Shown: positions 1 through 64,000 of the stretch, piece after piece
Layout: each line of letters begins with the position of its first letter
Position numbering within the stretch: the stretch's first letter is position 1
Assembly (NCBI RefSeq): GCF_001625215.2
Contig: NC_030381.2
Span: forward strand, 39,244,689-39,308,688
From: Daucus carota subsp. sativus
Taxonomy: Eukaryota; Streptophyta; Magnoliopsida; Apiales; Apiaceae
Direction: 5' to 3'
DNA: 64,000 nt
Made by a program: the position numbers and the translations under genes
The notes under the pieces: model-generated
Database searches by the model: none
What the model saw: only the letters and a program-made list of their open reading frames with translations
Told to the model about the DNA's origin: nothing

Positions 1-420
1 GGGATTTCAAATTATGCTTTAAAATCAAATGATATTCAATTGGGATTGTTTAAAATCCATTAAAATCTAGTGGTATTCAAATGCTGATGGATTTTTTTAG
101 ATTTCATAAAATGATAGATTTTGTGACATTCTTCAGTGTATTTTAAGTTTTTTGAAATCCCATCAAAATCCATGAGATTTTGAAGCACTGTACTTAAATC
201 TCATCAACTCTGCGATATTTTATCAAGAATCCGCACAAAATCAAAATCACATAAAATCCATAAACTAAAAACAATCAATTAAAATCTCAATCGAATACAT
301 AAATATTTATTAATATATTAAAATAAAATGTCAGTTATCAAGAAATGAATAATTAGTATAATCGTGAAATTACATTAGTCAGATATGGAAAAAAAAAATT
401 CTGAAATCGATAAAATGCCA
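1..420. other. AT-rich spacer with repeated AAAATCCAT-like words
   Basis: No gene is visible. Short words such as AAAATCCAT, GGGATTT and AAATCTCAT recur on both strands, which suggests the remnant of an AT-rich inverted-repeat transposon cut by the window edge. No target duplication can be seen because the left end is missing. This is inference from word repetition only. Confidence 0.3.
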
Positions 421-424
421 AATA

Positions 425-674
425 CTCCCTCCGTTTCAATTTACATGTCCACTTTCAAAAAAAAAATTTGTTTCAAATTACTTGTCCACTTTAACTTTCA
501 ATGCAAAATTATATTTCCAAAGTCAGTTATACTCCACATATCTCTTGTTTATATTTCGTAGATCAATCTTACTCCACATATTTTGATTATTTAATGCAAT
601 TAATTTTTAAACAAACACTTTTTTTAAACTGTATTTTTTTTTTAAAGTGGACATCTAATTTGAAACGGAGGGAG
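425..674. mobile_element. Stowaway-like MITE, 250 bp
   Basis: The ends are inverted repeats starting CTCCCTCCGTTTCAA and ending TTGAAACGGAGGGAG. TA flanks each side (423-424 and 675-676), the target duplication expected of Tc1/mariner-type Stowaway elements. A second inverted motif, GTCCACTTT near the left end and AAAGTGGAC near the right, extends the foldback. It has no coding capacity, so it would need a transposase in trans. Confidence 0.85.
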
Positions 675-900
675 TATGATCCAATTAAATATAAAAGATG
701 TTTTTTTTTATATAAAACAGGGAGTACATAATTCGATGCAATGTATCACGATTCACGGAAAGCTAAATCAGAACAAAATCAAATCACAAAGATTAGTAGC
801 CTACTCCTAATAAAAAAGTATAGATCAGTAGGCTAACAATCACATGATTTTAATCAGTTTCTAATCACATCCTAATCACTTTGTTTAATTAAAAATTATA

Positions 901-1204
901 CTCCCTCCGTCCCTATTTATCTGTCCACTTTGGAAGTAAAAATTTGTCCATATTTATCTGTCCATTTATACTTTCAAAACTAATTTAATGATAGTTTTTC
1001 AAATATATCTCCATAATTTCAATTTTCAAGGCTTGACTTATTTAAAACTTGGTTGAATTCATGTTTTCAAGACATAAAGTAGGAGTATTCCACCATTTTC
1101 AAGATATTAATTAGAGGTATTTAATGAAAAAGTTCATACCATCAATTATTCCTTGGTATGTGTTTTTTTTTCCAAAATGGACAGATAAAAAGGGACGGAG
1201 GGAG
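901..1204. mobile_element. Stowaway-like MITE, 304 bp
   Basis: The ends are CTCCCTCCGTCCCTATTTAT and its near-complement, followed inward by CTGTCCACTTT and AATGGACAG. TA flanks both ends (899-900, 1205-1206). It shares the outer ten bases with the element at 425-674, but the interior differs, so the two look like separate subfamilies. It is non-coding. Confidence 0.85.
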
Positions 1205-1206
1205 TA

Positions 1207-2228
1207 TTATATTTACAAATCACGATTATCGATGAAGCAGACTTGACCACGATATGCGGACCCGCTGCCATCATTCCGCAATCCTATGCGCGACCGTTCG
1301 GTCTACCATCCTAGGACCCACACGTGTTTCATGTGTTTGCTTATCACCGTCAATTCTCGTACATCGGACGGTTCATGTTCATGTTCCAGATTTTACGCGG
1401 TTTGGGAATATTCTGGAGGCATGGCTTTGCTTGTTGCATACGTTCTCTAGATCATATATAAAATGCTTTACATTTTATAATGAGCTGTTAAATAGATAAA
1501 TAATTTAGTGGAATTAACAAATATCAGAATGGTGTGACGTGAGTGAATTTAAAAGGATAAGTAAGATTAAATAAATAACTAGTGGTGTGATTGCTTATTG
1601 GGTACGTTTGAGGAGCTCAATACAAACGTACAAAAGTATATTTAAATTAAAATATTATTATAAATTACAGGCGTTATTTTTGTTTGTTTCTGGAAGTTAT
1701 ATTCTTCGGCTCTTCTCTCTGTCACTGTTGTTCCGTCTCTGGGTCGTACTTATCTACGCACCTCCATTTTGCTGGAATATATTTTCGTTTTCGTTTTACG
1801 TGAAATTCTTTTCATTTCTGGTTTTGTAAAAATGAATATAATAATTTAAGATATAATGATATATCATTAATATATATACCCAATTTATATAATCAGTATT
1901 ATCTTCCCAAAAGATTTTATGAGTTCGGCAAAATTTTACGCCATTGAAAATGGTCTTGTGGGTAATAGAGTGGAGAACTGAAGCTGCTATATCATGTGGT
2001 TTCCATTTTTTTTTTTTGGATAAACAGAATTTCATTAATAGAACCCATAGGGAAAAAAATAAAATTAGATCTATGCAAGAGGATAGAGATAATCGAGGCA
2101 TTGGCTGAACTAGGACCGCAAGATTATAAATGGGGTTTCCATTTTATAAAAAATAAATTTGATTTATCCTGTCTTTTTTAAGATGGATGGAGTAACTTTC
2201 TATGTCCAGACATATTAACAATCATATG
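1207..2228. other. Spacer, no recognised gene
   Basis: The part around 1240-1400 is less AT-rich than its surroundings and contains an ACACGTGT E-box/G-box-like core near 1320. No reading frame there resembles a known protein. The rest is AT-rich. A short homopolymer-bearing stretch near 2010 encodes nothing recognisable. Confidence 0.4.
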
Positions 2229-2236
2229 CCCCTAAC

Positions 2237-2420
2237 CAGAGGCGGATCTTAGAAGGGGCAAGGGGGGCAACTGACCCCCTTAAATTTTTATTTTTTTAAT
2301 ATTATACATATTTTTAGGTTGTAAAATTGAAATTGACCCCCATTAATTTTTTTGTGACCCTTTTAAATTTTTTTATAAAAAAATTGACCCCCCTTAACTT
2401 TATAGTCAGATCCGCCACTG
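2237..2420. mobile_element. hAT-type MITE, 184 bp, perfect 8-bp target duplication
   Basis: The left end reads CAGAGGCGGATCT and the right end AGATCCGCCACTG, a near-perfect 13-bp terminal inverted repeat. The flanks are the identical octamer CCCCTAAC at 2229-2236 and 2421-2428. Eight-base duplications and CA..TG ends fit the hAT superfamily. Inside, GACCCCC-type words recur in both orientations. The intact duplication suggests a fairly recent insertion. It has no coding capacity. Confidence 0.85.
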
Positions 2421-2428
2421 CCCCTAAC

Positions 2429-2880
2429 ACCTGCATGAGATGATAAAGATGATATATTCAATATTTTTCAGAAATATTATTTCTTTTTTTCTATTTTAAT
2501 CGATATTTGATTTTTTTAAACATATTTTAAGATGTTAAAAATCATATTCAAATATAAATTTTTTTTTAAAATTATAAATAAAAGTTAAGGATCTCAACCT
2601 TAATTTGATATAAGAATTTTTTTTAAAATAAAATTATTATTTTCTCATACCGTAATATAGATGTCAAAAATTAAAAAAAAATGGAAGGAGGGGAGTGAAA
2701 TATTATGAGCGATTTTATCTTGCTTGGTGTGAACATACTGAGACCACGATTTGGCTAGTTTTATATGATAATTTTAAAACTTTTTGTTCTTAAAGAATTA
2801 GCCCTCAATTTGATTGTCTCTATGAAATTTTGTTATAGATTTTGTTGGCATTTGACTCAATTGTAATTCTCTTTTTTATT
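2429..2880. other. AT-rich spacer
   Basis: Long A and T runs dominate and no gene or structured repeat is recognised. It lies between the hAT MITE and the transposase relic and may be degraded leader or terminal sequence of the latter. Confidence 0.35.
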
Positions 2881-2885
2881 ATAGA

Positions 2886-3317
2886 ATGGAGAGGTATTTT
2901 TCGAAAAGAAAGTAATCGGAGAATGCTACTGAAATATCTACTCAAAATTCCGGATACATGAATTTGTCCATGGAGGAAGATCCTACAACTCAGCCATTTC
3001 AGGTCATCGATATAGCTCATTAGATTGAGTTACCAACAGACTCGGCAAAGAGAAAGAGTGTATATGCATTTGCCGCAAATGAAAAAGATAGGTTGCGAAG
3101 ATATAATTTACAAAAGGGTCCGTTTCAACCAAATATAACTTTTCTGTGGAGACAATTTGAAAATGAAAATCGCAGGTTTATTTTTAGCTGGTTCAAACTT
3201 GAAGAACATTCGACTTGGTTTGAATACAACATTTCTAATGATTCAGCATATTTTCGCTCCCCGGGAACTAAATCCTGCATTCGCGGCTGCCCTCATCACT
3301 TTATTCAGATTGGATAG
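2886..3317 (+). pseudogene. Relic of a ZMYM1/TTF-type hAT transposase (N-terminal part)
   Basis: The translation from 2886 begins MERYFSKRK, the usual start of plant ZMYM1-like (TTF-type zinc finger, DUF4371) hAT transposases. It then meets an in-frame stop. Further on, from about 3093, a frame reads RRYNLQKGPFQP and then RRFIFSWF, WFEYNISNDSAYF. This matches the family pattern in which 'YLQKGPCQP', 'RRFNPAWF' and 'WLEYSI.KDAAFCL' precede the first zinc-finger cysteines. Only about 140 codons of the N-terminal region remain; the zinc finger, catalytic DDE region and hAT dimerisation domain are absent. The call rests on remembered family motifs, not on a database search. Confidence 0.65.
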
Positions 3318-3319
3318 TT

Positions 3320-3900
3320 TTATCCACTAACTTCAATAGTAGTCATTTCAATTAGCCAAAAAAAATATAAATATTTGTCCTTTCTAATCCACTAGGACCC
3401 AATGAGAAGTATGGGCCATTACATGTATTGGGCCATGGTCAATCGTAAACCACAAATCCTCATTAGTCCTGGATCTAGTTAAAACTATGTCAAAATTTAT
3501 ATATTCTTCCGTTTGGGCAAACTTTACACAGATCAAATATAAAACATTATGCTGGAATACAAAATTTATTGAATATCTTAAGTTGTTCTTAACTTGCAGT
3601 TAAAAAGTACACTGGTACATGAACTTCTTTAAAACCCCATCTGGCTTGAAAATCAAAGTAATAGAACTTTTCGGCATCGTTAGTGTATTGAGTTGATCAT
3701 CCGGATAGAATCACACATGTCTTATGTCTATATATATATATACATATAGATTTAATTTATATTCATGATATTTTGTTTTATTATCCAATCTAATTTCATC
3801 GATCAAAATTTTCAATCAAATTAATTGATGTGAACAATTCGATATAATATTAAAAAAATTCATATAAACATCCAAAGTTAGGTAACTAATAGATGTACAA
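3320..3900. other. Spacer, no recognised gene
   Basis: It holds GGGCCATTACATG- and TTGGGCCATGG-like words around 3412-3436 and a short TA microsatellite near 3729. No coding potential or clear element boundary was found. Confidence 0.35.
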
Positions 3901-4100
3901 TAAAATTGATTAATAATATTTTAGTTTGTAATAAATAGAATATATTATTTTATTATGATAATAAATAACATGAAATCCTTTTACAAATTTCTCACTACGA
4001 GCATCTCCAACGGTTTTGGTTAAAAATAGTTGGCTCAATTAGAGCTATAAGACATTACGTAAAATTTGCTGAACCTGTAAGATATTTTGCTTCGATGTTA

Positions 4101-4538
4101 GAGCATCTCCAACGGAGTTGACTATAATCGGTGGCCAAATTAGACTTGTAAGACATTATTTAAAATTTGCTGAACCTATAAGACATATTGCTTCAATGGT
4201 ATTGGTTATTTTGGTTGGCTATAATTTAAAAATAGTATGTTATTAATATTTTAGATTGTTAAAATAGAATATATCATTTCAATATGATAATAAATGACAT
4301 GCAATCTTCCTACAGATTTCTTACAGACATGTTGAGGTTCGACAAATTGAGCCATCCATAGGAGGTTGGCTAAATTCATAGACAAATTTAGCCATCCATA
4401 GGAGGCTGGCTAAATTCACAGACAACAGCTGAGTATGGTTGGAGTTGAGTTTTTCGAGCTGTTGGCTAATTTTTTTTTTATATTTTAGGTATGCCAACTC
4501 AGCTTTTAGCCAAGGGTTTTCAATGGTTGGAGATGCTC
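4101..4538. mobile_element. Inner MITE (PIF/Harbinger-like), 438 bp, TTA duplication
   Basis: It starts GAGCATCTCCAACGGAG and ends GTTGGAGATGCTC, with TTA directly on both sides (4098-4100, 4539-4541). Non-coding. It is closely related to the element it sits in. It contains its own short direct repeat around 4335-4425, where a 'GACAAATT.AGCCATCCATAG' segment occurs twice. Confidence 0.8.
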
Positions 4539-4599
4539 TTATTAGCTATATTGGTTGGCTATATTTTAAAATTAGTATGTTATTAATATTTTAGATTGT

Positions 4600-4724
4600 G
4601 GTTAAGAGTTTATCCTCTGTCGTCCCAGGTCCTGGTTTTCGACCGTGGCTCATCTCGAGAATATCTTAGAACATATACTCATTTGTAAGGTTATAGCCTA
4701 TAAGCCATATTTGTTAAAAAAAAT
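4600..4724 (+). mobile_element. tRNA-derived SINE, about 125 bp, with 15-bp target duplication
   Basis: The body begins GGTTAAGAGTTTATCC, a plausible pol III A-box region. It has GGTTTTCGACC about 35 bases further on, which resembles a B box (GGTTCGAnnC). It ends in an A-rich tail. It is bounded by AATATTTTAGATTGT (4585-4599) and AATATTTTAAATTGT (4725-4739), which differ at one base. A long target duplication, a tRNA-like head and an A-rich tail together fit a SINE moved by LINE machinery. It inserted into the outer MITE and so is younger than that element. Confidence 0.7.
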
Positions 4725-5143
4725 AATATTTTAAATTGTTATAAATAAAATATATCACTTGAATATGATAATAAATGATGTGAAATCTTCTTACAGGCCT
4801 ATAGAGATTCGACAAAATATAGCCAACATCAGGATGTTGACTATATTTATAGACAAGATAGATGTGCCATTGGAGTTGATGTTTTTCTTACACAATTTCT
4901 ATATTTTTTATTTATGGTATGTATTTATGATTTTTAGCTAATAGTTTTACATGGTTGGAGATACTCTAATGTGAATTTTTCCTGCATAATTTCTATATAT
5001 GATATCCTGCTTGCTATTGCTGCATGCGAATGGAAATGTGCACCATGATGGAGTGAGACGGAAATAAGTTTGTATTAAAATTCAGAATAATATTATTTTA
5101 TTAATTCATTAAAATTGATTCAATTCAGATGAAGAAATACAAT

Positions 5144-5370
5144 GGGCCTGTTTGGTTTACGGAAGCAGAAGCTGCTTCTGACTTCTGCTTCTTTTGACCC
5201 GTTTGTGTAAAGAAGTAGAAGCACTTTTAAGAAGCTGAAAATGCTAGCTTCTTTCTCACAGCTTCTGCTTCTTTTCCAAACACTTTATTAACTTATTTAC
5301 TTCTCACTTCTACTCCACTTCTTTACTATAAGCAAGAAGTCACTTCTTTTAAGCTAACCCAAACGGCCCC
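5144..5370. mobile_element. MITE with GGGCC(T)GTTTGG ends, rich in AGAAGC words
   Basis: The left end GGGCCTGTTTGGTTTACGG and right end CCCAAACGGCCCC are inverted repeats. The interior is a run of AGAAGCAGAAGC / GCTTCTGCTTCT words that can fold back. A decayed copy in the opposite orientation lies at about 8882-9070. The superfamily is not assigned because the flanking duplication is unclear (AAT or CAAT). Confidence 0.7.
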
Positions 5371-5634
5371 AATAACTTTTAAAGAGGATTCTTCGAGTTT
5401 TAGCCTGAATTCGTCCCTTAACAATAAAAAATTACATGATAAGATAGTGATGGATAGAAAATTCCGTCAGCGATCATCAATATCTTGCATTATCAAGAAA
5501 CACAATAATATCAATACACCAAAACTAATCCCTGTGCAGATATGATCCATCCAAAATCAATTGCTATCATAAAACATAAATGCAAAAGAATATATAAATC
5601 CAATCATTTAAATTAACATTTGCTGTCTTCACAA
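5371..5634. other. 3' flank of the bHLH gene
   Basis: Likely holds the 3' untranslated region of the minus-strand bHLH gene. No other feature is seen. Confidence 0.4.
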
Positions 5635-5970
5635 TCATACAGTTGACAAAGCCTTAACCATAATCTGCATAACTTTTACCCTCATTTCCAAAGCCACTAT
5701 GTAATCAGCTGTCTCTCTAAACAGCCCATCCAATCCCATGCTGTCACTGCTGCTTGGAATAAGCTTCTTCAGAACCTCCACCCTTCTCCCCACTTCATTT
5801 CTTGGCCTTCTAGAACCTTCTAAACCACCAAACCTTCTTCTACTTCCTCTCTTCATCGCGATTCTTCGCGGTCTTTTCCCAGTCTTTATCTGCCTTCTTC
5901 TTCTAATCCGTTGTGATCTAGTAGTACTAGAGAGGGAAACAAGATTAATAGGTTGTGGAGATCCTCCCAT
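5635..5970 (-). CDS. UPB1: UPBEAT1-like atypical bHLH transcription regulator
   Basis: This is an intronless 111-residue frame from an ATG at 5970 to a TGA at 5635-5637. The N-terminal 50 residues are arginine-rich. They are followed by a helix-loop-helix segment: 'RRPRNEVGRRVEVLKKLIP', a short loop, then 'GLDGLFRETADYIVALEMRVKVMQ'. The second helix is nearly the same as in Arabidopsis UPBEAT1 (bHLH151), which has 'GLDGLFRQTADYILALEMKVKVMQ'. UPBEAT1 represses peroxidase genes and so sets the reactive-oxygen balance at the root transition zone. The basic region lacks the usual E-box-reading glutamate pattern, so DNA binding may differ or need a partner. Length matches the family. Other small bHLHs of the IBH1/PAR class are the main alternative, but the helix 2 match makes that unlikely. 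Confidence 0.85.
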   Translation of the reverse strand: MGGSPQPINLVSLSSTTRSQRIRRRRQIKTGKRPRRIAMKRGSRRRFGGLEGSRRPRNEVGRRVEVLKKLIPSSSDSMGLDGLFRETADYIVALEMRVKVMQIMVKALSTV

Positions 5971-6042
5971 TTCTCAACTCTCTTAGTAATATGTTTGTCT
6001 AAGAGAAAACTGGCTGGTTTTCAAGTGTGGCAACAGATGGGG

Positions 6043-6050
6043 GTTTTATA
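6043..6050 (-). promoter_or_regulatory. Putative TATA box of the bHLH gene
   Basis: On the minus strand it reads TATAAAAC, about 75 bases upstream of the start codon at 5970, a normal spacing for a short plant leader. Confidence 0.5.
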
Positions 6051-6051
6051 C

Positions 6052-8880
6052 CAGAAATATATGAACAATAATTTAAGTTTTCTGATATTTTATTTAATTA
6101 AGGATAATGTTGCAAATTGTTAAATATTTAATTCTGTCGTACAGTTGCATGCCTCCCATACAAAGGGGGTGGTGATAAATGTGGGACTGCTATTGTGCCA
6201 TGTATACCTTAACACTTTGCTTGTTGCTTTGTGCATGTTCTCAAACCCTAAAGCACATGCAACCATGATCATAGCTCTTCATAGCACTCAACCTCCTAAG
6301 TATACCTAAAAAACCCACCTCCTTTAATCAACTCATTTCTACTCAAAACACCCTGGATTATTCCTTCTTACTTTTCCAAATTCAATGCATATTAGTGCAT
6401 TATTATATATATATTTATTTATTCTCACGACTTGTTTTCAATAACCCTGCAAATTTTCCTCAATTTTAAGCAGTTTTGGTAGTTATGTCCATGTTCCCTA
6501 GCGGGAAGCTTATTTAATTAATGGAAACTGGAGCAACATGTCAATGTTCCTCTCAGCAAAAGGGTTGCGTTAAGATCTTCATGTTGGGATCTGCAAGCAT
6601 AATTTTCTTCTGACATTCATGTACCTCGCCATTATTTAATCAAATGATATCCATCTATGTGTTTTTTTTTTTTTTTTTTAAAAAAAATTAAGTTTAAGTT
6701 CAATTCCTTGCATTTGCATGCCTGTTTTCATATCTCCAAATAAATATTTCATTATAATTGAACCTAAGTCATTTTATCACATTGATACTTATATAATGGT
6801 TTTTAATATATAGGTACTTATCCTCACCTCTATCCCGTTTTAAGGGCTACATTCATATCTACAAGTTACATGTTAACACTTACCAGTACTACTACTTTTG
6901 TCAAAGTTGAGGTCTTGAGGATGCCACATGCACTTTGTATTAGATAATCACCATTTATCAATAGTCTATAAATAGTCGTAGGGACAAAATAATGGATCAG
7001 TACTAGCTAAAGGTGCTTAAATATGTTGGAAATATAGACCAGAAAGCACCCGTTGGGCCGTTCTGTTGTATATGGGTCCTAATTACAGCTAAGTGCTATG
7101 ATTAGTGGTTAAGGGTGGCAGATGATTAACAGAACAGATAGGATTAACACATTTTTAAGTCAGAAAAACAAAGTTGTAGGGATGTTAAGTAATGTGGTTA
7201 GTGTGATTTCACTTTCAAGTCAATTATATAATATGAAGTTGTTTAAACTTGAGGATGGTACCAAGCAACGGATAGAGTATGAAGTTAGTGACGGCGGCTG
7301 CATGCAGCACATGGGTTAATCTACCTCTGTCCACGTTTAAGATAAGTAGGGTAGTCGTTTTAAGCAAACTACATCTTTTCAGAGTCTGTGGAATTAATAC
7401 AAAATTGTGTCAACACTTATTGAAATACATTTCGATCATCATTATAGAGATGTCAGACTTTCCGAATTCACGGATATCGGATCCAACCGAGTTACTATTT
7501 ACTTATGATCATATGTTATCAAACTTTTTTGTCATCTCATTTAGTATAATTTTTTGGTTTTTTTAGTGTGTGTCATGGCTAAGGGCCAAATTTTATGAGT
7601 TTGAGAGATTTTTATTGACCCTCATATCTTAATAATGGTGAGCCCCTACATATACAATCACCACACCAATCAAAATCGGCCAAAACATATAAATTTTCGT
7701 GCACCCATAATTTTTAATGTGAAATTAAGGCTGGGTTCTATGAGGAACTCATTAATCAAGAACTCTTTTTATTTTGAATTGTTTTCATAATTTTTATTCA
7801 AAATATATGAATTTGTATTTATAAACAAATTATGAAAAATTTCTTTACAAAAAATGTGCGTTCTAGAATTCGTCTTTTTATAAAATTTAGAATATTATAC
7901 ATCGAATTTTTTGATATATTACATAAATAAAAAGAAATTTATTAAACTATATTATATAATTAATATAAAAATAGTTAAAAATATTTAAAGAACACCAAAG
8001 GTGAGATATATACATACGGAACATACTAGTTATCTGGAAACTAGTTGTCGAGGCTCGTGAAATCGATAATATTTATTTATACTTCGTCCGTTTCATAATA
8101 CAGGTACACTTTTGAACAAATCACACATATTAAGAAAAACTAACTTTTGTAGAAAACTTCATTTATCATTACATTTATTGCATTGACCAAGTATAATATA
8201 TGGGATATATTTGATTTAGGAAATGTAATTTTGTAGAAAATACAACTATTGACTACATTGCATTGAAAGATAAAATGGGACAATTAATTTGAAACAATTT
8301 TTACTTATCAAGAGTGTACTATGTAACGTGAAAAAGTAAGTTTTTGGCACATATGGGCCAACCAAGTACCCCAACACTAAAAGGAGGCTCCAGCCCAATA
8401 TGCCAAAATGTCTATTGGTCAGCGTGTGTACTATTCCAAAACCTAGCCAGCGGCCCAGCAGAATTAGCAAAACAAATTAACGACGGACAGACCAGAAAGT
8501 GGGCATCGGACGGAGAACCATATTTGGTTGTGAGAATCTAACAATTTATTTTGTAATAATTACAAAATTGAAAATTCATAGCAATTTGATATTTTGACGT
8601 GTTTATGAAATTTCTATTTTGAATATTAAATTCACCAGCAAACTCAATATGTTTTTGAATTTACCAGAATCTCATTGTATTACTTATTAAGTTGTAGCAA
8701 TTTTTTTCTGCCAGAAGTTATAGCAATTTTGAATGCGAAGATTTTCAATTTAATTGTAACTAGAAAGATAGAACCATGAAATTGTAGTTTTACCCGTCAA
8801 TGCCACTTAGACATGTCATAAGAATTAAATGTACTGCTAGAAATAAGTAATCAGAAACTAGATTCAAAGACAAAATAATT
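6052..8880. other. Long spacer, no recognised gene
   Basis: AT-rich DNA without convincing coding sequence. A degraded one-ended Stowaway-like start (ACTTCGTCCGTTTCATAATA, near 8082) has no matching right end. A poly-T/poly-A junction lies at about 6661-6690. Reading frames between 7122 and 7570 and around 8250-8540 have no family resemblance and are treated as chance. Confidence 0.4.
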
Positions 8881-8881
8881 G

Positions 8882-9070
8882 TGCTGTTTAGGTAAATTCA
8901 AAAAAGTGTTTCTGACTTAAAGTAAAGAAAACAATTGGATTAGAAATCCTCAAAAACTAGCATTCTCGACTTCTTATAAATGAGTCTTCTTTTTTACACA
9001 AACGGGTCAAGAAAAAAAGTCAGCTTTTAATCGAAAAAAGCCAGAAGTGGTGTTACCCAAACACGCACTA
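8882..9070. repeat. Decayed reverse copy of the GGGCC-type MITE
   Basis: The segment TTTTTTACACAAACGGGTCA and the following AGAA-rich stretch are the reverse complement of the interior of the element at 5144-5370 (TGACCCGTTTGTGTAAAGAA). Its end reads GTTACCCAAACACGCAC where the intact copy has CTAACCCAAACGGCCCC. Limits are approximate. Confidence 0.6.
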
Positions 9071-9318
9071 GCTGTAATTTAAAGTCAAAAAGCGGAATTT
9101 GATTGATAAACAGAACAAATGGGACGGAGATTGTGTAGAAGCGGGAGAGCATGCTAACTTTGTAATTGCCTATCTAGATAAAGTTATACTTTCCCCCTGC
9201 CAATATGTTCAACTCAGTGTCAAGATCTTGATATACTCTTACTACGAACACTTATTGCAGAAGAGAATGACTTGTTTCTACTTTCTAGTAATTAGTAGTG
9301 ACCTTGTATCAAAATAGC

Positions 9319-10012
9319 TAGGGATGGGCATTTACCCCGCCCCGCTCGACCCCGATCCGATCCCCGCCCCGTTCGGGTCGGGGATTCGGTGAATTTTTCG
9401 GGGTCGGGGCGGGGAGCGAGGAAAATTTTATAAAAAATTCGGGGATCGGGGCGGGGTCGGGGTTTCGTGTCTCCCCGCCCCGATCCCCGACCCCGATTGT
9501 ATATATATGTTAAAAAATAATTTTTATATGTTAATAATAATATATTTATATATATTATACTAAATATATTATTAAAAATAGATATCTTTTATAATATTAT
9601 TAAAATTTAAAAAAAAAATCTTAATTTTTATTGATCGATTATTATTATATTGTAATATAATATATTTAATAATTTTAATATTGTCTTTTATTTATATTAT
9701 AAGTCAATTTTAATATGATTTAATATTAAAAATATGAGATAATATTATTTTGTTAGTATATTATGAGTTAGTAGTTTGTTTTTTATTGAAAGAGTATATT
9801 ATATATTATAAAATTATTTTTTTTATTAAAAACTAAAATTCCCCGAATCCCCGCGGGGATCCCCGTTCCCCGTTCGGGGCGGGGATCGGGGAGAAAAAGA
9901 ATCCCCGTTCGGGGTTCGGGGCGGGGTCGGGGATGGGTATTGAATTCGGGGATCGGAGGCGGGGAATGGGGATAGCACTCCCCGACCCCGAAGTGCCCCC
10001 GTGCCATCCCTA
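9319..10012. mobile_element. hAT-like non-autonomous element with GC-rich ends, 694 bp, perfect 8-bp duplication
   Basis: It begins TAGGGATGG and ends CCATCCCTA. The octamer AAAATAGC is present exactly on both sides (9311-9318, 10013-10020). About 180 bases at each end are built of repeated CCCCGACCCCGA / TCGGGGTCGGGG words in both orientations and fold strongly. The central 300 bases (about 9500-9830) are almost pure A/T. No transposase is encoded; the two long minus-strand frames seen here come from the GC-rich repeats. The perfect duplication suggests a recent insertion, about 400 bases before the receptor kinase gene. Confidence 0.85.
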
Positions 10013-10415
10013 AAAATAGCTGTGATGGTTGCAAAGCAAAAGAATTGCTTATAACACCAAAGATCAAAGACATTATGCGCCAGTTTATAACACAAAATAA
10101 AAGAATGATAGCTTTGTAATAATATCGAAGTTGAAGGGTGTGAAAATAGTTATAATGAGATGGACCTAAAATTTCAGCTATAATTAGTAAGGAAAACAAT
10201 GACATGAAAGTAAAATTCATGTGAAGTTTTCAGGCAATGTAGGTTGGCCTATCTCCTTCTCCATGGCCGAGCAGAGCTAAATTAGCATTGCACGGCCCCT
10301 TTGATCCAAAACCAAACTCTCCCTCGTCGTTTGTCAGGCGTACAGGAAAATCTTCAACCTTTGATCTTGACTTGCATTCGTGATCTCGTTGTTTTCCTGT
10401 ACGCCAATACAAGCC

Positions 10416-13010
10416 ATGCATTCCAATTCCGGTCTTGTCGTTTTTTATGTACAACTATGTATTGTCTTTAGCATCATTCATGCACAACCTGGTCCGGGCC
10501 AAAAGATTTTTCTCAGCTGTGGAGATCAGAAGGGTGGCAATGATGCAGATGGCAGAAAATGGGAGCCTGATGCAAAGTATCTTGTGAATTCGGATAAAAC
10601 GGTGGAAACCAAAGCCGAAACAAAGGATTCTTCACTCCCTTCTGATATTCCTTATATGACTGCTAGGATTTTTAATGCTGAGACATCTTATAAATTTTCT
10701 GTGAATGGGAGCAGTAGGATTTTCCTAAGGCTGCATTTCTATCCATCTTCGTATCCGAATGTTAATATTTCCAACTCTTATTTTTCGGTTAATGCTGGAG
10801 GAGTTACCCTGTTGAACAATTTTAGTGCTGCAACAACTGCTATGGCCTTATCACAGGCGTATATAATTAAGGAATATGCATTGGCCCCTTCCAATAAAAA
10901 TGACTTGAGTCTCACCTTTAAGCCTTCTGATAAGTATAGTGGGACGTTTGCGTTTCTTAATGGAATTGAGGTCATTGAAACACCGGAGATGTTTGATGAT
11001 AATATAGAAATGGTGGGAGTTTCTGGTGAAGATTCAGGGGTGATGGTGTCGGCCACGACAGCCAGCATGGAGACAATGTACAGACTGAATGTTGGTGGAC
11101 AATTTGTTCCACCAACAAATGATTCAGCTGGTTTAATGAGGAGTTGGTATGATGATTCGGCTTATATATTTGGTGCCTCTAGCGGTGTCACCAACAAGGC
11201 CAATACCACAATCAAAGACAGCGGATTGACAGGCGTTTTAGCCCCTCTTGATGTGTACAACACTGCAAGATCTATGGGTCCGGATCCAAATATCAACAAA
11301 AATTATAACTTGACATGGGTTTTTGAGGTTGATGCCAATTTTACCTATTTGGTGAGGCTTCATTTTTGTGACTATCTATATCAGAAGGTGAATCAAAGGG
11401 TGTTTACGATTTATATCAATAACCAAACTGCAGCAGATACATTGGATATCATTGCACTGGCAGGCGGCATGGACCAGCCTGTGAAAAAGGATTATGTTGT
11501 AAATGTGAATGGTAAACAGGACAATAAAGAGATCTGGGTGGCACTTCATCCTAATGTGAATGTTAAGCCTGAGTTTTATGATGCAGCATTGAATGGATTG
11601 GAGATATTTAAGCTTGGTGATGCAAAGTCTAACTTGGCAGGACCCAACCCCGAAATATCAGATTTGATGCTTAAACAAATGGAGCTTAATAACAAGAAAT
11701 TTGCTCCTGAAAAAAGCTACATAGGTGCAATTGTTGGTGGAGCTGCAGGTGGTGCTGCTGCTTTTGGCATTGCGGCTGCCATAATATTTATTGTCAACAA
11801 GAGGAACAAGAAACAACACGGGGATTCAGTATCTTGGCTGCCACTTTACGGACATTCTCATACTTCAGCTACTACAGTCTCTGGCAAGAGCAATGGCAGT
11901 ACAAACATTTCATCTGATGCAGCAGCCAATTGCAGGTTTTTCTCTTTGGCTGAAATTTTGCAGGCAACCAAGAACTTCGATGAATCTCATGTTATTGGGG
12001 TTGGTGGATTCGGAAAGGTCTATAGAGGTGTTATTGATGGAGATACAAAGGTAGCTATTAAAAGATCAAACCCCTCTTCAGAACAAGGAGTTAATGAATT
12101 TCAGACCGAAATTGAGATGCTTTCGAAGCTCAGGCATAGGCATTTGGTGTCCCTTATTGGATTTTGTGAAGAGGGTAATGAGATGGCACTGGTTTATGAC
12201 TACATGGGAAAAGGAACTCTAAGGGAGCATCTTTACAATAAAAATAAAGTTACTCTAACTTGGAAGCAAAGGCTGGAAATCTGCATTGGTGCAGCAAGGG
12301 GATTGCATTATCTTCACACTGGGGCTAAGTACACAATTATTCATAGGGATGTCAAGACCACCAACATTCTTCTGGATGATAAATGGGTTGCAAAAGTATC
12401 TGATTTTGGGTTATCTAAAACAGGCCCTAACATGAATCAAAGCCATGTTAGCACTGTTGTAAAGGGTAGTTTCGGTTACTTGGATCCTGAGTATTTCAGG
12501 AGACAACAATTGACCGAAAAATCTGATGTTTACTCATTTGGGGTTGTTCTTTTTGAGGTTTTGTGTGCTAGACCTGCTCTCAATCCTAGCCTTCCCAAGG
12601 AACAGGTAAGCCTTGCTGATTATGCCATGCATTGCCAGAGAAAAGGGACACTGGATGAGATAATTGATCCCCAGCTCAAAGGAAAAGTAAATCCCGAGTG
12701 TATAAAGAAATTTGCTGAATTGGCTGAAAAGTGTTTAGCTGATCATGGAACAGATCGCCCCTCAATGGGAGATGTCCTTTGGAACCTTGAATCTGTGCTG
12801 CAACTTGAGTCGGATCCCACTAGTGTGAATCATTCTCCAGCACCAAGTGGAAGCATAGAGTATGATAATGCCGAACAGATTAATCAGGCCAAATTAATGG
12901 CTATGCACAGGAACACTTTAAGTCTTGGAAGCGACCACGATGAAAATGAACAATCAGAGGATAAGCCTGATGAGATCTTCTCACAGATTGTCAACCAGAA
13001 GGGAAGGTGA
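10416..13010 (+). CDS. CrRLK1L malectin-like receptor kinase, ANXUR/FERONIA clade
   Basis: This is an intronless 864-residue protein. The frame is open from a GTG at 10380, but the first ATG (10416, context AAGCCATG) gives a proper signal peptide (about residues 1-24), so I start there. Two malectin-like modules follow (about 30-400, with 'YMTARIF', 'RLHFYPSSYPN', 'YRLNVGG', 'SWYDD' and 'LTWVFEVDANFTYLVRLHFC'). A transmembrane helix starts near residue 436. The kinase has the loop 'GVGGFGKVYRG', VAIK lysine (about 549), HRDVKTTN (Asp about 645), 'SDFGLSK' and 'GSFGYLDPEY', so it should be active. The tail ends FSQIVNQKGR, as in ANXUR and FERONIA. Features such as 'KWEPDAKYL', 'SHTSATT' and 'TGPNMN' look closer to ANXUR1/2, which bind RALF peptides and guard pollen-tube wall integrity. 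FERONIA itself remains possible. Confidence 0.93.
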   Translation: MHSNSGLVVFYVQLCIVFSIIHAQPGPGQKIFLSCGDQKGGNDADGRKWEPDAKYLVNSDKTVETKAETKDSSLPSDIPYMTARIFNAETSYKFSVNGSSRIFLRLHFYPSSYPNVNISNSYFSVNAGGVTLLNNFSAATTAMALSQAYIIKEYALAPSNKNDLSLTFKPSDKYSGTFAFLNGIEVIETPEMFDDNIEMVGVSGEDSGVMVSATTASMETMYRLNVGGQFVPPTNDSAGLMRSWYDDSAYIFGASSGVTNKANTTIKDSGLTGVLAPLDVYNTARSMGPDPNINKNYNLTWVFEVDANFTYLVRLHFCDYLYQKVNQRVFTIYINNQTAADTLDIIALAGGMDQPVKKDYVVNVNGKQDNKEIWVALHPNVNVKPEFYDAALNGLEIFKLGDAKSNLAGPNPEISDLMLKQMELNNKKFAPEKSYIGAIVGGAAGGAAAFGIAAAIIFIVNKRNKKQHGDSVSWLPLYGHSHTSATTVSGKSNGSTNISSDAAANCRFFSLAEILQATKNFDESHVIGVGGFGKVYRGVIDGDTKVAIKRSNPSSEQGVNEFQTEIEMLSKLRHRHLVSLIGFCEEGNEMALVYDYMGKGTLREHLYNKNKVTLTWKQRLEICIGAARGLHYLHTGAKYTIIHRDVKTTNILLDDKWVAKVSDFGLSKTGPNMNQSHVSTVVKGSFGYLDPEYFRRQQLTEKSDVYSFGVVLFEVLCARPALNPSLPKEQVSLADYAMHCQRKGTLDEIIDPQLKGKVNPECIKKFAELAEKCLADHGTDRPSMGDVLWNLESVLQLESDPTSVNHSPAPSGSIEYDNAEQINQAKLMAMHRNTLSLGSDHDENEQSEDKPDEIFSQIVNQKGR

Positions 13011-14890
13011 GCAGGAGAAAAGATCAATTAGAAAGGGTATTACTGCAATGTGTGAAATCAATCCATGAAATGTGAGAAAACTAAACTAACCACAGATGAT
13101 ACCTTCTAAATACATAATTATGTGTTTAAAGGTGTCTCTTATTATTTATCTATTTAGTCTCTGTTTACTGGAAAATCTGCATGACAAAACCAATTGCACA
13201 TCCCAGTCTTCCAAAGCTGGCCTGAATATTATATAATCAACGAAATATTAAAAAGTCGTAGCAATTTTCCTCTATTTGCTATAATTTGATTCATAATTTA
13301 TTGACTGAACAAACTGAAACTTTTCAGTAATTTTGCAAGAGTCTTCATATGAATATACCAACTTAAGCCTTAATATGCATTCATTAACTTTTTATATTCT
13401 CTAATTGCCCAAACCATACGCAACAGTATTTCTACGTGATAGAATATAATCCTCAAAATAAACTCTTGATCAGACTCTTCCAGTAGCAATAATGTAACTC
13501 TAAAACATAGTATCACAAGTCAGAATATGTTTGGAATTTTAAGGCTAGTATGAACTGCAAGATGTATCTAAATACTGTACACAAATTTCCGTAAAATCTT
13601 GAATTAATAGTAGTCCTTTAAATCTTTAAAAAAATGTCTGCAAATTAATAAGTATGAGCATGATGGCAATATGGCTTTGGAGGAGGCCTTGCATCATGTG
13701 GCAATATTCCTGGATGATGAGCCAAGAGGCATCAATTCATGTAGCACTTTTATTGGATTATGAATTTATGATAAAAGGGAGAAGAGGATCTCAGATTGCC
13801 CGTTTTTGAAACCTCCTATATTAAAAAAATTAGTGTTAACTATCTCCTTAACCATCTGTAGGACTTGAGAGGCCTGGAGAGGCGGAGAACCATGGATACG
13901 ATTATTTCTCTCCTCAGGTGAAGTGAACCTCAACAGCTATAACACACGTTTTCAGGTCATGACATTCTGGGCAACATAATCAATCCAGGAGCCAAAAATG
14001 TGTATGGGGATTGGGCATAGATGCTACCAATAGAGGGACAATGTTAAATAAGATGAACTACAAATTCCATGGCAGGGTTGCATGTATATCTCTGCCTATC
14101 AATTTATCTTTTTAAGATTGTTCTAATGGCGCTCTCTGATTTTGTGGCTTTTGTTTATTACTCGCTTCCTGACAAAACAAAATAAATAACTATTACTCAT
14201 TTTTATAAAGAGCTCAGCCGACTTTTTCACCTTCTCAATGTCCTGTATTAATGCTATGCCTGTTTCTTGATCTAATCCAACATGAAAGCATTTGGCTAAA
14301 CCTTCAAAGTACGAGTAAGGGCTTTTCAGCAACAATTTCTTTAGTTTCATTGGAAATCCCTTACAACAACCTATATTCACTTTCGGAATCCATAAAAATT
14401 TCAGCAACTATACCGTTGGAAGTACTAAACGTAATATAAATAATCAACCAATTAAAAAGACTATCAGTATGCGGATAACATATTGCTGGTGACCGGGATG
14501 GAAACAAAGCCAGAAACTTCAACATAATTGTTTACCCGGAAAACCTTGGAGGAGGAGAAGTGCCTATTCTGCAATTTGTCTAAGAATATGAACATGCATC
14601 ATGCATGGATGTTAACAATGTTTTATAGCAGTGGTTAATTTATTAGTTTTTTTGTTACCATGACAAGAACAAGAAGACTAAGTTAACAATGAAATAGTAA
14701 TGTTCTGATATTACAATGTCTCAACAGTAGGCATAATATAGATTACTAATATCTGTCCACTGTCCTATAAAAACAAAATAAATTCTAAAAATATTTTCAA
14801 AAATGAGTTTTGGAATACTTACTAATTTATTTTATTCTTATAAATTCCTAAACAATTTTTATTTTTGTAATATTACAAAAGGTTTTTAAG
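13011..14890. other. 3' flank of the receptor kinase and spacer
   Basis: The first few hundred bases are probably the 3' untranslated region. The rest carries no recognisable gene. Minus-strand reading frames near 14123-14407 have no family resemblance. Confidence 0.4.
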
Positions 14891-14899
14891 TAAAAAATG

Positions 14900-15780
14900 A
14901 ATAGTAACGTCGTAATTTTGTGCAGTCTTTGTTGTAACAGAAGTTTGAGAGCGAGAAGCGTAGAAGCACAGTGCACACAAACACTGTTCGATCTGTTCTC
15001 GTAAGTAAATTAACTTTATTGATCTTCATTTTTGATAACAGTGTATAAAGATTTGATTGCCACTTCTCTTTTGTGTATTTGTTCATGTTTTAATCGCCTT
15101 TTGTCAGTAAAGATGTTATCTTTGATTTCAATCAGTTGTGATGAAATTGTATGTATACAAGATTGTTCGTGGGGTGGGGGGAGAGAGAGAGAGGGAGGGA
15201 GGGAGATAGAGTTTGTATCCGAGAGAGAGTGGGAGAGAGAGAGGGAGAGAGTTTGTATCCGAGAGAGAGCGGGGGAGAGAGAGAGGGAGGGAGAGAGGAG
15301 GGTTGGTTTGCATATGTATATATGTGCACACATTTTAATTTGTTAGTATTGAACTCTAAATTGTAATTGACAGAAGTAATCATCAAAAAAGTGGTAAATG
15401 CTGCTACCGGTGAAACATTAGATATACTTATACAGGCTCTTTCTAATTTGAGAAGAATTGTTTGCACTTTTAAATTTATAGAAATGTGTGCGAGCGAAGT
15501 GTAGAATATTTGCTGGACAATTGTCTTTAAGCTAAAACTGTTTTTACTAGATAAAAATTGCTATCGTAATTACAGAGCGGCGCTAAATATAAATTTTTTA
15601 AAAACATGTAGAATTAGACCACAGCATCTCTCTAACAACTCTGGACTATATTTCTTCAAATGTAAGTCAGTAGCTAATATATTGTAAATGTGGATTTCAG
15701 AAATCTATAACCTTGAGATTTGACTTGTGGGCAGGTTAATTTAACTGAATATAAACTATTTAGAATTGAAGCTGTACTAG
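14900..15780 (+). other. Probable 5' untranslated exon and leader intron of the cyclophilin gene
   Basis: A less AT-rich segment ends at 15000 in TCTGTTCTC followed by GTAAGTAAAT, a strong donor site. A matching acceptor TACTAG ends at 15780, five bases before the cyclophilin ATG at 15785. I infer a leader intron of about 780 bases. It contains the GA-rich minisatellite. Confidence 0.5.
15171..15301. repeat. GA-rich minisatellite with GTTTGTATCCGAGAGAGA units
   Basis: Purine runs of GAGAGA and GGGAGGGAG alternate with two copies of GTTTGTATCCGAGAGAGAG. The strand is almost free of pyrimidines outside those units. Several overlapping frames in both directions arise only from the repeat. GAGA tracts in leaders can be bound by BBR/BPC proteins in plants, but that role here is conjecture. 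Confidence 0.8.
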
Positions 15781-15784
15781 CTGC

Positions 15785-18700
15785 ATGGCTAAAATTAAAC
15801 CTCAAGCTCTACTACAGCAAAGCAAGAAGAAGAAGGGGCCTAGTCAAATTAGTGCTAGTACAATTGTCTTGTATGGCGTTGTTGTCATTCTATTGGTTTT
15901 CTTCGGGTTAGCCTCGTACAGACATTGGATTCAAAGGTCTGTGTGTTCATATTTTGGTTTCGTCTACATTTTATTTTGTGAAATTGGATATATAATGACA
16001 TGTTTAAATATTTGGCTTTTTTCTTATCGCCTTTTTCTAAGAATTCTAAACTGGTATGGTCCGTAGGGTGGTATTGGCATTAATTAATGAAGGTGGACTT
16101 AATTGACATATTACTATTTACTGAAAATCAATTTTAGTTCATCCACAAGAGAAATAAATCAAAGCCCCGCTTTTTGGAGATTTATTCAAGAACTTTACAA
16201 CAATATGCTGATCAACAACTTCTTGCAAGTAATGAATAATAGAGGCAACTTTGTCTTGGAAACCTTTGGATTCAAAATTGAGAACCATGTAAGCATTGTC
16301 TTTATTATGTATTGGACACCTTGATATTTTTATCTGCAATCTAGTTGGACAATGAGAACATGCCACTGAAAGACTCTACTAAGACCGAGTTGGGTTGTCA
16401 AGTAATCTAGCTGTGAATAAGGCCCCCTATAAGTACATACTCGTACTGTTTCCGCAGTTCGCTCATTCCCAAGGGATCTATGTTCTGGGATATTTTTTAT
16501 GGTTTGCAACACGTTAAATGCCTCTGGTTTTGCAGCACACTATGAGGATGCTTCGAGTTCAATAGTCACTGTCAAATGCTACTCAAGCTAATTCTGATGT
16601 AAATGTTTTGTGCTCATCATATGGATTGTTTTAAAAAAATTATAAGATACAATTTGCGTAAAATCAGTGAGTCAACACCCATGGTTCTGCATTTTTTTGT
16701 ACGTTGCTTTCCTTGCTTTATTCCGGCTTTTTACTGTTTTACCATCCAAGCAACGCTGTGTGCTTGGTACCTTGAGATAGACACATATTAGATGCTAATA
16801 TGCTATACATTTTAATGTGCCCATTCAATAATGTAGTATATGGTATTTAAATGATAAACCTTAGATAAGTTGACCAATTCTCGAGCATCTAGGCCATAGT
16901 CCTGAATACTGTACTGAAATACTTTATATGTATGACCCGAATTTTGTGTTGGCTTTTAAGAACTTCCATAATCACTTGCTTAGGTCCAGGGTGATTCAGA
17001 AGACAAGGGAAGGGTTACCAATACGTAAGGTAATAAATTTTCTGTATCTGGGTGGTTTCTGCTATGAATTTGATAACAATCCAATTGCCTCCCCTCATAC
17101 TCTTTCTTTTCCCTGAAGAAATTAGGTGCATATGACGGTTCAAAGAAATCTGAAGTGCCCAGATATGCTGTAAGAGTTTATAAATTGAAATTTAATTGTT
17201 ATTAGATGTACTTGATGACCCAAAAAGTTGACGCTATGCAAGTGATAGGCATGTTAATTGTATTTTGTAATGCACAATCCTTAGCCCTTAAAGACCAAAC
17301 TTCCTTTTTTTTTTTCTCTAAGGTTGTTACATCCTTAGACATTATATTATTCACAAGCAATTACTTTTTTCTTGGCTCATAGGTTTTTTTGGCATATGAT
17401 TTGGTCTGAGATTTCTAACTTACATTTGTACTTGCAAAATCTTATTGTAGTTTTCTCTTTAGTGTATTTTGACATGATATCAATCACAGATCTTCAATAC
17501 TTCTAAAGGCATGATAACGGTGGAACTTTACAAGGACGGTGCTCCTGACGTTGTTAATGAATTCATTGATGCATGGTAAGTATGTCCCTATTAGTCTTTA
17601 CTATGTAGCCTACAACAAAAGGTACTGTAGTTTACTTTCTGTTATTTTGATAAGTTGTAATTTACATAAAGAAAATTTTGTAATTGTGGGTACCTGTTAA
17701 CTGGTAACTCCGTTTGTAATCTGGAAGCTGTAAATCTTCATCTTGCCTACATATGCGCATGACTTTAAATTCTACATTCTAACATTTGCTTGTTCACTAG
17801 TTTCGACATAACAAGTTTTCTTATATGTGTAATTTGACATTATTTGATAAATTTGATCTGATTTATTAGTTTAAAATTATTTGGCTGATTTTTTAAATAA
17901 ATAAATAAATAAAATCTCGTAGCAGAATTTTTATAGTGGAATCTTTTTTTTGCAATTTCTTGTATTTGGAATTTTTAACAAACCTAGGCGAGTCTAGGTC
18001 TGTGGACCCTGTTCCTGTTCGCTAAAATAATAATTCATCTGATCTTCGAGTATTACTAGATGATATACCACACACACTCACTCTTATAATGTGATTCTTA
18101 AATGTTAACCGATGCTTGTTTAGATATAGAAGCTGATTGCAATTTTTGTTGTGCAATTATTGTTTGTATATAAAATGTCAAGTCGAGCCTAGTTACTCTA
18201 ACTTTTCACAAGATAAGTGTTTTTTTACAGTCATAATGGACAGTTCAAAGGGATGCAATTTCATCATGTGATTAAAAATTTTGTAATCCATGGAGGTGAT
18301 TCAAAAATAAATGGCGTTACAGAAGATTGGACATCTAAAGGCAGACATTACAACCAACTGGATACAAGGTTCTTCCTGTTTTTCTTGTACTGGTTGTTTC
18401 ACTTACAAAATCCTTTCCTGATAAAAATCTAATCTTTTTCATTGCTACCCCCACCCAATCCTCAACTTTTCCATTGTGGTCCAGTGTGAAGCATGATGCA
18501 TTTATGATGGGTACTTCTAAGGGAAAACATGGCAAGGAAGGTTTTGAGCTAGTTATAACTACTGCCCCAATTCCGGATCTGAACGAGAAGCTTAATGTGT
18601 TCGGTCGAGTAATCAGGGGTGAAGATGTTGTTCAGGTGATATTTTACTTTAAGTATCATGTCCTTAAAAATATTTTCTCTTCCATTGTTATGGCCGAAAG

Positions 18701-19087
18701 AAGTTATATGAGTAGCAAACTTAGTTGTGACACTATGTCTGAGAAAATAGACAAATATATACTTATTTGCCAGACATGGGTGACTCCCAATTTAATTAAA
18801 ATACATAAGCACTCCAGTCTGATATACAGTAGTTGTAATGGTTGGAACACAAGTTCACTTCTTTTTTGTTGTTGCTAATTAACGGTGCAACCTCCTTCAA
18901 AGATAACGAGGAATGAGTTTTGGTTTTATATCTTACAGTGTTATTCTTCAACTTGGTGTTTACACTAATGTTAGTGCATTTTCCTGCAATGTGCTTTCAG
19001 GAAATAGAAGAGGTTGACACAGATGAACATTATCGACCCAAATCTTCAATAGGAATCATTGATGTGAAACTGGAGCTGAAAGTTTAA
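15785..19087 (+). CDS. CYP21-4: Membrane-anchored cyclophilin-type peptidyl-prolyl isomerase, CYP21-4 type
   Basis: Seven exons join in frame: 15785-15936, 16984-17024, 17126-17169, 17490-17575, 18231-18368, 18485-18635, 19001-19087, giving 232 residues. The start [10 protein letters not shown] and the run '[12 protein letters not shown]' match Arabidopsis CYP21-4, a Golgi-associated type II membrane protein of similar length. A single hydrophobic helix (about 26-44) follows the basic head. The cyclophilin fold covers about 80-232: '[16 protein letters not shown]', '[19 protein letters not shown]', '[12 protein letters not shown]', ending '[16 protein letters not shown]'. The catalytic arginine of cyclophilin A is His120 here, and the usual Trp and His of the pocket loop are not kept, so isomerase activity may be weak. 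Exons 2 and 3 are only 41 and 44 bases. Splice phases all agree, which supports the model. Confidence 0.9.
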
Positions 19088-19999
19088 AGCTCTGTCGTAA
19101 AAGGCTATTCATTTGCCTGGCTCCCTGTCGTTGAAGTTATGTCAAGCAGGCATTTTGTAGGAGTATTTCTCATAGGTGTTTAGAATTTAGCAGATCCCTT
19201 CCGCATCTCTACTGCTAAAGTAAATTTCGTTCAGCTCTCATTTAGCTATTCATAAACCAGTTAACTTTGATTCTTTTTAATTCTTTTTAATTCAGTGATG
19301 TTTGTGAAGTCTCAGGTCTGATATTACTCGAAAGGAAAGGTAACAGTAGCCGGGTGTACAAGCCTTTTTTTTTTTTTTTTCTGGCAAATCTAGGGAACTG
19401 AAAAATAATTAAGGTGAAAAAGACGGCATCTCCATTATATTAGGATCGTAAAATAAACATTTTTGTGACCCATTTTACGTGCAACAAATATTCATGTATC
19501 AAGTTTTTACCGTGCTACAAATTATTATTATCTATATAAACAATTGTATGAGGGTTCTGGGGAGCTTTAGAATCATATGGTAAAACCAAATCCTTTGCAA
19601 ATTAAATTTAGACATGGATAAAATATAAACAATGCAAGAAATTTGATCGAATTTAGTACTCCTTCCTTCCTAATTTGTACGAGCTTCCTTGACTAACACG
19701 GTTATTAAGAAATGAATGTTTGACTTAATCTTAATCATATAAAAAAAGTTATTGGATGTTAGATAAATATAATTTATAAATGTGTGGTTGTAATTTAAAT
19801 AGATTCTAAAAATAAAAAATTCATAGACATAAAAAAAAAAAGAAAATGATTCACCCTAGACCTGGAGGTTAAACACATAATTACAAGATAATTGAAATGT
19901 TGTTTGCAACTTAATTACGACAATTGGCGGTATTTACATCAGCATACAAAAGCAGTTAAAGTAGTTGTGTAATGAAACCTGTTATTAGAATATTCATAT
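19088..19999. other. Spacer between cyclophilin and DWARF27
   Basis: It starts with the cyclophilin 3' region. A one-ended Stowaway-like start (TACTCCTTCCTTCCTAATTT, near 19657) has no convincing right end. Nothing else is recognised. Confidence 0.4.
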
Positions 20000-22667
20000 A
20001 TGGCTCTGCTTCATTTTCCTCTGTCTTGTTCAAATCGTCTTCTTCACCCAAAACTTGAGCTTCTTCTATACAATCAAAACCATGGCTTTCGTGTTTCGTG
20101 TCTCTCTCAATCACAAACAACTGTAAAATTCTTTTCCTTGTCGATGTTTTTTATTTATAAATCTCGAATTTTGAAAGAAGCTGTTTTTGTATGCTGACAC
20201 TGAACTGATTTTCTTTGGTTATTGATGATTAGCAGATAAAATCAAAACCAGTTGAAAGATTGAGCACAGAGTACAAACCCAATGTTTTGGACAACCTGTT
20301 CCTCAATTCGTTTCGAAATAAAATGGTCCAGGTCAGTTCATTTTCAATTTTACCTCCTTAATTTTACATTTAATTTTCAAGAAATTGGAGTGTGTATAGG
20401 TATGTATTTGTCTGATTTACTATGATGATGTTGTGTAATATTTAGTTAAGTAGTGAAATTAATTTAAAGGGTAGCAAAAACTGGGAATATTGAATATTGG
20501 GTTCCCTTCTTTGAAGTACAAAACTGCATCTTTGGATCATGTGGTTGTGTAACTTTTTAGGAATGTTGGCAACAGGAGGCTGGATGGGATTCGGGAAAGC
20601 CTGGATATGATGGATTAATTGAAGTAGCAAATCGTCTTATGATTGGTCGAAGCAACTCTGAAACAACAGAAGCAGCGGTATTTTGATCTTTATATGTTGT
20701 TGCCTATGGATGTTACAGTTCATTATAGTATAATGTCAATGGAGGTCTGAAAATTGAAGTAGTGGAAACTAGAATTGATGCAAACGATATATTAGAAGAT
20801 GATTTGCAACTTTGTTTCTTTAGTTCTATACATCTGCATAAAGAGTTAGAATACAATTTTGTGTGATAACTGTTTTTCTCCAAATAGATATGCCATTAGT
20901 CACCGATATCAGTAGCTTTGTTCTTAAAACAGGTACGGATACTAAGATCATTGTTTCCTCCGTTACTGTTAGAGCTTTACAAATTGCTAATTGCACCTAT
21001 TGCTGGAGGGAAAGTAGCGGCAGTGATGGTTGGTAAGTTCGTCCTTGTCAGGGTGCTTTCAGACAAATAAATGTGTGGTTCCTTGCTTTGATTATTAGTG
21101 CTCTACTATTTAAAAGACTGCTAAAAGTTTGTAATTTCTGTTCTTTGAAGCCAGGGTGACTGCATTATCTTGTCAATGGCTCATGGGCCCATGCACAGTT
21201 AATTCTGTTGATCTTCCTGATGGATCCTCATTAATGAGTGGGGTAATGCATTTTGCCTTTGGAAAGCCTTTCCCCTTGCCCGATTAATCTTTACCTGTAT
21301 AATCCTGCAGTCGTCATCTTCATTTTGGTGCACATTATTAATTTTGTTATTATAGGTATTTGTTGAAAGATGCAAGTATTTAGAGGAAAGCAAATGTGTT
21401 GGTATATGCATTAACACATGCAAGCTTCCTACACAGGTTAGTAGATCTTAAACTTCTGGCCAGAGTTTCTATATGCATTTCGTCTGACATGTATTTTTGA
21501 AGAATATTCCTAGGCAAAGCTGATAGTGTGTGTTTGTAAGAAAGACCTACTAATCCTTGCATCAGCACCAATCTCACACTAAACACATAGGCCGCATACA
21601 TGTTCCTGTCATCATTTACTTATGTGCATTGAATATAAAATTTAATGTACATATATTCTAATAAATTTTTTATCAACCTCAAACATTTATAGTGATATTC
21701 ACCCAATTGGTTAATCGTCAGACACTTGATAATACTAGAAAAATATCCTTTTCTTTATATATTTAAGCAACGAGCTTTGATAAGCCATTTATCCCAGTCT
21801 TACAATGACAAGTTAAGCAAATTGTACAACAGATACTGAATGTTAAGTAGAGTCATTGCGTTTAAGTAATGCACATTTGACTATTTTATATAATCATATA
21901 TGGTCACTAAATAAGAACTCAGACTTTTCAGTGCTCAAAAACAGTAGAGCTGGTCAGTGTAAATTTGAACACGACTTTATAGCAACAACATATCTCGCTG
22001 AGTGAAATTTGTCAGGGTCTTAAAAAGGATGTTTCATACATGTGGTACATGATATATGAAGCAAAGTCTTATAAATTTTGTTGCTTAATAATTATTTCAG
22101 ACTTTCATGAAGGCTGGCATGGGGGTTCCCTTATTAATGGAGCCAAACTTCAGCGATTATAGCTGTCAGGTATGTGACCTCTAAAACTATTTGGTTTTTA
22201 CAGATTGCAATCTATTTTAAAAAATTTATAATTGTGCTGGTGCTGCTCTTGTCTGGCATTCTTCTATCTATCCTACTTGTCTGCTGCCTTATGTTTTTAT
22301 CATAATCTCAGAGCAAACACATGCAATCCTAAGTTAATTGAGATAATATCTGTTTTAATGGGATTTGAGTACTTGCAACAATGTTCCTTTGTTGTTTGGT
22401 TTTAGAAATCATTAAGTTGGAACTGGAAATGAAGAATTACTATTTTACTGCTGCAGCGAAACAGTCTTTCTATGCCCTACTATTGTGTCTAATAAGTTTT
22501 TTTTTTTTTCTTTTGATTTTTGAGGGCAGTTTAAATTTGGAGTTCTGCCACCCTTACCGGAAGATGATATCACTCTCAAAGAACCTTGTTTGGAGATATG
22601 CCCAAATTCCATTAGAAGAAAACAAGTCACTGATAACATGGAAGCATCTAAATGTCCCAAGGCATAG
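20000..22667 (+). CDS. D27: DWARF27 family beta-carotene isomerase (strigolactone biosynthesis)
   Basis: Eight exons join in frame: 20000-20122, 20236-20331, 20576-20677, 20933-21032, 21151-21242, 21356-21436, 22101-22169, 22530-22667, giving 266 residues, close to the Arabidopsis D27 length. D27 is a plastid iron protein that turns all-trans into 9-cis beta-carotene at the head of the strigolactone pathway. The first ~45 residues are Ser- and Leu-rich, as expected for a transit peptide. The DUF4033 core is clear: 'GWDSGKPGYDGLIEVANRLM', 'CQWLMGPC', 'ESKCVGICINTCKLPTQ', 'MGVPLLMEPNFSDYSCQFKFG' (cysteine-rich), then 'KEPCLEICPNSIRRK'. The acceptor of exon 2 is a tandem TAGCAG (exon may start at 20233). 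Exon 3 could also start 15 bases earlier at 20561. A D27-like paralogue is the main alternative. Confidence 0.92.
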
Positions 22668-23226
22668 ACTTGATCCCACCGCTCCCGTCAGCAATAGACC
22701 TTAAAGATCTGTGCCTTCTGGATGTTATTGCGTAGCTTCTGCATTCGAGGTTTTAACAAAACTTCTCTTGTGTATGCATCTTCGACTAATCAAAATCTGA
22801 ATATATTACTTTCTTATACATGTATGCAATTGACTGCATTAAGATAATAGTTTCGACTTTCGAGTGATACTATTTGAGGCTGCTGTGGTGATGCATACAA
22901 GGAGAGCTGAGTTTCAAGTGCATTAGTCTGTTTGTAGGAGAGAAGGTCTGTACTTGAGTGAAAGTAGCTCTTAAGTTGTAGTTTGTAATTATACAGATTT
23001 CTTGTACATATAATATTCTATACTTTCTTAAGTATCCCAAATATATTTCATAAGATTCCTAATTTCAAGCTTGGCCACTCTTAAATCCTTGATAACTGGG
23101 CAAATATCCAACCACCCTTAAATCTCAGGCCTTTCGAGATTCGGTCTTTTATATTTCACCAGGCTCTCTTTCAATCCCTCCCTCTGTTGGTTAGCCTGCT
23201 CTCTTCTTAAATAGATAGAAGAGACC
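22668..23226. other. 3' region of D27 and promoter of the inhibitor-like gene
   Basis: This spacer is 559 bases long. A T-rich stretch with AATATTCTATA near 23010 may be the D27 polyadenylation region. The segment just before 23227 is rich in CTCT and probably the next gene's leader. Confidence 0.4.
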
Positions 23227-23715
23227 ATGGCTTCCAACATTGGCCAGGTGGTCCTTGTCATGTCCATCGCCTCGCTCCTACTCGCCTTATTTCCTCAAGC
23301 AGAATCGACCCCCGTCCCTGAGGCACTTGCACCTGTTGATTCCAAGACCCAGATGACCCGATTCATCAATTCTGCCATGATTCTTGGAATGCAGAAAACT
23401 AGAGAACATCTTCAGGGCCTTGAGACGCAGGTGAAGCATCCAGCTACCTCAAAACCAACGTATGATTGCTTAGAGACATGCCAAGATGTGTACGAAGCTG
23501 CCCTTGATGACATGAAGAACACCATTGAAGACCTGGAATCAGATAACTATTACAAGGTCAATATGGATCTTACTTCAATCTCTGCAAATATCGACACCTG
23601 CAACGTATGTTACAGGGAGATGGTAGGAGAAGATCTTGAAGCTAAAATCTTCAGCGATTGGGCTACAGGGATGACTAATGATTGCCTTGACAAGCTTGAG
23701 GCTGTCACCTCTTGA
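23227..23715 (+). CDS. Invertase/pectin methylesterase inhibitor-like secreted protein, short form
   Basis: This is an intronless 162-residue protein starting at an ATG in good context (ACCATGGC). Residues 1-27 form a signal peptide, so it should enter the secretory pathway, probably to the cell wall. The C-terminal part fits the PMEI four-helix bundle: 'LETCQDVYEAALDDM' and 'NIDTC.VCYREM', with Cys81 and Cys125 placed 44 residues apart like the second disulfide of this family. The N-terminal helical hairpin with the first disulfide (the usual 'C..T.YP..C' pattern) is missing. Instead a Pro/Ala-rich stretch follows the signal. Extra cysteines are at 85, 128 and 153. The family inhibits invertases or pectin methylesterases; which target, if any, cannot be told from sequence. 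Confidence 0.7.
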   Translation: MASNIGQVVLVMSIASLLLALFPQAESTPVPEALAPVDSKTQMTRFINSAMILGMQKTREHLQGLETQVKHPATSKPTYDCLETCQDVYEAALDDMKNTIEDLESDNYYKVNMDLTSISANIDTCNVCYREMVGEDLEAKIFSDWATGMTNDCLDKLEAVTS

Positions 23716-24196
23716 ATTATCGAATCCATTCAATAATGATAAATGATGGTCTGTGTTGAACTTTACATTCTCCTCTCTACTTTCAAAAGCTGAATTCAAT
23801 AGAATTTTACTCATGCATATGCCTTGGTAAGGTTATGCAAACACTCTCATAAACAAAAAGAAGTTATCTATATATCGTATGGCTGCAGAAATCGAGAATC
23901 GAAACTAATCAATTGACCTACCGAATTAGAACTTATTAGGAATTTATCGAAGATTTTTCCAATAAATCGAGGGAGTATAATCGGTAAAATATATTTGAAG
24001 AATTAATCGGAGATTTTTTAACAAATCATGAATATTTTTAAAGCAGATGTATAGTAATAAATCATCTTTATAAAAGAACTATCAAAACAATAAAAATGTA
24101 GAATTTGAATGAAATAAGTCCCTAATCCTTCCGGTATTGTATCCCTGTACAATTTGTCAATTTGTTGAAGTGTCGCTCCTGGTGGGAAGAAAAATA

Positions 24197-24356
24197 ATTC
24201 ACCATAATCATCGATATATTTGATGAACTTGTCTGTAACTTGCTCCAAATCATACATTATCAGATTATTCACCATAATCAGCAACATTTTTGATCAACTT
24301 GTCTCTAACCTGCTCCAAATCATTCTTAGCTAAAAGAAGATCATCCACATTATCAG
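24197..24356. repeat. Imperfect tandem duplication at the 3' end of the MADS gene
   Basis: On the plus strand ATTCACCATAATCA starts both copies (24197 and 24267), and CATTATCAG closes both (to 24263 and 24356). Between, GAACTTGTCTGTAACTTGCT in one copy matches CAACTTGTCTCTAACCTGCT in the other. The left copy lacks about 22 bases (TTAGCTAAAAGAAGATC region). The right copy encodes the last residues of the MADS protein. The left copy lies past its stop. Confidence 0.8.
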
Positions 24357-24723
24357 AACCATCAAAATCCATCCTCTTTAACCACAACTTCAACTCTCCA
24401 ATCTCTTTACAATCTTCATCTGCATCATTACCATCACCATAAGTACTCCTATTATTACAATTTACAACATCATTATCATCAGCAGCAGCATTAGCAGTTG
24501 CACCAGAGTAGTACTTGTCAACAATGTCATCAAAACAAGGATCTCCGCAGACATAAGGTTTTCCTGCTGGAGAGAAGACGAGAATCGCGATGTGAGCAGC
24601 GGAGAGAGCATGAAGCTGATGAGCTTTCTTGAAGAGGCCTTTGCGTCTCTTTGAGAAAGCAACCATTCTGTCCTGTTGCTTCTCCTTTCTCTTGATCTCT
24701 ATCTTCTTCTTTCCTGTACCCAT
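24265..24723 (-). CDS. Type I (M-alpha) MADS-box protein, AGL62/AGL61-like
   Basis: This intronless 152-residue frame begins at an ATG at 24723. A MADS domain fills about residues 5-65 ('KRKEKQQDRMVAFSKRRKGL', 'FKKAHQLHALSAAHIAILVF', then 'SPAGKPY'). There is no keratin-like domain, as is normal for type I genes, which act mainly in gametophyte and endosperm development. The middle is Asp/Asn-rich. The C-terminus ends 'DLEQVRDKLIKNVADYGE' and stops. Directly downstream a second, shorter copy of this segment continues the same strand ('DLEQVTDKFIKYIDDYGELF' and on), so the present stop may have been created by a local duplication. A TATA-like site lies about 110 bases upstream. Confidence 0.85.
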   Translation of the reverse strand: MGTGKKKIEIKRKEKQQDRMVAFSKRRKGLFKKAHQLHALSAAHIAILVFSPAGKPYVCGDPCFDDIVDKYYSGATANAAADDNDVVNCNNRSTYGDGNDADEDCKEIGELKLWLKRMDFDGSDNVDDLLLAKNDLEQVRDKLIKNVADYGE

Positions 24724-24832
24724 CTTCTCTTTTTCTCTTCTCTATGTGCTTTGGTGTGTAGAATTATAGAATTTAATCTGATCAACAAGAATGAATGGTT
24801 TCTTAAAAACCCTACAGACATGTCTGCATGTT

Positions 24833-24840
24833 TATATAGG
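24833..24840 (-). promoter_or_regulatory. Putative TATA box of the MADS gene
   Basis: The minus strand reads CCTATATAAA about 110 bases before the start codon at 24723. Confidence 0.45.
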
Positions 24841-24899
24841 ATAGCAGCTAGCTTATACAACTCCGAGGGATGTTTGGAAAGTACAAACTATTCCTAATT

Positions 24900-25819
24900 T
24901 GCGACAACTTCTAAAACAAACAAAGAGAGTTTTCTCCAGTTCCAATTTTTTTTATAAATAATTAATTAATTTTAATTGTGTAATTTATATATATCTCACT
25001 ATTATCAGTAATCGAATTTTGTCAGTTAGGATTTTACCAAAAAAAAAATTGAAACAATTTTGAAATATCTAGCATTTTTCTTTTCTCATAAATTTCGGTT
25101 AGTTGAAACTTTTGATTTATAGTTATATACGATTTAATCATATTATAGTAAGGTATTTTTGAACTCTTTGATCAAACTATACTGGCAAAAGATTAAATTC
25201 TTGTTCGAAACCAATAAAATTATTCTTCTTCCTGAGCAAACTTGCGGAGATAATTTATCAGTAAAGTTGCTAAAACTGCCACTAGTCTTGCTCTGGCCTG
25301 GGGATGGGCGGCATAGGTAGTGTTATCCTGGCCCAAAATCTCCGAATTCAATACCAATTCCCGACCTGTCCTGAAGAATCCGAACCTCACACGGAGATTC
25401 TTTTCTTTGCCACTTTCTGCCTCTAACAGGAACGGGGATCCTTGAGAAAATTCAGGGAATTTTTATTTTTTTAATAAAAATTGTAATTGTAATATATAAA
25501 TATACTTTTTAATAAAAAAACAAAATACTAACTCCTAATATACTAATAAAATTTAACAATTAACAAAACATATTAATTCAAAATCACACCTTAAAAAATA
25601 AACATGTAAACATTACATATAATTTTTACTTGAAAAAATAAACATCACCAGGTCATGTCTTGAAATTATAGCCTCATCACACATATTTGAATCATATAAA
25701 AAATAAATATATTAAAATCATATATCATAATTTACATATATTTGGATCATATATAAATTATAATCGATAACTATATATACGAGTGTGACGTCTTTATTTT
25801 CGACCCACCTAAATATAAT
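24900..25819. other. AT-rich spacer with a GC-richer relic near 25295-25460
   Basis: The segment from about 25295 starts GGGGATGGGCGGCATAGG and contains GAATTCAATACCAATTCCC, GAACGGGGATCC and GAATTTTTATTTTTTTAATA. This resembles a decayed end of the GC-rich hAT family whose intact copy is at 9319-10012. The likeness is by eye only. The rest is AT-rich without genes. Confidence 0.35.
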
Positions 25820-25943
25820 ACTTTTAAAATTAAAAACGAACAATAAGAATAATATTTTTTTGAAGAAGTCTAGGTACTTTTACTTTTAAAATTAAAAACG
25901 AACAATAAGAATAATATTTTTTTGAAGAAGTCTAGGTACTTTT
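25820..25943. repeat. Perfect 62-bp tandem duplication
   Basis: The unit starting ACTTTTAAAATTAAAAACGA and ending GTCTAGGTACTTTT occurs twice head to tail (25820-25881 and 25882-25943) without visible differences, which implies a recent slip or unequal exchange, or an assembly artefact. Confidence 0.85.
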
Positions 25944-26229
25944 TGGAGTAGGTTGTTTGCGTTCATTATTTGTACGTATTTTGAAACTTTTTTAAAATAT
26001 AATTTCATAAGTTTTTCTTTAATTTTTTAAAATAAAAATTTAGACGTCAAATCTTTTTCAGAATTTTTTTTTTGAAAAAATATTATTGGCCTTGCAGCGG
26101 TGGAAGTATTATTTTTGTTCAAAAGACCCCTTGTATATGAAATTTGGAAAGGCAGAAATTGCACAAGCTCACAGAGCATCTCAAGTCTCAACGTTGAGGT
26201 AGTAGCCTCGTAGGCCCATTACAAACTTC

Positions 26230-27382
26230 TCTCAAATTTACAGGGACACAGGAGTACACACTTACACACATGTATTTATCAAAAACTAAAAAAAATACAA
26301 ATGGAGGAGATTACTACTACAAGTCTTCATCTTTACCATTATACATACACAACATTATCTCTATTTCTCATCTTCACAGCTCCAACCCTAGCCCCTCAAG
26401 CCCCCTTTTCTCTATCATTGATTTTCTCAATTCAAATTCAAGAATTCATCAAGAAACAGGTAAAGTTTCTATCTTTGATGTATAAATTGTGTATTTATGT
26501 AGTTTATAAGTTTTTTTGTTTGAGGGGTTCTTTAATTTGAGCTCTTTGCTGTGTTTGTTTTTTTTTTAATTTTTATGGGGATCTGTGAATTTTGATTTGT
26601 GGGGTTCTTGAATATGTTGTAAAGATTTGGTTTTGATGGCATTTTCATGTTGTTTGTGTGAATTCTCATCCGGATTTAAAGAAATATTGTGATTTCTTGG
26701 CTTTTGTGTGTTGAATGTGTGTAAGTAGTTGCTAATCTGTTTGATTTTATTGAAGATTATTTTTTGATGGCATATTAGCATTGTCTCTGTGAATTCTTAT
26801 CTGGGTTTTTGGAATAGTATTATCATAGTGTTTAGTGGGTTTGTGGTGTTACTTGTTACTAATCTGTTTGAATGTTTTTTCGAAGATTAGGTTTGATGGT
26901 ATTTTAATTTTGTGTGTTGAGTTTCATTTGGAACTAATTATTGGTGGTGTTTTCTTGGATAATTTTAGTTTTGGATGGGTGTATGTTATGAGTTGTTACT
27001 AATGATCATTTCAGTCTTTTATTTTTATGGATTGTTATCGTTCATGGGGGCTGACAATAGTTCTTGAATTGTATTAGCTATGTGATTATTAGAAAGTCCA
27101 ATGTTAAATTAGTAAAGGTTTTCCAGCTGATGGATCCTGTACTCCAAAGTGGTCCTAATATTGAGATTTTGCTGTAAAGTGTTCAGTGTTTATGTGCTGT
27201 ATTCTTGAATTTTTTATTTCGATATTTTGTTGTAGTGTTTTCTTGTATTTTTATGAGTAGTTAAAGTCTCTTTATTGACGAGCAATGTAAAAAATTATAT
27301 TTTATGTGCAGCATTATCCTTGGCAGCTGATTGAACTACAGGGAACAACCAACAGAGTAATTTGTCCTTAAATCAGTATCTG
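26230..27382 (+). other. Leader and leader intron of the INO80B gene
   Basis: A probable untranslated first exon ends at 26460 (AAGAAACAG, then GTAAAGTTTC). An acceptor TTATGTGCAG ends at 27311 and leads to the coding exon. The leader has ATGs at 26270 and 26301, whose reading frames could act as upstream frames. They have no family resemblance. The intron is about 850 bases and T-rich. Confidence 0.5.
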
Positions 27383-30300
27383 ATGGATGAATATGGTAGT
27401 ACACGGCTCGATGGTATTACAAACGCAGTGAGAAGAAAGAGAAGCCAAACTTCTCGTCGACCTAAACCAGAATCACTGTCATCCTTATCCTCTACACCTC
27501 CCTCGGAGGATATAGCCAAGGCCTCCAGTGATGAGAATACTGGTTATGATGGCAGTTCCAAGAGGAAAACTTTTAACCTTAATCAGTGTATTTCTAGGTC
27601 CTCAGCGTCGAGAGTAGATGGTGAAACTGCATTTCAGAAGATGGAGGGAGAATCAGGCATCTTATATGGAAGTGGAGGTTTGGAGGATGATAATGTTACC
27701 GGGCAAGGACCGAATGAAGGTGTTAATTTCTCAAGTAAGCAGCCAGATGTGGTTGTACATGAACCCAAGTTCAAAAAAGTTAAGCTTAAGGTTGGTGGCG
27801 TCACTCGTACCATTCAGACTTCTCAAGCTACATCAGAAAGTGGATCTTCTACAAAGAGTGTACGACTTCCAGAAGCTCCCCGGCCACTGCAGAAACAGAG
27901 TCTTCAGGTTTATTTCTATCTCATATATAAGTTATACAGTTGGTGGTTGGGCTTCTATTGTTTGGCAAATAGCAACTTACCAAATGCATGTGACAGCTGT
28001 TGTGATGATGTATAAGAGCTTGGAACCTGTATCTGGTTATCATACTTATTTTCTTTGTATGTGTTGGCAGTGGGAATTATAATATTTTTAGAAGTTGATG
28101 TGGCAAGAAAGATATAGAAGTACAGAATTACATAATGGCACTCTAGTCTGTCTTGGTACTTAAACTAGTTTGATTGATATAATTAACAATCAAGATCTGG
28201 AAAATTTTGAGATGGTATAATAACTTCGATGACTTTCTTTCTGATATCAGTCTATATATATAATTTATACATGTTCTCCAAATAAAAGAATCTATAAATA
28301 TTCTGAAACCGCGACCACTTCTTAATCTCCAGATTTTGCTTTCATTTGTTGGTTGTAAAATATGATTATGTATATCTATGTTTAATGGAAGTCTTTTAAA
28401 TATACTGAATGTAAGCGATTCCTTAGAGCTACTTCTGTAGCAAAGGTGTTTGCACTTGCATGCTTTGACTGGTTGTCAACTCTTTTGCTTTATTGTAACT
28501 TTTGCGCGATAGGTTGCATATTTTTCTAATGTCTTATTGTCTGGCGAATTTCAGGATGATTTGGATGACGACAATTTTCCTACTTCAGGTAAGCCGTCTG
28601 GCTTGCGAGGAATTCCGTGGAAGGATTTCTCAAGAGTTGGATTTACTCTTAAAAAGGATGACCATTCTACTGGAACAAACAAAGAACAAAGAGTGAAGTC
28701 TGATCTACAAAAGAGCAAGAGAGAGTCAAAGAAACGTGATATAAGTGGAATGTTTAATGATGATGATGATGATGAAGATGATGAGATCCGATACTTGGAG
28801 AAGCTTAAAACTTCTAGAGTTTCAGGGGGACTGAAAGATGTGGGGAAAGAATCGAGCTCAAAACATAAAAGTCTATCAAGGGTTTCAAAAGGTGCAAGGT
28901 ATGAAAGTTTGAAAGATTTTGGCCATTCAAAATCGGGTAAAGATGGGAAGAAGAATAGATCAGATGGACTGTCGGATGATACAGATTATGAGGAAGAACT
29001 ATTATCTGATAGTGAGCTTGAGGGTAGGGAGCTTGAAGGTAGAAAGAAGAAGATCCCAAGGAAAGATTCCCCTGATTTGCCAACAGAAAGTAAGAGGGAA
29101 TTTGCTCTTACAACGCGTCAACGAGCCCGTCTCAGTGGGAAGGACTCATCTTCTCTGTCTGCATCAAATTCAATTGAGTTCCCAAACGGTTTACCGCCGC
29201 CGCCACCCCGAAGTGAGTATCTATTATACGATTCGAGATTGCTTGAATTATTATCATTTTTTTTTCTTTTTTGACTTTCAGTATCCCGGTCAAGGCAAAA
29301 TACGAATCGGCTAGTTATCTAGTAGCGGGTGTAAGGAATGGAATGGAGGAATAAATGAAATGTATATACAATTACCGATAACATAGTTCAAATTTCATTC
29401 CATTCCTTCCAAATCCATTCACCCCAGCCAAACGACATTATGATTATTAGACCATGTATGCTAATTCAAAGATCTGCATGACCTGTAAATCTTGAGCATC
29501 ATTGAAGTCATAAAACCCTTTATCCAGACTGGAACCTTTTCCAACATAACAGCGGAGATATATACCAGTCACAAAAATTATTATGTCCACTAAATTATTG
29601 CATTATTATTTATAATGTTTAGAACAAAAGGAGAAGCTCACAGAAGTGGAACAGCAATTGAAGAAAGCGGAAGCTGCTGAGAGACGTAGAATGCATAATG
29701 AGAAGGCTGCCCGGGAGTCAGAGGTCTGCTGTGGTCTTGCTTTTTAAATCGTCATAAATTATGTTTTATAAAATATATTTCTTCTAGCATCTTAGACTGC
29801 GACTTTGTTATCATATTTCTCAATATTAGGCTGAGGCGATCAGGAAAATACTTGGTCAAGATTCTAGTCGGAAGAAGCGAGAGGATAAGATAAAGAAGCG
29901 CCAGGAAGAATTGGCTCAGGTAATTTCTTGTCTAGTGTGTATTATATACTTAACATGCTTAATTGGCTTCTTCTAGCAACAGTAACAATTGTGGTCCCTT
30001 ATTTTTGTGATTGTTATCCTTTGTAGGAAAGGGCTGCAAATTCACAGACTCTTCCTCCAAACACTGTTAGATGCGTCATTGGTCCAACTGGAACAAGAGT
30101 GATATTCTCAGAGGATATTGGTTTGCCTCATATATTTGACCCCAAACCGTGCAGGTCTGGTTTCTTTTTCCTATCATCCTAATGTAAAATATCATTAATA
30201 TTTGGAATGAGGTTACTGAATATCAGATTAACCTCATATAAGCACGTTCTTTATATCAGGTTAAACCAACTTATTTACTTTTTAAAACAGAGTGAAACAA

Positions 30301-31114
30301 ATTGTTCATCACATGCAGAAGAAACCTACCGGCTACTACCCCATTTTCACTTTATTTCCTTCGTTTTAATATATATTAAAAAAATCATGAATAATCACCC
30401 GAAATTAATAATTTATATATGCATTAAAAAAGTCTTTATTAGAAGTTGGAGAATGAAACAAAATGAGTTTTGATATATTCACGGTCCTGGTGTCTTTCTT
30501 ACAGAGGCCAGAGCTGTTATATGAAATCATCATGAATAAAAGTATGAATTTTTCTTCTAGCAACAAGGCAACACTACATATACCTCATGAATATACACAT
30601 CTATACATTGGAGTATATATAGATTATAAAGCGGTTGATTTGAAAAATGAAACGAACTGCAAATGGTGGGACCCCTTAAAAATATGTTGAGTTGTCGTAT
30701 GTACAAGTAAAACATGGTTTGTGACGTCATTTCACCTCATATAACATAATTCTTATATCAAGTTAATCTGATTTCCTTTTTTCTCTTTTGGAATACATCT
30801 TTAGCATGTCCACTTTTTCAATTGCAAAATTCTAAGCCTTTTTACTTGTTCGTTGAAATCCCTGTTTTGGGTTTTCCAATTTTGTGCATTGTTTTATTTC
30901 GCCATCTAATCCTTGTTTTATTCAAGTTAGAACTGAGTTTTCCCTGTTGTTTCCTGTTTGAATTTTCAGTTACCCCCCTCCGCGGGAAAAATGTGCTGGT
31001 CCGTCTTGTGATAAGCCATACAAGTATCGAGATTCCAAATCACGGGTTCCTCTCTGCAGTCTCCAGTGCTACAAGGCAGTTCATGATAATTTGCAAGCCG
31101 AAACTGCTTGCTAA
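27383..31114 (+). CDS. INO80B: INO80 chromatin-remodelling complex subunit B (PAPA-1 / HIT zinc finger protein)
   Basis: Six coding exons join in frame: 27383-27907, 28555-29212, 29623-29723, 29830-29919, 30027-30154, 30970-31114, giving 548 residues. The ATG at 27383 is used because the frame has a stop (TGA) upstream and no earlier ATG. The start 'MDEYGSTRLDGITNAVRRKR' is followed by a Ser/Lys-rich region with an acidic run of Asp/Glu near residue 250. A coiled, charged PAPA-1 segment (about 395-460: 'KQKEKLTEVEQQLKKAEAAE', 'AIRKILGQDSSRKKREDK') comes next. A C-terminal HIT-type zinc finger closes the protein ('EKCAGPSCDKPYKYRDSKS', 'PLCSLQCYKAVHDN'). This is the Ies2/INO80B architecture; in yeast and mammals the subunit activates the INO80 ATPase. 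Nuclear. The order of domains is complete. Confidence 0.9.
30223..30771. mobile_element. Possible MITE inside intron 5 of INO80B
   Basis: The left end TCAGATTAACCTCATATAAG and the reverse complement of the right end (TCAGATTAACTTGATATAAG) match at 18 of 20 bases. The match continues imperfectly for about 20 more. The enclosed 549 bases are AT-rich and non-coding. Superfamily and target duplication are unclear. Confidence 0.5.
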
Positions 31115-31860
31115 TGCATCACTGCATCTTTCACTGGACGCAAATATTACCTCACATTTAAATCAAAAAATATGTGATGAATATCATCTGTGATGTTGTT
31201 TTGTATTCCTATATAATTTGTCAATAAAGATCACAAGGATTGCTTATGTTTATTCCTATATGATGCATTTTGAAGTTAATAGCTATCCATTTATATTTTC
31301 ATGTCAAATAATTCTAGTTTGCATTAAGACTGTTTTCATAATATAAAAGACAAGTCAGCAATTTCATGAATGACTACTAAACTTGGCACAGGAGTAATAC
31401 TCTACCAATTAGACTTTTAAATGTTATTAGCGAAGTGATGATTTTTTTTCTTTTTCACGTTAACTACTTCCAATTTCTCTTACATGTACACAGTACATGA
31501 AAGAGGATAATTCACGGTAAAAGTGTTCTAAAAATTCATGATTTATTAAAAAATATGTGATTAATTTTTTGAAAGAAATTGATTGATACATCGATTATAT
31601 TCTAGTTTGATTAAAAAAAAATTAAAAATGTGATTAGTTTTTTGAAAAAATTTGATCGATTTATTTGCTACATTTTAATTTGATTAAAAAATTTCGATTT
31701 ATTCAAAAATCCATGATAAATTTTGAATATATAGATTAATTGATTAGTTTATATTTCTAAATTCTATCACCATGATAAATAGAGAAAATCTACCTGTTCG
31801 TTCCTTTTTAAAGAGCTTTTTCTTCTCCTATAAAGAGGGCGATCAGATAGACAAATGTTT
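31115..31860. other. 3' flank of INO80B and AT-rich spacer
   Basis: Contains the likely 3' untranslated region (AATAAAGATC at about 31224 could be a polyadenylation signal). It also has repeated TTTGATTAAAAAA / TGAAAAAATTTGATCGAT words between 31540 and 31760. No gene was seen. Confidence 0.4.
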
Positions 31861-31862
31861 TA

Positions 31863-32165
31863 CTCCCTCCGTCCCAACAGATTCTTTACAGTTTCCTTTT
31901 TGGGATGTCCCATCCAATTCTTTACATTCCAAAACTTATCAAAAATAGTCAATGGGTCCCACCACTTCCCAACTTTTCTTTCCTTTTCACACTACTTTTC
32001 CTTCCTTTTCACACTACTTTTACTCCACTATCTCTCTTTTATAATTTAAAAATTAATGGGTCCCACCACTTCATCCACTTTTCTTTCTCTTTTCCACTAC
32101 TTTATACATATTTCTTAACCTCCGTGCCCAAACCAAACGTAAAGAAATGGCCGGGACGGAGGGAG
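31863..32165. mobile_element. Stowaway-like MITE, 303 bp, upstream of ClpP5
   Basis: The ends are CTCCCTCCGTCCCAACAGA and its partial complement, closing in CCGGGACGGAGGGAG. TA is on both sides (31861-31862, 32166-32167). Inner matches such as TTCTTTACA and GTAAAGAA extend the fold. It ends about 330 bases before the ClpP5 start codon and so lies in or near its promoter. Two GGGTCCCACCACTTC words recur inside. Confidence 0.85.
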
Positions 32166-32167
32166 TA

Positions 32168-32496
32168 TTAATTTTTCTTTTTTGCTTCAAGGGATGCTCA
32201 GAAAAGAAAAGGAATGCAAAAGACTTCGAAATTCAGTGGATCGGGTAAGAATGATACGGGTCGGGTCACTAGCCTAATCCATAACTCCATGGTACAGTAG
32301 TCACATTACGCACTCAACCTGAAAAAAAAATCCGAAAGAGGGCAAGAAAGAAGAGTACAATCTTAAGTCTCAACATTACCCACAGTTCACTTACAACGAC
32401 TTCTGGGTTTTTCTCACCACTCACTCTTTCACCAATCCCACCATTAAACGCCGCCGTTTCGATAAGATAAGCCCCCTTTTACCGGCGTAGTTTCCG
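32168..32496. other. Promoter and leader of ClpP5
   Basis: No clear TATA box is seen, which is common for plant housekeeping plastid-protein genes. CT-rich DNA around 32400-32430 precedes the start codon. Confidence 0.4.
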
Positions 32497-35400
32497 ATGG
32501 CACATTCAACCACTTGCTTGTTAAATAACTCTATCCTCTTCAATTCGCCAAACCCAAAAAACCCTTGTTCCAGTTCTCTATTTCAGTTCAACCCTCTTCG
32601 TATTTGGTAATTCTTTGTTGTGTTTTACTATAAAGTTTTGAGTTTTTTTGTTTTTAGGCTTTAATTTGGTATTGTTGTTTTGTTTTAAGATAAAGATCCG
32701 ACTTTATGGTTGTTTGTATGAATTGGAAGGCTATTGTGTGTCTGTTTATGTTTGTGTAGCTGCTTACAGTTCATTTTAGTGTTTTTTGAGGTCTTTGTTG
32801 GTCAATTTACATTCTTGATGTGTGGAAATTTTTTTTTGTTCTTTATTTTGACTGTTTTGGAAAAATATAGGAAAAATGATAAAAAGAAAGTTGGAGCGTC
32901 TTCTGTGAAAGCTGTGTACTCTGGTGGTTTTAGGGCACCCGAGAGGAGTTCATTGCCAGGGCCAGGGGTTTGGTCTATCAGGTGTGGTTTTGTGTGTTTA
33001 TATATATGTGATTCCTAATATTAGCTTTTCTGTTATGGGGTTTTGAATGATTTAGTTGTCTGATTGTTCTAGGGATGATCTGCAAGTTCCATCGTCACCG
33101 TATTTTCCAGCTTATGCACAAGCACAAGGTCCCCCTCCAATGATGCAAGAGCGTTTCCAGAGTGTCATTAGTCAACTTTTTCAACACGTAAAGACATATA
33201 ATTATAAGTACCTAATTTTTAGGGATGTTTAAGTTGTATCTTGCTCTTATATGTTTATTGAATGAGTTATGAGAAGTATTTATGCTGGATTTTATAATTG
33301 TGTTATTAGAGAATTATACGATGTGGTGGAGCTGTTGACGATGATATGGCAAACATAATTGTTGCCCAGCTTCTCTATCTCGATGCTGTTGATCCTAATA
33401 AGGTTTGTTTGTATTACATTCTACCCTTTCCAGAGGGATTTGGACATTTACTTGTTTCATTCTAGACTGCACTCAATGTTTATCTTACAAGTTAGAAATC
33501 TGTTTGGAGATGGACGGGTTTGACTTTCTACAAGAGAATTGTCTTAGATGCTCTGTGTTGTTAATACATGAAACAAAAAAAATGATCCTTGCTCTTACTA
33601 ATTTATTTGGCTTAAAATGACAAGGGGGTTCGTACTTCCTCCTTGACGTGATGTGTTGTTTTAGGTAATGCATAGAGTTTACTTGAGCATGCTGTATCTT
33701 ATTGTTATTAATCCTAGAAACTACTTCCTTCTCTTTAGTATGCTTAGAAGAGCATTTGGCCATATATAATATTTCATGGAAACAATTTTATTATACTGAT
33801 TTTCCCGTCTTCACCTACTACTTTTTTGTGGTTAAATGTATTTGATATTATGTTTTTTGTAAATATTATCGAAAACAGCTATTACCAACTTACTACTCTT
33901 TGTAACTTATTACTCTTTGTATGAATCTGAAACCAAATACTTTACTAGGTAGCAATTATTGTAATGCCATCAAAACATTGTAACTAATTGGGCGTTTTTG
34001 AGCAGGATATTGTCATGTATGTGAACTCCCCAGGAGGGTCAGTGACTGCTGGTAATATTTTTGCTCTTCGTGGATGTCCTAATAATAATATGCTGTGGAT
34101 TATTAGATGTGATTTTAATTGGTTGTTATGACCCTAGGTATGGCCATATTTGACACTATGAGGCATATTCGACCTGATGTTTCCACTGTGTGTGTTGGTC
34201 TGGCAGCTAGGTAAAGCTATTCGAGTGGCTTTTTTCTAACAGTCGTGTGCTTGCTGATAATTATCAGTTTTACTCGTGTTGATGCTTTTAGATTCATCCT
34301 TGCTACCATTGTGATCAAGTGCTAGTCTTCCATGAGTGCGTCTCTGTGATTCATTAGCCTATGTTGAGACTAAATAACATCTTATCATTGCAATATGAAA
34401 ATGTGGTGGTTGCTGCAAAATTTGTCGTGCTATTTTTGCAATACTTAACTGCTACAATTTGGTAGCTAATAAAAGATATTAGTAATTTATCATTCTGCAG
34501 AAAGAGCTTCTAATTGCTTCTATGTTTTTGTCTCTTAGAAAATTAAAATTCTTGAGGCTGTAATATTAATTATACCTTCTGCAGTTGATTTGCTGTCAAG
34601 GGTCTATAACCTCATATTTGCAACTTTTGCTTTCGAATTACCATAGATTATTTCTTAATTATTACTTTTACTTCGTCTTTTGACAGTATGGGAGCTTTCC
34701 TGCTCAGCGCTGGAACCAAAGGTAAGGAGTTGGGGTTTAGTATAACTCACTATGAGTTTCTCTCCCTATTTTGCTAAGTTCTGGGGTAACCTGATATTTT
34801 CCTGTCTAAATGACTTGCAAAGGTAAAAGATACAGCTTGCCAAACTCAAGGATTATGATACATCAGCCTCTTGGTGGAGCACAAGGTGGACAAACTGATA
34901 TTGATATTCAGGTGTGTCTTACTATATTCCATTTTTCAGTTGCCACAATATACTTTAAAAAAAGCATCACATTCTTCTTGATGCTTTGGAAGGTAAATTG
35001 TGTTTTACATGTAGTACATAACTATTAGTGTCCAGTGTGAAAATGTTATTGGCGTAATCTCCCTTGCATTCAAAAATATACTCTTAGCTAGCCTTAAAAT
35101 TTTCTCTGGTTGAATCGCTGAAGTATTGTCGACGTGAAGTTTATGCCTAATATGTCCTATAGTTGACCAAGCTAAGAGTCAATAATTGGAGTGCAGTGAA
35201 TGGTGACTAGTCGTTACCTAGTTGATCATCTGGTGCATGACATGCCAGTAATGAAAAATACAGTGAAAAGAAAGATAACACGATAGGAGCCAAGTTAAAA
35301 CAGCAAAGAGATGAGGAACAAAAGAAGCAAGATTATATAAATGTGCATCATGTTACTTTGTGGTTGATATTAGCTCAACTCTCTTCGTTTTATTGCAACT

Positions 35401-36133
35401 TGTGAAAGACCTTGGTAGGCTGTACATATTGCATCCGCCGTTTAAAGTTGATTTTGTAAGGTTTTCTCATCATACTTAAGCACACATGCACACTTACATG
35501 GTGATTAAATACATTATGCTCGAATAATCGACATGTAGATAGTTGTTCGATTGACCTTGTGTAACAAATAATTTGTGACTTTGAAGTTGTCTGACTGTTT
35601 TTAATTCAAGGGCCATTTTGAATCATCTATATTTTGAAACTATTTGTAGTTTTAACTGCAAATATAAGTATAACTGTCAAAATAGTTATCTAAACATGTC
35701 CGGTATCATCATAATCAAATAGCGAGACAAATGACCTATTTCAATTGTCTTCCTTTGCATTGATTGATAAGTATTAAGCTAAGGTGATTTGTTATGAATT
35801 TATGTTACGTATTGAAGTTTCTTTGCAAAAGTGTTCTTATGGATAAAGGCTTGCCAACCACTGTTAGAGTTTATGTTTGTTCATTGTTATATTGAAGTCC
35901 TGATTATTACTGATTTAACTTATGCTTAGGCCAATGAAATGCTGCATCACAAAGCAAATCTTAATGGTTATCTGTCCTACCACACTGGCCAAAGCCTGGA
36001 GAAAATAAACCAGGATACCGACCGTGATTTTTTTATGAGTGCCAAAGAAGCCAAAGAATATGGTCTTATTGATGGTGTTATCATGAATCCACTTAAAGCT
36101 TTGCAGCCTCTGGCAGCTACTGCAAGTCCCTAG
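32497..36133 (+). CDS. CLPP5: Plastid Clp protease proteolytic subunit 5
   Basis: Nine exons join in frame: 32497-32606, 32871-32981, 33073-33187, 33310-33402, 34006-34051, 34138-34210, 34687-34721, 34823-34911, 35930-36133, giving 291 residues against about 298 in Arabidopsis ClpP5. It is a serine peptidase of the stromal ClpPR core that degrades proteins fed by ClpC/ClpD chaperones. The first ~50 residues form a transit peptide (Ser/Asn/Pro-rich, few acids). The mature part is nearly the same as known ClpP5: '[16 protein letters not shown]', '[20 protein letters not shown]', '[20 protein letters not shown]'. The triad is visible: Ser183 in 'GLAASMGAF', His208 in 'MIHQPLGG', Asp253 in 'QDTDRD'. 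The ending '[19 protein letters not shown]' separates it from ClpP3, P4 and P6. The activity should be intact. Confidence 0.96.
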
Positions 36134-39100
36134 TTGTATTGGTGCATAAACTCGCGCATTATAGAATGTATTGCGGCAATTTGATTATGTGCTAAAAATT
36201 TTAATGATCTTAACGAGTGTCAAATATGTACCACATGACAATATTGCTCAGGATTTTGGTAAGCAGCTCGTCTCATTTATAGTTGACAAGCAGTTGAAGT
36301 CTATAGTGTAATTTGGTGTAAACACCAGTGATTTCTACTCTGATAAATGACGATTACTTTATCTTTGTTCTGTTAAAGTACAATGGCTCCAAATAATTTA
36401 TGATGTAAATGTGGTCAATCAGAGTCTTTGGTATGGTCAAAATCAGCGGAACTAATGGATTGGTAAGAGCTCGACGAACTAACTAGTTGCGGTCAATCTT
36501 TCCTCAGCTCTGTCAATTCATGCCCAACAAGTTCTTATCTAGAATCTCTTTCTTTAATCAAGAATGTGTTGCAGGCCTCAGGAAAAAAGATAGAGGTTTT
36601 TTTTGTTGCCCACAGAGTCGCAGACAACTAGACTGTGATGCTAATACACACAGACTAAGGTGGTAATTAGAGTGCTAAATGAAGATTATGATGCATTACC
36701 CTCCTATGACTTCTGGGCATCTCGTTTTCAACGTGCAGTTAAACTGGGCTTCAGTTTAAGTTTGGCTTGAAGCTCGTTTTGAAGGTGCAACACTCAACAG
36801 TGACTATTCGTTTTGAAGCGGCAATACTCAACAGTGACTATTCATTAAAGTATAGTTTGTCTATTGGCTTCACCGGACAATCTGCAATTTTCTCAAACCA
36901 TTGAACATGTATCCGCGAAGAGTGGTGCCCCTATTTATCACAATATTTTTTTTCATAGAGTGGTGTCTTATTTATCACAATATTAGATCACAAGAGGATT
37001 GAAGATATTTTTCTTATCTCTTTGATGAGTTCTATCTAAATACAGTGTCCGAATAAAAATACATATTTCATTCAAAAAACAATCATCAGGTTTTCAGAAA
37101 TTTAAATAATAAAATTTTGATATATGAAAAGAACATATCCTAAAAAGAAAAAAAAAGCAAAATTTGCAAGAAAAAGAGAAGAAAAGAAAGTTATATCAAA
37201 CAAAATTCTAGTATCTAACTGGAGGACACATAAAACTTTTATGATTAACAAACAATCATGAAAGAAAAGAAATGAAACGGGAGAAAGAAGGAAAAAAATG
37301 TAAATAATTTTATAAAACACGGCTTCGTGTATATATATAATATATAAAATAAGAATATTATAGAAAAGCAAATATGTAATAAATCTAACTAGAAGAGAAT
37401 ATTTTTGGTTAGACAATAATTGAAAACTAAGAAATCACACATAATTATACTAAAATAAGTGTAGCTAAATAATTTAATAAGAAATTTAAATTTCAAAAAA
37501 ATAGAATAATAATAATGAGACCAAGAAAAATATTATTTTAATAAAAATATTACTTTATCCATAGAGTAGTAATCATCCTGTAACACAAGGCAATCCCGGC
37601 ACAAATTGTTTTTTGATTCAATTTAATTTTCCTTGCCTTTAACCAATAAAAATAAGGGTTTTGGTCCATAACAATCATTTACATCGAGCCCTTATCCAAC
37701 ACAAAGTTTCTGATCCACAGAAAATTATAACAAATCCTTAATAATGTGTTATATAAACAGTCCTGACAAATGATTGTCAGGGATCAGGACCCTAAAAGTA
37801 AATAAGATATTAATACAAACAATAGAATTACAGACACAGGCAATTTTCTGTGAGCTGCTGCTTCTAGCATGTCATGTACTTCTTCTCTCAAAGTCAGCAA
37901 ATGATCAACGCCGACGTAATAATATTAATTATTATCATTGTTTTTGAATTTTTTTAACGAACTGCTGCGGATAAACATGGTTTATACCTAAATATATTAG
38001 GCCTGCCAATGATACTACGCGCTTGCTAGTCAAAGGACATGCCTCCATTTTCTCCATAAACATTTGTCATCTATACAAGTCGATCAAATTTTCCTCATTG
38101 CTCTCTTGGTTGTTCTTATTCCATTCTCACCAAACTTGTGCCTAATAAGTACATTTTGGCAACCGCTCCAAAATATAATGATACTATCATATATTTAAAG
38201 AAAATATATATTGAACAAAATGAGATAATTTTTTATCGCATTTTTAGTTGGACGTATATGTTACTAGGGTCATGTTCAAGAAAGAAGGAGAACCTATAGA
38301 TTTCCGGTATTAGTTAGGGTTTTTCAGCCTTCACATGCAAAAAAGGTCAATATTGATGTATTATTTTAAAATTATTTTTGAACACACACAACGATGAAAA
38401 AACATGAAAAAAAACATATATTTAGATTTAAATACTAAAAATCAATTTAAAATTTAGGGTTCTGCAGCAGAATCTTAATGGTTCTTTCGTTCTATTTTAA
38501 CTCTCTTTAGCGCGACCCTATGTTACTAATATAAATATGTGGGATCCACACCTTTCATTACTACTAGTCTACTAAAATTAATGTTTCGAAAATTTCATGA
38601 TCGAAATGAACTTCTTTTACAAAATTTTACAAATTCATTATTTTGCGGTTCAATATTTACCCATAAAGTTATAAATGTCAGAAATGTTTATGCGCTTTAT
38701 ATGCTAAACTTATTACGGTTTGTCTAGTGTATTTTCATGAACTAAATTTTATATATCTAATTTATTTCAGATTCATCATTATTAACAAATATGAATCAAT
38801 CAATATAAATTATAAATATAAAATTTAATACGTAACATATGCTTATGTACATACTAGAAAAATTAAATTATTGTATGAATATAAGATAGTTGAGCATTCT
38901 GCTAGAAGGAATATTGAGAATTTGTTAGGTGAAACGAGCTATAATATCAGTTGAAATATATGTTTCATTATCGCAAACAAAGAGCCAAAACAAGTATTTG
39001 ACTTGATACCAACTTGTTTATACATGCTTATACATGTACAACATGTAGTTAAAAAACCATGACCATTAAAGTATTTAGGTTCTTGAAGTTGAAAAATTGC

Positions 39101-39205
39101 ACATATGCAAGTCAATCTAAACAATGTCCCTGACCAAATGCTCGGAATGTGACAATGCCCCATGTCAACTTCTCTACAAGTCGTGGAAACCACCTTAACT
39201 TGTCA
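36134..39205. other. Long spacer, no recognised gene
   Basis: About 3 kb. The first part is the ClpP5 3' flank. At 36770-36845 a short duplicated phrase (GTTTTGAAG.GGCAATACTCAACAGTGACTATTC type) occurs twice. The 37.1-37.5 kb part is very A-rich, and the minus-strand frame in it is low-complexity. Nothing coding was found. Confidence 0.4.
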
Positions 39206-39214
39206 TATATAAGG
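39206..39214 (+). promoter_or_regulatory. Putative TATA box of the membrane protein gene
   Basis: TATATAAGG lies 108 bases before the start codon at 39314 and fits a short leader. Confidence 0.55.
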
Positions 39215-39313
39215 CCTTGTCTAGTTCATACATTGCCTCATTACATTAGTCTATAAGCAAAACATTCTGCAACACTTGTTTTAATTTTCTTGATTTTTCG
39301 TGTTTTCGAGAAA

Positions 39314-40168
39314 ATGGAGGTGGAACAATGTGGCCAAGCTGAGAAGAATGCTTCTGTTTCTGGTTCTGTTTCTTTTAAGAAGGGCTTTCAGATTCTGACC
39401 ACTACTCTGCTGAGCCTGCTGCTTCCTCTGTCGTTTCTGCTGATAGCTAGGCTGAGTGCGGCGCAGTACCTTCTTGATTCGAGTCTGTACCTTAATGATC
39501 AGCCTTTGTCTAAGTTGTTCTCGGTGTTTTTATACACTAATCCAATTCTTCTCCATGTGCTTGTTTCTACTGTGAGTGTTTCGGCCTTTTTGCATGGATT
39601 GAGTAATGGCAGGATTGTGGTTTCATCGAATGAGCGTCAGGAACCTGTGGTGCGTCCTCACATTTATACGGCTTGGATTTTTATCTGTGCATTGCAGATT
39701 CTTGTAGGCTTGGGGATTGAGGGGAGCATAGGGGAAGGAGTTACTGGTTCGAATTTTGGGTATGAGAGGAGTTTGGTGAGCAGAGTTATGTTTTTCTTTG
39801 GGCTACATGAGACAATGCTTCACTGGTCCAGGACGGTTGTGAAGCCGGTTGTTGATGACACGGTTTTTGGTTCTAGTAGAGAGGAGGGGTGGGCTGAGAG
39901 GGTGCTCCTCGCGGCTAGCTTTAGTGTTCTGTGGTGGTGGAGATTGAAGGATGAGGTGGAAGCCCTCGTCGTTGTTGCAGAGGTCAAGCGACATCTATTG
40001 AGTAGTGTCGGTGTGGCAGATGTTGTAGGATGGTGGTTGTATTACCTAATTGTTGCAGTTGGGATGATTAGGGTGGTCAAAGGCGTTTTACGGGCTATAC
40101 TGCTACTGCTTCCCAGGAAAGCAGAGGGGAATACCGCGGTGTCCAGTGCAAATGATGAAAAAGTATGA
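39314..40168 (+). CDS. Multi-pass membrane protein of unknown function
   Basis: This is an intronless 284-residue frame. The open frame extends back to a TTG at 39290, but the first ATG is 39314 and is taken as the start. The N-terminal ~24 residues are polar. At least five hydrophobic segments follow: about 25-48 (Leu-rich), 75-95 ('ILLHVLVSTVSVSAFLHGLS'), 118-137 ('AWIFICALQILVGLGIEGSI'), one around 'FFFGLHETMLHWSRTVVKP', then 'LLAASFSVLWWW' and 'WWLYYLIVAVGMIRVV'. The C-terminus is short and polar. The conserved-looking 'FGLHETMLHW..TVVKPVVDD' core sits between helices. I do not recognise a named family or catalytic motif. Codon use, a TATA box and the coding length support a real gene. 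Its role is unknown. Confidence 0.8.
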   Translation: MEVEQCGQAEKNASVSGSVSFKKGFQILTTTLLSLLLPLSFLLIARLSAAQYLLDSSLYLNDQPLSKLFSVFLYTNPILLHVLVSTVSVSAFLHGLSNGRIVVSSNERQEPVVRPHIYTAWIFICALQILVGLGIEGSIGEGVTGSNFGYERSLVSRVMFFFGLHETMLHWSRTVVKPVVDDTVFGSSREEGWAERVLLAASFSVLWWWRLKDEVEALVVVAEVKRHLLSSVGVADVVGWWLYYLIVAVGMIRVVKGVLRAILLLLPRKAEGNTAVSSANDEKV

Positions 40169-42300
40169 AATTCAGACCTGTTCTTAGTGACATGTATGTC
40201 GCCTAGGCCTATAGTTTGGCTCATTCTTTAAGAGACGGAGAGATTGTTTCTGTTGTCATACTTGCCATGTATTTAGTAAAATGAAAAAGAAGTGATCATA
40301 CTTCTGCAAGCAGCGCGGAAATAACTGTGTCTGCAGGTCAATTGTACATAGTCTTGCACTCTTACTTGTATTTAGATTAGAAAGATTGTTTCTGGCAAAA
40401 ACTTATATGCATTTATAAGATGATTGCTTTTAACTTTGATGTTCCTTCAGCAAGATGTGGTATGCAACACTGCTTTATCAAACTATAAGATGTACTTGAT
40501 TGTCAACACTACTTGAAATGAATGCATTCACATGATTTGAGGTTTGGTTGAGGTATTCGAAATAAATATCATGAATTAAGAGCACAAAACATGATTCTAA
40601 TGACCATAGAGCAACTTGCATTCTTAGAGCAGTCCATGAAATCCAGAGGGCCATCTCTTTGGACAAAGCCCAGGTACTATGCAGTATAAACAGTTAAACA
40701 CCACATAAATGTGAAGAACCTTTCATAAAAAACTTCGTTTGCTGTTAGTAGATATAGTAGTAAACTTTTGCTTGCTTGCATTTGGCATTTTGATGGCAAC
40801 AAAACATACTAAAAGCTTTAAAAAGTATGTTAACCAAGTCCAAGCATTTATTTCATAAACAAAAAACAGTTATTGCTGCATCGAGATAGGAGATGACTTG
40901 TCTTTATTCAGTCTTGATCAGTTTCAAGAATCAAGACAGTGGAGGCCTAAGATGTGGTTTAATTGTGAGGAAGCTCCCATCAAGAAATATATGTGCTATC
41001 AAAGACTCCACAGACAGAACCTTAAGGGAAATCTGTGTGCCAAGTGAATTGTACCACTAAACTGAAGCCAATGGGATACCCCTACCAGTTCAGCCATTTG
41101 TAATTGTAGGAAAAGCACGAGTCTGGGGTTAATGAAGCGCAATCAATTTCCCAGTGGATTGGAATTCTCTTCAATAGTGTATATTCTGATTGCATGGTCA
41201 GGGACAGACAGAGAAGATGGTTGGTACAAAATCATTTTTAGTAAGCATTTGCGGAACAGCCTTACGGGTTCAGGAGATAAAGGGATTTTTCAAAGCGCAT
41301 ATATCATTTTGTACAGAGACTTATTACTGGAAAGTTAATTAAGGGAATGATGAGATTGAAGTAAAATAGAATCATATTTCTATCACAGCTATAAATTTTG
41401 TTTCTGGAGTTCCTGCAGAGACTAAAGTAGCAACACATTTGGGAAAAGTCTAATTGTTGTTATAACCCCAAGTCTGAGTTTTCAATTGGACAGATTGAGT
41501 TAAAACCTTCAACAGTTGGGTTTATGTTGTGGATCTCCACAAGGTTAGTCTCTAATCAAATGGTTGATGTGCTGTTGCCTCTGTTTTTCTCATTAACACT
41601 TAGCAAACCAACAATCACTTGTGACTTGTGACTTGTGAGTTGTGCATGCTGCATGCAATACAGTTACAATAATATTACAATGTGGACTAAAATACTATGA
41701 TCTTTACATGCATGCATGTTGGCATCACTCAGCAGTTAGATCTTTGCCCCAAAATCCACCAAATGTAAAAAAAAAAAAAAAACTATGGGAGTAGAATGAT
41801 GATAATGATTACATAAAATAATCTTTTCACTGACACACACGCATGTGTGGCCGGAGATAATTGATGGAAGTGGAGCCCTGAGTACCCCATTTTACATCTT
41901 TTCTGGGATTTTTGCAGGCAGCTGCAGAATACTAGTGAGTAGTGACTGTGTCTGCCATCAAAATTCAAAGACTCAACTTTACTGATTTACTCTCTCATTT
42001 ATACTCCCTCGCACTAAATTAGCAGTTTACACACTCTTTTTTCATTTTTGTGTTAAATTGCACTTGCGCACTTACAGTAGTTAACTTCATAGATTATTTT
42101 CCTAATATTTTTGAAAAGATATTTACTTTTTTATAATTTTATTACAACATATTCAAGAAGTATATAACGGAGCTAGGTTTATTCTACGCTTAATGAGAGC
42201 ATATTCTTCGGCACCATCTTCCCCACCCATCATATTCATCTTCATCATTCTCTCACATAATTATTATTATTTCCTGACATTGAGAGGAGAGGAGTAAGTT
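40169..42300. other. Spacer, no recognised gene
   Basis: The first ~200 bases are likely 3' untranslated. One-ended Stowaway-like sequence (ATACTCCCTCGCACTAAATT, near 42000) appears without a right end. A CATGCATGCATG run lies near 41710 and a poly-A run at 41768. Reading frames between 40478 and 41338 are unsupported. Confidence 0.4.
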
Positions 42301-42302
42301 GG

Positions 42303-43300
42303 CTTTGATATTTCACACCTAGAGAGGGTGAATAGGTGTTATGGCTAATTTAACCGATTTTTAATTGTTATCAAATAGTTAAACTGTCACATACAGCTTG
42401 CTGTTAATTTCAGAGTAAACTGTCAGCTAGCTAGCAATGTAACTGCAGTGCAGAAAATATAAAAGCAGTAAGCTAGCTACATCAAGAATTTTAGCCAGGT
42501 TCGACCCCGAACCCTATTGGTCTACGTCCTGATCCCCTATCAACTGGTAAGAGATTATATTATTAATCAAAAATGTTAACAATTACTAGATTCAATAATA
42601 TAACTCCCTTCAACCCTTATTTCTGTTATCAGCTTGCTGAAACCCCTGAACCACGAACCAAAAGCCCTCCAAGACCTATATATCCTAAGTATACTCTTCT
42701 AGCTAACTAGTTCCCTTATTTCACAAGCTGGATACACAACAACAAAACTTTACACCTTGAACAATACAATGTACGAGTGTAATACAACCGAAACTATGAA
42801 CTCAATATAGATATATAATCAAATATAAGTACTAGAGCTCAAAGAAAGATTTTGCAATGAATGAGTTGTATTTTCAGAAAGCTTGAGGTGTGTTCTTGTT
42901 AATAAAAACGGCAACCACACTCAAGTATTTATACCGTCATTCCAAACGGTCATAATTCAACAAATCTCCAACGTTCTTAATTTAATAAATCTCACGTTTT
43001 TATTTGTTTGAAAGATGAACGTTTGAACAACGTATATTTTATTGAGTAAAAGCATAAAGACCGTTGTGAGAGGTATCAGTAAAACGTTTATATAAAAACC
43101 ATAATTTGAAATCAAATAGGAGTAGTTAAAGATAAGATCGAATAAGAGATAAACTCTCCTATCTTTTAGGAATTCGTTTTTTTTAAAACTCTTGTTTAAA
43201 ACTGAGTTCTAATATTTATATGAGTCATATATAAATATTAAAGTCCTTACAAATCAATTCCTAACAATTCTCCATGACTTTCAACTTTGATCCTTATCCA
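42303..43300. repeat. Possible LTR-type repeat remnant
   Basis: The start ACCTAGAGAGGGTGAATAGG, the phrase CAGGTTCGACCCCGAACCC and the end CCTAACAATTCTCCATGACT resemble pieces seen in long terminal repeats of plant LTR elements. There is no coding domain, no confirmed partner repeat and no target duplication seen. It is at best an old, broken, solo-type fossil. The limits are rough and the class is a guess. Confidence 0.35.
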
Positions 43301-44600
43301 TTTGCTATTCTGTTCACGCTGTGAGCTTGCTGATAAATCTGGATGATAACCCGTAAGCTTGCTCACAGTTGAACATTATAGTGAAACTTTGCTCAAAAAA
43401 AAAAAAAAACATTATAGTGAAACTTGCGAACTGTTAGCATACACATATATGTCTTTGATATCTCACTAACAAGTACCAGTTTTATGTTGTTAGCTTACTG
43501 GTAGTGTGATCATCAAAACCTTGGGAGTATCAGGCTTGTTGGGAGTAATATGGAAATTTATGTTATTTATAAAGATATATAAAATCATTTTAAAAGAATA
43601 TTTTATTATTAGTTTAAAAATAAAACTACAAAAAAACACAAATTTTAAATATTTTTTCATACATTTATTTTAAATATTTTTTCATACATTTATTTGATCC
43701 TGAAGAGAAAATATTTTTGAGACGAGAAACCATTCTGTGAAAAATCTTATGAACTTTTATAAAACATATTTGTTCAGAAAAAGAATCCGAGTAATTCGGG
43801 TTCGAACCAGATTTCGACTCGTTAAAAACGAATATAATTCGTATTAGTATAAAATTGAGCGATTTGAATCTGGTCTTATCATTCAAACGAATATCGAGTC
43901 GGATCCTACCAACATGGTACTCGAACATATTTATTTAGAGTAGTTCGACTAAATGAAGAGTACTCGAATATTCATATTTAATAAAGATACTCGAATCGAA
44001 TTTGTAAATCATGTATTTTATTATGTATAACATACATCACATAAATAATATTTATATTAATATAATATTTTACAAATGATTTTATTATAATTATAGTTGA
44101 TAATTATTCGAGTATTCATAATTTTTTAATTACTTTTTACGAATTCGAATACGATTAATCAAATATAAGTAGTTTGATATCCATTCAAGTCAAGCTGAAA
44201 AATAGACGAATATTGATATTCGAACGCGAATCAAATCTGAACGTACTAGTACTAGTTCTTTTCTCGTTAAAAAACGGAAGACTACAAAATAGAAATCTGA
44301 TTCAAGATTTGGAAAATAAAAAAGATGAATTGGGTGCTTTAAACGTCAGGATTCCGTATAAATATTTTCTATAAATGTATATTTTTACCGAGTATCTTAT
44401 AAAGAAAATGCAATCTCGTTTGTGGAAAAGTAAAGTAAAAATATGATACATTGACTCCGGTACAGCGTATGTAGATAAATATAAAAATAACAGTCGAGTA
44501 GCCGTAAATTACTAACCGTTTTCACCTGAGCCCACTGTCAGACAATTACCTTATTCAATTATTACCGCAACTATGAGCAGTAACTGATTTAGTACACACA
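43300..44600. other. AT-rich spacer with TCGAATTCG-like repeated words
   Basis: Between about 43780 and 44240 words such as ACTCGAAT, GAATTCGAAT, TTCGACTCG and GTTCGAACC recur in both orientations, which hints at a decayed inverted-repeat element. Exact ends could not be found. A 17-base duplicated phrase (TTTTAAATATTTTTTCATA) occurs at 43644 and 43668. No gene was seen. Confidence 0.35.
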
Positions 44601-44617
44601 TACATACCATTCCCAAT

Positions 44618-44626
44618 TATAAATAG
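44618..44626 (+). promoter_or_regulatory. Putative TATA box of the SWINGER gene
   Basis: TATAAATAG lies about 148 bases before the start codon at 44766. Confidence 0.55.
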
Positions 44627-44765
44627 AAACACAGACACTAACTACACTAGTACTATACATACATATGATACATTCTATGCGTTAACGTTACGACGTTCAT
44701 GTCTGTTCTTCTTCAGCGATTTTTTCGATCGGATTAACAACACAAGCAGTTCATAATTAGCAGCC

Positions 44766-47700
44766 ATGGTGTCTAAATCAGCCAGTGATTCATCGTCGAA
44801 AGCTAAAGTTTGTACCTTTTTATCTCTTGTCTTTTGATTTTAATTAAATTCTCCCCTGTTTTTAGTACTTTTTTGGATTTTGCATATGTGCTTGATTTTG
44901 TTAGTGATTTTGAATTTAGGGTTTTGGGTATGATTTGCTTTATTAGCCCTTCATTTTCGATTTTGGAGGGTATGAATGAATTGTGTTACCATCTTTGTGT
45001 TTTTAGTGGATAAAGAAGCTACCTTTCTTGATTCTTGATTCTTGATTGCCCTTGTTTAATAGATTACTCGAAAGTCGAAACATTTTGCTATAACGAGTAT
45101 AATGATTCTTGGTTATTTGGTTGTGGGTTCTTGATTTAGAATATCTGTGGAAAGGAATTGGATTCGAATTACCAGTATTAGCTGAAATTTAGGTAATTGA
45201 ACTATAGATTTTCAAGATTGATTTGTTTTACGTTGATGGTAATTAGGGTTTTTGTTTTGTTGGTTATCATAAAGTAGGCTCTTTTTTAATATCATATATT
45301 TTCAGAACGCTGTCACACATTATAAGAGAATTATAAAACTTCTGTCCAAACACTGGAATTATCATGTGGTGATCATTAATCAAGTAATGTTAATCTATGT
45401 TACTGGACCCTTTGATTAACAATCAAGTCATGAAGATTGAACGTTTTCTTAATAAGATTTAAAACAGATATTAGGCATTTTTGAATGTCATTTAATAATC
45501 GAAAGCGCTGAACATTGGTTTTTGGATAATTAGCATAATCTCGTATATTCGGTACAAGATAGATCTTCAATGTAGGATTAATTGTAGATAAATAGATGTC
45601 TATCGTGATTTAGATTTACAGCCAATAATGGAGCTTGACACTTCGGAATTCGGATACATCAAAGAAGAAAAATTAACAAAATACAAGATAAATTAAATAT
45701 CCAACACCCTTTATGAACGCTTATGTATTTAAAATAGAAGTTTAGTAGTTCCTGTCTTTTATTAAATTTCTCACTCTCTATTGATACTCATATTTTGGAG
45801 TTCCATTCAATTCCATAGGCCCCCATATAATTTTATCAGGAATGACCGTGTTGCTAATTATCTTGAAACAGGTCAGTGATGTAATAGCATCTGTAAAACA
45901 AAAAATACTTAAATTGGAAAAGCAGATTCAAGCAGACAGGATTCAGTATGTCAAAGTAAGTCGATTAGTTGTTTTTGTGTTTAACCACCTAGTAAACAAT
46001 GATTGGAAAGTAATGCATCCTTTTTTGTATCACAGGAAATATTTCAGACAAACAGACAAAAGCTAGACACTCATTTATCTTTTGTGCCAGCAGACGGATC
46101 CAACTATGATATTTCATCGGCAGAAAAAAGTAATTTGGGCAACATGCTTTTTTCAAAAATAGAAAACCCTCTCCATATATACAGAGGAATTGCTCAGGGA
46201 CTGGGAGACAGAGAAGTTTTCAGCTGTCAAGATGCTACATATCCGACAAGTGCCACACTTCCACTTGTTGAAAAGATACCATCTTATACTACATGGATAT
46301 TTTTGGACAGGTGTGTCGCTTTAAAATTCTCTCTTTTTTGCTGTCAAAGCACATCAATACACAATCCATACTTAATGACATGACACCTTGCTCCAAATAT
46401 CTATTGTTATTTCAAATTGCAGTATCCAATTGGTTTAACCAAATTTTCTCTGGAGCAATCCATCCGTTTGGCTAGTTCATGCCCAAATTACTTGGGTAAT
46501 TTCGAAATTTCAGATAAATTTCTTAGATAATCTACAACTACATCAATTGAAACTTAGTGCTAAATTAATATGGGAATATGTGAACACGTGCAAATTAAAC
46601 TTGCCCTAGTAAAATCACTCCTAAAGCTTATCAATACCTGAGTTTAAACCTACATCTAAATTCAACCTGACATGGATAAAGAGACGAATTTTCAACCAAA
46701 AATTTCACACCTGATTTTTCCCTTTTTCTTTGAGAGTATACTGGTTGGGAATCCAGGTTCTAAGTAGAAGTAGTATATATTGATTTATTGTCATATGTGG
46801 TTTATCAAGTATATTCCTATTTCTCATTCCTGGCGGCTGCCCTGAACTAAAATGAATTATACTATGCGTGATTCTTTTCTGCTAGATGAGAACTGAGAAG
46901 GAACTCTGCGTAGTTGTTTGAACAACGACAAGTGTATGGATGTGAAAGGCTTGAATCATTATCCGACTTAAGACACATGGATAGATGTTAAGGCTTTCTC
47001 TTTCTTGACAAACAGTGTTTTCTTTGGCCATGACAAATAGTTCTTGATCTGATGTTACTCCCTGAACCTTCACCGTTTTGTTATGCAAAAGTATATCCTA
47101 TCTGGCATCCTTTTTTTTTTTTTTTTTTTTTTTGTATATTTGGCATTTTAGTTGTTGCTACTAAGAATGGATTTTGGATTATGATTAATGAGTTGTCAGT
47201 CTGATTTTTCTTTAGTATCTGTATTGATTTATCTGATTGTTTGATGGAAGATTTTTGGATATGTGATGACGAGATTATAGATAAAATTATATCAAAAAGT
47301 AGAAATAATTAATGTGTAAGGTTTGTTGTGCTAAGATTTTACCCCTTAATTCTTACCAATCCCTGTCTGTATGATTTTAGAGCTTCCAGGAGTATGCTGT
47401 ATGCACTATGCCTCTCTACTCCTAGGAGTAGAGGTACGGTCTGGTGACAACCATAAATTTTAATGTCCACGAACCCTGCTTGATACGTTTGGTCTGGATA
47501 TCTAGGAGTCTGCTCTAAAATAAAATGAAATTATTAAATGCCAACTGTTCAGATTTATGAAATCAAAGTGCCATTGTTAGCATATACGTATCTTTGGCTG
47601 GGCACTTTGCGGATGATGCTCAATTTATTAATATATTTTCCAGAATAAATCTTCCTCTCTCTTCCTTTAACATTGTTTGCACATTGCAGGAACCAGAGGA

Positions 47701-50700
47701 TGGCCGAAGACCAATCAGTTGTTGGGAGGAGACGTATTTACTATGATCAGAATGGAAGTGAGGCACTGGTGTGCAGTGACAGCGAGGAAGAGATGACAGA
47801 ACCTGATGAAGAGAAACATGAATTCTCTAAGGAGGAAGATCATATTATATGGTAAGGTCATTTAGGAGCTAGCCTGAATTATATATTAAAAATTATTGAT
47901 TAATATCTATTTCAACCAATTATGTTGGCATACCCTGGTCGGTTTGAAAAGCTTATACAGATGTTTTTAACATGCAATGTGTTAGTAAGGTAGACAGAAA
48001 AGAAGCTTGAAAGGCTCTAAATTATACCTGCTGTATTGGCCATGTGCATTTGCTTGGCCTTCATCTTTACAGTAAATTATTAAAATGTGAGACATGTGAG
48101 AACAGGAAGGTAAAAATAGTCATTATTTTGTGAAACTAATTTTTTGGATCGTTGTTCGGTAGCAAGATAAAATAATATTAGGAGATTAAACAGGAATAAC
48201 CTAATTGTAGAGAATCACCATAGCCAGAAATGAATTATTACCGGCTAAAAATGAAAAAGAAAACTCATGGAGTAGGCATAGGTCAGTAGAAATCTGGAAA
48301 AAAAATAGAAATACCAAGAAATGGCCTCCTTCTAGATTATGGAAGAAACTAGCTAGTAGCTACTGGAACACTATGCAATGAAGAAAGTTTCGAAAGTTGC
48401 GGCAACTATACCCCATCCTTTGCTAAAGGTAGGAAATGAGATTTACATTATGTTTTCTTATTTATCAGAGATCAGTTCTCAAGGGAACCACCACAACTTA
48501 GTACCCGATGGAAATCAATTTCCAGGACAGCATGATTAAGTTCCGATGCACTCACTATTTTGTAATAATTGACCTAGCTCAGATAATTTTTCAAATTGAA
48601 AGTGTCGGGTAAGATTACCAGGAAATAATCCTAGTTTCCAGTTTTTATGATCTCTGTTTGATTGCTTAGTATTCAATTATCTTTATCCTTGGCTGCTTTC
48701 TAAACAATCTATATGTTTTACTAAATCTTATAGGACAATTGCCGAAGAACATGAACTAAGTGATGAAGTGCTGAACGTCTTGACACATTATATTAGTGGA
48801 ACCTCTTCTGAAATTATGGTACACACTGCCCTGTATTAATGATTCTTTTAGTATGTTAAAATTATTATAAACAAAACAAGTAAATGTTGTTACAACTGTT
48901 ACCGATATTTTAAATTAAAATACCATTAATCATTTTCAGTTTAAACTTTGAATTTGTTATTGATTCAATCATGTTAACCGCTTAGAGATGTTTGCAATAA
49001 GCAGGAACGCTACAACGTGCTCAAGAGAAGCCACGAGGAAAAACAAAGACCGAATCCCAGTTCTGAGGAAAAAAGGCTCGACACAAGCATGTATCTAGAA
49101 AAAAGCCTTGGTGCTAATTTGGATTCTCTAGATAATCTTTTCTGTCGTCGTTGTTTGGTACTTGACCTCTGACCCTGTTCAGTTTAGTGTTCAAGAGATC
49201 CACTGAATATTGATAATTATTTATAATATTTCATTTTGATGTCATTTTAACAGGTATTCGACTGTCGACTGCACGGTTGTTCTCAAGGTCTAGTTAATTC
49301 TGTAAGTGTTGCATTCTTTCTTACATTTATGTGAATCATGTATATTCATATGCTAACCTTTAAAACATACTGTTGGACAGACTGAAAAACAGCCATATGC
49401 ATCTGAATCTGAAGACGATGGCAAACCATGCAGTGACCAGTGCTATCTCCAGGTAGGTCTTTTACTTTGGATATTGATATGTATGAAATACTTATGCTGA
49501 CTTAAATCAGTTCTGTAAATTTATAAATTAAATATCGTAATGTACTTTCTGGTAGCAGTTTAGTAGTCATCCTAGAGAAAGGAACTTTAAGAGATGTCGA
49601 ATGAAATTTGTCACTTCTAGAAGCTGACCCCTTGGAGAGTGCAATTATTAGTGTAAGATTCATACTTTCAAGGAAAGAGATCTGCTATGGGATTTTAAGG
49701 GGTGAAAAGCCTGAAGATGGAAAATGTTGTTCCCCTAGCCTGAGGGGTCGATTAAGTGTTTGATCTTAGAAAATGCCATTTGATGATCTAAGATTTGCAA
49801 CAAAAACAACGTATGCTAAAAAGATTGACACTTCACATGTTTACACTTGCACATTGGAAATGGCATTAGGTGCTTTATCTTACATGTACTGTAGGAATGA
49901 ACCCCAAGATTATTGAATCTTAGGCTTGGTTTATGTAGTTTGTGATAATTAAGGTCTATTTTCCTCCTTTACGTTGCATGTTAGATATAGTATTAGTCTG
50001 GGAGTTTCTCCTCTGTTGAATTAGATATTATTAGGGCAGACCCCTATTTTCCTGTAATACATTTTTTTAGTGTATGGTAATTAAAAGTTCAAATTATGTA
50101 AAAAAAAATTTGAAGATTGAGAAATTCGAAGAAAATGCGAGCTGAATTTGGTTACTTTGGACCTTTTAGTAACAAAGTGAACTGCATGGAAGGCCTGAGA
50201 CATTTGTATTTGATTCTCTGACAGTTTCCTGCTTTATAATATTACTCTTCATTAGCATGATCGAAGTATTGAGATATGCTGACCATAGAGTGTTAAAAAT
50301 TTAACCGTCAAATTGCTAATATGGTATCTGATACATGCCTTCATGATAACAATTCCCGAGGCACGTGGCCTTCAAATTGCTAATATTTATCATTAATTTT
50401 TATGCACTTGAATTTATGTATTACATCTCTTGAATATCATTACACGAACATGCTTCCTTATATCTCCAGTTGTACATGACTACATATTGTTCTTCCATCG
50501 TAAATAAGATTATTATTATCTTGCATGCTTTTCTGAGTAAAGTTTTGCTTTTCTGTATGTCTTTCTGATTATGCAGTTAAGAATTGCCAAAGACTTGCCT
50601 GATACTTCACTCGCCAATTCATCCGCTAAGATTGAAAGTAAAGAAGAGGAATGCTCGGATCCAATTTCCTCAAATGATGGTGAATCAGGTTGCAATTGAA

Positions 50701-53700
50701 CAGATACCCCTAGGATACCTGCTTGTACATATATAAATCATATCTTCTTTTGGTAGTCAATAAAATCAGTGCTAATTATATGAAGTTTGGATACAGGGAA
50801 ACGCAAGTGTTTAACGCAAACATCCGAGTTTCAAGAGAGTTTGACAGGTTCTTCTAATGATTCTCAAGTTTATAATAAGAAACAAAAAGTGTTATCAGGT
50901 CCTACTGAAGTTGCAACGGATGCCAAAACTAGTTTAGCTGAGGATGACAGGTCTAGTACCAAATTAGCAGATATGGACATTATTGAAATCGATAAAGACG
51001 ATTTCGGTTCATCCACCAAACATGTTGGCAGTACATCATCTAGCCATGATTCAAACAAGGTAGCTGTTGTCTCATTGTTAACGTTAATGACTTCAGATCA
51101 GGATGGCGATAGTATTATTAGAACTTTAGTAGTTGCTTAACACTCTATGTTGTGATGATGCAGGCTCCTGTATTTGTAGGTTCTCAGGCAAAAGGGGTAG
51201 TAAGTAGCAACGAGTGGAAACCCCTTGAAAAAGACTTATATTTAAAGGGCATAGAAATTTTTGGAAGAAACAGGTATATAGACTTTCTAGAAAATATATA
51301 ATATGTCAACTGTATCCTATCTATAGAATTACCCAGTAGGCTATGTTTAAATTAGAACTTTCAAACTCTAGTGTTGTTGATAAAAAAAATATTGAACTTG
51401 TGTTACTGCCATACCTGAAGGATGAAACACTTTTAAACAAAAACTAAGTTGACTAATACACATGTGCGTGCTTTATAGATCTGCAATAAATACTCAGTTT
51501 CCACCCGACCCATGATATTTATATTAGGTTGAATTTATATTTATAAAATTGAAAGTTTTTAATTTATTTTCTGTATAAGGAGTATCGTGCTGTAGCTTAC
51601 GATTTTGAGGTTTCGCATGCCTTACAGTTGCCTAATAGCAAGGAATTTACTTCCTGGCCTAAAGACTTGCTCAGAGGTATCTGCTTACATGAATCATGAT
51701 GCAGCAGCAATGTCTCACGGATCTACTGCCCTATCAAATTCCTTTTTCGATGGTGATGGGAATGTTGATGCAAAAAAACTGGTATATGTTTCTGGCTTTC
51801 AGTTCCATGTTTTCCTTGCACATCTAAAACTAATAATAGGAAGAAAGCAAATGGGAAGACCACATCTGATATTCCTCTTAAGCTAGAGAGTATTTCCTGT
51901 GTTTTTCAGTTTCCCATTATATTATCCTCTGATTGAAGTCAACTTGTACATAAATGAAGTCAAATACAGTTGTTCTGCTGATATCTGGCAAGTACAAATC
52001 TGAGATTTTAAAACAATAGTAATGGTTACGAAGAGAGTGTCTGAGCATAAGGATGGAGTATTATCGCAGTACTGCACAATTGCTATATATATAATTATAT
52101 ATGTCTACCGATTAAGTATTGCAACTTGTGCCAGAATGAAAAACAGTATTGTCAGAAGAAGAGTGAGCAATAGAATATACTCCCTCTGTCCCATTTTAAC
52201 TGATGTTTGACTTTTTAACACGTATATTGAGGTGTAAAAAAACAATATCTACACTCAATAAAAAATTTCAATTCTTATATCAAATAAAAGTTTGGACTCT
52301 AAACTTTTATTTGATATAAATTTTATAAAAAATAATCATGTTTAAATGTAATTTTTTTAATATCTTAAAATACGTGTAAAAAAGTCAAAAGCAGTTAAAA
52401 TGGGACGGAGGGAGTAATATTCTTCCCCTGGGCTGCACCACAAAAATTTGCGCGAATTATTTTTATTAAGAAAAATAGTCTGAAATTATCAACAGAGGTT
52501 TACTCATTCATCCAATGAATATACTTAATAGCTGTTACAAGTATAGCAATATATTTGAGTTAGATTCAAGAATTTTGAAGTAGCACCAATGTAGCTTGAC
52601 TGGATAAGAGACAAAAGACAAGTATATTCATGTTTCCATCCATTCAATATGCAGCATCAAACTTGGTGCCCTGCAAACCAAATACATTCATGATAAAAGA
52701 AATTGTTCTGCCTAATATATTGTGCATCACAGGAACAAGGTCTTCAGGCAAGGTCGCGTTTATTTCGTAGAAGGGGCAGAACACGGAAGCTCAAATACTC
52801 TTGGAAGTCTGCTGGCCATCCATCATTTTGGAGAAGGATTGCAGATGGAAAAAATCAGTCTTGTAAACAGTATATACCATGTGGATGCGACTCTATATGT
52901 GGAAAACAGTGCCCCTGTCATCAAAATGGAACTTGCTGTGAAAAATATTGTGGGTAAGTCAAGTTTAAGTGGAAAAATAATTTTGAGTGATCAACTTTGT
53001 TGACCAAGAGCCTCGAAAGATGGGTGTAGTTTTAGAAAACAGACAAGCAATACTTATATAATTATATTATATATCTATTTTTCTGTACTAGATAATCTGA
53101 AACAGACTAAATCCTATTGCCTAATAATAAATATTAAAATTTTGAAATCTTTAGGTGCTCCAAGAGCTGCAAAAATAGGTTCAGAGGATGTCACTGTGCA
53201 AAAAGTCAGTGTAGAAGTCGGCAGTGTCCATGTTTTGCTGCTGGACGTGAATGTGACCCTGATGTTTGCCGTAATTGCTGGGTTAGGTAATCAGTCTCTT
53301 GCTCATCTACCTCTGATTTTGAAACCTTCACTTGGTAATTGATATAGTCATATAGATCTGTATTGATCTTGAATAATAGTTTTGTGCATATGCGATGTTC
53401 ATATTTATATAAGGAAACCTATATTTGGAAATTACAGGCAGCCTATCTGATTCTCTTTCAGAACTAACCACTTCAAATAACATCATTTATAAATTCTATC
53501 ATGGAATGATTAAATTACTACTTTTTCAGTTGTGGTGATGGCTCATTAGGTGAGCCACCTCGACGAGGAGATGGCCATTGTGGAAATATGAGACTCCTCC
53601 TTAGACAGCAGCAAAGGGTAACTATTTATATTAAATTCAACATGAATAAGCATTGGACTTGGACAAAGCTTGTACTTATTAATGTTCTCTTCTTTTCCTA

Positions 53701-54698
53701 TTAGATCCTCTTGGCAAAATCTGATGTTGCTGGATGGGGAGCCTTTCTGAAGGTAGGAAAGCACAAATGACTTGTCGTCTCTCGTAATTGTTTAACTTCT
53801 CAATATTTTCAAATGTATAACTTATCCACTTGGTTTCAGAATCCCGTCAACAAGAATGACTATCTTGGAGAATATACTGGTGAATTGATCTCACACCGAG
53901 AAGCCGATAAGCGAGGGAAGATCTATGACCGTGCTAACTCTTCGTTCCTTTTTGATTTGAATGAACAGGCAAGTGACCACTGCTAAATATTGTGTATCGT
54001 GCATAGTAGTATAATTTAACTTAGAAACCAATTGTTTGAACAATATGTGTCATCACGGAACTTGTGGTACATAAATTAAAGAGAGTGGTTGAATTAATTT
54101 TGATGCCATCTCAAATGCAGCATTTTTCATCCTACACTATTTTTCTCCTGATTGCGTTCTATAGCCTCGGTTAAAAACTTAAAATAGTTAATTGAATCCA
54201 CCGACTTCCCAAGTTCCAGCATTTTCACAATTGCAGAAACTTGCATTATAGTAATAAAAGACTGAAAGTAATGAAACTCTAATTTTTGTACTGTAGAATT
54301 CGGAATACCAATGCATCTGTTTTTTTTTTGTTTTTTTTTTGGTGCAGTATGTCCTTGATGCTTACCGCAAAGGAGACAAGCTGAAATTCGCAAATCACTC
54401 GTCAAATCCCAACTGCTATGCAAAGGTATTCAACTTAATAAATTAGCATGCCCAAGTATTTTTGTATTTGTTATGATAAAGCTGATTACAGAGAGTCCAT
54501 CTTCAGGTTATGCTCGTGGCAGGTGATCATCGAGTTGGCATTTTTGCCAATGAGCGTATTGAAGCGAGCGAAGAGCTATTCTATGATTATCGTTATGGAC
54601 CTGATCAAGCACCGGAATGGGCTCGTAGACCTGAGGGTTGGAAGGGAGATGATGCGTCAATTCCTCAAGGTCGGGCCAAGAAACACCAGTCTCATTGA
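44766..54698 (+). CDS. SWN: Histone H3K27 methyltransferase of PRC2, SWINGER/EZA1 type
   Basis: Nineteen exons join in frame to 815 residues: 44766-44807, 45872-45955, 46036-46310, 47690-47851, 48734-48818, 49005-49157, 49254-49301, 49381-49452, 50577-50688, 50797-51059, 51164-51273, 51628-51781, 52733-52953, 53155-53286, 53530-53617, 53705-53752, 53840-53968, 54348-54425, 54507-54698. It is the catalytic subunit of Polycomb repressive complex 2, in the nucleus. Order: EZH-type N-terminal part ('[20 protein letters not shown]', '[17 protein letters not shown]'), a SANT-like part ('[20 protein letters not shown]'), the cysteine-rich CXC region (about 545-638, '[19 protein letters not shown]'), and SET (about 645-790, '[14 protein letters not shown]' near 740, 'ELFYDYRYG'). 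The tail 'GRAKKHQSH' matches SWINGER, not CURLY LEAF or MEDEA. The intron after exon 17 has a GC donor. Confidence 0.95.
52180..52414. mobile_element. Stowaway-like MITE, 235 bp, in intron 12 of SWN
   Basis: The ends are CTCCCTCTGTCCCATTTTAA and, on the right, TTAAAATGGGACGGAGGGAG. TA is on both sides (52178-52179, 52415-52416). Inner TTTGACTTTTTAACACG pairs with CGTGTAAAAAAGTCAAA. It sits inside a 951-base intron and leaves splice sites untouched. Confidence 0.9.
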
Positions 54699-56048
54699 TT
54701 TTTTACCAGTTCTGGCGGCACAGTTGTGGAAATTGCAAGATTCATGTCCCCCTCGGAGTGGATATATATATACACAATAAGTATACAAATATATCGTGTT
54801 ATAGCTAATTCATTTCAGCTGTGATGTAGAAATGATGATTCCTTTTTCCTTTCCCCTTTTTAAGGATCTTGTGAAATCAAATTTCTGGTATGTTTCTTAC
54901 AGAATAAGTTCTAGAACAGCTGTCTTTGATGATACACATGTAGCAGCAGCAATAAGATAGCAGAAGTTTATTTTTAAAAGTAATTTTTGAAGATGGCAAA
55001 AGTTTTTGATGCGCGCTTTCTATCTCTCCGATGATTTATGCAAATATGTAGCTTGAAGATGCTTAAAAGTTACTGCTGGTTGTATGAGTGACTTATAAGT
55101 ACTATTCATGTATTAACAATTAAAATTAACAATGCTATTAATATTTAAACCAAGACAATGAAAAGTTATCGTTACATGATAGAATTAGATTTTATTTAAA
55201 TTTCATACTGGTAAGTGGTAAGGTACAAATAGATATGCCGCTCATCATCTTTCTCTGTTTTCTCTCTTAAGAGTTCGAAATCACTAATTTGAAGTGGTTT
55301 TTTAGATGGTCGAGTTTTATCTTTTTTGCATTTTAGTTGCGAGAATTTATAAATTGATGGGCATACATTATCTTTATATCTTAAAAAACATTTTTATATA
55401 TCATTTTTTAAGGATCACCTTTTTGAGAAAAAGCTAATATTTTTCCTTAAAGAAAATAGTCTGTTTATCTTTTTGATGAATTAAAAGATATATGAGCAGC
55501 TAATTAATTTAGGGGTAAAAGAGATTATATAAAACTGAACATACTTTAAGAAGAATTAAAACAAATAAAAAAATTCAACCAATTCACTACAAATAAACAT
55601 GTATTAACATATTTAACATATTAGTAAAAGATATAATTAGCACTTGAAGTTGATGTCATGATAAAAGATAATATTGCTGGTGTAAATTAGAAGCAATATT
55701 TGCAGATTCTTTGTTAGACCGATTCTTTCTGTTGCATCATTTCCGTAGAAAATGACTCCTCCAACCAACACATCCACACACATGTGATATAAGAATTAGT
55801 CAAACACTTCAAATTAAGATTCTAATACATATAAGTTTAAGCTTCACATTTGCACACATATTAGGAGCAGCTTCCTGGTTTCTTTATTTTTTCAGGTCGA
55901 TCACATATGTTGTACAATCATGCTTCATTATCTTTAACAATTGTTTTACAATGTGGTATTGTATCAATGCTATATGCCTATTTATTGTTCTGTTTCTTGT
56001 AAATAATATTCAAGAATCATTGGTTCTGAGATTATTTGACTGATTGCA
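54699..56048. other. 3' flank of SWN and leader region of COX5C
   Basis: Mostly AT-rich. An acceptor-like TGATTGCAG ends at 56049, 60 bases before the COX5C start codon. This suggests a leader intron, known in other plant COX5C genes. I could not fix its donor. No other gene was seen. Confidence 0.4.
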
Positions 56049-56108
56049 GGGGTTTGATTAAGGTGCACATAATCTAGAACGAACTCGAGTTCGAAGAAGA
56101 AACGTAGT

Positions 56109-56303
56109 ATGGGGGGAGGACCGAGGATTGTTCATGAAAAATTAAGGGGACCTAATCTGGTGAAGGAAATTGCAGTGGCAGCTACCATGGGATTAGTCAT
56201 AGCTTCTTTCTGGAAATATAAACACTGGGAAATGAAGAATACTAGACGACAATTCTACGACATGCTTGATAGAGGTGAAGTTAGTGTGGTTATTGATGAG
56301 TAA
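56109..56303 (+). CDS. COX5C: Cytochrome c oxidase subunit 5C
   Basis: This single-exon 64-residue protein is the normal size for this plant subunit of mitochondrial complex IV. The start 'MGGGPRIVHEKLRGPNLVKE' matches the family pattern 'HATLKGPSVVKE'. One membrane helix follows (about 20-38, 'IAVAATMGLVIASFWKY'). The C-terminal part 'RRQFYDMLDRGEVSVVIDE' matches 'TRTFYDLLERGEIGVV'. It lies in the inner mitochondrial membrane and has no cleaved presequence. The ATG at 56109 is the only one that gives the full domain. A leader intron is likely. Confidence 0.93.
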   Translation: MGGGPRIVHEKLRGPNLVKEIAVAATMGLVIASFWKYKHWEMKNTRRQFYDMLDRGEVSVVIDE

Positions 56304-57111
56304 TCTTGTAGCTAGTTCTTGTTAATTGTGCATGTATGCTACTAAATGCTGGTCATATATGTACATGAAATAAGATTGCAGGTTTGGTTTTGGCCTTTTG
56401 ATTGTGATTCGTTTGACAAACTCTTGAATAATAGTAATATTTTGTTGGAGTTTCTGATTCATTTGCATGTCCTCTCACAACATTCATTAATTCATCTTTC
56501 AGTTAGTATAGTAATGCCTTAGCTACTGGTGGTTTATTTTGTTTTGCATAATTATTGTGTCCTCAGTATAGCATGCATGGATCCTGAATTTCAATCAGTT
56601 TCTGCATATGTACCCTGACTCATTATTTTGTACCCGTGTCGGACACTCGACACTCAGACATGAGTATGGATACTGTGACAGTTATTTCAAACAAAAAACA
56701 TGTAAAATTTTAAAATATTGCCCGAATCCGACACGGGAGACGTATCTGGTGTAACATAGGTTTCAGCTGCAAACTCTGCCTATCTGAGCTGGACTCACTC
56801 TCAAATCCACATCTATTAAGCAATTATTTTTTTCTGTATATACTTTAATTGAATCCTCCTAAAACATGGATCTATTTGTCATCCACAGGCACAAACTGCA
56901 CTTATCTCTTCCGCTTGGACATCACTTAACTAAGATATAATTAAATTCGACTAAAAAAATTAGTAAGAAAATACGGATAATTAGGTGCTGTAAGTACTAT
57001 GTGAGCAAGTATGTGTAACTATTTAAGTAATCAAGTACTTATAATTACATCACATAATGTTATGACAGAAGTTCATATAAGAAAGTTGTCACCCGAAATA
57101 TTCCAACAACA
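56304..57111. other. Spacer between COX5C and CP12
   Basis: Holds the 3' ends of two convergent genes. It has one hairpin-like repeat (56633-56737) and no other feature. Confidence 0.4.
56633..56737. repeat. Short inverted-repeat element, about 105 bp
   Basis: CCCGTGTCGGACACTCG near the left end and AATCCGACACGGG at the right end are inverted matches (CCCGTGTCGGA / TCCGACACGGG, 11 bases). The interior is AT-rich. It may be a small MITE or a decayed end of one. Confidence 0.6.
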
Positions 57112-57498
57112 TCAATTATCATAAGTGCGGCACTCATCAGTCTCAGGATTATCCTTGCAGAACTCCTCCAAGGAGTCCGTTTGTTTTGCCTTGTCCTTTG
57201 CATGGCTAACTGCTGCAGCCAGCTCCTCCACCTCGTCCCACGCAGCCGCGCACTCTCCCTCCACAGAGTCCCCTGCACACGTCTCCTCCGCGTTCTTGAT
57301 GCTCTCAGCCACCTTCCCTGTGAGGTCTGGCTGGGTTGCCATGGTCCGAACTCCCATCCGGCCTGAACCATATTGGATGGACTTGTTGGTCCATGGCTGG
57401 CTCAGTTTTAGCCACGGGGACTTGATGGTTGGTGCATCTGAAATGTTGTTAAAGAGTGCTGGAGCAGAAAGGCTCACACCAGAGAATGATGCAGCCAT
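57112..57498 (-). CDS. CP12: Calvin cycle protein CP12, chloroplast
   Basis: This is an intronless 128-residue frame from an ATG at 57498. CP12 is a small, mostly disordered stromal linker. When oxidised it joins GAPDH and phosphoribulokinase into an inactive complex and so switches off the Calvin cycle in the dark. Residues 1 to about 53 look like a transit peptide (Ser/Ala/Pro-rich, few acids). The mature part carries both redox pairs: Cys74-Cys83 ('CAGDSVEGEC') and Cys114-Cys123 ('CKDNPETDEC'). The central core motif 'AAAWDEVEELAAA' and the GAPDH-binding tail ending 'ECRTYDN' are present. All four cysteines are kept, so it should be fully functional. It resembles CP12-1/CP12-2 and not the divergent CP12-3. 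Confidence 0.95.
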   Translation of the reverse strand: MAASFSGVSLSAPALFNNISDAPTIKSPWLKLSQPWTNKSIQYGSGRMGVRTMATQPDLTGKVAESIKNAEETCAGDSVEGECAAAWDEVEELAAAVSHAKDKAKQTDSLEEFCKDNPETDECRTYDN

Positions 57499-57566
57499 TG
57501 CAGAATACAGTTGTGCAGAGAGTTGTGGTTATGTGATGAAATGAAGACTAAAAATCTGAAATTGGA

Positions 57567-57576
57567 GATATATAAT
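57567..57576 (-). promoter_or_regulatory. Putative TATA box of CP12
   Basis: The minus strand reads ATTATATATC, about 70 bases upstream of the CP12 start codon. Confidence 0.5.
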
Positions 57577-57599
57577 TGGGGTGTAACGAATTTCAGGCA

Positions 57600-59400
57600 C
57601 TTATTTCTTATCATCTAATCGCCAATCACGACCGTTCACGTCTAGTAGATATTGTCATCAAGATGCATTTCTGCTACTTAATATCTGTCTATTTGAAACT
57701 TTATTTCTTGTAATATTTAGAATTCTACAATCTGCTAGCTTTCGTTTTCTTGAAAGTTTCGTTTGCATTACTCTTCCCACTTGGTTAAGTTGTATCCGTC
57801 CGTTTTATTCCAGTTTGAACTAACGGAGCAAGGGACAAAATATGATAGATATTTGTGAGAATACATGGGCTGAAAAAAAGAGTAAATTAAGACCAGTGAG
57901 ATTGAAAGCTAATCAAGCACACTACAAGCATTAACGCAGTCTTCAAAAATATAGCTTAAACCAAACCAAACGTACCAGTATATCTCCTGGAAGGAAGGAT
58001 AGAATATACAGATCATGCCCCTATTGTAGAGAGTAGGGAGGCTAGCTATTTTCATGAAAACTCCGATTTAGTCCAAGACAAAATATTATATGATATGTAT
58101 GTAAATAGTATCTCGACTCATAATTTTCTTACGCAGGACTAACATGGTGAAACCTTCCGTCAATTTAATGATCCGAGTTCTCTTTTTTCAACTAGAGTGT
58201 CGTAACCAGAAAATTATCGCAGAAATTTTGTCCGAGTTCACCGACTTGCTGATATTTGAAACTTGAAAATTGATAAAACATCATATCTTCGGATATTCAG
58301 TCGATGATCGAACATTTTAGAACTGAGCAATTTTTTCGTTGATAACTTGTTGTCTACTACACGATTATTGTATTCAAAATCACTAATTGTAGTATCTCTG
58401 GCTGTTTCTTGCAAATACTTAAAAATACCTGCATCAAAGGCTTGAAAATAACAAGTATTTAAGAAATTTCTCCGCAATTTTCTACATTAAATCAAATCAG
58501 TGTATGTACTAATGATGAATGGTGTTCTTATTAAAACCCAGCATAACAATCCTTCCTTTTGTTTTGGTATCTTGATTCAATTAAAAGTGATGAAAGGAAA
58601 TCAATACCCTTATAATGTGAAAGAATAGGAATGTAAACGAACTCATGGATGCAACTGCCTGATTAGTTCTACCACCCCAAGGGTTTAAATCAAAGATGTT
58701 GATGTTCATCTTAAGCTTAAACATATATTAAGAACGATGTATAACATCGATTTATTTTTATCTTTTTCTAGTTATCATATTATATTAAATTTTATTTATA
58801 AAAGATACTTTATTGTTGGTCGTCTAGATTATATAGTCACAAAGTTGATCATTTGTGACCGACATTGATCGATTTTTAGAAAAAAAATACCTAATTTACT
58901 GTGTTCATTAAAGATGAACCGAGGCGTTTTAATATCGTCTGATGTCGAGCGTGAATCAATTTTTACAGGGTATGACAAAAAAGTTAATTTAGTTATATAT
59001 ACAATATAATAATAAAAACGGTTTAATCACAAAATAGATTTTCAGATTCTTAAATATAAAGAGATCTTTCTTTCGATGTCAGAGTTGATAAAAATAAAAT
59101 AAATTAAAATCCAAAAAGGGCTCAGATACAAGTTTTAAAATAAACAAAGTAACAAACTTTGCAATTATATAATCCATTGTCTCCGAGTTCAATAGGCTTT
59201 TAAAATTGGCACTCTCTCAATCAACTCTAAAAAAGAAGCCCATTTTCGAGTCTTCAACTTAAGTGAATATTCCATCAAAGATGCCAAAAGAAACTACCCG
59301 GAAAGTAAAAGATACATTAGCGAAATTTTTGCCTATCTCATCCTGAAAATAATTTTAATTAAAACAAAAAGTAGTGATTAACAGCTGGAAATTACACGCC
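57600..59400. other. Spacer between two divergent genes (CP12 and bZIP)
   Basis: AT-rich without recognised genes. A CGTCCGTTTTATTCCAGTTT stretch at about 57796 resembles a Stowaway end but has no partner. The minus-strand frame at 58238-58477 has no family resemblance. Confidence 0.4.
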
Positions 59401-59409
59401 AAAACCCTC

Positions 59410-59417
59410 TATAAAAG
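59410..59417 (+). promoter_or_regulatory. Putative TATA box of the bZIP gene
   Basis: TATAAAAG followed by a CT-rich stretch. It predicts transcription from about 59440 and a leader of roughly 550 bases. A possible leader intron runs from about 59471 (GTAAGTTTCTC) to 59604 (TTTTTCAG). Confidence 0.6.
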
Positions 59418-59749
59418 TCTGCTCCTATCTCTTACGTTACCTTCTTTCCGTCCCGTAGTTTCATCGTACGTGTAAGTTTCTCTCCTCTTTCTCTCTTATG
59501 TTTGATTGTTGTCTTTCTGTTTATGTTTATGTTTATGTCTTGTCTATGCTTGTGTTTATGTTTATGTATTTAATAGATCTGATTATGTTCTGTTTATTTT
59601 TCAGATTTTGCTGTTGATCTCCTTACATCGATCGGTTAGCTTACGATAAACCTGTTCACCGATAGCTTCTTGTCTTAAAATAATTTTGAAAAATTTATTT
59701 TTAAATATATGTGTAATCTGTGTATTTAGATGTTAGGTGTAATGATCCG

Positions 59750-59827
59750 ATGATTTTCATGCGTCGTATTCGAATTCTTCACTCATTCTCCGTTGTCTAT
59801 CTCTACTGGTTCTACGTTTTTTCATAA
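59750..59827 (+). promoter_or_regulatory. Conserved sucrose-control upstream open reading frame (SC-uORF)
   Basis: This 25-codon frame in the bZIP leader runs from an ATG at 59750 (second in-frame ATG 59759) to a TAA at 59825-59827, 164 bases before the main ATG. Its last residues read 'SFSVVYLYWFYVFS' and then stop. In Arabidopsis bZIP11, bZIP2, bZIP53 and relatives the conserved uORF ends 'SFSVVFLYWFYVFS', and high sucrose makes the nascent peptide stall ribosomes and shut off main-frame translation. Only one residue of that 14 differs (Phe to Tyr). An RR-I-R stretch precedes it, as in the known peptides. Another tiny ATG frame (59730, ATGTTAGGTG) ends just upstream. Confidence 0.9.
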
Positions 59828-59991
59828 ATTAGCCTCTCAAAAAGCCCAAATTTTAATTCTTGTTTGAAAACCCTAATTTTGATTTTCCCTAAAAAACCCA
59901 TTTATTTGACCTAGTTTTTTATATTAAAAAATTGACCCGACCCGACCCGGACGAGATTAGTGCGAAATAGAATTTTGAAGTTAGGATTGAA

Positions 59992-60429
59992 ATGGCATCA
60001 GTACAGAATCAAGTTAGTTCAGGCTCTGATGGTGATTTACGGTATGCGGCTTTTGATGAGAAGAAGAGGAAGAGGATGATTTCCAATAGGGAATCGGCAA
60101 GGAGGTCTCGTATGAAGAAGCAGCAGCATGTTGATAAACTGATTGCAGAAATGAGCGAGTTGCAAAGCCAGAACAAGGTGGTTATGCAGAAGATTAATGA
60201 AGCGACTGATAGATTTGTTGGTGTTTCGTCTGAGAATAATGTGTTGAGAGCTCAGCTTTCGGAGTTGACTGATAGGCTGTACTCACTTAACTCGGTGCTG
60301 CATATGGTGGAGGAGGTGAGTGGGCTTGCTATGGATATTCCTCAGTTGCCGGATACTTTGATGGAACCGTGGCAGCTTCCATGTCCAGCACAACCAATCA
60401 CGACATCTGCCAATATGTTCAACTTCTGA
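59992..60429 (+). CDS. bZIP53: Group S1 bZIP transcription factor, bZIP53-like
   Basis: This intronless 145-residue protein has an ATG at 59992 and is one residue short of Arabidopsis bZIP53. The basic region is at about 24-44 ('KKRKRMISNRESARRSRMKK', invariant Asn32 and Arg40). The leucine zipper starts at Leu50 and continues through 'NNVLRAQLSELTDRLYSLNSV'. The tail 'MEPWQLPCPAQPI' ending 'ANMFNF' mirrors bZIP53 'NPWQMPCPMQPI' and 'ADMFDC'. S1 factors pair with group C bZIPs and act on ACTCAT and G-box promoters in low-energy, amino-acid and seed programmes. The leader SC-uORF supports S1 membership and predicts repression by sucrose. bZIP2, bZIP11 and bZIP44 relatives are alternatives. Confidence 0.92.
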   Translation: MASVQNQVSSGSDGDLRYAAFDEKKRKRMISNRESARRSRMKKQQHVDKLIAEMSELQSQNKVVMQKINEATDRFVGVSSENNVLRAQLSELTDRLYSLNSVLHMVEEVSGLAMDIPQLPDTLMEPWQLPCPAQPITTSANMFNF

Positions 60430-60456
60430 ATGATGGTGCTGCTGCTGGAGGGATTT

Positions 60457-60578
60457 GCTATATAGTTCTATCGGTCATGTTTAGTGATATTCTGTCTGGT
60501 ATTGCTAATAAGTGGTTGCTATATGGTTATATTGGTCATGTTTAATGATATTCTGTCTAGTATTGCTAATAAGTAGTT
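60457..60578. repeat. Diverged 61-bp tandem duplication in the bZIP 3' region
   Basis: Two units start GCTATATAGTTCTATCGGTC and GCTATATGGTTATATTGGTC and stay aligned to AATAAGTGGTT and AATAAGTAGTT. Several substitutions separate them, so the duplication is older than the one that follows. It probably lies in the 3' untranslated region. Confidence 0.85.
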
Positions 60579-60732
60579 AAATGTTTATGTTATCCTATGT
60601 TAGGATGTTATGCATTTGGTTTGATCATGTATCAAGGAGATTGGGTTTCGACATATTTGATGTTTTAGTTTCATGGATTGCCTGCCCTTTTGTTGTTCAT
60701 ACTTTTTTTATCTTATTGTGAAATGTTCAATG

Positions 60733-60828
60733 TTGGATTGCTGGTAGTTTAGTTTGTTCGGTGTTATCCATTAGTAAACGTTGGATTGCTGGTAGTTTAG
60801 TTTGTTCGGTGTTATCCATTAGTAAACG
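60733..60828. repeat. Perfect 48-bp tandem duplication
   Basis: The unit beginning TTGGATTGCTGGTAG and ending CCATTAGTAAACG occurs twice without differences, 60733-60780 and 60781-60828. It lies about 300 bases beyond the bZIP stop codon. Confidence 0.9.
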
Positions 60829-61069
60829 AAGATGGAGTTAACTTTGGTGGGGGAAATATGGCAACAAGGTTAATGTAAGGTTCCATGATTTTTTTTCAAG
60901 CTTTGTTCATGTTTCAAGCTAAAAATGATGCCAGGGCTCACAAGCCAAGTTGTTTACCTCTCACAGTCTCACTGAGTGTAGGGTCAGTTATTTCACCCAC
61001 TAGGCCGCTACTAGTTATTGCGGGTGTTTGGCTTTGGCCCTCTAAAAGTAGAACTTTCCCTGGCAAAGG
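60829..61069. other. Spacer before the foldback element
   Basis: Less AT-rich stretch (about 60900-61060) whose short reading frames show no family resemblance. Confidence 0.35.
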
Positions 61070-62014
61070 AGTTAAATAGCGTTTTGGTCATTCAATTGAC
61101 TGGAAACTTGCAATTGGGTCATCTAACTCAAAACGCTTTCATTCACATTATTATATTTTTAAAAAATTTCATTCAGGCACTGGCCGTTACACCCTGTTAA
61201 AAAAATGACGGAAAGCTGTCTAAGTTTCGTAACTTGGCTCAAATAAATCCACCGTGGCATGTACATTCAGCTAAAGCGGTAATTTGGTCACTTAACTGAC
61301 TACAAACTTGCAATCGGGTCATCAAACTCAAATTTTTTTTTATTTAGGTCATTTATCATAATATCCGTTAAAAATTGAAAAAATAAATAAATTAAAAGTT
61401 GTCATGCAACACCTTTTTTCCTCTTTTAAAAATTTCGAAACTTATTAATAAATGAAACAAATACATTCACATAAAATCAATAATTTCGCCCACAAAAACT
61501 TAATCTATATTGTGGTCTTTTTTTGACAGAAATCTATATTGTGGTCTTAAGATATATAAAATGATAAGAGATAAACACAAATTAAGTTTTTGTGGGTGAA
61601 ACTATTGATTTTATGAGTATGTATGTGTTTCATTTATTAATAAATTTTAAAAAATTTAAGAGAGGAAAAAAGGTGCTGCATGATAGTTTTTAATACTTTT
61701 TTTTTCAATTTTTAACCGAATTTATGATAAGTGACCTAAATGAAAGTTTTTTGAGTTTGATGACCTTATTGCAAGTTTGTATTCAGTTAAGTGATCAAAA
61801 TGCTGTTTCGACTGACTGTACATGCCACGGTGGATTTATTTAAGCCAAGTCACGAAGCTTAGTCAGGTTTCCGTCAAATTTTTAACGGAGTGTAACGGCC
61901 AGTGACTTGAATGAAAATTTTTACGTGTATAATGATGTGAATGAAAACTTTTTAAGTTGAATGACCCAATTGCAAGTTTCCGATTAGTTGAATGACCAAA
62001 ACGCCATTTAACCA
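61070..62014. mobile_element. Foldback element, about 945 bp, long inverted arms (Mutator-like)
   Basis: The left side, GTTAAATAGCGTTTTGGTCA, and the right side, TGACCAAAACGCCATTTAAC, start arms that stay complementary for several hundred bases (for example ACTTGCAATTGGGTCAT with ATGACCCAATTGCAAGT, and CATGCCACGG/CCGTGGCATG pairs). The arms meet at about 61500-61540. The flanks CTGGCAAAGG (61060-61069) and CTGACAAAAG (62015-62024) match at 8 of 10, as expected for an aged Mutator target duplication. No protein is encoded. Inside each arm the phrase 'aacttgcaaT/Cgggtcat' occurs twice, so the arm itself has a repeated structure. Confidence 0.8.
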
Positions 62015-62249
62015 CTGACAAAAGTGTCTGGGTAGAGAACTCCCTTCTAAAGTAAAAAAGTTTTTTTGAAAGAAAGTTTAAAGTTGTTTGTGGGAGAGCT
62101 GTATGATTTAACTTAACTAAATTACTTTGCAATTTTAGTAAATGATAACATTTGTTTGTCCTGTTTAACTTTTTGTAGTTAAATTGACCAAATTTTGACT
62201 ATAATTTATATATATTGAATAATTTCAGAAAATTATAAAAAATATATTA

Positions 62250-62513
62250 CTCCCTCCGTCCTTTTTTAGTTGTTAAATTTGATTTTGTGCCGGTCAAATT
62301 GACCAAAATTTGACTGAAATTTATTAATATTTTATCAATTGATAAAATAGAAAAAATATGTCACCGGATTAATTTTTAATCTACTTTAAAATATAATTTT
62401 CAGTTTTTTAAAATAATGAAAGTGTGACTTGAAATTTATAGCCAATAAATAGTCAATTCGACCAATATAAATAGAAATGTGACAACTAAAAAAGCGAAGG
62501 AGGGACTAGGGAG
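62250..62513. mobile_element. Stowaway-like MITE, about 264 bp
   Basis: The left end is CTCCCTCCGTCCTTTTTTAG with TA before it. The right end is CTAAAAAAGCGAAGGAGGGA followed by CTAGGGAG and TA, so this end carries a small insertion. Inner TTGACCAAAATTTGACTG pairs imperfectly with the right half. Confidence 0.75.
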
Positions 62514-62515
62514 TA

Positions 62516-64000
62516 CTAGAATCTACATCTAATCTACTTTAAAATGTATGTTTTTGATTTTCAAGATTACATAAGTATAATTACTGATTATCGGTAAAGT
62601 TTGGTCAATTTAAATCTAAAAATAAAAAAAGACAAGTAAATTGGCACGTAGAAAGTATGTTATTGCAGCAACTTAAGCCATAACAAATTGTCACCACCTT
62701 TATTAGTAAGTATAGGCATATTTGAAAAACAAGCTTGAAACCAAACTAGAGAAAATTAATCTTTGAAGTGAATCTTAAAGTTGCTTCACTAATCAAAGCT
62801 AAATAACTTATTATCTCAGATAAAAAAAGTTATTTCCGGAGGTATGCTAGAGATTCTTAGACGGATAACCATATATGTGAGAAACTTTAATATTTATGTG
62901 AGACTGGCTATTGATTTCCTTATCTCATGATGTAATGCAGATTTATGTACATAATCCGATGCAAACCACCCAGAATTCGAAACCCAGAAAATAAACTAAA
63001 TCTGCTTAAGAATTTTGCCACACATCCGCAGTGGTCATTACCAACCCAATCCAATTGCAGAATCTTGTAAAAACAACCTCCAAACAAGGCCACAGGACAG
63101 AAGACAACTCAAAGTCTCAAACACGTGTAGTGCTACATGCAAAAAATTGAGTACAAAATTTTGCACAAAATGACATGCCAATTAACAGCATTTGATACTA
63201 GCAAGCCAAAGAAACCATTGATTCGAACTAAAAACCAGCAGCAACTTAAAGTGAGCCAGCATTATTACTAGGAAGCATACCAAGTGAATCATATAAGAAA
63301 TACTGTAATTGCCAAGTCTAGTTACTGAAGTTTCTAGTCATGAATATGGTTCCAATTCGTAGTTTTTTGTTTAATTTCTCTCTTTGGTCCCTTTCAGGTT
63401 GTTTCATCCTTTCGGTTCATCTGAAAAAGTAGATACATGGTTTTGTAATCTACGACTTGGACCATGGTTGGAAAGAACGCCAGTTCTTAGACCAGTTGAA
63501 AATGGACTTGCCTATTATGACTTTTGACGATTACATTAATTTCCATTGTTTGTGTTATATTTTTCAGGGTACTGGGATGAAGCTCTATCGACACGAGTGA
63601 ACAATATCTGGAAGTGCAAAGATAAGTTTGCACAGAAGCAAATGCTCAATGCTGAACTTCATATTTTTGAAACTAATAATGTAATCCTTTTTAGTTAAGA
63701 CCTATCCAAAGTTCAAATTGAACATCCCCGAGTTCATAATGCACGCAACCTTAGTAATAATATTGTCAAGAATACTTTTACACTATCTAACGGTCTATCG
63801 ATCACAAACTAAATCACTATGAGAATTATACATCTCTTAAATAATACTTGATGAACTCTTGGCACTCAATTGTGATGGTAAACTGCTGACATCTGACATT
63901 GTGAAATCAAGTAATATTGCTTCTTATGTAGAGAAATGTATAATGTAATTACCTTGTGGGAAATGTAGTTACTTTAAACAGTGGAAGTAAAACGTCAACA
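62516..64000. other. Terminal spacer, no recognised gene
   Basis: No reading frame above chance and no known protein motif. The interval 63380-63700 is less AT-rich and has a TTTTTCAG acceptor-like site at 63567, so a gene that continues past the window, or a non-coding transcript, cannot be ruled out. Confidence 0.35.

Follow-up and report, generated by a model that had tools for sequence, protein, structure and literature searches.

An HG1-type sucrose-control upstream reading frame with tyrosine at position 34 in front of a carrot S1-type bZIP gene

The closest described systems are the sucrose-control upstream open reading frames (SC-uORFs) of plant bZIP genes. All five Arabidopsis S1 genes (bZIP11, 2, 44, 1 and 53) are listed as HG1. 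The AtbZIP11 leader has four uORFs, with weak starts at uAUG1 and uAUG2a (PMC3020687). Among these, uORF2b, which overlaps uORF3 and uORF4, is responsible for the repression by sucrose (PMC1896003). At high sucrose, the sucrose-control peptide halts the ribosome (PMC11120861), and the sucrose effect on the AtbZIP11 leader is two- to three-fold (PMC8795868). The residues of the AtbZIP11 uORF reported as needed are Ser-29, Ser-31, Leu-35 and Tyr-39 (PMC4960570). Even with only Leu-35 and Tyr-39 retained, conifer uORFs still mediated the response, two conifer leaders having been shown by assay to confer sucrose repression; a stop codon directly after residue 42 is described as invariable in angiosperms (PMC4960570). 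Sucrose repression through the SC-uORF was also shown by assay for tobacco tbz17, in which the effect was about four-fold, light versus dark, and mutating both Met codons abolished the sucrose response (PMC3310857).

Here we describe a reading frame of this kind in a 64,000-nucleotide stretch of carrot DNA (the window). We consider it highly probable, from the sequence and by analogy, that an S1 bZIP gene here carries, in its leader, a working HG1 SC-uORF that lowers bZIP translation at high sucrose.

Identity of the reading frame and constraint on its peptide

The reading frame, its conserved core and the main reading frame downstream lie as follows.

59750-59827, + strand: SC-uORF of 25 codons, MIFMRRIRILHSFSVVYLYWFYVFS, with a TAA stop
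59783-59824, + strand: conserved C-terminal core SFSVVYLYWFYVFS, positions 29-42 of AtbZIP11 (numbering of PMC4960570)
59798-59800, + strand: Tyr-34 codon TAT, from the core codon alignment
59992-60429, + strand: main ORF encoding a 145-aa bZIP protein (PF00170 bZIP_1, 2.1e-11)

A second in-frame ATG lies inside the SC-uORF at 59759, and 164 nt separate the SC-uORF from the bZIP main ORF. The window gene is of the S1 bZIP type, probably of the bZIP53 subgroup, and its main protein probably resembles AtbZIP53. The main ORF starts in the context GAA ATG G, which is strong by the classes of PMC3020687. Downstream of the gene, we noted a long foldback at 61071-62012 with nested inverted-repeat arms of 158, 132 and 105 nt that are 83-86% complementary, resembling a foldback transposable element. 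Two tandem duplications also lie 3' of the bZIP stop, at 60455-60576 (61 nt, 90%) and 60729-60824 (48 nt, 98%).

To place the uORF in a family, we searched 4022 six-frame segments of at least 10 aa with a profile of ten paralogous uORFs from which the window copy had been left out. The window uORF ranked first with an E value of 6.7e-14, against 0.023 for the runner-up, which rules out a chance ORF at 59750-59827. Together with the PF00170 match downstream, this result confirms what the first-pass annotation had proposed, namely a 25-codon uORF of the sucrose-control type in front of a bZIP gene. By its sequence, 59750-59827 is thus an ordinary HG1 SC-uORF, and a known family gains one gene. 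A Pfam search with the uORF peptide returned no family at E values up to 1, and a PDB match to scFv16 (E 0.019, whole sequence) was judged to be chance. Six forms of the uORF peptide had no match in a search of literature text, figures excluded.

The peptide is under constraint. Across the 14-codon core, pS was 0.58 and pN 0.14 (11 genes, 55 pairs). With gaps left out, DNA identity between the window gene and its C2 paralogue was 66/75 (0.88) in the uORF, 0.69 in the 150 nt upstream (79/114 ungapped positions, with many gaps), 0.70 in the spacer and 0.81 in the main ORF. The corresponding values for the C3 paralogue were 0.81, 0.63, 0.70 and 0.71. Core changes, given as synonymous/amino-acid, numbered 2/2 for window-C2, 3/4 for window-C3 and 3/2 for C2-C3. 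Within these three genes, pS (0.21-0.32) exceeds pN (0.06-0.12) on few changes, and the constraint argument therefore leans mainly on the wider 11-gene set. Constraint of this coding type implies that the SC-uORF is translated.

Variation of the peptide among the carrot genes

When the genome was searched with the uORF peptide, the window uORF itself and five further places came up, each of which adjoins a bZIP match. A pattern scan of 15 bZIP loci, taken from 20 listed matches with the five weaker ones left out, found the peptide class at 11; this count is a lower bound, as the searches score best candidates only. In a tree of 15 rows, the four bZIP loci lacking the peptide (L015-L018) separate from the 11 at a weakly supported branch (66/90). 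Searches with two other family peptides added two weak places, on C4 (E 0.082) and on C3 at 55.99 Mb (E 0.129, with two TGA inside), and we dropped both as members because the bZIP basic-region pattern was found in neither stretch. We took a further pattern match, on the opposite strand of L014, to be chance and set it aside. When viral contigs and bacterial and archaeal contigs were scanned with the main protein, 3 and 31 pattern matches, respectively, came up but no confirmed relative, as expected for a plant gene. In poplar, only five of ten S1 genes have the peptide uORF (PMC11120861), so loss is common outside this genome.

Three of the 11 genes, those of the window, C2 and C3, have Tyr at position 34 of the peptide, and the remaining eight have Phe. 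When a tree was built from the 11 main proteins, the three Tyr genes formed one clade (support 96/97), and a single old change therefore suffices to explain them; in the 15-row tree with outgroups, the trio does not resolve as a clade. The first-pass annotation had counted one Phe-to-Tyr change relative to Arabidopsis, and the last 14 residues do differ at one place from the C-terminal string of the Arabidopsis bZIP11 uORF. The residue numbers given in PMC4960570 fit this string if its end is residue 42. On that numbering, the window core has all four needed residues, and TAA follows residue 42 immediately. The view of Tyr as a notable change of a residue needed for stalling is not supported: position 34 lies outside the four needed residues, and 3 of the 11 genes have Tyr there. 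We likewise rejected a fresh mutation or new defect of the arrest core, as Tyr is common to one clade of three genes. As read from the alignment and the 11-protein tree, Tyr-34 is an old, conservative and probably tolerated change and a trait of the clade.

The other members of the Tyr clade have changed further. Trp-37 and Phe-38 are altered in both the C2 and C3 genes, and both residues are kept in the window copy. The stop directly follows residue 42 in nine of the 11 genes, the exceptions being C3 and C5. The window gene thus has the best-preserved SC-uORF of its clade, given the changes at 37 and 38 in its two sisters and the lost stop position in C3; these same changes suggest that the function of the peptide in the clade may be loosening. 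The two SC-uORFs with a stop shifted 3' of the usual place span L006:1218-1322 (C3, 64.30 Mb) and L008:1198-1335 (C5, 27.69 Mb). Such natural variants within one genome, comprising Tyr-34, altered Trp-37 and Phe-38 and two moved stops, could reveal which residues of the peptide the arrest depends on.

The SC-uORFs also vary in length. Outside the Tyr clade, the C9 uORF has 28 codons and the other seven have 35-45. Within the clade, the C2 uORF has 24 codons from the homologous start, or 33 from a further in-frame ATG, and that of C3, with its stop moved, has 34. At 25 codons, the window uORF is indeed shorter than the 42-residue Arabidopsis uORF2, as had been pointed out, but the shortness carries less weight than this comparison implies. 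It is mild, since the form active in sucrose repression in Arabidopsis is uORF2b, and the sucrose-control peptide is put at 28 residues in a review (PMC8795868).

One alternative explanation is that the SC-uORF represses constitutively, through uORF load or nonsense-mediated decay, the answer to sucrose having been lost in the Tyr clade via Tyr-34 and the shorter N-terminus. The restriction of Tyr-34 to this clade and the alterations of the sisters at 37, 38, 40 or the stop would fit such a loss, and transcripts with conserved-peptide uORFs have been linked to decay in Arabidopsis, where bZIP53 mRNA is an XRN4 substrate (PMC6755094). However, the four needed residues are intact, the window copy keeps Trp-37, Phe-38 and the stop, and the within-clade excess of pS over pN, albeit on few changes, also speaks against it. 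We therefore regard constitutive repression as improbable and favour a uORF that still answers to sucrose.

The leader, its short uORFs and the proposed switch

Upstream of the SC-uORF, the leader has the following features.

59410-59415, + strand: TATAAA, a likely core promoter inferred from consensus and from alignment with the TATAAA of the C2 paralogue
59472-59604, + strand: predicted 5'-leader intron by splice consensus, GTAAG to TTTTTCAG, with eight ATGs inside
59709-59729, + strand: six-codon uORF MCNLCI, the stop of which abuts the next ATG
59730-59753, + strand: short uORF MLGVMIR, which can also be read as MIR from an ATG at 59742 in the same frame; the stop TGA (59751-59753) and the SC start overlap to form ATGA

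The TATAAA at 59410 is the only one found between 59380 and 59760. The region of C2 that matches the predicted intron contains one GTAAG and one TTCTTCAG; the C3 leader has no matching intron arrangement. Retention of the predicted intron would add upstream start codons, and splicing would remove the eight ATGs. The TATA and splice consensus signals upstream would place the SC-uORF within the transcript. It is very unlikely that most mature transcripts instead lack the SC-uORF, because they start downstream of it or because it is spliced out, and that it would therefore rarely act: the predicted intron and the TATAAA just 64 nt before the SC ATG of the C3 sister could be read that way, but in the window the uORF comes 340 nt after the TATAAA and 145 nt after the end of the predicted intron, two features with C2 counterparts, and the coding-type constraint points to translation.

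For the preferred reading, in which the SC-uORF is transcribed and acts on the bZIP, the published Arabidopsis, tobacco and conifer work suggests how translation, stalling and the response to sucrose would be connected. Scanning ribosomes would translate the SC-uORF; at high sucrose, the nascent peptide would halt the ribosome at the SC-uORF stop codon, and bZIP translation would be lowered. Yamashita (2017) reportedly obtained a stop-codon result for the arrest. At low sucrose, the bZIP would be made either by leaky scanning past the weak uORF starts or by reinitiation over the 164-nt spacer. Reinitiation is possible in wild-type Arabidopsis over spacers of at least 50 nt, as found with a simplified leader (PMC3020687). 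The first-pass annotation had the gene translated only when sucrose is low, which is too strong, as the effects reported for AtbZIP11 and tbz17 are partial.

The short uORF that overlaps the SC start is a recurrent feature of these leaders. The arrangement in the window leader is denoted ATGnnnnnATGA, and in C2 and C3, too, an ATG stands 8 nt ahead of the SC ATG, with the ATGA overlap as in the window. Ten of the 11 leaders carry a short uORF that is out of frame with the SC-uORF and overlaps its start, compared with 3.4 expected from dinucleotide shuffles. These are the leaders of the window gene (59730-59753), L005, L006, L007, L008, L009, L011, L012, L013 and L014; the overlapping short uORF was absent from the C9 leader (L010), the sole exception among the 11. 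The overlap uses one frame in the Tyr clade (3/3) and another in the seven other leaders, in which the overlapping uORF ends (last base) 17-26 nt from the A of the SC start. The shuffle probability of 1.5e-5 counts every gene as a separate case and so makes the evidence look stronger than it is; the genes are related, and independent cases are few. In the Tyr clade, a purine at -3 precedes the ATG of the overlapping uORF in 3/3 genes and the SC ATG in 1/3.

One tentative interpretation, which we think rather unlikely, is that S1 leaders hold a second gate, such that ribosomes using the short overlapping uORF miss the first SC start codon. If this were true, the choice between two start codons, besides the peptide, would set the strength of sucrose repression of the bZIP. 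The recurrent overlap with the SC start adds a testable element to the possible tuning of the switch.

Comparison with described systems

The window leader has much in common with the Arabidopsis S1 genes of the HG1 group: an SC-uORF placed before an S1-type bZIP, a conserved C-terminal core with the four needed residues, the stop position, a weak start context and several uORFs in the leader. It differs from Arabidopsis bZIP11 in having Tyr for Phe at position 34 and in having 25 codons rather than 42 (28 from the second AUG). Within Arabidopsis HG1, the most apt comparison would be the uORF of bZIP53.

Parsley belongs to the carrot family. Its CPRF6 is named among plants with a conserved SC-uORF peptide (PMC7470447). 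In tobacco tbz17, too, the SC-uORF has two Met codons, and it is the second of three uORFs (PMC3310857).
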